Origin: Eubacteriales bacterium
GTDB lineage: Bacteria; Bacillota; Clostridia; Saccharofermentanales; Fastidiosipilaceae
DNA: 55,996 bases
Direction: 5' to 3'
Assembly: GCA_030537565.1 (NCBI GenBank)
Contig: JAUNVS010000004.1
Span: 1 to 55,996, forward strand
The first letter of the stretch is position 1, and each line of letters starts with the position of its first letter. Positions 1 to 55,996 of this stretch are shown piece by piece. Made by a program: the position numbers and the translations under genes. The notes beneath the pieces are model-generated. The model searched no databases. It was not told the DNA's origin and saw nothing but the letters and a program-made list of their open reading frames with translations.

Positions 1-11
1 GCTTTTCTTGC

Positions 12-40
12 TTGCTTTGCGTGTGCTAGGATGTTAGAAT
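12..40 (+). promoter_or_regulatory. Promoter of the Phe T-box operon
   Basis: TTGCTT at 12-17 and TAGAAT at 35-40 are 17 bases apart. A TGT directly before the -10 gives an extended -10. Transcription would start near base 47, just ahead of the T-box stem I. Confidence 0.6.
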
Positions 41-46
41 CAACTG

Positions 47-344
47 AAACTACAAAAGCGACGATCGGAAGCTAGTAGGTTTGGGAACGGAATTTCAGAG
101 AGAGGCGCCTAGAGCTGCGAGTGCCTAATTCCTGACAAATTGAATTCTTTCCGTAGCTGCCCGCTGAATTTTCATATGAAATAGTAGGTCTGGCCGGGTG
201 CTCCCGTCATAGAGCCTGAGTCTCTCCGCCTTTCGAGGATGTGACGGACTTGTTGAGATCCTAATTGTGAGATTAGGGTGAACAGAGGTGGTAACGCGGT
301 TATTTCCGCCCTCTCGATGCATCGGCCATCGGGAGGGCGTTTTT
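47..344 (+). promoter_or_regulatory. T-box riboswitch leader, specifier UUC (Phe)
   Basis: This leader senses uncharged tRNA and controls transcription of the ABC genes that follow. Stem I has the AGTA element at 74-77 opposite GAA at 142-144, which frames the specifier loop. The next triplet is TTC at 145-147, a phenylalanine codon. The AG-bulge/distal-loop region lies at about 96-122. The T-box proper, AGAGGTGGTAACGCG, is at 284-298. Its TGGT bulge would pair with an ACCA tRNA end, which fits the A73 discriminator of tRNA-Phe and does not fit the G73 of bacterial tRNA-Trp. The competing terminator follows at 307-344. The specifier assignment is inferred from alignment with the second leader at 3311-3634, which has the same frame of conserved elements. 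Confidence 0.88.
307..344 (+). terminator. T-box attenuator terminator 1
   Basis: Stem 307-319/327-339 (13 pairs, one G-U) with a 7-base loop, followed by TTTTT at 340-344. Its 5' arm would be taken up by the antiterminator when uncharged tRNA binds the T-box just upstream. Confidence 0.85.
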
Positions 345-373
345 CTTTCCCGATTACTAAAAAGAGGTGGAAG

Positions 374-1438
374 ATGAAACAGTTAGGACCGACGAAAACA
401 AGCAAATTGGCTATGGGCCGCATTCACTGGCGCACGACAGTTCTGTTGCTGGCGATGTTAATCCTCAGCATTCCGATTGCCAAACACAGGCTCTCAGCAC
501 AGAGCAGCGAGTTGAGTGATAAGGTTCTGAAGATCCAGATTCTTCAGCAGCTTTCCCATCGTTCGCTTGACGCCCTCCGCGAGGGTTTTCTCTCTGAGTT
601 AGAGGCCGCCGGCTATCACGAGGGTGAGAACTTGCAAGTTGACTATAAGAGTGCGGAAAATGATCTGTCTGCGGCCCAGAGCATTGCCCATGTCTTCCGC
701 GAGCAGGAGGCGGACTGCGTCCTCACGATCGGCACTGCCGCCTCGCAAGCGGTTGTACGTCAGATCAGCGATCGCCCCGTATTCTTCGCTGCTGTCAGTG
801 ATCCAGTTTCTGCTCAGCTTTTAAAGAACGCAGAGGCTCCAGAAGCCCTAGTTACTGGAACTAGCGACCGGGTCGATGCGATGAGTGAAGTCCGTGCGAT
901 GCGTCAGTTCTACCCCGATCTTAAACGGGTCGGCCTCATCTATTCATCTGGTGAAATTAATTCCAGCTCGCAAGTTGAGCTAGTCTCTACAGTCCTCGAT
1001 GAACTTGGAATTGAGCATAAGAGCTACGGCATCGCCTCGAGTGATGAATTAGCTGCCCATCTTGAAGTCGCCTTCCAAGAAAATGATCTCATCTATATTC
1101 CGACGGATAACAGCATTGCGTCAGCGATGGCCCTCGTCCACAAGTATGAATTGAAGTACGATAAGCCGATCTACGTCTCTTCGCGCTCGATGCTCGAAGA
1201 AGCAGGACTCTTCAGCCTTGGCTTTAACTACGAGTCGCTCGGTCGCCTCAACGCTAAAATGCTTCTCGAATATCTCGATGGAAAAGCCATCTCGGAGCTC
1301 CCCGTCAGCTACGCCGTTCAGGATCAGCTCTATTACTCCGAAGCGCGCCTGAAGGAATTAGGGCTTGAATTGCCAGCGGATTTGTTGGAAGATGCTGCAA
1401 GTCTCGAGTCGCTCGAGCTCGACGAGGAACGTAAGTAA
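374..1438 (+). CDS. ABC transporter substrate-binding protein, TrpX type (Phe T-box)
   Basis: This is the receptor of a TrpXYZ-type ABC importer (COG2984-like), 354 residues. The start is ATG 374, because AGAGGTGG lies just upstream and longer reading would run into the T-box stem. Family landmarks are the IGTAASQAV stretch near residue 135 and YIPTDN near 240. A hydrophobic segment at residues 21-36 acts as signal peptide or anchor. There is no lipobox cysteine, although receptors of monoderm importers are usually lipoproteins. The permease starts 80 bases downstream, so the three genes read as one operon under the T-box. It is clearly paralogous to the protein encoded at 3670-4686. The family is usually annotated as tryptophan/tyrosine uptake; the UUC specifier suggests phenylalanine as the true or main ligand here, which is inference. 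Confidence 0.85.
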   Translation: MKQLGPTKTSKLAMGRIHWRTTVLLLAMLILSIPIAKHRLSAQSSELSDKVLKIQILQQLSHRSLDALREGFLSELEAAGYHEGENLQVDYKSAENDLSAAQSIAHVFREQEADCVLTIGTAASQAVVRQISDRPVFFAAVSDPVSAQLLKNAEAPEALVTGTSDRVDAMSEVRAMRQFYPDLKRVGLIYSSGEINSSSQVELVSTVLDELGIEHKSYGIASSDELAAHLEVAFQENDLIYIPTDNSIASAMALVHKYELKYDKPIYVSSRSMLEEAGLFSLGFNYESLGRLNAKMLLEYLDGKAISELPVSYAVQDQLYYSEARLKELGLELPADLLEDAASLESLELDEERK

Positions 1439-1517
1439 ATAGAACCTAAACGTCTCCGCTTTGCGCTTTAGCGAAGTGGGACGAAACTAGGTATTGGATT
1501 TCTGAGGAGGAGAATTT

Positions 1518-2420
1518 GTGAACTGGGGGAATATACTCTTAGCGGCCACGATGCAGGGGGTACTCTGGTCAATTATGGCTCTCGGAGTCTACGTGACTTT
1601 CCGACTTTTAAACTTTGCCGATATGACCTGCGATGGTTCATTTACACTCGGTGCAGCAGTCTCGGCGGTTTGGATTGATTCGGGTCACAGCCCGTTTATT
1701 AGCCTCATCCTCGCAATCTCTGCCGGGGCCGTCGCTGGTCTCGTTACAGGATTCTTTAATACCCGCATGAAAATACCACAACTCTTAGCAGGTATTTTGA
1801 CGCAGATTGCTCTCTACTCCATTAACCTGCGGGTCATGGGAAAGTCGAATATCGCACTGCTGAGTGTCGAGACACTATTTACTCGTTTCCAAACCCTCCT
1901 AGGGATTGAGGAGAATCAGAGCGCTCTCCTACTCGGCTTGATCGTCGTCATCGCGATTATTGGCCTGATGTACTACTTCTTTGGTACGGAAATCGGCAGC
2001 ATGATCCGTGCCTCGGGTCAGAATCCAGGAGTCGTACGCGCCTTAGGGTGCTCGACTCAGCGCTGCACGATGATCGCCCTCGTGATCGGTAACGCATTGA
2101 TTGCCTGCTCTGGTGCCCTCGTCGCACAGAATCAGGGCTATGCCGATATTGACATGGGACCCGGTACGATCGTCATCGGCCTCGCCGCCATCATCATTGC
2201 AGAGGTGATCTTCCCACAACGGCACTTCGCCATCACACTGACCTCGGTCGTCATCGGCTCAGTCCTCTATCGGATGATCATTGCGCTCCTACTTGCCATC
2301 GGACTGAAGACCCAGGACATGAAACTCTGCACAGCACTCATCGTCGCCTTTGCACTCTACCTGCCGATCCTCAAGCGCAAGCGCATACCCGGTGAACGAA
2401 AGGTGGCTTCCAATGATTAG
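1518..2420 (+). CDS. ABC transporter permease, TrpY type
   Basis: Membrane subunit of the aromatic amino acid importer (COG4120-like), 300 residues. The start is GTG 1518, with GAGGAGGA at 1504-1511 as a good ribosome binding site. The protein is hydrophobic throughout, with about eight or nine predicted helices. It has the branched-chain-permease-like stretches LLNFADMTCDGSFTLGAA near residue 32 and NPGVVRALGCS near 175. The short basic C terminus ends in the cytoplasm beside the ATPase. The stop codon overlaps the ATPase start by 8 bases, so the two are translationally coupled. It probably serves both substrate-binding proteins in the window, because the second receptor has no permease of its own. 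Confidence 0.85.
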   Translation: MNWGNILLAATMQGVLWSIMALGVYVTFRLLNFADMTCDGSFTLGAAVSAVWIDSGHSPFISLILAISAGAVAGLVTGFFNTRMKIPQLLAGILTQIALYSINLRVMGKSNIALLSVETLFTRFQTLLGIEENQSALLLGLIVVIAIIGLMYYFFGTEIGSMIRASGQNPGVVRALGCSTQRCTMIALVIGNALIACSGALVAQNQGYADIDMGPGTIVIGLAAIIIAEVIFPQRHFAITLTSVVIGSVLYRMIIALLLAIGLKTQDMKLCTALIVAFALYLPILKRKRIPGERKVASND

Positions 2421-3210
2421 ACTTGAGAAAGTCAGTAAATACTTCCACCTGGGCACAGTTAATGAGACCCAGGCCCTCTGCGAAGTCGATTTTGAGATCC
2501 ATGAAGGCGATTTCATCAGTGTCATCGGTGGCAATGGTGCTGGAAAATCAACGCTGTTGAACGTCATCGCTGGAGTCTTCGGGATCGAATCGGGATCGAT
2601 TTATTTGGATGATAAAGACATCGCCAAGATGCCAGAGCATCGGCGCGCCGCCTACTTCGCCCGCGTCTTCCAAGATCCATTGATGGGGACAGCAGGCAAC
2701 ATGATGATCCGGGAAAACCTCGCCCTCGCCGCGATGCGGGGACAGCGTTTCGGCCTACGGACCCTGCTGCGCCGCAGTGATGAAGCGCATTTTAGGGAAC
2801 TTCTCAAACGCCTCGACCTCGGGCTCGAAGATCGCCTCGATTCTAAGGTCGGCCTCCTCTCAGGCGGACAGCGTCAGGCCCTCGCTCTCCTGATGGCCGG
2901 GATGCAGAGTCCGCGCCTCCTCCTCCTCGATGAGCACACGGCTGCACTCGACCCCCAAACCGCGAAGAAGATCATGGATGAGACCGATCGCCTCGTCTCT
3001 GAGACGAAGACCTCGACGCTGATGATCACCCACAACATGAAGCATGCCCTCGAGTACGGGAATCGGCTGATTATGATGTACAAAGGCCGCATCCTCTTCG
3101 ATCTCAAGGGGGAGGAAAAGAAAAACCTCACGATTCAAGATCTGATGCAACTCTTTCAGGAAGCATCTGGCGAGGTTCTCGCTTCGGACCGGATGTTATT
3201 ACAGAATTAG
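2413..3210 (+). CDS. ABC transporter ATP-binding protein, TrpZ type
   Basis: Cytoplasmic ATPase of the importer (COG1101-like), 265 residues. Start ATG 2413 overlaps the permease stop; AGGTGG at 2401-2406 is the likely ribosome binding site. Walker A is GGNGAGKSTLLN near residue 40, the signature is LLSGGQRQA near 150, and Walker B runs into DEHTAALDP near 175. The histidine after DE, where most ABC proteins have proline, is as I recall usual in this subfamily. The C-terminal part carries the ITHNMKHAL switch histidine. No terminator-like hairpin is evident before the second T-box leader, which starts about 100 bases later. Confidence 0.88.
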   Translation: MIRLEKVSKYFHLGTVNETQALCEVDFEIHEGDFISVIGGNGAGKSTLLNVIAGVFGIESGSIYLDDKDIAKMPEHRRAAYFARVFQDPLMGTAGNMMIRENLALAAMRGQRFGLRTLLRRSDEAHFRELLKRLDLGLEDRLDSKVGLLSGGQRQALALLMAGMQSPRLLLLDEHTAALDPQTAKKIMDETDRLVSETKTSTLMITHNMKHALEYGNRLIMMYKGRILFDLKGEEKKNLTIQDLMQLFQEASGEVLASDRMLLQN

Positions 3211-3276
3211 CTCAGCTAGTTCAGGATCAAAAAACGATTTGTTTAGCTTGATTTCCTGCTTTCGACAAAAAGAGAC

Positions 3277-3304
3277 TTGCCAGTTCGAGAATCTTTGTTA
3301 AAGT
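3277..3304 (+). promoter_or_regulatory. Promoter of the Tyr T-box gene
   Basis: TTGCCA at 3277-3282 and TAAAGT at 3299-3304, 16 bases apart, with TGT directly before the -10 (extended -10). The predicted start is near 3311, just before T-box stem I. The layout mirrors the first promoter. Confidence 0.5.
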
Positions 3305-3310
3305 ACATTC

Positions 3311-3634
3311 ATCCTCAATAGGACAAAGGCGATGATCGGAAACGAGTACGATCACCATCGATTTCTCAGAGAGATTGCGCTAGGCTGTGACGCGATTGAA
3401 ATTTGGTGATCCGAATACCTTCCGTAGCCGCTTACTGAAACTGCCCCCGGGTGAGAGTAGGTGGAGCCGGGTTCTCCCGTTATAGAGATGGAGTATCTCC
3501 CTAAGCCTCAGCGCATCGCTTTTGTGCTCAGGGCCGTACTTGATGAGGCTGTTATCGCGAGGTAGCAGTGAACAGAGGTGGTAACGCGACTTGTATCGCC
3601 CTCTCGTAGCATCCGCTCGGGAGGGCGTTTTTTT
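3311..3634 (+). promoter_or_regulatory. T-box riboswitch leader, specifier UAC (Tyr)
   Basis: Second T-box in the window. AGTA is at 3345-3348 and GAA at 3413-3415. The helix between them is clear (GATCACC against GGTGATC), so the specifier triplet is TAC at 3416-3418, a tyrosine codon. The stretch after the specifier (TTCCGTAGC) is the same as in the first leader, which anchors the alignment. AGAGGTGGTAACGCG at 3574-3588 is identical to the first T-box. Its TGGT bulge matches the A73 discriminator of tRNA-Tyr. The terminator is at 3597-3634. It controls only the single gene that follows. Confidence 0.9.
3597..3634 (+). terminator. T-box attenuator terminator 2
   Basis: Stem 3597-3606/3618-3627 with an 11-base loop, followed by seven T at 3628-3634. 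It is equivalent to the terminator of the first leader. Confidence 0.85.
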
Positions 3635-3669
3635 CGCCCTTCCAATCGAACGTGAAGAAGGAGTTAACA

Positions 3670-4686
3670 ATGAAAAAAACATGGCGCAACACAGCAATTA
3701 GTCTTGGCCTTAGTGCCGTTCTCGGCCTCGCCGCAGTTCCTATGCAGGCAGATGAGTCCACAGATCAAAAGAGTTTTACCGTCGGCATCTTACAGCAGTT
3801 GGAGTTTAAGGCCCTCGACGATGCTCGGGAGGGTTTTCTAGAAGGGCTGGCGGAAGCTGGCTTTGAGGAGGGGAAAAATCTCGTCGTAGATTACAAAAAT
3901 GCTCAAAACGACAGCAGTAATGCCCAGACGATTGCTCAGGTGTTCAAAGAGAAAAAATACGATCTTCACCTCAGCATCGGCACCAGTGCCTCTCAAGCCC
4001 TCGTCCACGCGGTCAAAGACCGCCCGATTCTCTTTACTGCAGTGACGGATCCCGTCGATGCCAAACTGGTTCCAGAGACTGAACATCCCGGTGGCTTCGT
4101 CAGTGGTAGCTCGGATCGCATCGATTTAAAGGCCCAGCTCTCTGTCTTAAAAGAGGTCTGCCCAGACGTTAAGACTTTGGCGATTGTCTACTCCTCAGGA
4201 GAACGTAATTCAGCGCTTCAGGCGGAATGGGCCCGCGAAGCTGCGAAGGAACTCGATCTCGAGGCGAGCGATGTCACGATCGCCAGCTCGAGCGAATTGA
4301 CCGAGACCCTCGAACATGCGATGTCGAAGTTCGACGCCATTTTTATCCCCACCGACAATGCGATTTCAGCTGCGATGCCCCTCGTCCATAAGATGGAACT
4401 TAAGCATAAGAAACCTGTTCTCGTCGCGGCGAAGACGATGCTTGAAGATGGTGGCGGTCTCCTCTGCATGGGAATTAACTACTTCGATCTCGGGAAGAAA
4501 ACCGGAGCCATGGCGGCGAAGATCCTCTCTGGTGAGAAGGTCGGCGATCTCTCCGTCTTTGAGATGGAAGACTTTGATTTCTACTTCAAATCTGAGACCT
4601 TAAAAGCCCTCGGTTTCGAACTTCCTCAGGAATGGGCAGAAAAAGGTCATGATGTCGACCAGCCGAGTGAGGCAGAAGCGAAATAA
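3670..4686 (+). CDS. ABC transporter substrate-binding protein, TrpX type (Tyr T-box)
   Basis: Paralogue of the receptor at 374-1438, 338 residues, with the same landmarks: IGTSASQAL, YSSGERNSALQ and FIPTDN. Start ATG 3670 has GAAGGAG seven bases upstream; a GTG at 3652 is possible but lies too close to the terminator. The N terminus is a classic signal peptide, with cleavage expected after MQA near residue 28. As in its paralogue there is no lipobox cysteine. The gene stands alone between its own T-box and a terminator at 4712-4736. It therefore presumably docks on the permease and ATPase encoded upstream. The UAC specifier points to tyrosine as ligand, which is inference. Confidence 0.85.
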   Translation: MKKTWRNTAISLGLSAVLGLAAVPMQADESTDQKSFTVGILQQLEFKALDDAREGFLEGLAEAGFEEGKNLVVDYKNAQNDSSNAQTIAQVFKEKKYDLHLSIGTSASQALVHAVKDRPILFTAVTDPVDAKLVPETEHPGGFVSGSSDRIDLKAQLSVLKEVCPDVKTLAIVYSSGERNSALQAEWAREAAKELDLEASDVTIASSSELTETLEHAMSKFDAIFIPTDNAISAAMPLVHKMELKHKKPVLVAAKTMLEDGGGLLCMGINYFDLGKKTGAMAAKILSGEKVGDLSVFEMEDFDFYFKSETLKALGFELPQEWAEKGHDVDQPSEAEAK

Positions 4687-4711
4687 GTTAAGACTTTTCT
4701 TTAGCGCTGTG

Positions 4712-4740
4712 GAGGGTCCCTTGGTCAGGGACCCTCTCTC
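4712..4740 (+). terminator. Rho-independent terminator after the Tyr receptor gene
   Basis: Perfect 10-pair stem 4712-4721/4727-4736 with loop TGGTC, followed by the pyrimidine run TCTC and GTTT. The T tract is weak but the stem is strong. Confidence 0.65.
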
Positions 4741-4770
4741 GTTTACAATGGACGAACAAAGGAGACGCCT

Positions 4771-5382
4771 ATGGCTAAATATTTTCAGAATCCAGCGTTC
4801 GTTAAGAGTGCCTTTCGTCTTCAGGATTGTCTCCCTGAAGATCGCCCAGAACTCCTCCTCAGTGGTCGGAGTAACGTCGGCAAGTCGACGCTAATCAACC
4901 AGCTCTGTCAGCGCAAGTCTTTGGCTCGGGTGGCCTCAACGCCGGGCAAGACCCAGTCAATTAATTACTATGATATCGATTCGCGCTTTTATCTCACGGA
5001 TTTACCTGGGTATGGGTATACGCGGACCGGGGAGAGGACGCGCCAGCAATTTAGCAAACTGATCGAGTCCTATTTTCAGACGCGTTCCAACATCGTCCTC
5101 GTCCTCGCCCTGATCGATTTGCGTCACCCGCCGACCCAGCAGGATGAGCAGATGCTCGACTTTCTTTTATCCCGAAACATTCCCTTTCGCGTGGTTTTAA
5201 CAAAGGCGGATAAACTCAAGCCAAATGCCCGCCGGGAGGCCCTGCGCTCCTTCGAAGCCTTTGCTGCGGATTTTGGTATTGAGCCCGAGCAAGCCTATTT
5301 TTACAATTCCAGTTTTAAGCCAGGGGCCTGGGAGCCGTTGCGTCTTGAGATTGAACGGCTGATTGATCTCGAAGTCGACTAG
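4771..5382 (+). CDS. engB: Ribosome biogenesis GTPase EngB/YsxC
   Basis: GTPase needed for late large-subunit assembly, 203 residues, the usual length of the family. Start ATG 4771 with AAAGGAG upstream. G1 is GRSNVGKST at residues 32-40, the switch I threonine lies in STPGKTQ at 56-62, G3 is DLPGYG at 77-82 and G4 is TKAD at 144-147. The C-terminal FYNSSFK segment occupies the G5 position. It stands alone between two terminators. Its own promoter is not obvious in the 84 bases upstream. Confidence 0.96.
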   Translation: MAKYFQNPAFVKSAFRLQDCLPEDRPELLLSGRSNVGKSTLINQLCQRKSLARVASTPGKTQSINYYDIDSRFYLTDLPGYGYTRTGERTRQQFSKLIESYFQTRSNIVLVLALIDLRHPPTQQDEQMLDFLLSRNIPFRVVLTKADKLKPNARREALRSFEAFAADFGIEPEQAYFYNSSFKPGAWEPLRLEIERLIDLEVD

Positions 5383-5430
5383 TTTGTTTTGGATAAAAGG
5401 CAAAGGATTTTGCCGTCTAAGTTGATTTAA

Positions 5431-5457
5431 GCTCTCCTCTCAGGAGGAGGGCTTTTT
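5431..5457 (+). terminator. Terminator hairpin carrying the comEC ribosome binding site
   Basis: Stem 5431-5439/5444-5452 (nine pairs, one T-G) with loop TCAG, followed by TTTTT at 5453-5457. The 3' arm is the AGGAGGAGGG stretch that serves as Shine-Dalgarno for comEC, whose ATG is at 5460. Confidence 0.7.
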
Positions 5458-5459
5458 GC

Positions 5460-8036
5460 ATGCGGGCATGGATTCAAGGGGGGATTGCGTTTTGGAATCG
5501 TGGGCAAATTTGCCTGTTTCGCTGGCTTAATGCCTATCCGATTTTGCCACTATTTTTCCTGCTCTTAATCTATGGACAGTGCTATCAGAGAAACCTCGAC
5601 CCACTCGGCGTGAAGCTCGCGCTTTTCATCCCCCTCGTGCTACTACTGTTTTATATCGATGAGCGGAAGAGGCGCTGGCGCCTCTTGGCCGTCTACGCTT
5701 TTGGCTTGTCCTACTTTTTCGGCCATCTCTTTTGGGGCCTCGCCCTGGCTTCTAACTACTGTAGGCAGCTCGACGCCGATGAATCCCTGCGTCATTATCG
5801 GATCAGTAAGGTCCGAAGTCAGTCCGAAGCAGGTCGGCCGGTGGAGGCCTTTGGTGAAGATCTCTCGGCTCCTGGTGTTCGGATTCGGATTCAATTCTTT
5901 CCGCTGGCCGACGAGGCTTTCACGCCAATTGTCGTCGGGACTCAATTCTCAACGCACAAAAAAGCTCATGCGATTAGCTATGAAGATTCAGTGCATGCCT
6001 TTGATGCACCCGCTTACTATGCCTCTCAGGCCTGTTACCTAGAGCTCAAGATTAAGCAGCAGGACTGTCTCGACTACCAAGCAGGGGCGGGTCGGAGTTT
6101 TGAGGACTGGGTTTATCGCATGCGTGGGCGCGTCGATCTCCGTCTTAAATCCTGGCTCAGTGAGGGGGCACGGACACTTCTGCGCGCCTCATTGCTCGCA
6201 GACCGCAGTGGATTCGAAGCCTCGCGCAAGCGAGCCTATCGCGCTGCGGGGCTTGCTCATATCCCAGTCGCCTCAGGGCAGCATCTTCATTTTTACATGT
6301 TTCTCCTCGGCTTTCTTCTCGAGCGAAGCCGTTTTTCCTTTCGCCTCCGTCAGTTTCTGAAAATTCTCTTTGCAGGCTTCTTTTGGGGACTCAGTCTCGG
6401 TAGCCTCTCGCTCTTGCGCGCCCTGAGCTATTTTTTAGTCCAGACTCTCTATGCGATTGCGAAGCGACCTCGCGACCGGATTAAAGTGTTTGAAACGGCT
6501 CTCGTTATAATTTTCCTCTATCGACCACTCGCCTTTTTAGAGCTTGGCTTTATCCTCAGCTTGGTCGCTTCTTTCAGTATCCTTCTCTGCCTTCGTTTCT
6601 GGCAGGATTATCAGGCGAGGAACTATTCGCTCGCACCGCTTCACCATGGCTTCCAATCCGCCTTTTTGCTGCGCCACCCTCTCGCCCGCAAGCGACTCGC
6701 TAAGTGGGGCTATCGATTTCTAAAAGCCTTCTCGCTGGCCTTTCTAGTTGATTTCAGTCTCCATCCCTTCTTAATGCATCTTTGTGAGCGGATCAGCTGT
6801 CTCTCCGTCTTTTACAATTTAATCGCAGCCATTTATTTCTCAGTCTTTAACAGTCTGGCGATTCTTATCCTAGCGCTCTGTTACCTGCCCTTTTCACGGC
6901 TCCTCCTCCTACCGTTATCACAGAGTCTCGAAGCAATTGCCTCGGGTCTAGATCACTTGGCTGGATCGGCACTCGACCCGAGGCGAGATGTCTTTCTTCG
7001 TTCTCACCAGGAAGTTTTTTGGGTCCAAGTTCTCGTACTCCTCATCGTTCTCTCTCTTCGCCGAATCTGGCTCTCGCCGAAGTCTTGGCCGAGGCGGCTT
7101 CGACAGGAGCTGATATTCCTACTGCTCCTCCTCATCCCGTTCCAGCTCTACCAGTTTTGGATGACCCCTTTCTTGCGGCTGAGTTTCGTTTCCTGCGGGA
7201 CGGGGGATGCCGCCCATTTTCAATTCCGAAATGGACTTACATTCATGATCGATGCGGGGAAGGAGGTGAACGCTGAGCGTTACCTAGGGCGCTTTCTTGA
7301 TGCGAGATCGACGCTGCCCCCCTCTTTTTTAATCATCAGCCACCTTCACGAGGACCACTATGGCGGTGCGTTTTATTTAATGTCAAAACAGGGACTCTCA
7401 GCCCTCTATGTGCGAGCCCCGACCGCGCAGTCGTTAGCGATTGAAGACACAAGTTCCGCCTATCGACGCTTACAGGAGGAGGCGGCGCTTCATGATGTTC
7501 AATTCATCGATCCAGACGAGTATCCAGAATTGAATTTGCCGGGTGGGTTTCGATTGATTTCGCTGGAGCTCGAGGCAGCTCCTGAGGCGGATGAAAATGG
7601 TCGTTCCCTCTTTCAACGCCTCGAGGCTGGGGAGACGAGGCTGCTGTTTACAGGTGACCTCGGTGCTGTCGATGAAGAACGCCTCTTGCGCAAGTTGGGG
7701 CCCGAGGCGATTAGCTGCGAGATTTTAAAGGTTCCTCACCATGGGTCGAAGCATTCCAGTACTGAGGAATTTATTGAGGCCAGTGGCGCCGAAATAGCGG
7801 TGATCTGCGTTGGAAAAAATCGTTATGGGCATCCGAGTCAGGAGGTGATTGCCCGGCTCGAAACTGCCGGCATGGAGGTTTTTCGTACAGATCTCGATGG
7901 GGATGTCTGCCTTGATTTTGATCGACGTGGTCGATATCGTATACAGCGAAGTGTGGGGCGACGTTTCCGCTCATTCCTCGAGGCCTTTGATTGGCACTTT
8001 CGGAGTCGGCGCCCCTTGAGGAGTGCTCATGGCTAA
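5460..8036 (+). CDS. comEC: ComEC/Rec2 family DNA uptake channel protein
   Basis: Membrane protein that carries transforming DNA across the cytoplasmic membrane, 858 residues. The N-terminal third has membrane helices and the DUF4131-like region. The middle holds the competence domain, with LLADRSGF and IPVASGQHLHFY near residues 245-275 and many helices. The C-terminal third is a metallo-beta-lactamase domain with SHLHEDHYGG near 628, a GDLG stretch near 732 and HHGSKHSS near 759. This three-part layout is the full-length form. Start ATG 5460 lies nine bases after GGAGG. The gene overlaps holA by 8 bases, an arrangement seen in other Bacillota where comEC precedes holA. The ribosome binding site is inside a terminator-like hairpin. 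Confidence 0.93.
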   Translation: MRAWIQGGIAFWNRGQICLFRWLNAYPILPLFFLLLIYGQCYQRNLDPLGVKLALFIPLVLLLFYIDERKRRWRLLAVYAFGLSYFFGHLFWGLALASNYCRQLDADESLRHYRISKVRSQSEAGRPVEAFGEDLSAPGVRIRIQFFPLADEAFTPIVVGTQFSTHKKAHAISYEDSVHAFDAPAYYASQACYLELKIKQQDCLDYQAGAGRSFEDWVYRMRGRVDLRLKSWLSEGARTLLRASLLADRSGFEASRKRAYRAAGLAHIPVASGQHLHFYMFLLGFLLERSRFSFRLRQFLKILFAGFFWGLSLGSLSLLRALSYFLVQTLYAIAKRPRDRIKVFETALVIIFLYRPLAFLELGFILSLVASFSILLCLRFWQDYQARNYSLAPLHHGFQSAFLLRHPLARKRLAKWGYRFLKAFSLAFLVDFSLHPFLMHLCERISCLSVFYNLIAAIYFSVFNSLAILILALCYLPFSRLLLLPLSQSLEAIASGLDHLAGSALDPRRDVFLRSHQEVFWVQVLVLLIVLSLRRIWLSPKSWPRRLRQELIFLLLLLIPFQLYQFWMTPFLRLSFVSCGTGDAAHFQFRNGLTFMIDAGKEVNAERYLGRFLDARSTLPPSFLIISHLHEDHYGGAFYLMSKQGLSALYVRAPTAQSLAIEDTSSAYRRLQEEAALHDVQFIDPDEYPELNLPGGFRLISLELEAAPEADENGRSLFQRLEAGETRLLFTGDLGAVDEERLLRKLGPEAISCEILKVPHHGSKHSSTEEFIEASGAEIAVICVGKNRYGHPSQEVIARLETAGMEVFRTDLDGDVCLDFDRRGRYRIQRSVGRRFRSFLEAFDWHFRSRRPLRSAHG

Positions 8037-9081
8037 GAAGCAGAAATCGGATGATTATCGTCGTTTACAGACGGAACTACGGGGCGGAGAATTGAAGCCA
8101 CTTTACTTGATCTATGGCTCCGAGGCCTATCTCGAAGAGGCGGCTGTCAAACAATTGAAGTCGCTCTGCATGCCTGAGTCAAATCCGCTCGATGAGGAGA
8201 TTATCGACCTCGATGAGCGTCCGGATGAAGAGCTTTTAATTCGCCTCAGCCAGAGTCTTAAGATGCCGGCGTTTATGGCGAAGCGACGTTTTATTCTGAT
8301 TCGAAATAGCGGCCTCTTTTATAAGCATAAGTCGCTGGAGGAGGCGGCGAGGCGGCTGATCGAAGCATCAAATGAGGGCGCCTGCCTCTGCTTCTATGAG
8401 AATCGCGTCGATCGGCGCACTGCTCTGTATAAGGAGCTGGAGCGTCGTGAGGCGACGTATTCGATTGAAGCCCCAGATAGTGCTGCGATCGGCGAGTGGG
8501 TGGCGAGCTATTTTCGCAAGTTTGGACGGGGCATCGATGCAGCGGCTGTCGAATCCTTGATCGAGCGCTGCGATGCCTCGATGTGCCTGATGCGTTCGGA
8601 GATGGAGAAGCTGCGTATCTATGTCGAGGGAAGCGGGGCTGATCGGGTTTCATTGGCGACGGTCGAAGCGATTTCGATTCCCAATTTAAATGCGGATATC
8701 TTTGCACTCTGTGATGCAATTTCACGTAAGCAACTCCCTGAGAGTCTCGAACTCTATCAACGGATGATGGCGCGCCGAGAGCCGCATGCCGTGATTCTCC
8801 TCATGTTGCAGAGGCATTTTAGGGAACTCTATGTGCTGCGCTCTGCGCGTGCTGAGCATTATTCAGAAGATTATATTCTCGAAGTTCTCGCATATAAGAA
8901 GTCAATGCGGTGGAAAATCGATAAGTTGGCCCGACAGGCGCGGCTCTTCGATGCGCTTCAGCTGAGCTTCCTGATTAAGCTGGCTGCGAAGACGGATCTT
9001 CGTATGAAGCAGACGAGCGTCGATGCGGATGCTCTCTTGATGGAACTCTTGGCGACTGCGAATAGTCATGCGGCGTTTTAG
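8029..9081 (+). CDS. holA: DNA polymerase III subunit delta
   Basis: Clamp-loader subunit that opens the beta clamp, 350 residues, normal for the family. Start ATG 8029 follows GAGGAG by five bases and overlaps the comEC stop. The N-terminal part has the YLIYGSEAYLEEAA motif near residue 24, which resembles a degenerate AAA+ P-loop without GKT, as expected for delta. The C-terminal part has the helical collar, with IDKLARQARLF and the KTDLRMKQ stretch near the end. Family and position after comEC agree. Confidence 0.92.
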   Translation: MAKKQKSDDYRRLQTELRGGELKPLYLIYGSEAYLEEAAVKQLKSLCMPESNPLDEEIIDLDERPDEELLIRLSQSLKMPAFMAKRRFILIRNSGLFYKHKSLEEAARRLIEASNEGACLCFYENRVDRRTALYKELERREATYSIEAPDSAAIGEWVASYFRKFGRGIDAAAVESLIERCDASMCLMRSEMEKLRIYVEGSGADRVSLATVEAISIPNLNADIFALCDAISRKQLPESLELYQRMMARREPHAVILLMLQRHFRELYVLRSARAEHYSEDYILEVLAYKKSMRWKIDKLARQARLFDALQLSFLIKLAAKTDLRMKQTSVDADALLMELLATANSHAAF

Positions 9082-9151
9082 TTCGCTTCCTGGAATTGTC
9101 GGGACTGAGGCGTGCTGGCTTTGACGTGGATAGTGAATTTGTGTGAGATTT

Positions 9152-9180
9152 TTGCGGGTAAATGAAAAAAAAGTTATAAT
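9152..9180 (+). promoter_or_regulatory. Promoter of the SEC-C protein gene
   Basis: TTGCGG at 9152-9157, 17-base spacer, consensus TATAAT at 9175-9180. The predicted transcript start is near 9187. Confidence 0.75.
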
Positions 9181-9205
9181 TTTCGCTTGATTGATCTCGC
9201 TGAGG

Positions 9206-9217
9206 CGAGAATTCTCG
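9206..9217. repeat. 12-base palindrome between promoter and ribosome binding site
   Basis: CGAGAATTCTCG is a perfect palindrome about 25 bases downstream of the -10 and ends just before GGAGG. It may be an operator or a small RNA hairpin. It occurs next to a strong promoter but nothing else supports a role. Confidence 0.4.
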
Positions 9218-9225
9218 GAGGTTTT

Positions 9226-9744
9226 ATGTCTTATTATTCAGTCTGGTCGCAGAAGAGCGAAGATATCAGCGATCCGAAACAATATGAGAAGTACATTCAG
9301 AAATATTATGTCCTCGAGCGAGAGGCCTATCGTTATCTATTGAACGACTATGCTGGCGATCGTAAACAGTCGGAGGAGAAGTCGGCACGTGAATGGGCGA
9401 CGACCCTTGGATTTGACAGTGATATGGACATTTTCGTCGGTTTCCTCGAGGGAATGCAGTCGAGTTCCAATGTCGAATATCCGCTTGAAGACGTGGTCGA
9501 TGAGACGCCCGTACACTTCGACCTCGACTATGAGAAGCTGCTCTATAGCATGCATGAAGCAAAGGCGAACTGGCTCTTCGGCCTCGATGAGTGGAAGCTG
9601 GTGCTTGATCCAGAGCGTCATCAGGAGATCGTAAAACAGTTCCGTCGTGATCATATTGCCGTCAGTAATAAGGTCGGTCGAAATGAACCCTGCCCCTGCG
9701 GTAGCGGTAAGAAGTATAAGGCTTGCTGCGGGAAGAATGCCTAA
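9226..9744 (+). CDS. SEC-C zinc-binding motif protein
   Basis: A 172-residue protein of unknown role, ending in a SEC-C motif [19 protein letters not shown] at residues 149-167. This is nearly the same zinc-binding tail as on SecA at the end of 17422-20295. The rest ([17 protein letters not shown] onward) is acidic and helical and has none of the SecA motor motifs, so a SecA annotation would be wrong. Start ATG 9226 follows GGAGG by five bases; earlier in-frame TTG codons lack a ribosome binding site. The SEC-C motif in SecA binds zinc and contacts SecB or ribosomes, so a ribosome or chaperone role is possible but is only inference. Confidence 0.85.
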
Positions 9745-9822
9745 TCTGGACCTCGGTCAATAGCCGTGGGGATTAGGCCCGTTGGGCTGATGTGCGTGCG
9801 CGTTAGAAATTGAGGGGATAGG

Positions 9823-11223
9823 ATGGAACGCCAGGGGCTAAAAATTCGTGAGATCTATGAGAAACTCGAGGCTTACGATAAGCAGACTGTGACGGTTGAG
9901 GGTTGGGCGAAAACGATCCGTGACCAAAAGGCTTTTGCCTTTATTCACTTGAGCGATGGGAGTCAATTCAAGCCGATTCAGCTCGTCGTCAATCGCGAGG
10001 CAGTTGATAATTATGATCTCGTGGTTCGTGCGGGGACTTCCGCTGCTTTTCGGGTGAGCGGTATTTTGCATGTGACCCCGGAGGCGAAGCAGGCCTGCGA
10101 GATCGAAGTCACTTCGATCGAGGTCGTCGGTGAGAGCCCGGCTGACTATCCCTTACAGCCGAAGCGCCATAGTCCAGAGTTCTTGCGTACGATTCCACAC
10201 CTGCGTCCTCGTACGAATCTTTTCCAGGCCGTGTTTCGGCTTCGATCGGAAACGGCCTATGCGATTCATGAATTCTTCCACGAGCGGGCCTTTGTCTATG
10301 TCCATACGCCGATTTTGACGGGAAATGATGCCGAGGGCGCTGGGGAGATGTTCCGCGTAACCAACTTCGACCTCGGCCAGCCGCCACGTACGGATAGCGG
10401 AGAAATTGACTATCACGAGGATTTCTTCGCGAAGCCGATGATGCTGACGGTGACGGGGCAGCTTCATGTTGAAGCCTTTGCCCAGTCCTTTGGAAATGTC
10501 TATACCTTCGGGCCGACCTTCCGTGCAGAGCATTCGAATACACCGCGCCATGCGGCCGAATTTTGGATGATTGAACCTGAGATTGCCTTTGCAGATCTCG
10601 AGGATAATATGAATCTCGCTGAGGATATGATGGCCTTTGTCCTCGATAAGGTTTTGCATCGCTGCCCACAAGAACTAGAATTCTTAAACCAATTCGTCGA
10701 CAAGACCTTAATCAAGCGTCTTGAGACGCAATCAAAGGCGAAGTTTGAGAAGATTAGCTATACGGATGCGATTAAGCTATTGGAAAAAGAAAATCATCGC
10801 TTTAAGTATCCAGTTTCCTGGGGCTGCGACTTACAGACGGAGCACGAGCGCTTCCTCACCGAAGAGCTCTTCCACAGCCCTGTTTTCGTCCGCGATTATC
10901 CGGCAGAGATTAAAGCCTTTTACATGCGCCTCAACGAGGATGGTAAGACGGTAGCTGCGATGGATGGACTCGTTCCAGGGGTCGGCGAATTGATCGGCGG
11001 CAGCCAGCGCGAGGAGCGAGCCGATTACCTCGATGCGATGATTCGAAAAAAAGGTCTCGAGCCAGCCGATTATGCCTGGTATCAAATTCTGAGACGCTAT
11101 GGCAGCACGAAACATGCCGGCTATGGGGTTGGGTTTGAGCGTTTGCTTATGTACCTCAGCGGCGTTAACAACATTCGAGACGTCCTGCCCTATCCACGGA
11201 CAACTGGCCAAGCCCTCTATTGA
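9823..11223 (+). CDS. asnS: Asparaginyl-tRNA synthetase
   Basis: Class IIb synthetase that charges tRNA-Asn, 466 residues. The N-terminal OB fold carries VEGWAKTIRDQKAFAFIHL near residue 26. Motif 2 is FRAEHSNTPRHAAEFWMIE near 231, and motif 3 is GYGVGFERLLMYLSG near 432 followed by DVLPYPRT. The AEFWM and YPRT signatures separate it from AspRS. Start ATG 9823 follows GAGGGGATAGG. No T-box precedes it, unlike many Bacillota synthetase genes; the 78-base gap is too short for one. Confidence 0.96.
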   Translation: MERQGLKIREIYEKLEAYDKQTVTVEGWAKTIRDQKAFAFIHLSDGSQFKPIQLVVNREAVDNYDLVVRAGTSAAFRVSGILHVTPEAKQACEIEVTSIEVVGESPADYPLQPKRHSPEFLRTIPHLRPRTNLFQAVFRLRSETAYAIHEFFHERAFVYVHTPILTGNDAEGAGEMFRVTNFDLGQPPRTDSGEIDYHEDFFAKPMMLTVTGQLHVEAFAQSFGNVYTFGPTFRAEHSNTPRHAAEFWMIEPEIAFADLEDNMNLAEDMMAFVLDKVLHRCPQELEFLNQFVDKTLIKRLETQSKAKFEKISYTDAIKLLEKENHRFKYPVSWGCDLQTEHERFLTEELFHSPVFVRDYPAEIKAFYMRLNEDGKTVAAMDGLVPGVGELIGGSQREERADYLDAMIRKKGLEPADYAWYQILRRYGSTKHAGYGVGFERLLMYLSGVNNIRDVLPYPRTTGQALY

Positions 11224-11252
11224 TAGTTCAGCAACATCTGATGCTGTGTCGA

Positions 11253-11281
11253 AACTTCCCCAGATCTGGGGAAGTTTTTTT
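11253..11281 (+). terminator. Terminator after asnS
   Basis: A perfect 24-base palindrome at 11253-11276 centred on CAGATCTG, running into seven or more T from 11275. Strong rho-independent terminator. Confidence 0.9.
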
Positions 11282-11310
11282 GCCTTTTATTCAATTTTTT
11301 CTACCGTACA

Positions 11311-11341
11311 CTGCTCCTATAAATGCCCAAAGGAGGAGCAG
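11311..11341 (+). promoter_or_regulatory. Inverted repeat masking the radC ribosome binding site
   Basis: CTGCTCCT at 11311-11318 is complementary to AGGAGCAG at 11334-11341, which overlaps the Shine-Dalgarno sequence and touches the ATG. A TATAAA at 11319-11324 lies in the loop. If that is the radC -10, the left arm is not transcribed and only longer read-through transcripts would fold. Confidence 0.45.
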
Positions 11342-12031
11342 ATGACACATATTCGACTTGAAGATTTACCAGAACATGAGCGCCCATATGAACGCCTCTA
11401 TCACATCGGGGTCGAGGTCTTAAGTGATCGAGAATTACTATCGATTATTCTGCAATCGGGGCATGCTGGAAGCAGCAGTCTCAATCTGGCTGAGGAAATT
11501 CTCCATGATGTCGGGGAGCTTGGATTATCGGGGCTCAGCCGCTACCAGGCCCAAGAGTTTGAACGTTATCGTGGGATTGGACGGGCGAAGGCCGTTCGTC
11601 TATGTGCGGCCTTTGAACTCGGGCGGCGGGCCCAGTTTAAACCGCTTCGACCGAGAGAGGTGCTGAACTCGCCGCTTCGAATACGTGATTTTATGGCGCC
11701 GCTTCTTCAGGATTTGGAGCATGAAGAGATTCATATTCTCTACCTCGATGTGCGGGCACGATTGATTCGGCGTCAGCGACTTAGTCGAGGGGGCCTCGGT
11801 GAGTGCCGAGTCGATCTGCGGCAGCTCTGTCGGGAGGCCTTGCGAGCTAATGCCTCGGCGGCGGTTCTCCTCCACAACCATCCTTCAGGGGATGTCTCGC
11901 CCTCAGAGAGTGATCGAATTGCGACTCGAGAGGTGGAGAAGGCTCTGAAGAGTATAGGGATTGAACTCTTTGACCATCTCGTATTGGCACGAGAGTCCTA
12001 CTACAGCTTCAGGGCGCAGGGAGATCTCTAG
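11342..12031 (+). CDS. radC: RadC family JAMM/MPN domain protein
   Basis: RadC family member, 229 residues, the usual length. Start ATG 11342 follows AGGAGGAGC. An N-terminal helix-hairpin-helix-like part (YRGIGRAKAVRLCAAFELGRR near residue 79) precedes the JAMM metal site LLHNHPSGDVSPSESD near 176-191, with both histidines, serine and aspartate present. The conserved YLDVRARL motif lies near 136. Despite its name the family is not firmly tied to repair; it is often linked to competence or mobile elements. It stands alone here. Confidence 0.92.
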   Translation: MTHIRLEDLPEHERPYERLYHIGVEVLSDRELLSIILQSGHAGSSSLNLAEEILHDVGELGLSGLSRYQAQEFERYRGIGRAKAVRLCAAFELGRRAQFKPLRPREVLNSPLRIRDFMAPLLQDLEHEEIHILYLDVRARLIRRQRLSRGGLGECRVDLRQLCREALRANASAAVLLHNHPSGDVSPSESDRIATREVEKALKSIGIELFDHLVLARESYYSFRAQGDL

Positions 12032-12159
12032 ACTTCGGCGGCTCTGTTTGAGGGAAATACTCCTGTGATCTGAATAGGGGGAAGGCATCAATTATATAGA
12101 TAAACTGCACAACAAAAATGTTAGATAAAAGTTATTTTTGCGAAGTTTATTAGAAAAGC

Positions 12160-12188
12160 TTGTCTCAAAACTGAAAAATGACTACAAT
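12160..12188 (+). promoter_or_regulatory. Promoter of the MGS-like gene
   Basis: TTGTCT at 12160-12165, 17-base spacer, TACAAT at 12183-12188. The predicted start lies about 45 bases before the GTG start codon. The remainder of 12032-12238 is AT-rich and shows no gene. Confidence 0.65.
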
Positions 12189-12238
12189 TCAGCTAGTGAT
12201 ACCAAGCTGTAACAGGCTTTTAGCTGAGGAGATTCGCC

Positions 12239-12628
12239 GTGAAAATAGTTGTCTTGGCCGACAGCCGCAAGAATGAATTATTGATCAATTTCTGCATTGC
12301 CTATAGTCAGCTGCTTGCGAATCATAGCCTGTACTCGACGATGAATACCGCGCGGCTCGTTGAGGCTTCTACACCTCTGAAGTTTATCGCGATCCCGAAC
12401 GATACGACTGGGGCGATTAATCAGCTGGCGCAGATGGCTTTTTACAATGAGATTGATGCCGTCATCTACCTGAGGGATAGCCTCTTCGCAGATTACAGTG
12501 AGCCGAATTCGCTGATGGAATCCTGTGACCGCAATAATATTCCATATGCGAGCAATATTGCTTCAGCGGAGATCCTCGTCCTCGCCATTGATCGTGGTGA
12601 CCTCGATTGGCGCGAGTTGCTTCGATAG
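12239..12628 (+). CDS. Methylglyoxal synthase-fold protein lacking the catalytic residues
   Basis: A 129-residue protein that aligns with methylglyoxal synthase across its length: VVLADSRKNEL matches the N-terminal strand, NEIDAVIYLRDSL matches the typical EIDLVIFLRDPL, and CDRNNIPYASNIASAE matches the C-terminal NIPLATNLATAE. Every catalytic position I can align has changed. The His19-Asp20 pair is Asp8-Ser9, the TGTTG phosphate loop reads TMNTA, catalytic Asp71 aligns with a non-acidic residue in the GAINQ segment, and His98/Asp101 become Ser/Asn in SEPNS. It probably binds a ligand or regulates something instead of making methylglyoxal. Start GTG 12239 follows GAGGAG. It has its own promoter and terminator. 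Confidence 0.75.
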   Translation: MKIVVLADSRKNELLINFCIAYSQLLANHSLYSTMNTARLVEASTPLKFIAIPNDTTGAINQLAQMAFYNEIDAVIYLRDSLFADYSEPNSLMESCDRNNIPYASNIASAEILVLAIDRGDLDWRELLR

Positions 12629-12691
12629 GATGCGATTGGATCCCTAGTCGACTCTGGTCTAAGCGATGTTTTGAATTTTTAGTGCCCATAT

Positions 12692-12722
12692 AGCCGATGG
12701 ATTTCGATTCATCGGCTTATTT
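12692..12722 (+). terminator. Terminator after the MGS-like gene
   Basis: AGCCGATG at 12692-12699 pairs with CATCGGCT at 12710-12717, followed by TATTTATT. Moderate T tract. Confidence 0.65.
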
Positions 12723-12801
12723 ATTGTCTGAAATTAAGCGCACGTGAACGATTCGTCTTAGCAGGAGTGGTTCTCTCTGCCTTTCAAGCCCTTAAGGGTA
12801 T

Positions 12802-12828
12802 AAAAAAAAGACCGCTCAGTGGCGGTCT
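12802..12828 (-). terminator. Terminator of the secreted-protein gene (minus strand)
   Basis: On the minus strand AGACCGC (plus 12822-12828) pairs with GCGGTCT (plus 12809-12815) and is followed by eight T (plus 12802-12809). It closes the gene at 12863-14149. Confidence 0.85.
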
Positions 12829-12862
12829 GTAAACGTCATTGTTTTCTTGCTAAGCGCTGACT

Positions 12863-14149
12863 CTACTCAAATGTACAGAGGGCAAAATCCCCAAAGTTAA
12901 AACATCCGTAAGAGGTGAATCCATTGACCTCCATGAAGTTTTTTTCTTGGTAGTTCGCATATTCTTCGGGCGTCAGAGTATTCGCATAAGCTGATTCATC
13001 TCGACGTGCCTGCATTTTTGCCTGACCGAATGCGATCGCTTGATCGTAAGTCGGGAAGATGTGGCAACTTAGAGACTCATAGTAGCCAGCCTCATGTGCT
13101 AAGTCGAGGTAGCTCTTCTGGGGCTGCGGCTCGGGCTGCGGAGCAGGTGTTGCTTGTGGCGCAGGAGCTGAAGTGACGGGAGATTGAGGAGAAAGCCCAG
13201 GATTTTGCTGTTCGGAGCTCGGCACTGACTTTGATCCGAGAGTAGGGGGTAAATTAGGCGCCTGATCGTTTGTAGCCTTGGCGCCCGTATCCGAGCACTT
13301 TTCAGTGCTGCTAGCAGCGGGCGTCGAATGGTTGGGATGATTAATTTGAAGATTCGGTAAATAGCCAGGATTGCCGCTGCGGGCAAGATGATCTGTGGAG
13401 CCATCTAATGCTGACTTAAGTCCCAAAGCAGTTTCGATTTGCAAGACAAGTTGATCTTCATTAAAGCTTAAAAGCACAAAGACATCCGCATCGTTAACTT
13501 GCTTTAGATTCAGACCCTCATCTGGAAGCAGATCAAGAATGAATAAATCCTGGTCTAGCTTCGCTTCGAAATAGCTGGTCTTACGCTCATTTAGACGATG
13601 CCAAAGTGGCGACTCGTTTTTTGTGAGCTCAGCCTCGACTTCGATGAGTACGGCTTGGTCTACAGTCTTCGTTTCTTCGCCTTCGACGCTAGGCGTGAGT
13701 GCATCGTTATCAATCCCATGATGGATTTCGACTTTCGCGATTAGATTGCGCTCAGGACTTTCTGCTGCATCTGCGTTCTCTGCCTCTGCGTCGTTGGCAC
13801 TTGCCTCTGTCGCTTCTGTCTCTTCTTCAGAGCCCCTCTCTTCGCGGAATATCAATCGCCCGTCATTTTCTTCGATCGCGTATTTGACTTCGGCTTTTCC
13901 TTCGAGGAGCAGATCACTTAGATCCTTATCGATGGAACATCTAAATGTTAAGTGGCTTCTGCCCTCGTCTAGGGCATCATTTGCTTTCGGATCTGCCTCG
14001 TTTGTTTCAGCCGAAAACTCCAACTTGATTCTCTTTTGATCCTTGCTATAGAGTCCATCTTTAGCATCTATGTCCAGTCCCAGTGTTCCAAGCAGCAATA
14101 GTCCTGCTAAGAGTGGATTTAGGGCATATAGTTTCAATTTCTTTCGCAT
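12863..14149 (-). CDS. Secreted proline-rich protein of unknown function
   Basis: 428 residues, family not recognised. The N terminus is a good signal peptide, with a basic start, a hydrophobic run at about 10-25 and an AKD cleavage context near residue 29. Next comes a beta-rich region with an acidic Glu/Ala stretch at about 104-131, then a Pro/Gln/Ser-rich linker at about 265-345. A C-terminal domain of roughly 80 residues (SYLDLAHEAGYYESLSCHIF onward) contains three cysteines and ends at CTFE. There is no anchor motif or lipobox, so it is probably released or held by the C-terminal domain. The layout of ligand region, flexible linker and compact end domain resembles extracellular binding proteins. 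Start ATG 14149 has only a weak GAGG upstream. Confidence 0.75.
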   Translation of the reverse strand: MRKKLKLYALNPLLAGLLLLGTLGLDIDAKDGLYSKDQKRIKLEFSAETNEADPKANDALDEGRSHLTFRCSIDKDLSDLLLEGKAEVKYAIEENDGRLIFREERGSEEETEATEASANDAEAENADAAESPERNLIAKVEIHHGIDNDALTPSVEGEETKTVDQAVLIEVEAELTKNESPLWHRLNERKTSYFEAKLDQDLFILDLLPDEGLNLKQVNDADVFVLLSFNEDQLVLQIETALGLKSALDGSTDHLARSGNPGYLPNLQINHPNHSTPAASSTEKCSDTGAKATNDQAPNLPPTLGSKSVPSSEQQNPGLSPQSPVTSAPAPQATPAPQPEPQPQKSYLDLAHEAGYYESLSCHIFPTYDQAIAFGQAKMQARRDESAYANTLTPEEYANYQEKNFMEVNGFTSYGCFNFGDFALCTFE

Positions 14150-14184
14150 GGATCCATCCTCTGTCTTGAATGATTTTCAGCCAA

Positions 14185-14214
14185 TTTATATTTCAGTTGC
14201 CGTTACAGACGCAA
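14185..14214 (-). promoter_or_regulatory. Promoter of the secreted-protein gene
   Basis: Read on the minus strand: TTGCGT (plus 14209-14214), 18-base spacer, TATAAA (plus 14185-14190). It is 36 bases before the start codon. On the plus strand TTGACA at 14254-14259 is a possible -35 for the pilin cluster, but no matching -10 is visible. Confidence 0.5.
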
Positions 14215-14354
14215 ACGGGGCGACTCCATTCATTGAACTCTAAATCCAACGGCTTGACAAACTGAGTGGATTGACTCGCGAATCCAAAAACGACAGTTTT
14301 TTGCCCTCAAAGTTTAAGAGGAGCCTCCTAGAATCGCGTCAGGAGGTGATTCAC

Positions 14355-14660
14355 ATGTCTAGAACCTTAGAGGCATCCTACGTGCTACCCATTTCGTTGA
14401 TCTTACTGATAACAGGATTCATCCTAGTTTTCATGTCGGTGATCAGCTGTCAATTGGCTTCGTTGGCCCACTTAAGATTGAGTTTTACCCGAAGTCGAAA
14501 TCAGCACTGCTATATCCAATATCAACAGAGTCCAGCTTCTCTTGATCCCTTCAATTCTCCGATCGAGTTGGCGGAGGCTGCGTCGAATTCTGAACAAGTT
14601 CTCTACCTCGCCTTTATCGTCGAAGATCTCTTTAATTTGGCAAAGGGGGGCGAGTCATGA
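14355..14660 (+). CDS. TadE-like pseudopilin
   Basis: A 101-residue membrane protein. Start ATG 14355 is set by AGGAGGTGAT seven bases upstream, the best ribosome binding site in the area. The N terminus reads TLEASYVLPISLILLITGF: a glutamate followed by a proline-interrupted hydrophobic helix, the usual TadE/pseudopilin pattern. The rest is a short soluble domain ending in LAKGGES. TadE-like proteins are minor pilins of Tad pili. It overlaps the next gene by four bases (ATGA), which marks the first of three coupled genes. Confidence 0.75.
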   Translation: MSRTLEASYVLPISLILLITGFILVFMSVISCQLASLAHLRLSFTRSRNQHCYIQYQQSPASLDPFNSPIELAEAASNSEQVLYLAFIVEDLFNLAKGGES

Positions 14661-16237
14661 ATCGTGATCGCTGTAGAGATCGAGGGGCGGTGACCATTAT
14701 GATGGCCCTCATCCTCGCCTCGTCGCTGAGTCTTCTGGGGGTTCTCGAGGTCTATGTGAATTACAAACTATTTGAAGCTCGCCTCGCCTCGGCGATGACG
14801 CAACAGATGGAGGTGCTGCTGGCCAATTACGATCGAAAACTCGCGGATCGATATGGTCTCATGGCTTTTCCGAAGTCAGTGCTGACCAGTCGAGATTTCG
14901 ATGAGCAGCTAAGCATGCACGCTCGTTTCCATCCCGAAGCGCAAGTGAGTGCTGAGAATCCTCTGGCTGAAGGCAGTGTCTTAGAGGAACAGATTCTCCT
15001 CTTTATGCGGCCCAGATTTCCGATTGCGGTCGGGCGGGCGGTTTTTGATCGGATTCGGGCCCTTGATCCCAAGCGACGCGAGCTCCCAGCTCTGCCTAAT
15101 CCAATCAACCCAGATCGAGATCTCTTGGGCGACGTAGAGTTTTCAGCGAGGGCCTTGCCTGCTCAATCTCCCGAGCTTTCGAGAGCGCAGGATCGCAGTG
15201 AGCCGGTCTATGAATTGCTCTGGACGCATCCATTATTTCCTTGGATTAATCGAGAAATTGATATCAATGATGGAGTGAATCGACTTCGAGATGCACTCGA
15301 GGGAAACGAGGTCGAAGAGCTGCTGCGCTACCGGGAAATGGCCAATATTGACGAGGAGAGCTATGAGGCACTCAGTCCTGATGAAAAGGCCAAGGTCGAT
15401 GCCCTCCGTCGTGAATCGATTAGTATGAATCATCTCCAGGAGATGATTTCGAAGCATCGCCGAGAGGGCTCAGAGTTATTTGCGGGGCATGAAAGTGTTG
15501 AACTCGCGAACTTGTTAAGTCGGGCGGAGGATTTGCTTCAACGCTTTCATGCGAGTGAGATCCCCGTCTACGATGCGATTTGTATCAATGAGTATGCCGT
15601 TTCGATGTTTTCATGTACAAGTCGCCCCCATAATGGTCAGGCTCCCGCTTCCAAGCTTAACTCACACATCACGATGCGAAGTCATCCATTTGCTACCCAG
15701 AGCTATTCCTCGCCCTATGAAGTCGAGGAGATCCTCACCGGCTTGTCTGGACAGAGTGCGGCCCTGCTCGCACAGTTTGAAGTCTTCTTGATGCGTCTGC
15801 TTGTCCAAAGCATCCATCTATTTACATCTCCGATGGGAGCGAATGGTTTGCGTTTGGCCGCAGCTGGCCTGACCTTTCTCGCCTGGATCTTCGGTATGCC
15901 CATCCCCTACCACGCCATTTTGAATTTCTTGATCTTTTTAAGAGCTTGCAAGTATTCGTATCGGGATCTCAGGGCCCTCAAACGGGGAGAGACTGTTCCA
16001 ATTTATCCAGGACATCCCCTGCAAGTGGACTATGTCGATTACATGAGGCTCTTTATGTTCCTTGTTCCCCGAGGGACGAAGCTGGTTCGAATTGGCAAAC
16101 AAATTGCTCGCAATTGTCCTGGTGATTTCTATACGCGGCTTCGAATCGAGGCACAGTGGGCTGTTGTTGGGAGGAGGAAGTCTGATGCCTTTGAAGATTA
16201 TTATCGACTCAGCTATCAGCCGCAGGACGCTTCCTGA
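14657..16237 (+). CDS. DUF5702-like membrane-anchored protein of the Tad-type cluster
   Basis: 526 residues. The N terminus RDRGAVTIMMALILASSLSL is a pseudopilin-like signal with an uncleaved helix at about 10-32, followed by ANYDRKLADRYGLMAF near residue 55. That is the DUF5702 pattern (EYDRxLxxxYGLF) found beside TadE/TadG-like genes in Clostridia. A long helical, charged extracytoplasmic region follows. A second hydrophobic region lies at about 385-440 (AAAGLTFLAWIFGMPIPYHA), then a basic tail. Start ATG 14657 sits in the ATGA overlap with the upstream pilin gene. Role: probably a structural or assembly component of a surface pilus; no catalytic motif is visible. Confidence 0.65.
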   Translation: MNRDRCRDRGAVTIMMALILASSLSLLGVLEVYVNYKLFEARLASAMTQQMEVLLANYDRKLADRYGLMAFPKSVLTSRDFDEQLSMHARFHPEAQVSAENPLAEGSVLEEQILLFMRPRFPIAVGRAVFDRIRALDPKRRELPALPNPINPDRDLLGDVEFSARALPAQSPELSRAQDRSEPVYELLWTHPLFPWINREIDINDGVNRLRDALEGNEVEELLRYREMANIDEESYEALSPDEKAKVDALRRESISMNHLQEMISKHRREGSELFAGHESVELANLLSRAEDLLQRFHASEIPVYDAICINEYAVSMFSCTSRPHNGQAPASKLNSHITMRSHPFATQSYSSPYEVEEILTGLSGQSAALLAQFEVFLMRLLVQSIHLFTSPMGANGLRLAAAGLTFLAWIFGMPIPYHAILNFLIFLRACKYSYRDLRALKRGETVPIYPGHPLQVDYVDYMRLFMFLVPRGTKLVRIGKQIARNCPGDFYTRLRIEAQWAVVGRRKSDAFEDYYRLSYQPQDAS

Positions 16238-17252
16238 ATCGGCAATCGTTCGTAAGCAGTGGAGGCATAAGCCGGGGGATCGCGCAGCGATTAGCCTAGA
16301 AGCGGCGTTGATTATGCCCTGGGTCATATTTTTTGTGATCGCCTTTGCCTATCTGATGCGGGCTCATGAGGCGGAGGTCCTCTGGCATGCAGCGGGCGCT
16401 CATGCGCTCGAAGAAGCGAAGCTGAGTTATAACATTGTGGGCTTGGCCGACCTATCTCAGGCGCAGGGGAAGCTGATGTCGAAGCTACCAGAGCCGCTTC
16501 GGCAGCCGATCCGCGACCTGATGATCCAGGGATTGGGGCGAGAACTCATTTTGCTTCGCCAGAAGAATCGATTTCAGCAGTATACGGAGTCACGGCCATA
16601 TCTTCGCAAGATTCTCAAGCCAGGCAGAGCTCATCTCAATGTCAATTTATCTCGACACCAAGCCTCGTATCGGAGTAACTATGACATCGAGTTGCTCTTT
16701 TACCGTGGTGAACGAGAGGATTGCCAGCAGTTGAGTTTGTGGAATTTAAAGGATCTCTCGAAGATTGCCGATCTGTCCGGAGATGACGCTAAGAAGAAGC
16801 GCGAGGATACCATTTGGTCAGAGACGAATTTTAAGCGCGGTGATTACTTTCGTGAAAAATATGGGGCGAATTTGCCACATAACTTCCCAGTGATTGCTGC
16901 GAAAAATGGCTCGCAGGTGACGATGATTAAGAGTATTGATCTCACAGCACCGACGTATCAGACCGCTCTCGGAATCGAAATTCACACGCAGGACTTGCTG
17001 ACTCGCTTACGAAGATATCAGGGGACCGGTGAGCGAGGCTATGCGGGCTATGTGATTCGACCCGAAGACATCCAATCCCGTAAATTAGTCGTGATCATTC
17101 CAGAGAACTCACCGGAAGCGGGGCGAATGCAGCTTGAGTTGATCCTGAGCAATTCGGGCATCGCCTATGAGATCTTTAGCGATGAGGCATCGTATCGTTA
17201 TCAGAGAGAGGCGGAGGGGGATGAGCCAAGCTTGGAGCGTGAGGCGGCCTGA
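16185..17252 (+). CDS. Large TadE/TadG-like pilin protein
   Basis: 355 residues from ATG 16185, which has GAGGAGGA at 16171-16178; longer in-frame starts lie deep in the upstream gene. The start overlaps the upstream gene by 53 bases. The segment GDRAAISLEAALIMPWVIF at residues 31-49 is the TadE-type motif (glutamate, then helix with proline). About 300 soluble residues follow. The C-terminal module at about 285-340 (GYAGYVIRPEDIQSRKL, then LELILSNSGIAYEIF) may be a conserved domain, but I do not recognise it. No prepilin peptidase, ATPase or TadB/C gene lies nearby, so the machine itself must be elsewhere. Confidence 0.65.
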   Translation: MPLKIIIDSAISRRTLPESAIVRKQWRHKPGDRAAISLEAALIMPWVIFFVIAFAYLMRAHEAEVLWHAAGAHALEEAKLSYNIVGLADLSQAQGKLMSKLPEPLRQPIRDLMIQGLGRELILLRQKNRFQQYTESRPYLRKILKPGRAHLNVNLSRHQASYRSNYDIELLFYRGEREDCQQLSLWNLKDLSKIADLSGDDAKKKREDTIWSETNFKRGDYFREKYGANLPHNFPVIAAKNGSQVTMIKSIDLTAPTYQTALGIEIHTQDLLTRLRRYQGTGERGYAGYVIRPEDIQSRKLVVIIPENSPEAGRMQLELILSNSGIAYEIFSDEASYRYQREAEGDEPSLEREAA

Positions 17253-17323
17253 GCTGTTTCAATGGTCTTTTTACTAAAGCGCTGAGTGCCCCGATGTGGG
17301 GGCCAGCATTCTTCCTACATTTC

Positions 17324-17352
17324 TTGAATAATCGGGGGTATCAGAGTATGAT
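17324..17352 (+). promoter_or_regulatory. secA promoter
   Basis: TTGAAT at 17324-17329, 17-base spacer, TATGAT at 17347-17352. The leader is about 60 bases. Confidence 0.65.
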
Positions 17353-17421
17353 TTACAAGTTATAAACTAGGTAAAGACGTGTTATTAGACCTCTTCACCG
17401 AAAGAAAGTGAATTGTCATTC

Positions 17422-20295
<2,874 letters not shown>

Positions 20296-20327
20296 TCGCA
20301 TGGCTTGAGCAGCTCTAGAGATAATAA

Positions 20328-20363
20328 AGAGGCCTCGGATCTACGGATCGGAGGCCTCTTTTT
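20328..20363 (+). terminator. Terminator after secA
   Basis: Stem of about 13 pairs with one mismatch, 20328-20340/20346-20359 around AGAGGCC and GGCCTCT, followed by TTTTTG. It lies between secA and the convergent hydroxylase genes and may serve both. Confidence 0.85.
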
Positions 20364-20387
20364 GATTCTTTCTGTTTGCTGCTGGCT

Positions 20388-22808
20388 TTAAACCTTCGGC
20401 TCCTTCGACTTGGCGGCCTGGATGGCGAAGTAGACTTTTTCAGGGCTAAAGGGGAGGTCTCGGACGATTGCCCCAGTCCCATTGTAGATCGCATCGGCGA
20501 TTGCTCCAGTCGGGGTGTTTACGACGATTTCTCCAATCGATTTGGCGCCAAAGGGGCCACTGGGTTCGTAGGTCTCAATAAAGTCGACGTCGATTTCTCC
20601 GATGTCCATGCGGTTCGGTAAGCGATAGTCGAGGAAGTCACTGTTTTGAATTCGGCCATCGCGACCGTAGTGGATGTCTTCGCTGAGTGCAAAGCCGATT
20701 CCCTGCACGATGCCGCCCTCTGCTTGGACTCTGGCCAGTGCTGGATTGATGATCTTGCCGCAGTCGACGACGGCGACATAGCGCAGTGGACTGACCCGCC
20801 CCGTGCGTAGATCGGTCTCAATATTCACGAAGCCGGCCATAAATGGCGGGGGACTGGTGTTGCCACCAAAGGAGGCGTGGCCAGCCAGTGAGCAGCCATC
20901 GGGGCCACAGGTCAGTTGTTCAGACAGGTCGCGGACCGCCAGTTCGAAGTCTCCATCCAAGGAGACAATCTGGTCGTCAATTAAGGCGAGATTTTTCGGA
21001 TTGAGACCGTGAATTTGGGCCGCCTTTTCAATGATTTTTGTCTTCAGATCATCGCAGGCGCGGACGACGGCGTTGCCCGTAACGTAGACTCCGCTCGACG
21101 CGTAGGAACCTGGATCGTAGGGCGTAAGGTCGGTGTCGGCGCTGATGACAATGATGTTCTCCATATCGGTTTGGAGAATCTCAGAAGCCATCTGCGTCAG
21201 GGCTGTATCGGTCCCTGTTCCAACATCCGTGGCACTGATGAAGAGGGAGTAATCGCCTTCCTCATTAAGACGAACGTGGACGGTTGAGACATCGATGTAT
21301 TCGATTCCCGAACCCTGCATCGTAATTGCCATTCCATAAGAACAGACGTGTTCATCATCGATCCATTCAATCTCGTGAATGTCATCAATCCCCATCTTTT
21401 CTTTTGCCTTACGGATGCAGCGTTCGAGGCCATTACTGAGCAGTAGCTTGTTGTAGGCGAGGGTCTGATCCCCCTGGCGGTAGGTATTTTGGAGGCGAAG
21501 TTCGATTGGGTCGAGCTTCAGTCGCTGGGCTAGTTCGTTAATTGCTGCTTCGACGGCAAAGGCGCCCTGAGTCGCTCCGTAACCTCGGAAAGCCCCGGCG
21601 GGCATCTTGTTGGTGTAGACGACTTTTCCGTGAAAGTGAGCGCTCTTCAAGTGTGCGAAGAGGGGGAGGGTTTTTTCACCTACGAGTCCTAAGGTCGTCC
21701 AGCCGTGGAGATTGTATGCACCCTGGTCCGAGAGGGCATCGATGTCAATCGCCTCGATCTCGCCATCCTGTTTCGCGGCGATCCGCACTCGGATTCGCAT
21801 CGCATGACGTGAATTGGAAGCGATATAGCACTCTTCACGCGTATATTCGAGGTAGGCGGGACGGCCAGTTTTCAAGGTCACGAAGGCAGGAAATATTTCA
21901 CTGACGCTGCTTTGTTTCGCACCGAAGCCACCACCGACTCTAGGCTTGATGACGTGTACCTGGCTTGGGCGAAGTCCAAGCGCCCGAACGAGCTGGCGTT
22001 TGATGTGAAAGGGAACTTGGGTGCTGGTGATGACTTCGAGGCGTCCACGAGGATCGAGACGCGTATGTGAGCGGAAAGTCTCCATCATCGACTGGGCCTG
22101 GGCCGTCGTGTAATAGACTTCGTCAAACTGGACGTCAGCGGCCTCATAGACGGAGTTAAAGTCCTGATCTCCAAAATAGTGGTCATGGACACCGATGAGG
22201 TTGCGAGCGAGGTCTTGGCCACCCACTTCAAGCGGGAGGTTGCAGATCACGTCCTCGGGATTATGCACGAGAACTTCGTTGTCGAGGGCGCTTTCAAAGT
22301 CGAGGACAGCAGGGAGGTTTTGGTAGCGGACTTTAATAAGTCGCATGGCTACTTCAGCGGCCTCGCGACTCTCGGCAGCGATAATTGCGACTTCATCGCC
22401 GACGTAACGAACGTGGCGATCGAGGATTAACTGATCATAGTGGGAGGCCTCTGGGAAGGTTTGTCCTGCGAGGGTAAAGCGGGTTTGGGGCACGTCCTCA
22501 TAGGTATATATTCCGACAACGCCCTCCAGCTTTAGTGCTGCCTCGGTGTCGATGGACTCAATATAGGCATTGGCTTTGCTACTGCGAAGGATTTTGATCG
22601 TCAGGGCATCTGGATCGATGAGGTCGGCGGTATACACTGGGCGGCCGAGCGTCAGAGCCTCAGAATCAATCTTGGCGACCGAGTGGCCGACGTGGCGGTG
22701 GGCGCGTTCATTTCGCTGGGGCGTCAGTTTTAGACCTGCATTGAGCTGAACTTCTCCATCAAAGCGGGGGGGCTTGTGTTTAATTAGGTCTTTTTTTTCG
22801 TCCTGCAT
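20388..22808 (-). CDS. Molybdenum hydroxylase, molybdopterin-binding large subunit
   Basis: 806 residues of the xanthine dehydrogenase/aldehyde oxidase family, the subunit that hydroxylates N-heterocycles or aldehydes at a molybdopterin centre. The N-terminal a/b hammerhead domain starts near residue 50 (GRPVYTADL). Cofactor motifs are GGGFGAKQ at 292-299 and AFRGYGATQ at 406-414. GSYASSGVYVTGNAV comes later, and the catalytic glutamate lies in GAKSIGEIVV (E760). The start follows the partner stop by four bases on the minus strand, with AAGGA overlapping that stop. Substrate cannot be told from sequence; purine hydroxylases of this type in Clostridia are often selenium-dependent. No molybdopterin-maturation or selenium genes lie nearby. 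Confidence 0.9.
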   Translation of the reverse strand: MQDEKKDLIKHKPPRFDGEVQLNAGLKLTPQRNERAHRHVGHSVAKIDSEALTLGRPVYTADLIDPDALTIKILRSSKANAYIESIDTEAALKLEGVVGIYTYEDVPQTRFTLAGQTFPEASHYDQLILDRHVRYVGDEVAIIAAESREAAEVAMRLIKVRYQNLPAVLDFESALDNEVLVHNPEDVICNLPLEVGGQDLARNLIGVHDHYFGDQDFNSVYEAADVQFDEVYYTTAQAQSMMETFRSHTRLDPRGRLEVITSTQVPFHIKRQLVRALGLRPSQVHVIKPRVGGGFGAKQSSVSEIFPAFVTLKTGRPAYLEYTREECYIASNSRHAMRIRVRIAAKQDGEIEAIDIDALSDQGAYNLHGWTTLGLVGEKTLPLFAHLKSAHFHGKVVYTNKMPAGAFRGYGATQGAFAVEAAINELAQRLKLDPIELRLQNTYRQGDQTLAYNKLLLSNGLERCIRKAKEKMGIDDIHEIEWIDDEHVCSYGMAITMQGSGIEYIDVSTVHVRLNEEGDYSLFISATDVGTGTDTALTQMASEILQTDMENIIVISADTDLTPYDPGSYASSGVYVTGNAVVRACDDLKTKIIEKAAQIHGLNPKNLALIDDQIVSLDGDFELAVRDLSEQLTCGPDGCSLAGHASFGGNTSPPPFMAGFVNIETDLRTGRVSPLRYVAVVDCGKIINPALARVQAEGGIVQGIGFALSEDIHYGRDGRIQNSDFLDYRLPNRMDIGEIDVDFIETYEPSGPFGAKSIGEIVVNTPTGAIADAIYNGTGAIVRDLPFSPEKVYFAIQAAKSKEPKV

Positions 22809-22812
22809 ATGC

Positions 22813-24189
22813 TTATTCCTTCATATCTAAGTAGTGGCGGATGGCGCGCATTTGGCTCTGATAGCCTGTGCAGCGACAGAGGTTGCCAGAAAGTCGAGCC
22901 TTTATTTCCGAATCATTGGCATTAGGTTGTTGACGTTTGAGGGCGACGACTGAGAGGATGAAGCCTGGACTGCAGAAGCCACACTGTTCACCGCCTTCAG
23001 CGGCGAGGAGTCGGGCAAAACGACTGGCTTCATCGCGTTCGCCCTCGAGGGTTCGGACTTCCAAACCGTGGATTCGATGAGCTGGAATCGAACAGGATAG
23101 TCGTGCCTCGCCTTCGACGAGAACGGTGCAGAGACCGCAGCAGGAGCTCGAACAACCGGACTTCACGGAATACTTCCGCAGGCGTCGCAGTAGACTAAAG
23201 AGTGACTCATCCGCCGAAATCTGAGCATCGACGCGTCGCCCGTCCAGATAAAAGAAAAAGGGCTGGTCGAGCTCAGCATTGCTTGGAATAAAACTACCGT
23301 CTTCTAAGCGCAGACCCCGCGTTCCCTCGGGGATTTCAGGGGAGGCTTGGACTTCGACCTCTACGTGAAGGCTTGGGCAGCGCTTTAAATCGGCAATGAT
23401 GCGATCGAGGAGACTGTGACTCATGGCACGTCGATATTCTGCAGAGGCTCTCGAGTCTGATCCATATTTATAGTGGTCGAGTGCCGTGTGTGCGGCATGG
23501 AGACGCTCTGGATCGGAGAGTTCTTCAAGGGAGGCGCCCTCAAAGGCTGCCTCGACTTCGCTCAGTCGACGTGCTCGCGCAGGCATTGCACCCATGGCAA
23601 GAGCGAGGCCTGCTTCCTGTCGATAAGAGGCAGCCATATTTAAGCTCGGAAGGTCGCCGCTGTTGTATCGGATGCTGCCGAAGGCGGCTGCCTGAATCTG
23701 ACTTAAATTCTCAATTCGTATCGAGCGGAGGAGGTCCGTTCTCGATTTGGCGCTGAGAAAGTCGACGATGTTTTCCTCACCGGCTTCGAGCCAATCGAGT
23801 TTGGCATCGAGGGCGAGGAGGCAGGGGATGACATCCGAGTAGGCAAATTTACTGCAGAGACTAGCGCCCAGTTGGACTTCGCGCCTGAGTTGGATGCCAA
23901 CGATTTGGGCGCTTGCCTGGGGGAATAGACCAAAGGCCAAAGACTTGAGGCGGGGATCTGTTTCAAATTGACGTAGACTAAGGGCCGCTCCAAGTTCGAT
24001 CCCGTCTTCAATCGGGCGGTAGTAGTTCAGTCCGCTTCGACTGAGATCGATACCGCAGTGAAAGCGTTTGTTACTCCACATCCGCAAGTAGGCAGCACCG
24101 CCGAGGAGCACGTTGTCGGGATTTTCTTTTAATTTAGCGAGGGCATCTTCGGCTGATCGAGCTAAATAGTATTCCTCTAATTGGTACAT
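22813..24189 (-). CDS. Molybdenum hydroxylase, fused FAD and 2Fe-2S subunit
   Basis: 458 residues. The N-terminal CoxM-type FAD domain carries VLLGGAAYLRMW near residue 28 and LGASLCSKFAYSDVIPCLLAL at 108-128 as separate short motifs. The C-terminal part, from about 315, is a CoxS-type iron-sulfur domain: a plant-ferredoxin cluster with C346, C351, C354 and C366, and a second cluster with C403, C406, C438 and C440. In most bacteria these are two separate small subunits; in eukaryotic xanthine dehydrogenase the iron-sulfur part comes first. Here the order is FAD then iron-sulfur. It passes electrons from molybdenum to FAD. Start ATG 24189 follows GAGGAG. It is the first gene of the two-gene unit, and a terminator lies 33 bases upstream of it. 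Confidence 0.9.
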   Translation of the reverse strand: MYQLEEYYLARSAEDALAKLKENPDNVLLGGAAYLRMWSNKRFHCGIDLSRSGLNYYRPIEDGIELGAALSLRQFETDPRLKSLAFGLFPQASAQIVGIQLRREVQLGASLCSKFAYSDVIPCLLALDAKLDWLEAGEENIVDFLSAKSRTDLLRSIRIENLSQIQAAAFGSIRYNSGDLPSLNMAASYRQEAGLALAMGAMPARARRLSEVEAAFEGASLEELSDPERLHAAHTALDHYKYGSDSRASAEYRRAMSHSLLDRIIADLKRCPSLHVEVEVQASPEIPEGTRGLRLEDGSFIPSNAELDQPFFFYLDGRRVDAQISADESLFSLLRRLRKYSVKSGCSSSCCGLCTVLVEGEARLSCSIPAHRIHGLEVRTLEGERDEASRFARLLAAEGGEQCGFCSPGFILSVVALKRQQPNANDSEIKARLSGNLCRCTGYQSQMRAIRHYLDMKE

Positions 24190-24221
24190 AGGGTCTCCTC
24201 TAATTGCTTTTCGCTATTCCT

Positions 24222-24258
24222 AAAAAATAAAAGAGAAACGACGTGATGCGTTTCTCTT
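24222..24258 (-). terminator. Terminator between the small gene and the hydroxylase genes (minus strand)
   Basis: Minus-strand stem AAGAGAAACG (plus 24249-24258) with CGTTTCTCTT (plus 24231-24240), perfect 10 pairs, then TTATTTTTT. It ends the small gene upstream and sits just before the ribosome binding site of the FAD/FeS gene. Those genes therefore need either read-through or a promoter inside this structure. Confidence 0.85.
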
Positions 24259-24260
24259 AC

Positions 24261-24440
24261 TTACACTTCAGCATCCAGATACAGAATGGCCTGCTCCTGC
24301 TGAGGATTTAATTTTATATGCTTGAATACGAGAAGCGGATGTCGCTTCCTGTAGTTTGCTGAACCAGGGTGCTCAGGTCGAGCAGATCGGAATCTATCGG
24401 CACTGGTCCGCCCCAAGATGTATTTCATTGATATTGACAT
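24261..24440 (-). CDS. Small 59-residue basic protein of unknown function
   Basis: Short reading frame on the minus strand from ATG (plus 24438-24440) to TAA (plus 24261-24263). AAGGAG lies five bases before the start, and a perfect terminator begins two bases after the stop. The product begins MSISMKYILGRTSADRF and ends in ILYLDAEV. It is rich in Arg, His and Lys in the middle, with no membrane segment or cysteine. Codons include ATA, AGA and AGG, which the neighbours seldom use, so it may be a young or transferred gene. I do not recognise a family. A weak promoter, TTGAAC with GAGAAT 18 bases on, lies about 70 bases upstream. It could be a free-standing small protein or a leader peptide of the hydroxylase operon. 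Confidence 0.5.
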   Translation of the reverse strand: MSISMKYILGRTSADRFRSARPEHPGSANYRKRHPLLVFKHIKLNPQQEQAILYLDAEV

Positions 24441-24661
24441 GAAAGCTCCTTCTAGCGATTCAAGTCCCTTCTCAATGAAATTCAGTTTAACGGATATTCT
24501 CGACTTAGCCCAAGCTAATGTTCAAAAATCATAAGTCTTCACAACTAGCTTGCAAAATGCGGGGCATTCTGTGGTGAATCCATGCAGTGGGCTTGAAAGG
24601 TAAAAGCAATAATTTTTTGCCCCAAATAGCACTTGACCCTCACTTATCCTCACGGCGTTTA

Positions 24662-24681
24662 CGTAAGTGATCTCACTTGCG
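24662..24681 (+). promoter_or_regulatory. Inverted repeat before the adhesin ribosome binding site
   Basis: CGTAAGTGA at 24662-24670 pairs with TCACTTGCG at 24673-24681 (nine pairs, one G-T), and AAAGGAGG follows directly. There is no T run, so it looks more like an operator or mRNA hairpin than a terminator. The rest of 24441-24661 has TTGACC at 24633-24638 as a possible -35 with no clear -10, and no gene. Confidence 0.45.
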
Positions 24682-24694
24682 AAAGGAGGATACG

Positions 24695-27600
24695 ATGAAA
24701 TTTAGAAGAAATGCATTTGTAGCGACGTGTTTAGGGCTTTTGCTCCTGTTTCTCTTCTGCTTACCAGGCTTTGGACTGAGTTTAGCGGAGAGTATCGATA
24801 CGCTCGAAGCGGTCGATTCGCTCGAGGAGGCGATGGAGGAGCAGAACCTGGCGACTGAGCGGCTTCCACTCGTTGAGGAGGAGGCGGCGGATGAGTCGAA
24901 TTTAAACGAAGCGCAAGAATTCGAGCAGGCGACTCCAGAAGATCCTTTGATTGAGATCGATTCAGATTCTCAGGGGATCGATGCGACAGATCGGCCTGAG
25001 ACCGAGGCGGAAGTAGATCCCTACCCGCCCCCTCGCTTCCCAGTTGGGACGCTGCGCAGTGCAGCTCGGCCTGGTTGGCGAATTGTGGCCTCGGGGGGGA
25101 AGACGATCGATGAGAAGGAGGAAGGCGGTCCTCTGGTTCAGGCGCTCAGATATACCAATGATGTCGAGAGCCTCGACTGCTTTTGCTTACAATACGATAC
25201 CTCTAATATTTCAGAAGGCTACTGGAGTGATCGATTTTATGTGAACGCAGAGCTGAGCAACCAGCTGGCTCGTGTTGTGGAAATTGGTTTTTTAAATACG
25301 GACCGCTCTTGGCGAAATCGATTTTATACACAGGCGGCGCTTTGGTACATTACTACACCAGGACACGCAATTTCTGATGGCCTCATTTTGCCGGAGGTCT
25401 TGGCCCTCGTTGAGGCCTCGAAGCAGGCGCCTCCAGACGGACCCGTTTTCGAGCATAAGAATATTGATTCATCGGGCATTTTTCGTCGATATAAGGGCGA
25501 GGGCTTTAGTATGACCTATGTCATCCCTGATAAGAGCGGGAAACTTAGTGACTATGAACTGGTGAGTGTGCCGTATAACGTCACGGCGCACATTGAGGGG
25601 AATTCACTGCATCTCCGTATTGGAGTTCGCGCCGATTTCTCTCAACCGATTATTCTCATGCCGAAGAATAAGTCGGCGGTGAAAGAACACTTTTTCTTAA
25701 AGAGTCTGTCGGATCAAGATGTTATCGTCCTCGGTAGTACCTTAGCAAAGGCGGTTGAGCTTCGCCTGGGCGAAGAGCCGCATACGCTCAGTAAAACTCT
25801 GCAAATACGCAAGCTGGATGCGAAGACGAAAGAGACGATTACGGGTGCAAAATTTGCCCTGTTCTGCGAGTCTGTGAACTCGAACTCTTTGCCAGACCAT
25901 GACCTGGTCGGAAATTATATTCCAGATTATCTAATCGATTACCAAGGGGATCTCTGCTTTGTTTACGGTGTTCCACCTGGCAAATATCGTGTGATTGAGA
26001 TTGAAGCCCCAGAGGGCTATCGAAGTAATCCGCATTTCGCCAAGATGGAGTCGGGTCCCTATGTGGGTAAGTCTTATATCAACATCGAGGTGCCACAGGA
26101 GAGTAGTACAGGGATCTATAGCATCGAAATTGAGAATCCACCGCTCGAGCGACCAGTACGGATTCAAAAGCGGGATGCGTTGACCGGCCTAGCGATCAAA
26201 TCGGATACAAAGCAGCTTAGCTATGATCTGCGTTTTGTCGCAGGGGTCGGTGATCAGCCCAGCGTATATAAGGGGCGGACGCTCAATCCTGGAGATGTCT
26301 TGGCCTATGATCTAAAGGCCTCGCCTGACGGCCTGCTTGAGATTACAGATTTAGTTGAGGGCGAGTATGATATCGTCGAACGCCAGCCACCGAATAGCCA
26401 TCACACAAATCCAACGGCCGTTCGCTTTGCCGTTTTAAAGGATGAGGCTGGGGAGCTGCAGGTGCACATGCTGTCCGAAAATCGTGCATCGGCCTGTGAA
26501 ACCCATGCTGAACTTGAGAAACGCTATCAGGAACGTCGCGCAGAATTGGGATTTGAAGCGCTTGCGATGCCGAGTTCCGAGCGTCCTTACCAGCTTTTTA
26601 ATGAAAGTGAAACGCCTGCTGGTGAGATCAATTTCTATGATCGACCGATCTTTGCCTACGTGGAAATTGAAAAGTGGCTCACGGGTGGCGATGAGGAGGG
26701 CATTGAAGCGGAGGCCAAGTTTGAAATCTTGGATGCTGCGGGGACGGTGGTCGAAACCCTAAGTACGAATCAGGAGGGAAAGGCGATTTCCTCCCTACTT
26801 CCAGCAGGGACATACCGATTGCGTCAAGTTGCGGGTGACGCGAAATATAACTACATCGACGAACAGAGTTTCGTCATTGATTCCAAGTCTGAGATCCTCA
26901 AATTCAAGCTCCTCGATACAGCGAAACACTTCTTTTTGAAGGTGAAAAAGATCGATGCGATGAGCCAACAGGCGATTGTTTCGAAGCTCTGTTGCTTCAA
27001 ACTCTATCGCCAAGCTGAAGGCGGTGAAGCCCTGACTCTAAAAATGGTTGGTGAAGCGCCTTCTGAGCTACTCTGCACAGATTCGGAGGGGATGATCAGT
27101 CTTGAGACACCCCTGGTCTACGGGGACTATTATTTAGAGGAGTTGGAGACAGATCCTGCTTACTACCTCGATCCGAATCGTACGCGCTATCACTTTCGCA
27201 TCGACTCCGAGGCGCAGCTCGCAGCAGGGGATGTCTTTATGATTGAAATTGAAAATCGAGCTCGGCAGGCACAATTTAGTCTCGAGAAGCATGGCGAGGT
27301 CCTCGAAGCGATTGGCTTCGAAGCGCTGGAGATCCGTAACTTGCTCGAAGTCGCGGAGGATGATTCGCTGGCGAATTACGAACTGCACCCCGAGGTCCAA
27401 GCGGGAGGGCTTTCTAAACTTAAGTTGGACTTTGTCGACCGGCCATTGAGCGGGGTTGGCTTCGTACTCTATGCGGAACAAGACATTGCGAAGCCAGGAC
27501 AAGATCCCAATTCGGAGAGTATTGAATATCTCCATCGTAAGGGGGATGAGGTTCTCCGCTTCGAGACCGATGCGCAGGGACAATATCAGTCTCCACAGCT

Positions 27601-29026
27601 GGCTTTAGGACTCTATCGACTTCATGAGTTGGAAGCCCCCCTGGGTTATGCAGAGGTGGAAGATCTCCTGATCGATCTGCGAAACGAAGACCAGAGCCTC
27701 GAGATTTTTAGTCACAGTGAGCGCCTCGAGAATCAGCGGCAACGATTCCAGCTGAATCTAAATAAGGAATTTGAAACTCCGAAATACTCTCGTCCGCGGA
27801 ATCAACGGGCAGTCTTTGCCTTAGTAAACTCTGAGGAGATGAAATTACAGGAGACGACGATTCCAGTTGGAAGCATCATGGACGTCGTCGTGGTCGATGG
27901 CGCCTCTGAACTAAGTCTCGAAGCCGCCCTCGCTGGAAAATACGTCGTCCGTGAATTGGCGTGTACGAAGGGATACCAGTTGAGTGAAGATGAGATCGTC
28001 GAGCTGAATTATCAAACGGCGCCGAGCACGTATCTGATTAAAAAGAACTTGGCAGCGAGGAAGAATGCCCTGAAGTCGGCTCGCCTGAGTCTGGTTAAAC
28101 GTGATGCTAACAGTGATCAGCCGCTTGCTGGTGTTAAATTCATTCTCTGGGCGATGGAGGACGGTGGACGGCGTGAGGCTGCTCGATTTGAGACGGATGA
28201 GTCGGGCATGATCGTCATCGATGAACTCAACTATGGTCGCTATTACTTAGAAGAGGCCGAGGCCCTGCCGGGTTATCGGATGGGTGAAGGTCAGGAAGTC
28301 GTTGTCGACGGTGAGACGACAGAGCTGCAACTGGAGTTTAAGAACGAAGAAAGCGAGGTCTTAATTCGTAAAGAAGATGCAGAGGGGCGTGCTTTGGTGG
28401 ATGCTGAGCTGGCCCTCTATGACAGTGAGGGTGTGGAAATCGAACGTTGGACGAGTACGGCTGAGGCACATCGAATTCGTGGTTTGGAGATTGATCGGGT
28501 CTACGAGTTGCGAGAGATCACGGCCCCTCCAGGTTATCGCAGGGGACGGAGCTTGCGCTTCAAACTCGATGCGTCAGGGATTGAGACGATTCAGTTTAAA
28601 AACGAGAAAACCTCCCTGCGTGTGAAAAAACTGGATCGCAGTAGTGGGGAGCTGCTCGCTGACTGCGAACTGAGGATTGTCGATGAGGGCGGTGAAGAGG
28701 TCTGTCGTTTTACGACGGAGAAGCGAGTCAAACGAATTCGTGGACTAGAGATCGCTAAGCGATATCGCTTGGAGGAATTGACTGCTGCGGAGGGGTATTC
28801 GATCGCAGAGCCGCTCGACTTTGTCTTAAACGACGCCGGCGATATGGAGCTTCTCTTTTACAATGACCGGATAGATGGAGGCGGTGGAGATCCGCCAGCT
28901 GGCTCCTCTGATTCGTCGAAGGGCGGGCGACTGCCATCGACGGGGGAAGCGACGGCAGCAGCGAGTGCATCGGGCTTCCTCATGAGTATCGCTTACTTCA
29001 TATACATGTTTAAGCGTCGTTTGTAG
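24695..29026 (+). CDS. LPxTG-anchored thioester adhesin with SpaA-type repeats
   Basis: 1443-residue cell-wall protein. Start ATG 24695 is fixed by AAAGGAGG. It begins with a signal peptide (hydrophobic run at about 8-30) and an acidic linker to about 110. The next domain looks like a thioester adhesin domain: FCL with Cys164, then YTQAALWYIT with Gln213, the expected Cys-Gln pair. From about 365 to 1395 there are about nine SpaA/Cna-B-like repeats. Each opens with a lysine strand such as LVKRDANSDQPLAGVKF and closes with an E-box such as YYLEEAEALPGY, the setting for Lys-Asn isopeptide bonds. The end is LPSTG at 1413-1417, a hydrophobic helix and KRRL. A sortase would couple it to peptidoglycan; none is in the window. 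Confidence 0.88.
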   Translation: MKFRRNAFVATCLGLLLLFLFCLPGFGLSLAESIDTLEAVDSLEEAMEEQNLATERLPLVEEEAADESNLNEAQEFEQATPEDPLIEIDSDSQGIDATDRPETEAEVDPYPPPRFPVGTLRSAARPGWRIVASGGKTIDEKEEGGPLVQALRYTNDVESLDCFCLQYDTSNISEGYWSDRFYVNAELSNQLARVVEIGFLNTDRSWRNRFYTQAALWYITTPGHAISDGLILPEVLALVEASKQAPPDGPVFEHKNIDSSGIFRRYKGEGFSMTYVIPDKSGKLSDYELVSVPYNVTAHIEGNSLHLRIGVRADFSQPIILMPKNKSAVKEHFFLKSLSDQDVIVLGSTLAKAVELRLGEEPHTLSKTLQIRKLDAKTKETITGAKFALFCESVNSNSLPDHDLVGNYIPDYLIDYQGDLCFVYGVPPGKYRVIEIEAPEGYRSNPHFAKMESGPYVGKSYINIEVPQESSTGIYSIEIENPPLERPVRIQKRDALTGLAIKSDTKQLSYDLRFVAGVGDQPSVYKGRTLNPGDVLAYDLKASPDGLLEITDLVEGEYDIVERQPPNSHHTNPTAVRFAVLKDEAGELQVHMLSENRASACETHAELEKRYQERRAELGFEALAMPSSERPYQLFNESETPAGEINFYDRPIFAYVEIEKWLTGGDEEGIEAEAKFEILDAAGTVVETLSTNQEGKAISSLLPAGTYRLRQVAGDAKYNYIDEQSFVIDSKSEILKFKLLDTAKHFFLKVKKIDAMSQQAIVSKLCCFKLYRQAEGGEALTLKMVGEAPSELLCTDSEGMISLETPLVYGDYYLEELETDPAYYLDPNRTRYHFRIDSEAQLAAGDVFMIEIENRARQAQFSLEKHGEVLEAIGFEALEIRNLLEVAEDDSLANYELHPEVQAGGLSKLKLDFVDRPLSGVGFVLYAEQDIAKPGQDPNSESIEYLHRKGDEVLRFETDAQGQYQSPQLALGLYRLHELEAPLGYAEVEDLLIDLRNEDQSLEIFSHSERLENQRQRFQLNLNKEFETPKYSRPRNQRAVFALVNSEEMKLQETTIPVGSIMDVVVVDGASELSLEAALAGKYVVRELACTKGYQLSEDEIVELNYQTAPSTYLIKKNLAARKNALKSARLSLVKRDANSDQPLAGVKFILWAMEDGGRREAARFETDESGMIVIDELNYGRYYLEEAEALPGYRMGEGQEVVVDGETTELQLEFKNEESEVLIRKEDAEGRALVDAELALYDSEGVEIERWTSTAEAHRIRGLEIDRVYELREITAPPGYRRGRSLRFKLDASGIETIQFKNEKTSLRVKKLDRSSGELLADCELRIVDEGGEEVCRFTTEKRVKRIRGLEIAKRYRLEELTAAEGYSIAEPLDFVLNDAGDMELLFYNDRIDGGGGDPPAGSSDSSKGGRLPSTGEATAAASASGFLMSIAYFIYMFKRRL

Positions 29027-29061
29027 CGATGCGATCATCGTCTGAGCTGGATTGCTTCTGG

Positions 29062-29096
29062 AAGCTCCGCTGGTCTTTGACTTGCGGAGCTTTCTA
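29062..29096 (+). terminator. Terminator after the adhesin gene
   Basis: AAGCTCCGC at 29062-29070 pairs with GCGGAGCTT at 29084-29092, then TTCT. The loop is 13 bases. Confidence 0.7.
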
Positions 29097-29188
29097 CCTT
29101 TGCATAAGGGCTGGCTCGTCGGCTCAGTTGAAGAGGTATTTGTTGCAAAAGATCTGACATAATAGAGGGATCGAACGGAGGGTGTTCC

Positions 29189-30658
29189 ATGCAACTAAAT
29201 TGGAGTCAATTGCTTTCAGAAGAGCGGATGTTTGCTCGTAATGCGGGGCGTTTTTGTGAAGCGAGTTCCGCTTTTGAAGAAGACTATCACCGGATTATTA
29301 TCAGTGCATCATTTCGGCGCCTACAAGATAAGACGCAGGTGTTCACGCTCGATAAGAGCGATTATGTTCGAACTCGTTTGACTCATTCCCTCGAGGTATC
29401 GGCAGTTGGTAAGTTGTTGGCCCGCCGGGTTTGCGATTTACTGGCTACATCTGGACATGCGGGGGTCCCAGTTGATGATCAGTGTCATGCGATTCGAGAG
29501 ATTCTCATGGCGGCGGCTTTTTTGCACGATATTGGTAATCCCCCCTTTGGGCACAGTGGCGAGTATACGATTCGGCGTTTTTTTGAGGTCGCTCTCGATG
29601 AGAAGTGTTTTGCTGGACGCCCGCTTCGGGACTATTTGAATCAACAGATGCAGGGAGACTTTCTTCATTATGAGGGAAATGCCCAGGCGCTCCGCCTGTT
29701 TAATAAGCTACACTTTCTTGTCGAAGAGGACGGCTTGAATCTCAGTTTTGGCCTCTTAGCGACGATCATAAAATACCCGGTCTCATCACTGCAGATTGAT
29801 CCAGCACGCTCGATTAGACGCAAGAAAATGGGCTATTTCCACAGTGAAAATGAGCTGTTTTCGAGGATCGTAAGAAGCTGTGGACTCGCCGATTCGGAGG
29901 TTGCGATTGACGCGGGGGAGGTCCCGCGCCACCCCCTGACCTTTTTACTCGAGGCGGCCGATGATATCGCTTACAACACAGCGGATACCGAGGATGCCTA
30001 TCGCAAGGGTTTTATCAGTTATATTGGATTGTGTCGGGAATTGGAAGCTGCGAAGTCCAAGCCTCCATATCAGGCGGCGAGCCCAGCTGTCCGTCTCGCC
30101 TATGACCATTATTGTGAGGATCTCGAGAAACAGTATCAGCTGGCGCTTTCCACCAACTACTGTGAGGCTGAGATCTATGCGATCCAGAACAATCTCCTCT
30201 ATGCCCAGCAGCTGATGGTTGAAGATGTGGCGGCGGCCTTTGTTGAGCGCTACTTGGAGATCATGTCGGGGAGCTTAGAATCTCCGATCACCGATGGACG
30301 AATTTCTGGATTGATCATTTCGACGCTCTTTGATATCTGTGAACGCCATGCCTTCCATGCCCGCGCGATCTCAGCGATGCGGATCGCCTGTGATTCCATC
30401 CTCTCATATCTTTTGGAGCGCTTTGTCAGCGCAATCATTCCCTACGATAGTGAAGAGACCCTCGACCCACTTCAGGCAGGCTACATCGACCTGATTTCGC
30501 GAAATTATCTCAGTGCCTACCATCGCCAGGCAGAGGGCTGTGATCCAGCGAAGCGCCTCTACCTGCGCTTGATGCTCGTTTGTGATTTCATCTGTGGAAT
30601 GACGGATCACTATGCGCGCGACCTCTACCTCCATCTAACCGGTAGTGAAATCAGTTAG
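29189..30658 (+). CDS. dgt: Deoxyguanosinetriphosphate triphosphohydrolase
   Basis: HD-domain enzyme that cleaves dGTP to deoxyguanosine and tripolyphosphate, 489 residues, close to the long Dgt class. Start ATG 29189 follows GGAGG. The N-terminal RIIISASFRRLQDKTQVF and VRTRLTHSLEVS motifs supply the first histidine. The HD pair lies in FLHDIGNPPFGHSGE near residue 112, and the distal aspartate in LEAADDIAYNTADTED near 253. It probably heads a two-gene unit with the phospholipase D family gene eight bases downstream, although the functional link is unclear. Confidence 0.93.
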   Translation: MQLNWSQLLSEERMFARNAGRFCEASSAFEEDYHRIIISASFRRLQDKTQVFTLDKSDYVRTRLTHSLEVSAVGKLLARRVCDLLATSGHAGVPVDDQCHAIREILMAAAFLHDIGNPPFGHSGEYTIRRFFEVALDEKCFAGRPLRDYLNQQMQGDFLHYEGNAQALRLFNKLHFLVEEDGLNLSFGLLATIIKYPVSSLQIDPARSIRRKKMGYFHSENELFSRIVRSCGLADSEVAIDAGEVPRHPLTFLLEAADDIAYNTADTEDAYRKGFISYIGLCRELEAAKSKPPYQAASPAVRLAYDHYCEDLEKQYQLALSTNYCEAEIYAIQNNLLYAQQLMVEDVAAAFVERYLEIMSGSLESPITDGRISGLIISTLFDICERHAFHARAISAMRIACDSILSYLLERFVSAIIPYDSEETLDPLQAGYIDLISRNYLSAYHRQAEGCDPAKRLYLRLMLVCDFICGMTDHYARDLYLHLTGSEIS

Positions 30659-30666
30659 GACGAAAT

Positions 30667-32187
30667 ATGAAATCAGAGTATAAAACAGCCTCCCAGCCAG
30701 CGAAGCCACACCGATTGTGGCGCTATCTAAAGCGATTAGTCATCCTCTACCTCTTCGTCTACTTCGCCTACCCAGTCGCCTCCATTCTCGACCTCGGTTA
30801 CCAGATGAGCGAAGCGGAAAGCCTCTACTTTGCATCCCCTGAGCGGGGTGATGATCAACTAAAAGAAGCTTTTTTATCAAAGACGGCCCCTTCGGAGCAG
30901 ATTGCTTCCGAGAAGCAAGGTCTCGAGCCTCAGGCTTCTTACCTGATTGAAGATGAGAATTATGCTGCACTTAAGCTGCGCTTGAGCCTGATCGCTAAGG
31001 CGAAGAAAAGCATAGACTTCTGCGTCTATGACATCGTTGATGATGAGAGTTTTGAGTCGCTCAGAAATGCTTTGATTCAGGCGGCCGATCGCGGCGTCCA
31101 AGTGCGGATCATCGCTGATGGTTTTGCCGCAGGATATCACTTATTAAAAAGCCCATGGCCGGCACGACTTGCGAGTCACCCGAAGATCGAGTGGTATTAC
31201 TACAACCCGCTTTCCCTCTGGCCCCAGCGTTACCAACAGCATCGGATGCACGACAAGATCGTGCTTGTCGATGATCGCTACCTGTTGATATCAGGACGTA
31301 ATATTGCCATGCGTTTTTTAAGTGATCAGTATGAAGGGGGGCCGCCGCTTGCTCGAGACCTCGATCTTCTCTGTGTGATTCCAGAGGGACCCTCCCTTTC
31401 GCGTCGAAGCATTGAAGAAGCAAAAGCCCATTTTGAGGGCCTAATCTCTGAGTCTGAGTCGATCCCCGGGCTTAAGCCTGAATTCGACTCGGATTGGCTG
31501 AGCGGAGCAATGCTAGATGTCCCTGAATCGATTTATCCGTTGGATGAACGGCTCGCGCCCTGTGATGCCTTTATATTCCTCAGCAATTCACCTGAGCTGG
31601 GGATGAAAGACGGCCTCCTATTTCAGGATATTTATGATTTTGCCGCACGACGCCAGGAGGAGCTTGAGATCTATTCCCCCTACTTGAATTTCTCGACTGA
31701 GATGATGCGTGCGAGCGAAGAACTGCGAGAGCGAATACCGAGTCTAAAATTTTATTGCAATTCTGTCGCCGTCTGTGACAACGTCGTCGCTGCGAGTGAT
31801 TACTTAATTCGTAGCGAGGCGCTCGCTAATTTGGCCAGCGAGATCTATGAGAACCAATCCCCGCCATCACAGCATATGAAGGCTTTTTTACTGGGCGATG
31901 AGTTCTTTGGTATTGGTTCCTTTAACTTTGACATGCGCTCAAGCTTCATAAATAGCGAATCGCTGCTTCTCGTTCGAGGAAAGGCGGCGCAAGTGGAGCT
32001 CTCAGAGCACCTGGCCCGAGCTGCTTCCGCTTATGTGGCGCGCAGCGAGATTATCGATGCTGAGGACGCGGATAAAGCACTGATCTCGACCTGCGGCGTC
32101 GAAACAGACTTAGCCAAGATGAGCTGGCAAAAACGGCTCAGTCTTTACTGTCTATGGATTCTCCAACCGATCCGCTTTTTAATTTAA
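30667..32187 (+). CDS. Membrane-anchored phospholipase D family protein
   Basis: 506 residues with two HKD motifs, HDKIVLVDDRYLLISGRN near residue 194 and QHMKAFLLGDEFFGIGSFN near 402. The second has the H-x-K-x4-D spacing intact. A single N-terminal helix at about 18-36 (YLFVYFAYPVASI) anchors the protein. This pattern fits the cardiolipin synthase ClsC/YmdC branch; the usual N-terminal hairpin of ClsA is missing. It may make cardiolipin or hydrolyse phospholipid. The ribosome binding site is weak (AGGAC), so translation may be coupled to dgt. Confidence 0.82.
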   Translation: MKSEYKTASQPAKPHRLWRYLKRLVILYLFVYFAYPVASILDLGYQMSEAESLYFASPERGDDQLKEAFLSKTAPSEQIASEKQGLEPQASYLIEDENYAALKLRLSLIAKAKKSIDFCVYDIVDDESFESLRNALIQAADRGVQVRIIADGFAAGYHLLKSPWPARLASHPKIEWYYYNPLSLWPQRYQQHRMHDKIVLVDDRYLLISGRNIAMRFLSDQYEGGPPLARDLDLLCVIPEGPSLSRRSIEEAKAHFEGLISESESIPGLKPEFDSDWLSGAMLDVPESIYPLDERLAPCDAFIFLSNSPELGMKDGLLFQDIYDFAARRQEELEIYSPYLNFSTEMMRASEELRERIPSLKFYCNSVAVCDNVVAASDYLIRSEALANLASEIYENQSPPSQHMKAFLLGDEFFGIGSFNFDMRSSFINSESLLLVRGKAAQVELSEHLARAASAYVARSEIIDAEDADKALISTCGVETDLAKMSWQKRLSLYCLWILQPIRFLI

Positions 32188-32194
32188 TCGATTA

Positions 32195-32226
32195 AAAGGG
32201 GCTGCCTCAGATGAGACAGCCCCTTT
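32195..32226. terminator. Bidirectional terminator between convergent genes
   Basis: AAAGGGGCTG at 32195-32204 pairs with CAGCCCCTTT at 32217-32226. It has A residues on its left flank and T residues on its right, and lies between the plus-strand phospholipase D gene and the minus-strand transglutaminase gene. Confidence 0.85.
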
Positions 32227-32232
32227 GTACTT

Positions 32233-34806
32233 CTATTTATTCGTATCGCTCCAGGCTGATTGTCGTAGTTTCAACAATCGCCGTTTCGGAGATTTAAATG
32301 GGAGGAGCCTCTGGAATAAGTAGGCCAGACGAGACATCTTCGACTTTAAGAGGGCTTCGAGCTCATCGAAACTCGCTTCGAGGGCGTGAAGTTCGCTTTC
32401 ATCCCGCATATGTGGAGAAAAGTAGCTCGCTTCAACGCTGGTATAGCTCGCGGCGATCGCGTCTCGAGCCTGGACTGAGAGTTGATCATTTAGGACTTGG
32501 AGGAAGTACTGGGCCTCATCTTCGATGCTCGTTGACTTCGAGGGACTCGGACTATGTGAGGCTGCGACGACCCGCTCCGCTTCTGTGGCTGGGATGAGGT
32601 AAAAGACCTGGCGGATTTCCTGCCAGAGATAGCGTAGGCGCAGGTCGACATCGGCTTCAAGTTCTGAGAGCGCTGCCGGCGTGTGAGCAATTCGCAACTG
32701 CCGTTTCGCATAGTAGAAGCGGAGGGCTGCTGCGAGGGCGATGAGGAAGAGGATGAGCAGGAAGATCAGCAGTGGTCGCAGGAGGGAGAACGAGGGCGGA
32801 GGTGGCGTTTTCGCTGGAGTTGTCTGAACGGGAGGGCTGGTGCTGGCTTGCGTCGTCGTCGTACTAGTCGTTGGCGGAGGTGTCGCTGAGGTGCTGGGCT
32901 CTGTATTAGACGAGGGTGTTGGCTCGTTATCGGACTCGGAACTAGGACTCGGGCTCGCTTCGACCTCGATCCAACCGAGTCCGTCGACATAGGCTTCCGT
33001 CCAGGCGTGGCCCTGTTTCTCACGGATAGCGATGAGCTCATCTCGATTCGCATGCTCAGGGATGCTGAAACCCTCAACATAGCGTGCGGGAATACCGACT
33101 TCACGGAGCATCATTGTCATCGCGGTGGCAAAATAGACGCAGTAGCCGTTCCCATCTTCGAGGAAGAAAGAGACCAGTTCCCGCCCATCTGGAACCTGCG
33201 GAGGGTTCAACGTGTAATGGAATTTCGAGCTGCTGAGGTAGTTGCGGATCGCATTGATCTTATCGAGGGGGTGCTCGAGGTCCGCGGTGATTTCTAGGGC
33301 AGTTTGCTGGATTCGGCCATTTGCTGAGTAGACCTCGAGATTCGGTAATTCTAAGAAGTGTTTGTAGGCATCTTCCCGATTTGGACTATTGTCAACAACA
33401 CCAGCGAGATCAGACTTGAGCGCATTGAGACGTTCCGCATCACGCGGATCGACATCGTCGCTACCAGCGGAGCGTCGATGACTGAAGGGAGAGGGGAGGC
33501 GACGACTTTCAACTCGGTAAGGGATGCCGACGCTAAACGGTTCATCGACGTAGAGGTTGGCGCTGCGGTTGTAGTAGATCAGTCGATCGCCCTCGCGGGG
33601 CAGATTAAAACTACGGACGATGCCATCGGCAAATAGACTCTGCAGTTGCTCGCGCAGGGGACGGAGCTGATAAGAGATCAGCTCGCTCTTAAAGAGGGTA
33701 TCTGGTTTTTGAATTTCGAGTGGGCTCAGTTTGGGGAAGACCCGATCACTTTCCTTTTTTGCATCGTGAAAGGGGGAGCCGAAGCGGAAATAAGCACTCT
33801 GTAGGCGCATGTCCCAACGCCGGCCATCAAAACTATCGTAGCGCGTTGCTGCCAGCAGTCCCGATTTTAAACCCTTTAACTCCAAAATCTCTTCGTCACT
33901 AGGATTGACCTGGTTGGGAATTTCTTTTGTTAACTGGGCTGGATAGCCGCAACTATTGAGATTGAAATTGCTCAACTTTAGGTTGATATCAAAGGAGGCA
34001 GGCAGTGCATTACTCAGGTCGTCGACGATTCCGCGGAGAAATGGTGAAAAGAGGGTCTTGTGCGCGGTAAGTGGAAGCAGGATGAGGGCGAAAATCAAAG
34101 CGGTGATAACGGGTAGGGAGATCTGCAATAAATTCAGCCAGGCTTTTTTGTGAGAGAAGGCGATTTGACCTCGTCGATTGCCTCGGTCGTAGAAGAAACG
34201 ACTGTCCCAGAGGGCAGAGAGGAGGATGATGATAAAGGCGAGGCTCACCCAGACAAGCGAGACTGCTTTCGAACTTTTGAAAATCAGCAGTATGAGGACG
34301 AGGAGGGCGATGGCCGCTGGGATCGGCAGGCGGAATCGCGCAATGCAAAGATAGGCGAGAAGGACGATGAAAGCGAAGATAAGAAAGTATAGGACACTGC
34401 GTCCCGTGCTTGCTTCTAGGGTCTTAGAACCAACTTCGCTGCTGCGCAACTTGGCCATATCAAAGGCCAGTTGGTCCAATTTTTCGAAGGCTAGGACGAT
34501 ACGATCGCGCAAGTGAGCGGGGTTAAACAATAGGACGAGGGCCGAGAGCGTGAGTAGGCCAGCACCGACCAGGTAGCTACGGCGTTTCCAAGCGACTAAT
34601 CGGAGGAAGAGGATGGCGAGGAGAGAGGAGATGGCGTCGAGGAAGGGCCGAGTTGGAAGGAAGAACATCGGCAGTACAATTTGGCTCAGGAAAAAGCAAA
34701 ATAAGACCGCCATCGAGATTCTCAAGCATGCGACGAGGGTCCTGTGGAGGAGACTCTCGTGCTCGAGGTCATCGATTGGCGTTGGGGAGTAGAGCGGAAA
34801 ACTCAT
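32233..34806 (-). CDS. TgpA-like transmembrane transglutaminase
   Basis: 857 residues. About six to eight helices in the first 250 residues are followed by a large extracytoplasmic part. The transglutaminase core has Cys556 in GNGYCVYFATAM and His600 in HAWTEAYVDGLGW, with the acidic third residue in the following VEASP stretch. A Ser/Thr/Pro-rich linker at about 625-675 precedes one more helix at about 690 and a cytoplasmic helical tail (DUF4129-like). This layout matches TgpA (DUF3488 plus transglutaminase). Its start overlaps the DUF58 stop by four bases. It forms an operon with DUF58 and MoxR genes, a set seen in many bacteria and thought to act at the cell envelope. Confidence 0.88.
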   Translation of the reverse strand: MSFPLYSPTPIDDLEHESLLHRTLVACLRISMAVLFCFFLSQIVLPMFFLPTRPFLDAISSLLAILFLRLVAWKRRSYLVGAGLLTLSALVLLFNPAHLRDRIVLAFEKLDQLAFDMAKLRSSEVGSKTLEASTGRSVLYFLIFAFIVLLAYLCIARFRLPIPAAIALLVLILLIFKSSKAVSLVWVSLAFIIILLSALWDSRFFYDRGNRRGQIAFSHKKAWLNLLQISLPVITALIFALILLPLTAHKTLFSPFLRGIVDDLSNALPASFDINLKLSNFNLNSCGYPAQLTKEIPNQVNPSDEEILELKGLKSGLLAATRYDSFDGRRWDMRLQSAYFRFGSPFHDAKKESDRVFPKLSPLEIQKPDTLFKSELISYQLRPLREQLQSLFADGIVRSFNLPREGDRLIYYNRSANLYVDEPFSVGIPYRVESRRLPSPFSHRRSAGSDDVDPRDAERLNALKSDLAGVVDNSPNREDAYKHFLELPNLEVYSANGRIQQTALEITADLEHPLDKINAIRNYLSSSKFHYTLNPPQVPDGRELVSFFLEDGNGYCVYFATAMTMMLREVGIPARYVEGFSIPEHANRDELIAIREKQGHAWTEAYVDGLGWIEVEASPSPSSESDNEPTPSSNTEPSTSATPPPTTSTTTTQASTSPPVQTTPAKTPPPPSFSLLRPLLIFLLILFLIALAAALRFYYAKRQLRIAHTPAALSELEADVDLRLRYLWQEIRQVFYLIPATEAERVVAASHSPSPSKSTSIEDEAQYFLQVLNDQLSVQARDAIAASYTSVEASYFSPHMRDESELHALEASFDELEALLKSKMSRLAYLFQRLLPFKSPKRRLLKLRQSAWSDTNK

Positions 34807-36533
34807 GCGCGTCCCCCCTTTCGTTTTTTGTTCGGTGATTTAGAACTGCGTTTGCCACTGTTACGCTTTGAAATTTTCCGTTTCGATCTTGGCGAGAAAG
34901 GTAGATCTTCATCACTTTGTATGCGGCTATCGAGGGAGTCGAGTGATACGTGGAAGACGATGACCTTCATCTCTTCGAGGCGACGGAAGTACTGTTCGCG
35001 CTCTTCGACGGACATCTGCTCCTCACTGGTCTTATTGACCTCTACTTCGAGACTAAGTTTCTCGTCTTGGATGCGCTCTTTTGCCGCACGTGATTCGAGA
35101 GCGCCAGCATGGCTTTCGAGGTAACAGAAGACGATTCGAGTTCCACGCTGTCGTGCAAGATTCAGCATCGTCTCGGCAAGTAGGGGGGTGAATGAGGGAC
35201 TGATAACGATGATTCCTCGGTAGTTTTCACTACGGAAGGCACTGTTTAACATCTTCGAAAGACTGGGCAAGACCTCTCGTTCAGTATCGCTTTCGAGGCG
35301 GTTACGACGTAGGCGGCTGAGGCCGCTGATGCGCTTTTGGCGTTCGAGTTCTTCGGCAAGCCGTCGCTCCTGGCTTGGCTTTAGCTTCTGAAGGGTGAGG
35401 AATTCGAGGAAATAATCGAGGCCCTGCGATTGGCCTGGACCTTCGATGCTCTTATCGCCAAAGTGGAGGACGATGGGACCATCGCCGCGGTTGAGTTCAT
35501 AGATGATTGAGGCGCAGGTCTCACTCAGTTCGTCGTAATAGGCAGGTAAATTCTTAATTTCGAGGGGCGCATAGGGGTCGAGGATGAAGAGGATGCCACC
35601 ACGGCGAGGGTCTTCGTATTCTCGAACATAGAAGTCTTGGAGTTTGGCACTGATGTTGAAGTGGATGTCTTTCATGCGATCGCCAGGGCGCCATGAGCGA
35701 ATATTGGCGATGGAGTTGATTTCGCTGGAGATGGAGTTATTCATTCGAGCGAGGTCAGACGGCTGTGGTTCAGGGAGTTTATGGAGGAAACGGGCATTGT
35801 AATAGCGTTGGTTAGGGCGTACAAAGACCTGGGAGAAGCTGAGATTTCTTACATTTTTAGAGGCGTGAAGCGGAAGGGAGAAAAAACCTAGGAGGTCATG
35901 GGCATAGACTCGAGTGGCGTCAATGCGATAGTTGCCGACGTGGATGGGGGTATAGCGGAAGTGCCAGTCATATCTCGAATAAGCCGCGAGGTAGACCGAG
36001 ACGCGTCGCGTTGCCCGCATGCGAAGGAGCTTCGGAAAGAGGAAGAAGCGTCGGAAGGGAACTCTTAGCGCCGTGCTGACGTTTTTTTCGAGAGTCTTCG
36101 CATAGTCACTGTTGCTGAGCTGGAGAAGTTCGCTGCGCCCGAGTTCGCCGGGGAGACGTTCGAAGTCGATGCGTCCGCCCTGGTTTCTCAGTTGTTCTGG
36201 GGTCTGCATCTCGCCGCGTGCTTTTCCCGTAATGATGAAGCCCTGAGATTCGTCCGGTTCATCAATGTAGATATCGATGCGTGGAAAAAAGAAGAAGGAG
36301 AGGTTGAGAATTGAAACGACGGCTCGATTTTCTTCCATGCGCAATGGGTGCTCATCTTCGACACGGATCAGCCAGCGGACAAAATAACGTGCAACGAAGA
36401 GGTGCAAAAATGAAGAAATCGGCAAAAAGAGGAGGAAGAGAAAGATGAAGCGGAGGAAGTTCTGATCGAGGTACGAGAAGATGCTGTAGCCGACTACGCA
36501 GAGCAACAGGTAGTAAATAAATCGTCGATTCAT
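34803..36533 (-). CDS. DUF58 domain protein
   Basis: 576 residues. Two N-terminal membrane helices lie at about 7-50, followed by an extracytoplasmic or peripheral beta region. The DUF58 signature is at about 270-315: INSIANIRSWRPGDRMKDIHF then LQDFYVREYEDPR. A VWA-like fold with LFILDPYAP follows. The last 40 residues are strongly basic and Ser/Lys/Arg-rich, beyond the usual end of the family. DUF58 proteins partner MoxR ATPases as substrates or effectors. Start ATG 36533 has AGGAT upstream; it is 16 bases from the MoxR stop. Confidence 0.85.
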   Translation of the reverse strand: MNRRFIYYLLLCVVGYSIFSYLDQNFLRFIFLFLLFLPISSFLHLFVARYFVRWLIRVEDEHPLRMEENRAVVSILNLSFFFFPRIDIYIDEPDESQGFIITGKARGEMQTPEQLRNQGGRIDFERLPGELGRSELLQLSNSDYAKTLEKNVSTALRVPFRRFFLFPKLLRMRATRRVSVYLAAYSRYDWHFRYTPIHVGNYRIDATRVYAHDLLGFFSLPLHASKNVRNLSFSQVFVRPNQRYYNARFLHKLPEPQPSDLARMNNSISSEINSIANIRSWRPGDRMKDIHFNISAKLQDFYVREYEDPRRGGILFILDPYAPLEIKNLPAYYDELSETCASIIYELNRGDGPIVLHFGDKSIEGPGQSQGLDYFLEFLTLQKLKPSQERRLAEELERQKRISGLSRLRRNRLESDTEREVLPSLSKMLNSAFRSENYRGIIVISPSFTPLLAETMLNLARQRGTRIVFCYLESHAGALESRAAKERIQDEKLSLEVEVNKTSEEQMSVEEREQYFRRLEEMKVIVFHVSLDSLDSRIQSDEDLPFSPRSKRKISKRNSGKRSSKSPNKKRKGGRA

Positions 36534-36549
36534 GATCGGATCCTAACGC

Positions 36550-37569
36550 TTAGGCTTCGGCGGGGGGAACGGGGATCGAGGCGATCAGGCGGCGGATGAC
36601 GCTCTCTGCGGAGCGTTCGGCGAGCTGGGCTGATTCGCTGAGGACAATACGGTGAGAGAGGACGTAGGGGGCGATGGCCTGGATGTCCTGAGGGAGGATG
36701 TAGTCTCGTCCATTGATTAAAGCGCGTGATTTCGCTCCCTGGAGGAGGTAGAGGAGGCCTCGGGGAGAGATGCCGAGTTTGATATCGGGATCTTGGCGGC
36801 TCTCCTGTGCGATCTGAGCCATATAGAGATGGAGACTGTCGGCGCAGTACACCTGTCGTGCTTTTTCCTGAAGGGCTCGCAATTCATCTTCGTTTAGGAC
36901 TGACTGGATCTTCGTGAGGGGAGAGCCTTCGCCGTGGAGTTTGAGGATGCGGATTTCTTCTTCAATATTTGGGTAACCCAGCGAAAACTTCATCATAAAG
37001 CGGTCGAGCTGAGCCTCTGGGAGGGGGTAGGTTCCTAGCTGTTCGACGCTGTTCTGAGTGGCGAGGACAATAAAGGGAGAGGGCAGGGGATAGCTCTGGC
37101 TATCGACGGTGACCTGTTGATCCTGCATCGCTTCGAGGAGGGCCGACTGTGTCTTCGGTGAACTGCGGTTGATTTCGTCAGCGAGGAGGACGTGGCACAT
37201 GACAGCTCCTGGGTGAAACTCAAACTCTCCGGAGCGTGGGTTATAGACATTAAAGCCTGTAATATCACTTGGCATGACGTCAGGAGTAAACTGGATGCGA
37301 GCGAAGCTTAGAGATAGGGACTTCGCTAAGGTCGAAGCGAGGGTGGTCTTACCAGTTCCAGGAACGTCCTCCATGAGGACGTGGCCACTCGAGAGGAGGG
37401 CAATGAGGATAAGTTCGCAGGCAAGATCCTGGCCGACGACGACCTGGTGGATATTCTTCAGAACCTGAGCCAGCTTGATCAGATCCTCTTTCATCGGGCC
37501 GCTGGGGGAGGCGCCTGTCGATGAACTCATCGTACGGCCGCCGTTCGAAACACGAATACGTTCTACCAT
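36550..37569 (-). CDS. MoxR-type AAA+ ATPase
   Basis: 339 residues. Walker A GTGKTT is at residues 71-76, Walker B is LLADEINRSSPKTQSALLEAM near 125, and the sensor-type stretch FIVLATQNSVEQLGTYPLPEAQ follows. The C-terminal lid has LGISPRGLLYL. The start at 37569 is chosen because GGAG lies eight bases upstream; ATG 37530 is a shorter possibility. MoxR proteins are chaperone-like ATPases that act on VWA/DUF58 partners, and the next two genes encode exactly those. The promoter may lie around the minus-strand TGTGATAAAAT upstream, which is weak. Confidence 0.92.
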   Translation of the reverse strand: MVERIRVSNGGRTMSSSTGASPSGPMKEDLIKLAQVLKNIHQVVVGQDLACELILIALLSSGHVLMEDVPGTGKTTLASTLAKSLSLSFARIQFTPDVMPSDITGFNVYNPRSGEFEFHPGAVMCHVLLADEINRSSPKTQSALLEAMQDQQVTVDSQSYPLPSPFIVLATQNSVEQLGTYPLPEAQLDRFMMKFSLGYPNIEEEIRILKLHGEGSPLTKIQSVLNEDELRALQEKARQVYCADSLHLYMAQIAQESRQDPDIKLGISPRGLLYLLQGAKSRALINGRDYILPQDIQAIAPYVLSHRIVLSESAQLAERSAESVIRRLIASIPVPPAEA

Positions 37570-37708
37570 CTTATGTTCTCCATTTTCCCACAAAGTTCTA
37601 AAGTTCTTGGATTGTGGGCATTAAAACTACAATATTTTATCACAGGCGTATCTTTGGCCGTGTATACTCAAGTGAAAGCTTTTGTGAATTATGACATGGG
37701 AGGTTGCC

Positions 37709-38854
37709 GTGAAGTTTATTCACTGTGCAGATCTTCATCTCGGAAGTCAGGCTCAGAGCTCTCTCTTGAAGCCTGATCGGATTCGCCGAGATCTGATGCT
37801 GACATTTAAAAAGATTCTCGACCTCGGTCGCCGTGAGGAGATCGACTTGCTTCTAATCTGTGGTGACTTCATCGAAAGTCACCAGATCGATCGCCGTGGT
37901 TTGCGAGAGATCCGAGAAGCACTCGAGGTAGCTCGCGATTTCGAGGTAATCGTCGTCTGTGGAAACCACGATCCTTTCGGGGCGGCGAGTATCTACCAGG
38001 ATTATTTCGATTCTGTGGAGGGCTTACATATCATTCCGGGTGGCGCGGTTCAGCGACTTGACTTTCCGAACCTCGATTGTAGTATTCTCGCTTACTCCTT
38101 TGCGAACCCCTACCTCGATGAATCCGTCGTGCCGCAGGCGCGTGATTTTGAGGATTTATTGCCGATTAAGATTGGCATGGTGCATGGTGAGATCGACGAT
38201 CGCCAACAGGGTCGCTACAATCCGATACCCCAGTCTTTAATCGCTTCGTCTGGGCTCGACTATTTGGCCCTCGGTCACATCCACTTGTCGAATGCTTACG
38301 ATGGCCCACCTCAAGTTGGAACCACATACTATGCCTGGCCAGGGATTCCGCAGGGGCGCCATTTTAAGGAATCTGGAGAAAAGGGGGTTCTCCTCGGAGA
38401 GATCCGCCCTGATTCTCGCCTCGAACTCGACTTCGTCCCGATGGCGAATTGTCGTTTCTTTGATGATCGCTTTAATGTTGAACTATATAAAAAAAAGAGC
38501 GAACTCGTCGAAGCGATCTTTGAGAAGTATAGGGATCAGGATCCAGAGCAGATAGTTCTGCGTTTGCGCCTCTTTGGCTGGATGGATGAAGCAGAGAATT
38601 TCGAAGTTCTCAGTCTCCAAGAATCCCTCGCAAGTCGCTTTGCTGCCCTCGAATTGATCGATGAGCGCCGTCTGCGTTGGGATCTCGAGAAGATGCGTAG
38701 CGAGGTCAACTTGAGAGGTATCTTCGTCAACTTGTTGCTCGAAGCGATTGAGGCAAGCAGTGATGAGCTGCTTCGTAAGCGATATGAGGCGGCATTGGAT
38801 TATGGCTTACGGGCAATCTCAGAAGAGGAGCGGCTAGTCGATGATTATTCATAA
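37709..38854 (+). CDS. yhaO: SbcD/YhaO-like DNA repair metallophosphatase
   Basis: Calcineurin-type nuclease subunit, 381 residues. GTG 37709 is preferred to ATG 37691 because GGGAGG at 37698-37703 lies between them, and it gives the family start MKFIHCADLHLGS. Metal ligands are visible in CADLHLG, LLLICGDFIES, VVCGNHDPFG, GMVHGEID and LALGHIHLSN. A TATACT at 37663-37668 with a poor -35 is the likely promoter. Its end overlaps the yhaN-like gene by 14 bases, the usual nuclease-ATPase pairing. The product probably trims DNA ends or hairpins with that partner. Confidence 0.87.
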   Translation: MKFIHCADLHLGSQAQSSLLKPDRIRRDLMLTFKKILDLGRREEIDLLLICGDFIESHQIDRRGLREIREALEVARDFEVIVVCGNHDPFGAASIYQDYFDSVEGLHIIPGGAVQRLDFPNLDCSILAYSFANPYLDESVVPQARDFEDLLPIKIGMVHGEIDDRQQGRYNPIPQSLIASSGLDYLALGHIHLSNAYDGPPQVGTTYYAWPGIPQGRHFKESGEKGVLLGEIRPDSRLELDFVPMANCRFFDDRFNVELYKKKSELVEAIFEKYRDQDPEQIVLRLRLFGWMDEAENFEVLSLQESLASRFAALELIDERRLRWDLEKMRSEVNLRGIFVNLLLEAIEASSDELLRKRYEAALDYGLRAISEEERLVDDYS

Positions 38855-41800
38855 GATAAGTATCCGTCGATTTGCTGGACTCGAGGATTTTGAATTAAAA
38901 CTCGATTCATCAGCCCACATCATCCGTGCCGATAATGAAGCAGGTAAGAGTAGCCTCCTCGCTTTTATTCATGCGGCCCTATATGGACTGCCCAATCGTG
39001 GGAATAAAGGCGATTTGCACCAGTCGCCGCGCCAACGCTATTGTCCATGGAACTCGACGGACTTCTTCGGCGGTAGTCTTGAGTTCAGCCACTTTGGTCG
39101 TCGCTACTTCATCGAGGTCGAATTTGGTAAGCGAAAGAGCGATGATCGGATTAAATTCCTCCAGAGTGCAGCTCATTTTACCGACACGGAGGCCCTGCCC
39201 TCGGATTGGATGCAGATGGACTCCTATTACGAAAGTATAGAGCTCGGGGAACTCTGTGTTGGCGAGTACCTCTTCGCCATGGATGAGCAGACTTTTGAAA
39301 ATACGGTCTTCATCGCCCAGATGTCTGTCCCATTGAATCAAGATCCGAAACACATGAAGTCGCTCTCAGATCGACTGGCTAACTTATCGAGCAGCGGTGA
39401 TAGCGCGATGAGCTATCAGAGTGCCGAGCGGATTCTGTCTGAGAATCTCCGCAAGCTGCAGTCTAAGCAGCGTCAGAATAGTATTTTACGCCAGCTCGAA
39501 GAGAAACGAGCGAATTTAGAGAAGCGCCTAGACGTGGCGCGATCTCTGCGCGCATCTGAGGATGCAGAACTGCGTAGCCTCGCAGAGCTCGATCGGCAGA
39601 TTGAAGCCACCGAACATCGCAGACGGACGAGTGAACGGAGCTTCTTTGAATTGAGTTTCATTACGAAGGCCCTGGTCTCCGAACAGGAAAAAGAAGAGAT
39701 TCAAGCGCTCGAGAAGAATCTAGAAGATCAGCACCAGCAACTGGCCAAGCGCTATACATTTGCAGGCGAGGAGGTCCAGAGCTTCTTCGCACAGTACTTT
39801 GATGAAGAAAAGACCCTGGCAAATCAGTTTTCTCAGATTCGATATCGTTGTAAGACGCTCAGCGAGCTATTTGAGAAGTATTGTGCGCATATTGAACATA
39901 GCCCAAGCCCGCTGCCCCTAGAGGTGGAGGATTTTGATTTCCTGCAAGCGAAGGATCGGATCTCGATGGAGCGGCAGACGGAAATTAGTGAGGCCTTAGA
40001 GCGAGCGGAATCCCTCCAAAAAGAGATTGATCAATTGCGGATGATCCAGCGCCAAGCCTGTGATGCGCTGACCCAGGAACTGGATGCTGAGCGCGAGCGG
40101 GATGCGCTCACAAAACAGGACTATCGTAAACGCCGTGAACTCGCCCACCAAGCCCTGCAGCAGACGCGCTCGGAGATTTTTGATCTGGAGAAGCGCCTTG
40201 CACGCGCGCGAGAGAATTATGAAGAGCTGTGTCGAAATCGCAGTGAGCAAGAGCAGTTAATTCAGAGTAAACGTGAGCGGATTAAAGAGCTTCGCATCCA
40301 ATTAAATGAACAGGGGCGAGGGGCGGTCTGGAATGCGGAAGCCCTAGAGCGCTCGAAGCAAACGGAAAAAGAGCGCCAACAGCGTCAGGCTCAGCTGCAA
40401 GCGAAGATTGAGCGCTGTGAGAACGATTTGGGGGAGAACGAGGCATCGCTTGTCGCGTTGAAACAGCAACGCCAGGACTCCCTAGCTGCGATTACTCAAC
40501 TCGAGAAGAAGACCATCCGCCTCAACTTGGCCGCGATTCCAACACTCTGGTCGCAGATTGCGATTGCCCTGTTGGCACTTCTGGCTGCTGGGTTATCGGC
40601 TTTGCTTTTGTATCAAGTCCCACAGTTTGAGGCGCTGATCTCGATCGATGCTAAAACACGTGAGCTCGCAATCAGTTTGTTATTTATTGCCGCTTTGGCG
40701 ATGACTGCGATTTTTGCCTATCGCCAACGAAAGCGGATTCGCCTTAGTCAGATTTTAGCTCGGGTGGAGTCGAGCCATTCGCAGTTGGAGCGGATGAGGA
40801 CTGAGCTCGGGGATCAAGAAGCCGCGCTCGATTCCCTGCGCGAAAAAGTCGACGAGCTGAGGCATCAGAGGGCGACTTTGGGAATTGAAGAACGTAGTTT
40901 TGCGGAAGAAGAGCGTCAGAGAAAATCGGAAGTCGAACGCAATCAGTCGGAACTCGATGCGCTGGCGATTCAACTTAGTGCGGTGAGTTTTACGATCGAT
41001 TCGGAACGCGAAAAATATCGCAGCTGTGAACGTTTGTACCAAGATCTAAAACATGAGGCGAGTGCAAAACAGGGCCTCGTCGCCCAGCGACAGGCGGACT
41101 ATGACCGGATTGTAAAAGAGGAGCTTGAGAGTGAGCATGCTGCGGAGGCCAAACGCGAAGAACTGATGACTGCCCTCGAGGAGGCTAAGCGGGGCTTGGA
41201 GCGTAGTGAGCAGTCCGAAGAGCTGCGACGCTTGCGTCAAGAGCTCCAAGAAACGCGGACGCATATCGATGTCCTGCGAGATGATCAGCAGCGACAAAAT
41301 CGGGACTTCAAGACTCTTTTAGAGCGTCTTGGGCTGGCCGATGAGGATGCGCTCAAGTCGCGTTTGAAACGAGAGCAAGCGGCTTTTGAACACTTGGCGG
41401 ATCTCCGTGAGCGTCTTCGCCAGAGTGGTGAGAATTTGAGCTCAGAGCTGATCGGATTCGACCAGGATTATGCTGAGTTTTTGGGGCGTTATCCTATGTA
41501 CCACGTCGGTATGGAAGCGTTTTCTGAGCGCGATTGGAATTTTGATTTTTCTTCCATGGAGGAGGGACTTCCCCTTGATAGTTATCGTAGCGGCCAAAGC
41601 TTAAAGGCGGATCGAGAGGTCGAAAGCGATGCGTATCGGGAGTTGATTTTCCGCTTTAATCAGGGCTGTAGCGAACGCTCGAAGGCGGTCGAACGCCTCG
41701 AAGCCAGAGCGCAGTTAGATCTGAAGGCCTATGAAAAAGGCCTCGAAGAAGAACGCTTGATCCGTGAGCGCATTCGCAGCTTAAAACAGCGCCAGGCAGA

Positions 41801-42623
41801 GGGGGTTGACCCAGAGCGTTATTATCGGGTAGGCGTCGAGCGAGGCTACTATCTTGAGGCAGATAACGGCGTTGATCAGTTCAGTGTTCGCCTCGTTGGC
41901 TTGTTGAGTCAACAAACGTCGCTCGAGGCGGCCGAAGCGAAACTGCAAAATCTTGAATCTGAGCTATTGCGACTTGGTGAAGAACTGAGGTTGCTTGGGG
42001 AACAGCGGGCTGGAAAATCTGCTGAGATTTCTGCTCGCTATCAAAATAGTGAACAAGAGGAGGACCTCAGCAACGCTCTGGAAGAGTTGTTGGCAGAAAT
42101 TCAGAGACGGGAAGCTCAGGCGGAAGCCCTAGAACTCGCCCAGCACTTCCTAGATGATGCCAATGTCCGGATGAAGTCACGCTTTGAGCCGATTTTGCAC
42201 CGGCGTAGTAAACGCTATCTTCAACCTTTGACAGGTGGGCGTTACCAGGACCTGCGCATTAAGAAAAATATGGAACTTGCGATTGTCGATGCCGATGGAT
42301 ACGACCACGATGCGAAGTATCTCAGTGGTGCTGCCTATGAACAGCTTCATCTTTCGCTGCGTCTCGCACTGGCTGAAACCCTCGCCGAGGGTGAAGCGCT
42401 ACCGCTGCTTCTCGATGATATTACGGTGCAATTTGATGAGCGGCGATTAGCCTATTGCCTCGACACCTTATCGAAACTGGATCCTAGCACCTTCTCGCAA
42501 ATTCTTCTCTTCACTTGTCAGGATCGGGTGGGCGAAAAGGTCGAAGCAGACGGACTGCCCTTTGCGTTATCGAGAATCGATGCCGATCGTCAGCTTGAAC
42601 AAGACTTAGAGTCTGGACTCTAA
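38841..42623 (+). CDS. yhaN: YhaN/SbcC-like coiled-coil ATPase with a membrane hairpin
   Basis: 1260-residue Rad50/SMC-type ATPase. The N-terminal half-site has Walker A as ADNEAGKSSLL at 30-40, a common YhaN form with serine for the last threonine. Long coiled coils run from about 190 to 560 and 630 to 1130, rich in Glu/Arg/Gln. Between them lie two hydrophobic segments, about 569-593 and 608-630, joined by a short loop and followed by RQRKRIR: a membrane hairpin where SbcC has its zinc hook. The C-terminal half-site has LPLLLDDITVQFDERR near 1188, and the signature region is KYLSGAAYEQLHLSLRLAL. No CxxC hook is seen. It pairs with the nuclease encoded just upstream. Confidence 0.85.
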   Translation: MIIHKISIRRFAGLEDFELKLDSSAHIIRADNEAGKSSLLAFIHAALYGLPNRGNKGDLHQSPRQRYCPWNSTDFFGGSLEFSHFGRRYFIEVEFGKRKSDDRIKFLQSAAHFTDTEALPSDWMQMDSYYESIELGELCVGEYLFAMDEQTFENTVFIAQMSVPLNQDPKHMKSLSDRLANLSSSGDSAMSYQSAERILSENLRKLQSKQRQNSILRQLEEKRANLEKRLDVARSLRASEDAELRSLAELDRQIEATEHRRRTSERSFFELSFITKALVSEQEKEEIQALEKNLEDQHQQLAKRYTFAGEEVQSFFAQYFDEEKTLANQFSQIRYRCKTLSELFEKYCAHIEHSPSPLPLEVEDFDFLQAKDRISMERQTEISEALERAESLQKEIDQLRMIQRQACDALTQELDAERERDALTKQDYRKRRELAHQALQQTRSEIFDLEKRLARARENYEELCRNRSEQEQLIQSKRERIKELRIQLNEQGRGAVWNAEALERSKQTEKERQQRQAQLQAKIERCENDLGENEASLVALKQQRQDSLAAITQLEKKTIRLNLAAIPTLWSQIAIALLALLAAGLSALLLYQVPQFEALISIDAKTRELAISLLFIAALAMTAIFAYRQRKRIRLSQILARVESSHSQLERMRTELGDQEAALDSLREKVDELRHQRATLGIEERSFAEEERQRKSEVERNQSELDALAIQLSAVSFTIDSEREKYRSCERLYQDLKHEASAKQGLVAQRQADYDRIVKEELESEHAAEAKREELMTALEEAKRGLERSEQSEELRRLRQELQETRTHIDVLRDDQQRQNRDFKTLLERLGLADEDALKSRLKREQAAFEHLADLRERLRQSGENLSSELIGFDQDYAEFLGRYPMYHVGMEAFSERDWNFDFSSMEEGLPLDSYRSGQSLKADREVESDAYRELIFRFNQGCSERSKAVERLEARAQLDLKAYEKGLEEERLIRERIRSLKQRQAEGVDPERYYRVGVERGYYLEADNGVDQFSVRLVGLLSQQTSLEAAEAKLQNLESELLRLGEELRLLGEQRAGKSAEISARYQNSEQEEDLSNALEELLAEIQRREAQAEALELAQHFLDDANVRMKSRFEPILHRRSKRYLQPLTGGRYQDLRIKKNMELAIVDADGYDHDAKYLSGAAYEQLHLSLRLALAETLAEGEALPLLLDDITVQFDERRLAYCLDTLSKLDPSTFSQILLFTCQDRVGEKVEADGLPFALSRIDADRQLEQDLESGL

Positions 42624-42757
42624 GTTGAGCCTTGCCATGTTCACGAAGCGTTTAAAATTTTTGCTGTGAAGTTCAGTAAAATCTTAAAGACTTAAATTTT
42701 GAGATCCGTATTAAGCGATCGGCTGCAGTACTTGTGGATCGAAAAGGAGTTTTGATT

Positions 42758-43498
42758 ATGCTAAATAAATACAAACGCAACCTCTGTTCTGGAATTTTGA
42801 GCTTGACTCTCGTGGCTTTTTCTCCACTCGCAGTAGCCCAGGCTAGCTCGATTTTGGCTGAGTCACCCGCTGCGGCTCAGGAAGAACTCTTCGATAAACA
42901 CCACGATCGCACAGAGCATGGGAGCAGCGATGTCGAAGTTGATGAGTCGATTTTCGAAGTCAGTGAGACAGCAACGCCCTACGTATCAATTCTTATGGAT
43001 TCTGGTCATCGAATCGTTGTTGAGTTGGATGATCGCTTTGCGAAGAAGACGGTTGAGAATTTCCAAAAGCTCGTTGCCGATCACTTTTATGATGGTTTGA
43101 TCTTCCACCGCGTTATTGATGGATTCATGATCCAAGGGGGCGATCCCGACGGTACTGGTCGGGGAGGTGCCAGCGAAAAAATAGAGGGTGAGTTTGAACT
43201 CAATGGGGTAGAAAATCCACTTTCCCATCGTCGTGGTGTGATCTCGATGGCGCGTAGTATGGATCCGAACTCAGCGAGTTCTCAGTTCTTTATTTGCAAC
43301 GCAGACACCCCGCAGTTAGATGGCCAGTACGCTAGTTTTGGTTGGGTCATCTATGGTATGGGGGAGGTTGATCGGATTGCCAAACTCGAGAAGGATGATA
43401 TGGATCGCCCAACCACTCCACCAGTGATCAAAGAAATTCGCTTTTTAAGCAAGTCATCGGCAGAGGCTCTGTTGGAGAAGCTTGCCGAGGCGAAATAA
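42758..43498 (+). CDS. Secreted cyclophilin-type peptidyl-prolyl isomerase
   Basis: 246 residues. A signal peptide covers about 1-33 (SLTLVAFSPLAVAQA). An acidic linker follows, then a cyclophilin domain with FHRVIDGFMIQGGDP near residue 115, GEFELNG, the SMARSMDPNSASSQFFI stretch near 165 and LDGQYASFG. The key arginine, phenylalanine and glutamine of the active site are present. It would fold secreted proteins outside the membrane. Start ATG 42758 follows AAGGAG by 11 bases; an earlier TTG at 42752 is closer to that site and cannot be ruled out. There is no lipobox cysteine. Confidence 0.88.
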   Translation: MLNKYKRNLCSGILSLTLVAFSPLAVAQASSILAESPAAAQEELFDKHHDRTEHGSSDVEVDESIFEVSETATPYVSILMDSGHRIVVELDDRFAKKTVENFQKLVADHFYDGLIFHRVIDGFMIQGGDPDGTGRGGASEKIEGEFELNGVENPLSHRRGVISMARSMDPNSASSQFFICNADTPQLDGQYASFGWVIYGMGEVDRIAKLEKDDMDRPTTPPVIKEIRFLSKSSAEALLEKLAEAK

Positions 43499-43530
43499 CG
43501 CGATCAGAATTTAGAATAAGAGCTGAATTA

Positions 43531-43570
43531 GAATCCCCTTCGGCCTTCGCCCGGGGGCTTCTTTTTTTTC
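43531..43570 (+). terminator. Terminator after the cyclophilin gene
   Basis: GAATCCCC at 43531-43538 with GGGGGCTTC around 43553-43561 (one mismatch), followed by a run of T from 43562. The loop region TTCGGCCTTCGCCC can add pairs. Confidence 0.75.
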
Positions 43571-43670
43571 TCCAGTTTTAGATTCAGGGCCTAGCGCTCT
43601 GTGATAAAGTAAGTTTACGTGCCTCACGGCCTAGAGAATTTAGAAGATACATGTTATTAGAGGAAGTCTT

Positions 43671-44369
43671 ATGGCAGAAACTCGAATCGTTGACCTACAC
43701 AGCCCATATTCTGGGCAGATCTTTGAACGCGAACTTCCCGTCTCGATCGTTGCTCATCTTGATGGGGAACTTGTTGAGAAGTTACGAAGCGGAGAACTCT
43801 ACACTTTCCAATGTCCGACGCATCAACGGCCCTTCCATGCGGTTTGGTCGATGACCTATATCGATCGCGACAACGCCCTGATTGCTGTTGTTGAGCCGTC
43901 GGTGAATCCGAGGGACCTACCTCGGATCGAAGTAGAGGGGATGCGTAGTCGCCTCATGCGTCGCCCTGAGGGCTTGCGGGAGTTGTTGCTTTGTCTCGAC
44001 TACAGCTTCGATGATCTTGCACTTCAGATCTATAAGGCGATGTTCATTCGCGCTCTTAAATTTCAATATGATGAAGCGAAGCGTAAACGTGAGGACTTAC
44101 GTGCATACGTAAGCCCTGACAAGATTAAAGATGCTTACATCTATACGAAGACGCTCGGGGAGGAGCAGGTACAGCTTGTGCTGGGACTCTTCCTGAATGA
44201 TGGTGAGAGTGTTGAGCTCGATATGGATAATACGGACTTTAATCAAGCGATGCATGTGCTACAGGATATGGATTTGTCTAACTATGCGCATGACGATTCA
44301 TTTCCACTATATGACTGGAAATTCGGGCAGAGTTGTCTTGATGACCTCCATGCCCATGGGAAACTCTAA
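43671..44369 (+). CDS. CpXC-domain-like protein without the CPxC cysteines
   Basis: 232 residues. The first 75 residues follow the CpXC domain layout: an opening motif, then a dominantly hydrophilic stretch with LDGELVEKLRSGELYTFQCP, then HAVWSMTYIDRDN. In CpXC proteins both zinc knuckles read CPxC. Here the first reads HSPYS and the second CPTH, so only one of four cysteines remains. The C-terminal region (ALQIYKAMFIRALKFQYDE, then LEEQVQ-like helix) matches the longer versions of the family seen in Clostridia. Start ATG 43671 follows AGAGGA. The function of the family is unknown. It stands alone between terminators. Confidence 0.65.
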   Translation: MAETRIVDLHSPYSGQIFERELPVSIVAHLDGELVEKLRSGELYTFQCPTHQRPFHAVWSMTYIDRDNALIAVVEPSVNPRDLPRIEVEGMRSRLMRRPEGLRELLLCLDYSFDDLALQIYKAMFIRALKFQYDEAKRKREDLRAYVSPDKIKDAYIYTKTLGEEQVQLVLGLFLNDGESVELDMDNTDFNQAMHVLQDMDLSNYAHDDSFPLYDWKFGQSCLDDLHAHGKL

Positions 44370-44438
44370 GCATATTGGGGGATTGTTTTGGAGGAGATTT
44401 CCCAGAAACAAGTGCTGCTAAGAAAATCTATTATCGGA

Positions 44439-44465
44439 GGCTTCACAAGTTCGTGAAGTCTTTTT
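44439..44465 (+). terminator. Terminator after the CpXC-like gene
   Basis: GGCTTCAC at 44439-44446 pairs with GTGAAGTC at 44453-44460 (one G-T), followed by TTTTT. Confidence 0.85.
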
Positions 44466-44489
44466 CATTTTGCTTTGTAAGATATGTCA

Positions 44490-44518
44490 GCGACAATCGG
44501 AAGTGAGTTCCATATAAT
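44490..44518 (+). promoter_or_regulatory. Promoter of the PerR-type gene
   Basis: GCGACA at 44490-44495, 17-base spacer, consensus TATAAT at 44513-44518. The transcript would start at about 44525, inside the operator. Confidence 0.6.
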
Positions 44519-44524
44519 TAAAGT

Positions 44525-44545
44525 AATTTGTAAGACTTACAAATT
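44525..44545. promoter_or_regulatory. Fur/PerR-type operator, perfect palindrome
   Basis: A perfect inverted repeat with a single central base, with core ATTTGTAAGACTTACAAAT, covers the predicted transcription start of the regulator gene. Its size, central base and AT-rich arms fit a Fur-family box, so autorepression is likely. Confidence 0.7.
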
Positions 44546-44579
44546 CGAAGTCGCCTTAGCGTGTCGACTTTCGAATTTT
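44544..44579 (+). promoter_or_regulatory. Leader hairpin with short T run
   Basis: TTCGAAGTCG at 44544-44553 pairs with CGACTTTCGAA at 44565-44575 (one bulged T), followed by TTTT. It lies in the leader of the PerR-type gene and shares two bases with the operator. It could be a weak attenuator or an mRNA-stabilising hairpin. Confidence 0.45.
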
Positions 44580-44610
44580 CTCATAAATCGCTAAAGAAGG
44601 AGGTGAGGGG

Positions 44611-45093
44611 ATGTCCGATATAAAAGTTTTAGAGGATGGTCGCTATCCAGGAGAACCCGATGTTGAAACCTTACGAGCACATCTAAAACGGGTTTCATTA
44701 AAATTAACGCCACAGAGAATCGTCGTCATGCACGCCGTGTATGCTGCGGGTAAACATCCCAGCGCTGATCGGATTTACGCGATGGCAAAAGTGGATGGCC
44801 ATGCGGGCCTCTCGCTCACAACCGTTTATAATTGTTTGAAGAATTTTGAAAAGGCGGGTTTGCTTCGATCCTTTCACCGTGCAGATGGTTCGCTATGCTA
44901 TGATGTTGCCGATCACCCCCACGGTCACTTTCACTGTAAGGTCTGTGGTAAGGTCTACGACTTCCCATTTGAACACACGGTCTATGAGCCACTTGAGCTT
45001 GCGACGGAGGGTTATGCGGTAGACTTTTTTGAGATCGCTGCAGAGGGGACCTGTCCACACTGTCTATCGCGTTCCGAATGCCGTGAGGCGTAG
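44611..45093 (+). CDS. perR: PerR-type Fur family repressor
   Basis: 160-residue metal-dependent repressor. The winged helix includes LTPQRIVVMHAVYAAGKHPSA near residue 32 and TTVYNCLKNFEKAGLL at 70-85 as separate motifs. Structural zinc cysteines are C109, C112, C148 and C151. The five sensing ligands of Bacillus PerR all have counterparts: His49 (His37), Asp98 (Asp85), His104 (His91), His106 (His93) and Asp117 (Asp104). Asp117, in place of the glutamate of Fur and Zur, favours peroxide sensing. A 20-residue N-terminal extension is unusual. The start ATG 44611 has AAGGAGGTGAGG upstream. It likely controls itself through the palindrome at 44525-44545 and is followed 32 bases on by a methyltransferase gene. 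Confidence 0.82.
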   Translation: MSDIKVLEDGRYPGEPDVETLRAHLKRVSLKLTPQRIVVMHAVYAAGKHPSADRIYAMAKVDGHAGLSLTTVYNCLKNFEKAGLLRSFHRADGSLCYDVADHPHGHFHCKVCGKVYDFPFEHTVYEPLELATEGYAVDFFEIAAEGTCPHCLSRSECREA

Positions 45094-45125
45094 TTCCAGT
45101 TGGAACATTAAACGAGGAGAGTACT

Positions 45126-45746
45126 ATGTTCAGAAAATTTCTTGAGAACTTCCGCAAACCGAGTAGTTCTGTGATCGGACGAATTCTCCTTCGAGGGATG
45201 AATAAGGGACACGAGAAGCTGTCACGATGGGCACGTTCGTATATCCAAATTTCAAACGATGATTTTGTCCTCGACCTGGGCTGTGGTGGCGGCCGAAACA
45301 TCCAGGTCTTTCTTGAAGACGCAGCACATGTGTGTGGACTTGACCATTCGCCTGCCAGTGTTGAGGTTTCGAAAAAACTTAATCAAGTTGCGATTTCTGA
45401 GGGGCGTTGCGAGATTGTCGAGGGCGATGTTTCCAAACTGCCCTACGAAGCGGAGCACTTCGATCTCGTTACGGCCTTTGAGACGATTTACTTTTGGCCA
45501 GATCTGAAAACTGCTTTTGCCGAGGTCTCGCGGGTGCTCAAACCCGGTGGCCAGTTCCTGATTTGTTGCGAGGCCATCGATGCGAACGATCCTCGCTTGA
45601 AGAAGGTGTCGGAGACGCTTGACTTCCCAGTCTACGGACCCGAAGAATTAACGGCAATTTTGGAACCGCTGGGTTTCCATTGTGAATTGCATTTGAATGA
45701 TTCTCGGGCGATGACGCTGATTGCACATAAGGCTGCGAAACAGTAA
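45126..45746 (+). CDS. Class I SAM-dependent methyltransferase
   Basis: 206 residues. SAM motif I is VLDLGCGGGRNIQVF near residue 49, motif II EGDVSKLPYEAEHFDLV near 101, and the post-motif VSRVLKPGGQFLIC near 138. The family is the broad Methyltransf_11 group, so the substrate cannot be named. Start ATG 45126 follows GAGGAG by 6 bases. It is probably co-transcribed with the PerR-type repressor, which would place it under metal or peroxide control. Confidence 0.85.
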   Translation: MFRKFLENFRKPSSSVIGRILLRGMNKGHEKLSRWARSYIQISNDDFVLDLGCGGGRNIQVFLEDAAHVCGLDHSPASVEVSKKLNQVAISEGRCEIVEGDVSKLPYEAEHFDLVTAFETIYFWPDLKTAFAEVSRVLKPGGQFLICCEAIDANDPRLKKVSETLDFPVYGPEELTAILEPLGFHCELHLNDSRAMTLIAHKAAKQ

Positions 45747-45769
45747 TTAGAGTTCAAGTCCCTGCTTGC

Positions 45770-45798
45770 TTGTAAGAGCTGTCGTGGGGTGCTATACT
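45770..45798 (+). promoter_or_regulatory. Promoter of the rimP-nusA-infB operon
   Basis: TTGTAA at 45770-45775, 17-base spacer, TATACT at 45793-45798, with TGC before the -10 as an extended -10. A short GCGC-TTCG-GCGC hairpin followed by TTTT at 45811-45826 lies in the leader and could act as a mild attenuator. Confidence 0.75.
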
Positions 45799-45850
45799 CC
45801 CAGTAGATGGGCGCTTCGGCGCTTTTCATTTTATTTAGGAGCTTTTGTAA

Positions 45851-46321
45851 ATGGCAAAAGAGAAGAGCGGAATCGCCGGACGCGCCGAGCGTCTATGCAG
45901 TGAGGTCATCGAGTCCCTGGGCTATGAGCTCGTTGATGTGAGCTATAAAAAAGAGGGTCGAGATTTTCACCTGACATTCTATGTCGATCGCCGCGGAGGG
46001 ATTGGCCTTGATGATTGTGAGAAAATCAGCCTCGCAATCGACCCGATATTAGATCGTGAACTCGAGGTGCCACAGTCCTACCTGATGTCGGTTTCGTCGC
46101 CAGGGCTTGACCGCCCGTATAAGACGGAACGTGATTTCTTGCGCCACATCGGTGATTTGGTTGAGGTTTCTCTCTACCAAGCGTATGAGGGACAGCAGAA
46201 GTTAGAGGCTTATCTACGTTCCTATGAAGCGGGTGATCTTGAACTAGAGTTTGAAGATGGCCGCCACCTGAGCTTGGCGAAGGGGCGGTACGCTCAGGTT
46301 AAACCTGCCATCCGTTTTTAA
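45851..46321 (+). CDS. rimP: Ribosome maturation factor RimP
   Basis: 156 residues, normal length. It assists small-subunit (30S) assembly. Family landmarks are GYELVDVSYKKEG near residue 24, IGLDDCEKIS near 53, YLMSVSSPGLDRP near 77 and the C-terminal SH3-like beta domain. Start ATG 45851 follows AGGAG. It opens the operon, as in most bacteria where rimP precedes nusA. Confidence 0.95.
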   Translation: MAKEKSGIAGRAERLCSEVIESLGYELVDVSYKKEGRDFHLTFYVDRRGGIGLDDCEKISLAIDPILDRELEVPQSYLMSVSSPGLDRPYKTERDFLRHIGDLVEVSLYQAYEGQQKLEAYLRSYEAGDLELEFEDGRHLSLAKGRYAQVKPAIRF

Positions 46322-46428
46322 TTCGAAGTACGCGGGGCGTTTTGCGCTTTTCGCTTGAGGTCTTTGAAACGGAATCCTAGATACATCGAATAGAGATTGC
46401 AGAACAGAATAGTCGAGGAGGACCATTG

Positions 46429-47736
46429 ATGAATATTGAATTCCTGAGTGCACTGCGTGCGCTCGAGAAAGAGCGCGGCATAAGCGCGGATCAGCTCTTT
46501 GAAGCAATTGAAGAAGCGCTGGTCAGTGCCTATCGTCGTGAATTTGATATCAAGAGTGCGGATAATATTCGCGCTGAGATTGATCGCGACACGGGTGAGA
46601 TGGGCGTCTTTCTTTTGAAAGAAGTGGTCGAAGAGGTCGAGGATCCCAATCTCGAGATTTCCCTCCTCGAGGCCAAGCGCATGGATGAGAGTTTCGAACT
46701 GGGTGACCTCCTCGAGCTCGGCGTCTCTCCTCAGGATTTTGGACGACTTGCCGCACAGACGGCGAAGAGCGTTATCAACCAGAAATTGGTTGGGGCTGAG
46801 CGCGAGCGAATTCAGCAGGAATTTTCTCGTCGTGTTGGCGAAATTGCGACGGGGGTTGTTCAGCGAAAAGATAAGCGCGATGTCTACGTCGATATCGGGC
46901 GCGCTGAGGCAATCCTCAGTCGTAGTGAGCAAGTTCGCAGCGACAACTATGACTTTAACCAGCGGATGAAGTTCTACATTATGAAGGTCGACGACCGACA
47001 TGGTCGCCCGCAGGTGCTCCTCTCGCGGAGTCACCCAGCCTTGGTTCAGAAGTTATTCGAACAAGAAGTCCCCGAGATCCAGGATGGCACGGTTGAAGTC
47101 GTTCATATTTCTCGAGAGGCTGGCTCTCGCACGAAGATTTCGGTCATCTCCCGGGATCCTAACGTCGATGCCCTCGGGGCCTGCGTCGGTCAGCGCGGCA
47201 TGCGAGTAAAGGCCATTATGGATGAGCTTCATGGCGAGAAGATTGACATCATTAACTGGGATCCGGATCCTGTTGTCTACATCATGAATTCGCTTTCACC
47301 AGCGAAGGTGGTTGCCGTCGAACTTTCAGAGGATGAGAATGAGCAGTCTGCGACAGTGATCGTCCCAGATCACCAGCTCTCCCTCGCCATCGGTCGTGAG
47401 GGCCAAAATGCACGTCTGGCGGCCCGTTTGACTGGGTATAAGATCGATATCATCAGCCAGAGTGCTGCACGCGAAGAGATCGAGCAGAATTTGCTCGAGC
47501 GCTTCGATGAGGCAGCCCAGCACATTGCGGGTGAGATGTTTGCTGAAGCTGAGCTGGGCGAGGAGGCACACGAAGGGGAGGATAGTCCGCTTTCAGAAGC
47601 CTCACTTCTGGCACGAGATGGTCATATGGCCAGCTTGAACAGTAAACAGAGCGCTGAGGACTTCGCAGCCGCCTTTGAGCGTGCTGCCGAGGCACTCGCG
47701 GCCCAGGACTCTGAGAGTTCAGAGGCAGACGCTTAG
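46429..47736 (+). CDS. nusA: Transcription elongation/termination factor NusA
   Basis: 435 residues. Order: NusA N domain (1-130, FLSALRALEKERG), S1 domain (VVQRKDKRDVYVDIGRAEAIL near 140), then two KH domains (DALGACVGQRGMRVKAI near 245; PDHQLSLAIGREGQNARLAAR near 315). A C-terminal acidic Ala/Glu-rich tail of about 75 residues follows the second KH domain. Bacillus NusA stops soon after that domain, and the acidic repeats of proteobacterial NusA are absent. ATG 46429 is chosen over TTG 46426 for its distance to GAGGAGGA at 46415-46422. Confidence 0.96.
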   Translation: MNIEFLSALRALEKERGISADQLFEAIEEALVSAYRREFDIKSADNIRAEIDRDTGEMGVFLLKEVVEEVEDPNLEISLLEAKRMDESFELGDLLELGVSPQDFGRLAAQTAKSVINQKLVGAERERIQQEFSRRVGEIATGVVQRKDKRDVYVDIGRAEAILSRSEQVRSDNYDFNQRMKFYIMKVDDRHGRPQVLLSRSHPALVQKLFEQEVPEIQDGTVEVVHISREAGSRTKISVISRDPNVDALGACVGQRGMRVKAIMDELHGEKIDIINWDPDPVVYIMNSLSPAKVVAVELSEDENEQSATVIVPDHQLSLAIGREGQNARLAARLTGYKIDIISQSAAREEIEQNLLERFDEAAQHIAGEMFAEAELGEEAHEGEDSPLSEASLLARDGHMASLNSKQSAEDFAAAFERAAEALAAQDSESSEADA

Positions 47737-47754
47737 GGTAGGAGCAGCATTAGG

Positions 47755-48138
47755 ATGGCGAAACGGGACGTTTTACGCATGTGCGTCGCTTGTCGATCGA
47801 TGCGTGACAAACGCGATCTTCTTCGAATCGTTCGCGATTCGAAAACGGGAGAAGTCGATTTCGACGTAAGCGGGCGGCGAGCGGGACGAGGGGCCTATGT
47901 CTGTTGCCAAATGGACTGCCTCGAGCAGGCGAAGCGTCGCCGTGTGGCAGAGAACCTCGGCGGAACACCGTCAGAGGGACTCTACGAGCGCCTCGAGCTT
48001 GCGATTGAAGAGCGTCTCGCCGCTGAGCGCCTCGCTGAACGACGTGCCAATCCGCGCATACACCGGATTTCGCTTGCGTCGATAAAAGGGGGGGCAGAAG
48101 CAAATGATGAGCAAACGCTTCGACGAAAAGAGGACTAA
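47755..48138 (+). CDS. ylxR: YlxR/RnpM RNA-binding protein
   Basis: 127 residues with the DUF448 motif MCVACRSMRDKRDLLRIVR near residue 8 and GRGAYVC near 45, followed by a C-terminal basic tail. In Bacillus this protein binds RNase P RNA and modulates it. Start ATG 47755 follows AGGAG by nine bases. It overlaps the next gene by 35 bases, which suggests tight coupling. Confidence 0.93.
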   Translation: MAKRDVLRMCVACRSMRDKRDLLRIVRDSKTGEVDFDVSGRRAGRGAYVCCQMDCLEQAKRRRVAENLGGTPSEGLYERLELAIEERLAAERLAERRANPRIHRISLASIKGGAEANDEQTLRRKED

Positions 48139-48589
48139 ATCGAAGAAGGCAACGGGTCTGCCACTTAATTACTTGCACTATCGGAAGTCCGAGTCGGAGA
48201 TTCGAGTTCTTGAGTTCGAGAACGAGGCAGCGGAAAATGCAGTCCTGAATTTTCTCGGCTTATGCAAGCGATCTGGCAATCTCTTACAGGGAGAGCAGGT
48301 CCTGAAATCGAAATTTGCACATCGGCCTGCGTTTATCCTTTTGATTGCAAAAGACGCCTCTGAACATGCTCGATCTGTCTTTGATGATCGAGCCAGTAGA
48401 AATGGGACGCCCGCGTTTTATTTCGCTGATCGAAGTCGCTTAGGCGCAGCCCTCGGACGCCGAGAAGCCGTGTTTGTGGCAGTATTCGATGCAGATATGG
48501 CGGCGGGACTTTGGAAGAAACTAGAAGAGAGCCAAACGCTCAGGCCATGGCTATGCGCCTCAAATACAAACGATGTGACCGCTAAATGA
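48104..48589 (+). CDS. ylxQ: YlxQ-type L7Ae/L30e/S12e family protein
   Basis: 161 residues. The L7Ae-like domain starts near residue 47 (AVLNFLGLCKRSGNLLQGE) and has FILLIAKDASEHAR and RSRLGAALGRREAVFVAV. The first 45 residues are a basic, low-complexity extension that the roughly 100-residue Bacillus form lacks. A second ATG at 48107 would change little; the ribosome binding site is the AAAGGGGGGG run. The family binds kink-turn RNA and is always next to infB in Bacillota. Confidence 0.87.
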   Translation: MMSKRFDEKRTKSKKATGLPLNYLHYRKSESEIRVLEFENEAAENAVLNFLGLCKRSGNLLQGEQVLKSKFAHRPAFILLIAKDASEHARSVFDDRASRNGTPAFYFADRSRLGAALGRREAVFVAVFDADMAAGLWKKLEESQTLRPWLCASNTNDVTAK

Positions 48590-48609
48590 ATAATTTGCCT
48601 GTAGAAGAC

Positions 48610-48638
48610 TGAACATTTTGCTTTGGTTTTTGTATAAT
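48610..48638 (+). promoter_or_regulatory. Internal promoter before infB
   Basis: TGAACA at 48610-48615, 17-base spacer, consensus TATAAT at 48633-48638, in the 100-base gap before infB. It could give IF-2 extra transcript apart from rimP and nusA. Confidence 0.6.
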
Positions 48639-48689
48639 CAACTATATATGCGTTGCAAATGGGTTAATGGAGGAATGTTTTAACACATT

Positions 48690-51600
48690 ATGGGAAAAAA
48701 AGATGACTCGAATTTAAGAGCTGGTTTCGTCCGCGATGTCGATCCCATCAAGCTTGCGGAGCAGGAGCGCTTGCAGCGTGAGGAACAGCTGCGCCGTGAA
48801 GCTGAGGCGATCGCACGTAAAGAAGAGGAAGCAGCTCTGGAGGCAGAGGCTCAGAAACGTGCCGAGGCCGCCGAGGGCAGCGATGCCGCTTCGGAGGATG
48901 ATGATAAGTCGGGCACGACCATTACCCAGATGGGCGTTTCAGGGAAGCTAATTAAGAGCGTGGTTAAGAAGATCCGCGTTGTGAAGAAGAAGCGACCTGA
49001 GGAGGTCGAAGAAACTCCACCTAGCCCTGAGGCCGAGACGGATGATGTTCTCGAGCTCAAGCAGAGCGAATTGGAGCTTGAGTCGATCAATGCGTCGAGT
49101 GATCCAGCCCCGCAAGAGCCGATTGTGTTTGAGAGCGAGCGCGTGGAGCTTGAAGTGAGTGATCCAGTCAGCGAGCCAGAGCTGAGTTCGAAGGCGGAGG
49201 AGATTAAAGTCTCCGAGCCTGCGACTCTAGCGAGCGAGGAACTGGCTGCTTCCGAGCCGGTGCTAGCGGTCGAAGCAGAGCCTCAAGCCGAGTCTGCTGA
49301 AGTAAGCCCTAAGAAACGCAGTAAGCGAATCAAGCTGGATGAGGGTACTGAGCAGCGATTGCTCGAACACCTCCATGCGGGGACGGTGCCTCAGAAGTTG
49401 AAGTCTGGGCGCGATGTCCGAGCTGAACAGGAGCTTGAGGCTTTACGGAAGATCGAGGAAGAGAAGCGTAAGCTTCTCGAGCAGCGTGAACGTGAGCAGC
49501 GTGAGCTTGAGGAAGCACTGGCTGAACAGGAGCGTCTCGCCAAGAAACATGCTGAGGAACGTAAGATCCGCCTTCGTGCGGAGGAAGAAGCGCTTCGTCG
49601 TGAAAAAGAAGAGCAGGCTAAGCGTCTTGCTTCTGCAATCAGCGGCCCGCGTAAGGTCGGCAACATCAACGATATGATGAAGTCCACGGCCGAGGGCGCT
49701 GTCAAGCCAGCGAAGTCGAAGTCACGTAGCACTGCCGCTTCACGAGCTGCGATTGAGGCGACGAAGATTCTTGAGAACCGTCACCGCGCTAAACACGAAT
49801 CCAGCGACGAGCTGAAGTCCGATGTGGCATCGGCGACTACGCCACCGCCTCAGACTCAGGTCGATGAGATGGCTGAGCGTCTCGGTATTAATATGCCTCG
49901 CAAACTTGGGAAGATGAGCGACACGAAGGGAAGCTCTTCGCTCGCAGCGACTGCGGCTCGCTTTACTCAGCGTCAGCAGCGCAGTTCTTCACAGGGATCA
50001 GGTGGCCGAAACCAGCGCTATCAGAATCCTGCCTTCGATAAGGATGAGGACGATAAGAAGCCGCGTTCATCACCGCGCAATCCACGCAGGAAACCCGCAG
50101 CAGTTGATAATTTCTTACAGGATATCGGTGGTCGCGAAGCTGCGAGTCGGAATTTCCAGAATCGCAATCAGTTCGACCGTAATAAAGGCCGAGATAATGC
50201 GGGGAGCCGTAATAACCGCGGTCGTAATTTCCGAGATAATCGAAATAATAACTTCCTAAAACGAGGCTACGACGACGACGGTTTCCAGCGCCGTGGACGT
50301 CGCAAGCCGAGTAAGTCGAATGAAGAGGCGACGAGTCTGCAAAAAGCAGCCCAGGTTTCGCATGTCTTCCTACCGAGCCACTTGACGGTAAAAGAGTTTG
50401 CCGAAGCGATTAAGAAGAGCTCTGCTGAGGTCATCATGAAACTGATGGGCCTGGGGATGATGGCGACGGTAAACAATGATATTGATTACGATACCGCCGC
50501 GCTCCTTGCTGGTGAATTCTCCATTGAGGCTGAGCCACTGATCGAAGTCAGTACGGAAGAGAAGCTCTTTGACGATTCTGAAGACATCGAAGAGAACCTC
50601 GTCGAGCGTTCTCCAGTCGTCGTTGTCATGGGGCACGTTGACCACGGTAAAACAAGTCTACTTGACTACATTCGTAACGCACGTGTTACCGCTGGTGAGG
50701 CGGGTGGCATTACCCAGGCCATTGGTGCGTATCAGGTACAGCGTAATGGTCGCGACATTACTTTCCTCGATACACCAGGCCATGAAGCCTTTACAGCCAT
50801 GCGTGCTCGAGGTGCCCAGGCTACGGATATCGCGATCCTCGTCGTCGCCGCCGACGATGGTGTCATGCCCCAGACGATTGAAGCGATTAACCATGCGAAG
50901 CAAGCGGGTACTGAGATTATCGTTGCGATTAATAAGATCGATAAGCCAGGGGCCAACGTTGAGCGTGTGCGCCAGGAACTTACCCAGTACGAACTCGTCC
51001 CTGAAGATTGGGGTGGTTCGACCGTCATGGTGCCGATTTCGGCGAAGACTGGTGAGGGCGTCGATGAACTTCTCGAGATGGTGCTCTTAACTGCAGATGT
51101 TATGGAGCTTAAAGCGGATCCAAATCGCCAAGCTAAAGGCTTCATCCTCGAAGCCCGACTCGATCCACACCGTGGTGCAGTCGCATCACTGCTGGTGCAG
51201 AGAGGTACGCTCCATAAGGGCGATACGATTCTGACCTCGTCGATCGTCGGTAATATCCGTGCCATGGTCAATGAACATGGTGAGGATGTCGATTCCGCTG
51301 GTCCATCGGTCCCTGTGGAGATCTTAGGTCTTCCAGCCGTTCCGCTTGCGGGCGAAGTCTTCTACCAAGTTTCAGACGAGCGCATGGCTCGCCAGTATGC
51401 AGAGGAACTATCTGTGAAGCAGCGTGAGGATAGCCTCCATGCAGCAGGTGGTATGTCACTTGACTCCCTCTATGAGAAGATGAGCCAGGGCGAAGTGAAG
51501 GATCTAAACCTGATTGTAAAGGCGGATGTCGTCGGTTCGGTTGAAGCGATGAAGCAGTCGCTTGAGAAACTTTCGAATGACGAGGTTAAGGTCCATGTGA

Positions 51601-52106
51601 TTCATGGGGCTGCAGGCGGAATTAACGAGTCTGATATTCGTCTCGCAGAGGTTACGGATGCCATCATCATTGGCTTTAATGTTCGCACGACCGGGAATGT
51701 TGGGCAGCTGGCAAAAGATGCTGGTGTCGATATCCGACTCTACCGTGTTATCTACAACGCGATCGAGGAAGTCGAAGCCGCTATGAAGGGCATGCTCGCC
51801 CCTGAGTTTAAAGAAGAGGTCATGGGTCACATCGAGATCCGCGAAACCTTCCACGTCTCATCGGTCGGAACCATCGGTGGTGGTTACGTCCTCGATGGTA
51901 AGATCGAACGTAATTCAGATGTCAGATTGGTCCGCGATGGCGTTGTCATCACAGAGGGTAAACTGGCTTCACTACGTCGATTTAAAGACGATGTCAAAGA
52001 GGTCCGAGAAGGCTTCGAATGCGGTCTCTCCCTCGAGCGTTACAACGATATCAAGATCGGTGACGTGGTTGAGGCCTTCCGCATGGTCGAAGTTGAGCGC
52101 GATTAG
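48690..52106 (+). CDS. infB: Translation initiation factor IF-2
   Basis: 1138 residues, long for a Bacillota IF-2 (usually 700-900). About 540 residues of charged, repetitive Glu/Lys/Arg/Ala then Arg/Asn/Gly-rich sequence precede the IF2N domain ([22 protein letters not shown] as two adjoining motifs, near 555). The G domain starts at G1 GHVDHGKTS near 647, with DTPGHEAF and NKID following, and the C-terminal beta barrels end the protein. Start ATG 48690 is 15 bases after GGAGGA, farther than normal. An ATG TTT TAA minigene at 48675-48683 sits directly after that site. ATT 48687 is also in frame. Confidence 0.95.
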
Positions 52107-52140
52107 GCTTACGAGATAAGAAAAACTGCGCCATTAGTCT

Positions 52141-52177
52141 TAGAAGCCTGGCACCTGTCATCGGGGCCAGGCCTCTA
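52141..52177 (+). promoter_or_regulatory. Hairpin between infB and rbfA
   Basis: 12-pair stem with one mismatch, 52141-52152/52166-52177, around GCCTGGC and GCCAGGC. No T run follows, so it is more likely an mRNA processing or stability element than a terminator. Confidence 0.5.
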
Positions 52178-52246
52178 GATATTTCGAACGGATAAGCATC
52201 CGTGAATTGTCCGATTAATTGAGGACTTAGATTGAGAGGATTTGCC

Positions 52247-52648
52247 ATGGCTAGGCGAGTCAATCACCGCCGAGAACGCGTCGCCGATGCGATTAAGCGA
52301 CTCATCGCATCCTGCCTACAACGTGAATTTAGAAACCAAGACTTACCAGCCTTTAGCGATGTTACAGAGGTCAGTCTCAGTTCCGACCTCGCCTACGCGA
52401 CCGTCTACATCCACATTCCTGGGGACGCCGAAGCGAAGAGTCGCGGATTACAGGCTCTTAATCACTCGAAAGGCTATTTCCGTTCGAAGATCGCTGCAGA
52501 AATCAACCTCATGCATACGCCAGAAGTCATATTCAAAGAGGATTCTAGTATTGAATATGCAGCAGCCATTGAAGCAAAAATTGATGAGGTAATGGGGCGA
52601 AAACTGAAGTCCAGCACAGCAGATGCTTCGACTGCCTCCAACGAGTAG
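52247..52648 (+). CDS. rbfA: Ribosome-binding factor A
   Basis: 133 residues, cold-shock small-subunit assembly factor. RRVNHRRERVADAIKRLIAS at the N terminus, VSLSSDLAYATVYIHIPGD near 44 and LMHTPEVIFKEDSSIE near 90 are family landmarks. ATG 52247 follows GAGAGGA by six bases; TTG 52232 would overlap that site. The last 15 residues are Ser/Thr-rich. A terminator follows at 52663. Confidence 0.95.
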   Translation: MARRVNHRRERVADAIKRLIASCLQREFRNQDLPAFSDVTEVSLSSDLAYATVYIHIPGDAEAKSRGLQALNHSKGYFRSKIAAEINLMHTPEVIFKEDSSIEYAAAIEAKIDEVMGRKLKSSTADASTASNE

Positions 52649-52662
52649 TTCAGCAGGTATTT

Positions 52663-52686
52663 AGGCAGTCATGAGACTGCCTTTTT
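52663..52686 (+). terminator. Terminator after rbfA
   Basis: AGGCAGTC at 52663-52670 pairs with GACTGCCT at 52675-52682 with loop ATGA, followed by TTTT. It divides the operon, so nrnA-truB-ribF may need read-through. Confidence 0.85.
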
Positions 52687-52707
52687 GTTTATTAGAAAGC
52701 TAGGAAT

Positions 52708-53856
52708 ATGTCTTTAAATCTCGTGAAACATGAATTGATGGAAGATGGAATTAAGTCAGAGCTCAGCTTTCCGCCTAAGCTCAAAGAGATCGCGAAGAAA
52801 ATCTATGAGGACTTTCCCAAGCTCTGCCCGATAGATGAAAGCCGAGCCGGCTTTGTCTATGTTTACCCCCACGACCGAGCTGACGGTGATGCCTACGGAA
52901 GTGCCTTTGCCCTAACTCTAGTGTTTCAAAAGCTGGGAATTAAGACAATTCCGATTTTTTCCGAGCCAGTTAATCCGAATTTCAAAGCGGCCAGTGAGGA
53001 GATTCCGAAGCGCCTCGTCCGTTATGAGGGAGAAAAGGAACTTGCTTTTCGTCGCGCCAAACGCGAAGAAGTGGTGGCTTTTTACGTTGACTGCTCTTCG
53101 CCGAAGCGGGTTTTAGGGCGCCAATTTCTACTCGAGCCTGCTAAACATTTCTATGCGATCGACCACCATATCGCTGAGGAAGAGGTCCCAGACACGTACT
53201 GGATCGAGCCGGAGGCTGCGGCCACCTGTGAAATGCTGACACTCTTTTTTCTCTACCTAGAGCAGCTTAGTAGACAAAAGCTGATCGATGCGAGGGTTGC
53301 TAATTTTCTATATGCGGGATTCTTGACCGATAGTAATCGCTTCTCCTATGACGATGTCAGTGAGTCAACATTTATCCTTGCCTCGATTTTGCGTGCGCGA
53401 GGGGCGGAAATCCGTCGCCTGAGTTCAGAGCTCTTCGATCTTCGTAGCCCAGCAGAAGCGCGGGCGATCAGCTGGCTTTACCGAACGATGCAATCCCATT
53501 TCAATGGCTGTTTCCACTACGCCTTCCTGTCGAAGGCAGAGATGGAGCTTCTCGAATTAAAGGATCGTGATCTTGAGGTCTTGCCTGCCCTGTTGCGAGA
53601 TATCGAAGGCGTCCAAATTGCCGTTTTGGTGCGTGAAAGCAAGCTCGGTACACTGAGAGCCAACGTTCGCAGCTTTAGTCCAGTCAGCGCCCGCGACTTG
53701 GCAGCGAGCTTCGGGGGGGGCGGTCATGAACTCGCTGCAGGCTTCTCTGTCACTCCAGTTGATCGGGAGGGCTTCGAAGTAGCTCTCTTCGAACGGGTCC
53801 AAAAGCAGTTGGAACTCGCTGGCTATTCGTGCAGCGAGGTAGAGGAGGAGGCATGA
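52708..53856 (+). CDS. nrnA: DHH family phosphoesterase NrnA
   Basis: 382 residues, nanoRNase or pAp phosphatase type. DHH motifs: PHDRADGDAYGSAFAL near residue 55, YVDCSS near 130, DHHIAEEE near 152 and TDSNRFSYD near 207. DHHA1 is GGGGHELAAGF near 334. The first motif reads HDRADGD, where most members have HxxPDGD; the metal-binding aspartates remain. A 35-residue N-terminal extension over Bacillus NrnA is present. The start has TAGGAA upstream. It ends in an ATGA overlap with truB. Confidence 0.92.
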   Translation: MSLNLVKHELMEDGIKSELSFPPKLKEIAKKIYEDFPKLCPIDESRAGFVYVYPHDRADGDAYGSAFALTLVFQKLGIKTIPIFSEPVNPNFKAASEEIPKRLVRYEGEKELAFRRAKREEVVAFYVDCSSPKRVLGRQFLLEPAKHFYAIDHHIAEEEVPDTYWIEPEAAATCEMLTLFFLYLEQLSRQKLIDARVANFLYAGFLTDSNRFSYDDVSESTFILASILRARGAEIRRLSSELFDLRSPAEARAISWLYRTMQSHFNGCFHYAFLSKAEMELLELKDRDLEVLPALLRDIEGVQIAVLVRESKLGTLRANVRSFSPVSARDLAASFGGGGHELAAGFSVTPVDREGFEVALFERVQKQLELAGYSCSEVEEEA

Positions 53857-55007
53857 CGAAATCACGTCCTGCACCCGCAAACGGCGGAATCATCAACGTC
53901 TACAAACCTGCGGGGATGGCCTCTTTTCACGTTGTCCATCTCTTGAAGCGCTGGCTCGGGGAGTCGAAGATTGGTTTTGATGGCACCCTCGATCCCTTCG
54001 CTGAGGGGGTGCTTCCGATATATATCGGTCGTGCTACCGCCGTCCTGCATTACGCTGAGGCAAAGGAGAAATCCTATCTGAGTTACCTCGGTCTTGGTTG
54101 GTCGACGGATTCCCTCGATGCCAGTGGTACTGAAGTTATCGCGCGTTGTGAACGCTCCAGTGTTGATCGTCTTAGTCGAAGCGAGATCGAGTCGGCCCTC
54201 GAGTGCATTTGTCGTCGACGCGAACAACGGGTGCCAGTCTATTCGGCGGCCAAGCACGAGGGGCAGCGCTTTGTCGATCTGCTTCGCCGCGGTGAGGCTG
54301 ACAAAATTCCCGAACGCTACAAAACGATTCAGGTTGAAGCCTTTGAATTGTTAGCTGATGACCTCGATGAGAACTACTCTGAATCCTATCCCTCTTGGCC
54401 GATCTCACAGGCGTTGCTAACGGCCTTTCCCACGTCTGAGTACGATGCCGGTCCATATGCCCATCTGCTATGCGAAGGCCTCAGTCGTGCACTTTTAATT
54501 CGTCATGTTGTCTCGCGCGGGACATATATCCGTCAACTGAATAGTGACCTCGCTGAGATCCTGTCGGTCCCCGCGTCGACACTGAGGCTCTTGCGAGAAC
54601 GCTCTGGGCCATTTCATGCACGCGAGGCGGTTCATCTAAGCGCCTTGGAAGAATGGAGTCAAAGTCGGGGCCGTTTTCTTCTCGAAAATGAACAATATGA
54701 TGAAATTTTACAGGCGCCTGACCTTGTCTTGAAAAACTTCGCTATGATTACATGTCGAAGTCGGGAAGTTAGGATGCTTCTACAGGGGAAGAAACTAAAG
54801 CCAGGTCAAGTTGCGAAGGCTCTCAGTGATTCGTCGAGCGAGACTGCTTTAGAGGATTTTCTCGACGCTTCCAGGCATGAGATTGGGCCCAATTATCTGC
54901 GCCTTTATTGTGGAGATCGCCTCATCGGATTGCTGCGGCATGAAGCAGATCTGATTCGGGCAGAAAGGATGTTTGTCGGAATTGAGAGTTTTAACGCTGA
55001 ATTTTGA
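53853..55007 (+). CDS. truB: tRNA pseudouridine synthase TruB
   Basis: Makes pseudouridine 55 in tRNA, 384 residues, compared with about 300 for the family. The motif reads KIGFDGTLDPFAEGVLPI, with catalytic Asp47 in GTLDP intact, but the preceding GHTG is GFDG. KEKSYLSYLGLGWSTDS near residue 70 and VPVYSAAKHEGQRF near 128 match motif II and the PPxxSA region, here VPVYSA. An insertion of about 40 residues (LDENYSESYPSWPIS onward) lies near 170-215 before GTYIRQL. ATG 53853 follows GGAGGAGG and overlaps the nrnA stop. Confidence 0.93.
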   Translation: MTKSRPAPANGGIINVYKPAGMASFHVVHLLKRWLGESKIGFDGTLDPFAEGVLPIYIGRATAVLHYAEAKEKSYLSYLGLGWSTDSLDASGTEVIARCERSSVDRLSRSEIESALECICRRREQRVPVYSAAKHEGQRFVDLLRRGEADKIPERYKTIQVEAFELLADDLDENYSESYPSWPISQALLTAFPTSEYDAGPYAHLLCEGLSRALLIRHVVSRGTYIRQLNSDLAEILSVPASTLRLLRERSGPFHAREAVHLSALEEWSQSRGRFLLENEQYDEILQAPDLVLKNFAMITCRSREVRMLLQGKKLKPGQVAKALSDSSSETALEDFLDASRHEIGPNYLRLYCGDRLIGLLRHEADLIRAERMFVGIESFNAEF

Positions 55008-55996
55008 TGCGAACACAGGTTTTTCGCTCTCGGGAAGCGTCAATCCCTCGGTGATTGGGATTGGTTTTTTTGACGGTGTACATCTCGGCCACCAGGCTTT
55101 GATTAAAGAGGTGGTCCACGCTGCCGCCTGTCGATCACTTCCCGCCGCAATTTTAACCTTCGACAGTTATCCGAAGCAGGATCGTCAGGGGGGGACGCGC
55201 ATTCACATCCAGAGTCTTGAACAGCGTTTGGCGGTCTTCGAGGCGATGGGAATTGATGAAGTCTACGTGCAGAATTTCAATGATGATTATCGAAATTTGA
55301 GCGCTGAGGATTTCTTTAACGATTGCCTCGTCGAAGCGCTCTCAGCTCAGATGATTATCTGTGGTGAGGATTTCTGCTTTGGCCGTGGACGGAGTGCGGA
55401 TATCCATTTTCTCAAGAAAAAATGTGCCGCCGCGAAGATCGACTTTCTCACAACTCCGTTGAGCTATCGGGACGGGGAGAAGATTTCTTCATCGACGATT
55501 CGACAGTGGATTGAGTCGGGAGAGCTTGAACGCGTGCAGGAGTGTCTCGGCCGACCCTATGCCATTCGTGGTCGTGTTTGTCACGGTCAGTCCCTCGCAC
55601 ACACCTGGAGTCGCCCGACGGCGAATATTGAGGTTCCAGACGATATTGTTTTACCGCCTTATGGCGTGTATGTGACCTATGCGATTAAGGATGAGCGCCT
55701 TCATCGCGCGGTCAGTCATCTCGGGGTGCGGCCGACTGTGACGCGGCATACGGAAACGGTTGCTCCCGTACTCGAAACCTATTTTTTTAATTTTGATGGC
55801 GACCTCTATGGCCAGGAGGTTGAAGTCCGTTTTCTAGAGCAGCATCGATCCGAGATTCGCTTTGATTCGATTCTTGCGATGACAGCTCAGATTTCGCGTG
55901 ATTTTGATGAGGTCGAGGCGATTCATAAACGGCGTGAGCATTTCGAGATGAGCTATTACGATTCAGCGACACGGGCCTTTCGCATGTTGGCAGATC
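54982..55996 (+). CDS. ribF: Bifunctional riboflavin kinase/FAD synthetase (partial, runs off the window)
   Basis: An open frame without stop to the last base, about 338 codons. The FAD synthetase part has GFFDGVHLGHQALI near residue 28, TFDSYPK near 60, CGEDFCFGRGR near 122 and SSSTIRQWIESGE near 165. The riboflavin kinase part has GQSLAHTWSRPTANIEVP near 204, PYGVYVTY and the YLQEV-like LYGQEVEVRFLEQ near 272. The start is uncertain. TTG 54982 gives a sensible N terminus and overlaps truB by 26 bases; TTG 54973 is an alternative. No ATG fits. The end of the domain is already past, so only a short tail is missing. Confidence 0.88.
   Translation, partial: MRVLTLNFDANTGFSLSGSVNPSVIGIGFFDGVHLGHQALIKEVVHAAACRSLPAAILTFDSYPKQDRQGGTRIHIQSLEQRLAVFEAMGIDEVYVQNFNDDYRNLSAEDFFNDCLVEALSAQMIICGEDFCFGRGRSADIHFLKKKCAAAKIDFLTTPLSYRDGEKISSSTIRQWIESGELERVQECLGRPYAIRGRVCHGQSLAHTWSRPTANIEVPDDIVLPPYGVYVTYAIKDERLHRAVSHLGVRPTVTRHTETVAPVLETYFFNFDGDLYGQEVEVRFLEQHRSEIRFDSILAMTAQISRDFDEVEAIHKRREHFEMSYYDSATRAFRMLAD

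Follow-up and report, generated by a model that had tools for sequence, protein, structure and literature searches.

The locus at positions 24695-29026 (+ strand) of the window, the whole stretch of 55,996 nucleotides analysed here, raises the question of what kind of surface protein it encodes and, if this is a covalent adhesin, which residues form its bond. The first-pass annotation had proposed a thioester adhesin with about nine SpaA-type repeats, bonded through Cys164 and Gln213. The repeats and a profile match to a thioester domain (TED) bear out this outline, but not the named bond. With a probability of roughly three in four, we take this to be a surface protein of the TIE type (thioester, isopeptide, ester) whose TED is of class II.

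The open reading frame was confirmed as real, with 1443 residues from the ATG at 24695; the TTG at 24677 given in the reading frame listing is a less likely start. GC content is 0.513 in the gene against 0.515 in the window. The neighbouring genes read as ordinary chromosomal ones, with no transfer operon around the gene. Open-access literature, searched without the lineage name, yielded nothing on this protein. Its features, all on the + strand, are as follows.

24682..24689, +, ribosome-binding site AAAGGAGG, 5 bases upstream of the ATG (read from sequence)
24695..24787, +, signal peptide, residues 1-31, boundary approximate (basic start and hydrophobic core, by eye)
24785..25048, +, acidic lead, residues 31-118, 32% Asp/Glu (composition)
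25127..25819, +, probable class II TED, residues ~145-375 (profile match to SaTIE-TED 6FX6; target-free profile; weak Pfam TED)
25184..25186, +, Cys164, predicted thioester Cys, FCLQ motif at 163-166 (aligns with SaTIE Cys296)
25331..25333, +, Gln213 of TQAALW (212-217), TQxxPhiW helix motif, almost certainly not the bond partner (relatives' columns; literature)
25715..25717, +, Gln341, predicted thioester Gln (aligns with SaTIE Gln467)
25793..26143, +, SpaA repeat 1, triad K373/E435/N481 (Pfam, genome search, motifs)
26150..26647, +, SpaA repeat 2, triad K492/E562/D649, extra segment between Glu and Asp (Pfam, motifs, alignment)
26654..26923, +, SpaA repeat 3, K660/Q711/D741, Gln for the catalytic Glu (Pfam, motifs, alignment)
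26930..27262, +, SpaA repeat 4, triad K752/E816/N854 (Pfam, genome search, motifs)
27269..27739, +, SpaA repeat 5, triad K865/E978/N1013, extra segment after Lys (Pfam, motifs)
27746..28054, +, SpaA-like repeat 6, triad K1024/E1087/N1118 (motifs by eye, colinear with G002)
28079..28351, +, SpaA repeat 7, triad K1135/E1187/N1217 (Pfam, genome search, motifs)
28352..28609, +, SpaA repeat 8, triad K1226/E1274/N1303 (Pfam, genome search, motifs)
28610..28870, +, SpaA repeat 9, triad K1312/E1361/N1390 (Pfam, genome search, motifs)
28931..29023, +, LPSTG sorting signal, membrane segment and basic tail, residues 1413-1443 (motif; Gram_pos_anchor)

Identity of the head

Judged by sequence comparison, the head most likely belongs with the class II TEDs of TIE proteins. 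Taken alone, the Pfam evidence is marginal: the match to the TED model (PF08341), suggested as a check by the first-pass annotation, just passes the cut-off of 22 bits frame-wise (22.2) but reaches only 16.9 on the whole protein. The model matched none of 14 control genomes. A profile of 11 rows, the target among them (A1), matches SaTIE-TED of Staphylococcus aureus (PDB 6FX6) across the domain at E = 1e-20; SaTIE was the sole TED that it matched in the PDB, with no BaTIE or EfmTIE86 chain at E-values up to 1. A profile built from the remaining 10 rows alone gave the target TED 20.1 bits and the full protein 16.1 bits; the highest score among 2000 shuffles was 4.2. With the same profile, hhalign aligned 217 columns across all three motifs (probability 88). 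The half of the domain bearing the Cys and TQ motifs scores -0.3 bits alone in this target-free profile, so the placement of Cys164 rests on its motif and on multiple alignments. Two earlier profiles, the first mixing short and long TEDs, gave the target E-values of 0.56 and 0.64, scarcely better than the best shuffles.

Identity between the target and the ten A1 relatives is 11-20%. A single-sequence PDB search found no chain named as a TED among the 24 chains listed, and no NCBIfam model matched at its cut-off, the LPXTG model scoring 15.2 bits against 15.9. PF08341 matches occurred in 61 of 391 genomes of the class and A1 matches in 31 of 188 genomes of the order; used as query, the target TED matched one other genome out of 188. 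The region expected to hold the β-sandwich insert (helix 3 to the last hairpin) aligns through with SaTIE in sequence, and strands appear there in both of two low-confidence AlphaFold2 models (pLDDT 46.6 and 43.8; about 56-76 for the block). The second of these, a poor model, has no strand at Cys164 or Gln341. Foldseek gave one match under 0.001, which was 6FX6, yet with a TM of 0.15.

The counts below refer to 33 relatives, obtained from 52 frames matching at 1e-4 by removing the target, its copy L169, the duplicates L167, L168 and L075, and 14 frames that did not cover profile positions 15-244. They are not independent: ten of them built the profile, and L077-L079 and L182, L185, L190 look closely alike. 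No plasmid relatives of the TED were found by tblastn, and no full-protein relatives were confirmed in genome contigs by peptide pattern. Viral contigs gave no match with the target TED, the A5 profile or the TED of G002 (locus L017), a homologue of 1323 residues from the same family; the A3 profile located five other class II-type TED loci in them. The same viral contigs as those five loci carry further matches (L162-L163 and L164-L166).

The acidic stretch before the TED had been called unusually long, and comparison upholds this. Asp and Glu make up 32% of residues 31-118 (26% of 31-163) but at most 23% of the relatives' segments before the Cys, and the thioester Cys lies at residue 164, against a median of 82.5 and a maximum of 121 in the 32 of 33 relatives with a placeable start, one of which (L188) gives an implausible 8. 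The lead is probably disordered. It may have a precedent, since published constructs of SaTIE-TED and CdTEP-TED begin at Gln254 and Glu171, respectively.

The predicted thioester-forming residues

Both motifs named in the first-pass annotation are present: FCLQ fits the [YFL]C-Phi-zeta motif, and TQAALW is the TQxxPhiW helix motif. The pairing, however, needs correction. The Cys164 column holds Cys in 33/33 relatives and the Gln341 column Gln in 33/33, whereas at Gln213 there is Gln in 25, Lys in seven and Arg in one, the last being L195, which is poorly aligned there. In the A1 alignment, residues 47 and 218 of the 6FX6 chain occupy the Cys164 and Gln341 columns; these are Cys296 and Gln467 if four extra N-terminal residues are inferred, and the spacing of 171 agrees. 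Because Gln341 is invariant among the relatives and falls in the column of SaTIE's proven Gln467, it is almost certainly the partner of Cys164, as far as alignment can tell.

Published mutagenesis and structures, as reported, put the thioester-forming Gln in a late strand and describe the Gln of the TQ motif as non-essential and the motif as dispensable for the thioester; in six quoted TED pairs the Gln lies 129-204 residues C-terminal to the Cys. We therefore see next to no chance that Cys164 pairs with Gln213, even though neither residue is missing and TQAALW counts among the recognised TED motifs, given these accounts and the eight relatives that have Lys or Arg at that column yet keep the Cys and the late Gln. 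The distance between Cys164 and Gln213 in a predicted structure cannot discriminate here, because the TQ Gln side chain is reported to hydrogen-bond to the Cys backbone in solved class II TEDs. The other Gln residues of 165-375 (166, 190, 244, 317 and 370) were rejected as partners, their columns holding Gln in no more than 7/33 relatives. The spacings in the target, 177 from Cys to Gln (relatives 178-267) and 49 from Cys to the TQ Gln (53-83), are both slightly below those of the relatives.

The target has an extra Cys162 beside Cys164, absent in 33/33 relatives, which could interfere with the thioester. This residue, the weak Pfam score, the divergence from the A1 relatives and the low confidence of the AlphaFold2 models would all suit a head that is folded as a TED yet forms no functional thioester, acting as an ordinary non-covalent adhesin or spacer. 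We regard this as unlikely, since the target retains the two bond residues, which align with a proven pair.

The stalk, its anchor and the genomic setting

The sequence supports an adhesin of thioester type whose stalk is of isopeptide type. The Pfam SpaA model matches the whole protein at E = 2.7e-79, with nine stretches at E-values up to 1, and also matches 7 of 14 control genomes. The genome search at E = 0.001 recovered eight repeats, missing repeat 6, which is the weakest and has the least certain Asn assignment. The earlier claim that the repeats keep the Lys and E-box Glu holds for eight of the nine, in which the Lys, Glu and Asn/Asp triad is complete (residues picked by eye from motifs), but fails for repeat 3, where Gln711 replaces the Glu.

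Repeats 1-8 are colinear with those of G002 at about 30% identity, after one extra repeat in the latter, and repeats 1-5 line up with G005, whose contig ends there; these stalks come from three genera within the family. Only in the stalk can the alignment of the three proteins be relied on; it misplaces the G002 TED against the target's acidic lead. The heads differ, with a TED in the target and G002 and no TED match in the head of G005. Gln occupies the 711 position in two of the three colinear proteins (the target and G002, with Glu in G005), and in two of six genomes matching repeats 2-4 at 1e-8, the target's own included; G005, G029, G034 and G040 have Glu. It is conceivable, though quite improbable, that the stalk is a largely fixed-order array with exchanged heads in which an un-crosslinked repeat 3 serves as a mechanical fuse, yielding under load. 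If true, this fuse would be built into a covalent tether that is inextensible elsewhere.

At the C-terminus, the LPSTG at 1413 is followed by a hydrophobic segment and a KRR tail, as in a sorting signal; Gram_pos_anchor scores 15.2 bits on the protein and 21.4 frame-wise (cut-off 20). The statement that no sortase or pilin lies nearby is borne out, in that neither a sortase nor a second SpaA gene was found on the target's contig at E = 0.001. A sortase is nevertheless encoded elsewhere: genome-wide, sortase matches occur on contigs C76 and C26 only, that on C76 above its cut-off, and further SpaA matches on C64 and C26. By eye, the neighbours of the C76 sortase are glycogen-phosphorylase-like and HtpG-like.

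Such a protein might also serve as the ancillary subunit at the tip of a pilus assembled by a sortase, in the manner of Cpa, a pilus protein reported to have TEDs; the NCBIfam SpaH/EbpB pilin model touches the protein at 30 bits against a cut-off of 95. This is very unlikely, as both sortase matches and the other SpaA matches lie on other contigs and the C76 sortase adjoins the genes just named, although a pilus cluster could be missing from a genome that is 84% complete. The tip assignment was rejected on the absence of a neighbouring pilus sortase and backbone pilin from the target's contig.

Known relatives and the proposed grip

Adhesins of this kind are already known from other Gram-positive bacteria. 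SaTIE (from strain VRS11b) is the nearest in profile; its Cys and Gln columns coincide with those of the target and, in published descriptions, its TED likewise precedes a multi-domain stalk and its TED construct begins far from the N-terminus. The SaTIE stalk is described as having four predicted isopeptide and two ester domains, unlike the nine SpaA repeats here; no ester domain is in the target's Pfam list. BaTIE (Bacillus anthracis) and EfmTIE86 (Enterococcus faecium) are reported to carry class II TEDs on shorter stalks of three and five CnaB domains, respectively (PMC6194298). TIEpLS20 (p34 of the Bacillus subtilis plasmid pLS20) also has a class II TED, with Cys68-Gln256 modelled, on a CnaB-type stalk but, as described, belongs to a plasmid conjugation operon and is not sortase-coupled, in contrast to the apparently chromosomal target with its LPSTG (PMC8092201). 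The class I proteins SfbI, FbaB and Cpa share a thioester head, described as being without the β-sandwich insert; the SfbI TED is reported to bond covalently to fibrinogen (PMC4450167). No fibronectin-binding repeat is in the target's Pfam list. G002 shares the class II TED and the E-box Gln of repeat 3 but differs in lacking an acidic lead, its thioester Cys being already at residue 79, in having an additional SpaA repeat between the TED and repeat 1 and no match to repeat 9 (nine stretches in total), and in having no LPXTG motif.

We propose that the signal peptide would direct secretion of the TIE-type protein, which a sortase encoded elsewhere in the genome would then attach through LPSTG to the cell wall. 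The nine CnaB/SpaA domains would make up an extended stalk; judging from the residues present, Lys-Asn or Lys-Asp isopeptide bonds catalysed by the E-box Glu probably lock eight of these domains. The head would carry the Cys164-Gln341 thioester predicted from alignment to a proven TED. When a suitable amine entered the pocket, the Gln341 acyl group would, by the chemistry of SfbI, move from Cys164 to the amine, leaving a lasting covalent tether.

Candidate partners for this grip are the host, plant fibre or another bacterium; the 'host amines' of the first-pass annotation are an assumption. By SecA, the closest relatives retained are MAGs of uncultured Clostridia at no more than 62% identity, several of them labelled as gut or rumen samples. 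A class II TED has been reported to act in bacterial mating, the adhesin of a conjugative plasmid being needed for its efficiency (PMC8092201), and conjugation-type genes, of kinds recognised by eye, lie on C26 of the same genome. A protein working as we propose yet gripping other bacteria, as TIEpLS20 does, would be compatible with the TIE-type reading but is rather unlikely, given the seemingly chromosomal neighbours, the typical GC content, the lack of a transfer operon and the protein's own LPSTG.

With its bond reassigned, this locus would bring into the TIE family a class II adhesin of an uncultured, Clostridia-type lineage. It offers a clear case in which the TQ motif should not be annotated as the thioester Gln, and the seven of 33 relatives that have Lys at the TQ position, with the Cys and the late Gln intact, would provide natural tests of what the TQ motif does.

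Gene and genomic setting

The putative adhesin is encoded as follows:

24695-29026 (+), open reading frame of 1443 residues: probable thioester domain (TED) head, SpaA repeats 1-9, LPSTG end

ATG 24695 was preferred to TTG 24677 as the start because AAAGGAGG lies 5 bases upstream of it. The source assembly (1.59 Mb, 81 contigs) is 84% complete, the window lying within contig C23. With GC contents of 0.513 for the gene and 0.515 for the window, base composition gives no sign of a recent acquisition. Uncultured Clostridia MAGs, with identities of 62% (titled yak rumen) and 60%, are among the top matches in the best 80 of 594 SecA relatives. The neighbouring genes in the window read as metabolic and housekeeping. 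Three groups are described here:

278-1435 and 3652-4683, a pair of substrate-binding proteins of the ABC_sub_bind family (PF04392), on either side of permease-like and ATPase-like genes; reads as a binding protein duplicated within a single transport cluster

14271-17252, three ORFs that by eye resemble membrane-anchored proteins of the TadE/TadG type; a DUF5702 match was found for one (28.5 bits, cut-off 26) and the other two matched nothing in Pfam or NCBIfam at E 0.01

22813-24189 (-), a single 458-residue ORF with FAD_binding_5, CO_deh_flav_C, Fer2 and Fer2_2 domains; with an adjoining 806-residue ORF resembling a molybdopterin subunit, it reads as a fused xanthine-dehydrogenase-like arrangement

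The head domain and its predicted thioester pair

Recognition of the head by Pfam is borderline. The match to the thioester family (PF08341) proposed as a check in the first-pass annotation falls under the cut-off of 22 on the whole protein (16.9 bits) but slightly over it in a frame-wise search (22.2 bits); Gram_pos_anchor behaves similarly (15.2 and 21.4 bits, cut-off 20). The target is the sole PF08341 match found across its genome at E up to 1, and the model matched in none of 14 control genomes. No NCBIfam model matched the target at its own cut-off.

The first-pass annotation paired Cys164 with Gln213, the Gln of TQAALW. The alignment of the target TED with ten relatives has instead three invariant columns, Cys164, Asp279 and Gln341. 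Used as a profile against structures, it hits a single TED chain, SaTIE-TED (PDB 6FX6, class II), at 1e-20. If the construct (Gln254-Gly502) is preceded by four additional residues, as we infer, positions 47 and 218 of the chain correspond to the proven pair Cys296 and Gln467, in agreement with their spacing of 171, and these occupy the Cys164 and Gln341 columns. A second TED set, from viral contigs, yields the same columns. In a fuller set of 33 relatives, which are not independent and ten of which built the profile, the Cys164 and Gln341 columns are Cys and Gln throughout, while that of Gln213 holds Gln in 25, Lys in seven and Arg in one. Excerpts of Walden et al. 2015 (PMC4450167) and Miller et al. 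2018 (PMC6194298) treat TQxxPhiW as a helix motif in its own right, neither its Gln nor its Trp being essential. The Cys164-Gln213 pairing was therefore rejected.

A profile of the ten relatives without the target scored the target TED at 20.1 bits and the full protein at 16.1 (best of 2000 shuffles, 4.2), placing Gln341 on the Gln column, and hhalign of this set with the target gave a probability of 88 over 217 columns spanning all three motifs. The Cys half alone contributed nothing (-0.3 bits with hmmsearch), so the Cys164 assignment rests on the motif and the multiple alignments. Two earlier profiles recognised the target poorly (E 0.56 and 0.64), and as a single query its TED matched one other genome of 188.

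The Cys-Gln spacing of 177 is slightly under the relatives' 178-267, as is the Cys-TQ spacing (49 against 53-83). In the portions seen of PMC4450167 and PMC6194298, quoted class I pairs are 129-153 residues apart and class II pairs 171 (SaTIE) and 204 (EfmTIE86), class II domains having a β-sandwich insert ahead of the last hairpin; an excerpt of PMC8092201 gives 188 for the modelled pair of TIEpLS20. An extra Cys162 (25178-25180) precedes the thioester Cys by two residues and occurs at that position in none of the 33 relatives.

AlphaFold2 was run twice with six-row alignments. The first model (mean pLDDT 46.6) has Cys164 on a strand, TQAALW helical and Gln341 at the turn joining two late strands, an order that, at this low confidence, would be compatible with class II; the second (43.8) has Cys164 and Gln341 both in coil. 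Foldseek with the first model returned 6FX6 as best of 168 and the sole hit below 0.001, with a TM of 0.15, so that the match is no superposition.

The partner of Cys164 in the predicted thioester is almost certainly Gln341 and, judged by its head sequence, the protein is most likely a class II adhesin of the TIE (thioester, isopeptide, ester protein) type. The low Cys spacings, the second model and the weak repeat 6 of the stalk count slightly against this reading.

Ahead of the head, residues 31-118 are 32% Asp/Glu. The lead is unusual in length among the relatives examined, as first suggested: the thioester Cys is at 164, compared with a median of 82.5 and maximum of 121 in the 32 relatives with a placeable start. 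TED constructs nevertheless also begin late in SaTIE (residue 254) and CdTEP (171), according to parts of PMC6194298 and PMC4450167.

Anchoring and other surface proteins

The absence of a nearby sortase or pilin partner holds for contig C23, where genome profile searches found neither a sortase match nor a second SpaA gene, but not genome-wide: C76 encodes a sortase-domain protein (93.5 bits, cut-off 26.6) and C26 a weaker SrtB-like sortase among genes that by eye resemble conjugation genes. A genome-wide count at E up to 1 gives seven anchor-like matches, of which four are above cut-off; the anchor model matched in 13 of 14 control genomes, above cut-off in two. Host binding by the target is putative. 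Other surface proteins were seen in this genome and in that of a relative (G011):

Locus L198 on C26, 845-2825, VPQTG surface protein in tandem with the SrtB-like sortase, by VirB-type conjugation-like genes (by eye)

Locus L197 on C64, 2251-9585, surface protein of 2444 residues that carries two Rib stretches and six of SpaA and ends in a non-standard VPSAG motif

Locus L200 of G011, 1480-4956 (-), 1158 residues, in which a weak TED match and SpaA repeats accompany PF22343 ('pilus-presented adhesin helical insertion domain')

The SpaA stalk

The estimate of about nine SpaA repeats agrees with the nine segments that Pfam matches when E is allowed up to 1 (whole-protein E 2.7e-79), although repeat 6 is missed at E 0.001, where the genome search finds eight. 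SdrD_B falls over repeat 3. Triad residues were chosen by eye using strand and E-box motifs. The expected Lys and E-box Glu are kept in eight repeats, whose Lys-Glu-Asn/Asp triads are complete (Asn in seven, Asp in one), but repeat 3 keeps the Lys without the Glu (K660/Q711/D741). According to an excerpt of PMC12617251, the typical link in a CnaB domain is Lys-Asn or Lys-Asp, with Glu as catalyst, and since repeat 3 has Gln711 it probably lacks an isopeptide bond. The Gln711 position is Gln in a same-family protein of genome G002, and Glu in one of G005 and in three more genomes matching repeats 3-4.

The G002 protein has a TED head and is colinear with the target over repeats 1-8, with an extra SpaA repeat adjoining the head and no counterpart of repeat 9. 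The G005 protein, which has no TED match, is colinear over repeats 1-5, after which its contig ends:

Locus L199 of G005, 1-3081 (-), the target's stalk order over repeats 1-5 behind a head in which Pfam matched nothing at E 0.1

Comparison of these sequences suggests that the head may have been exchanged on a conserved stalk.
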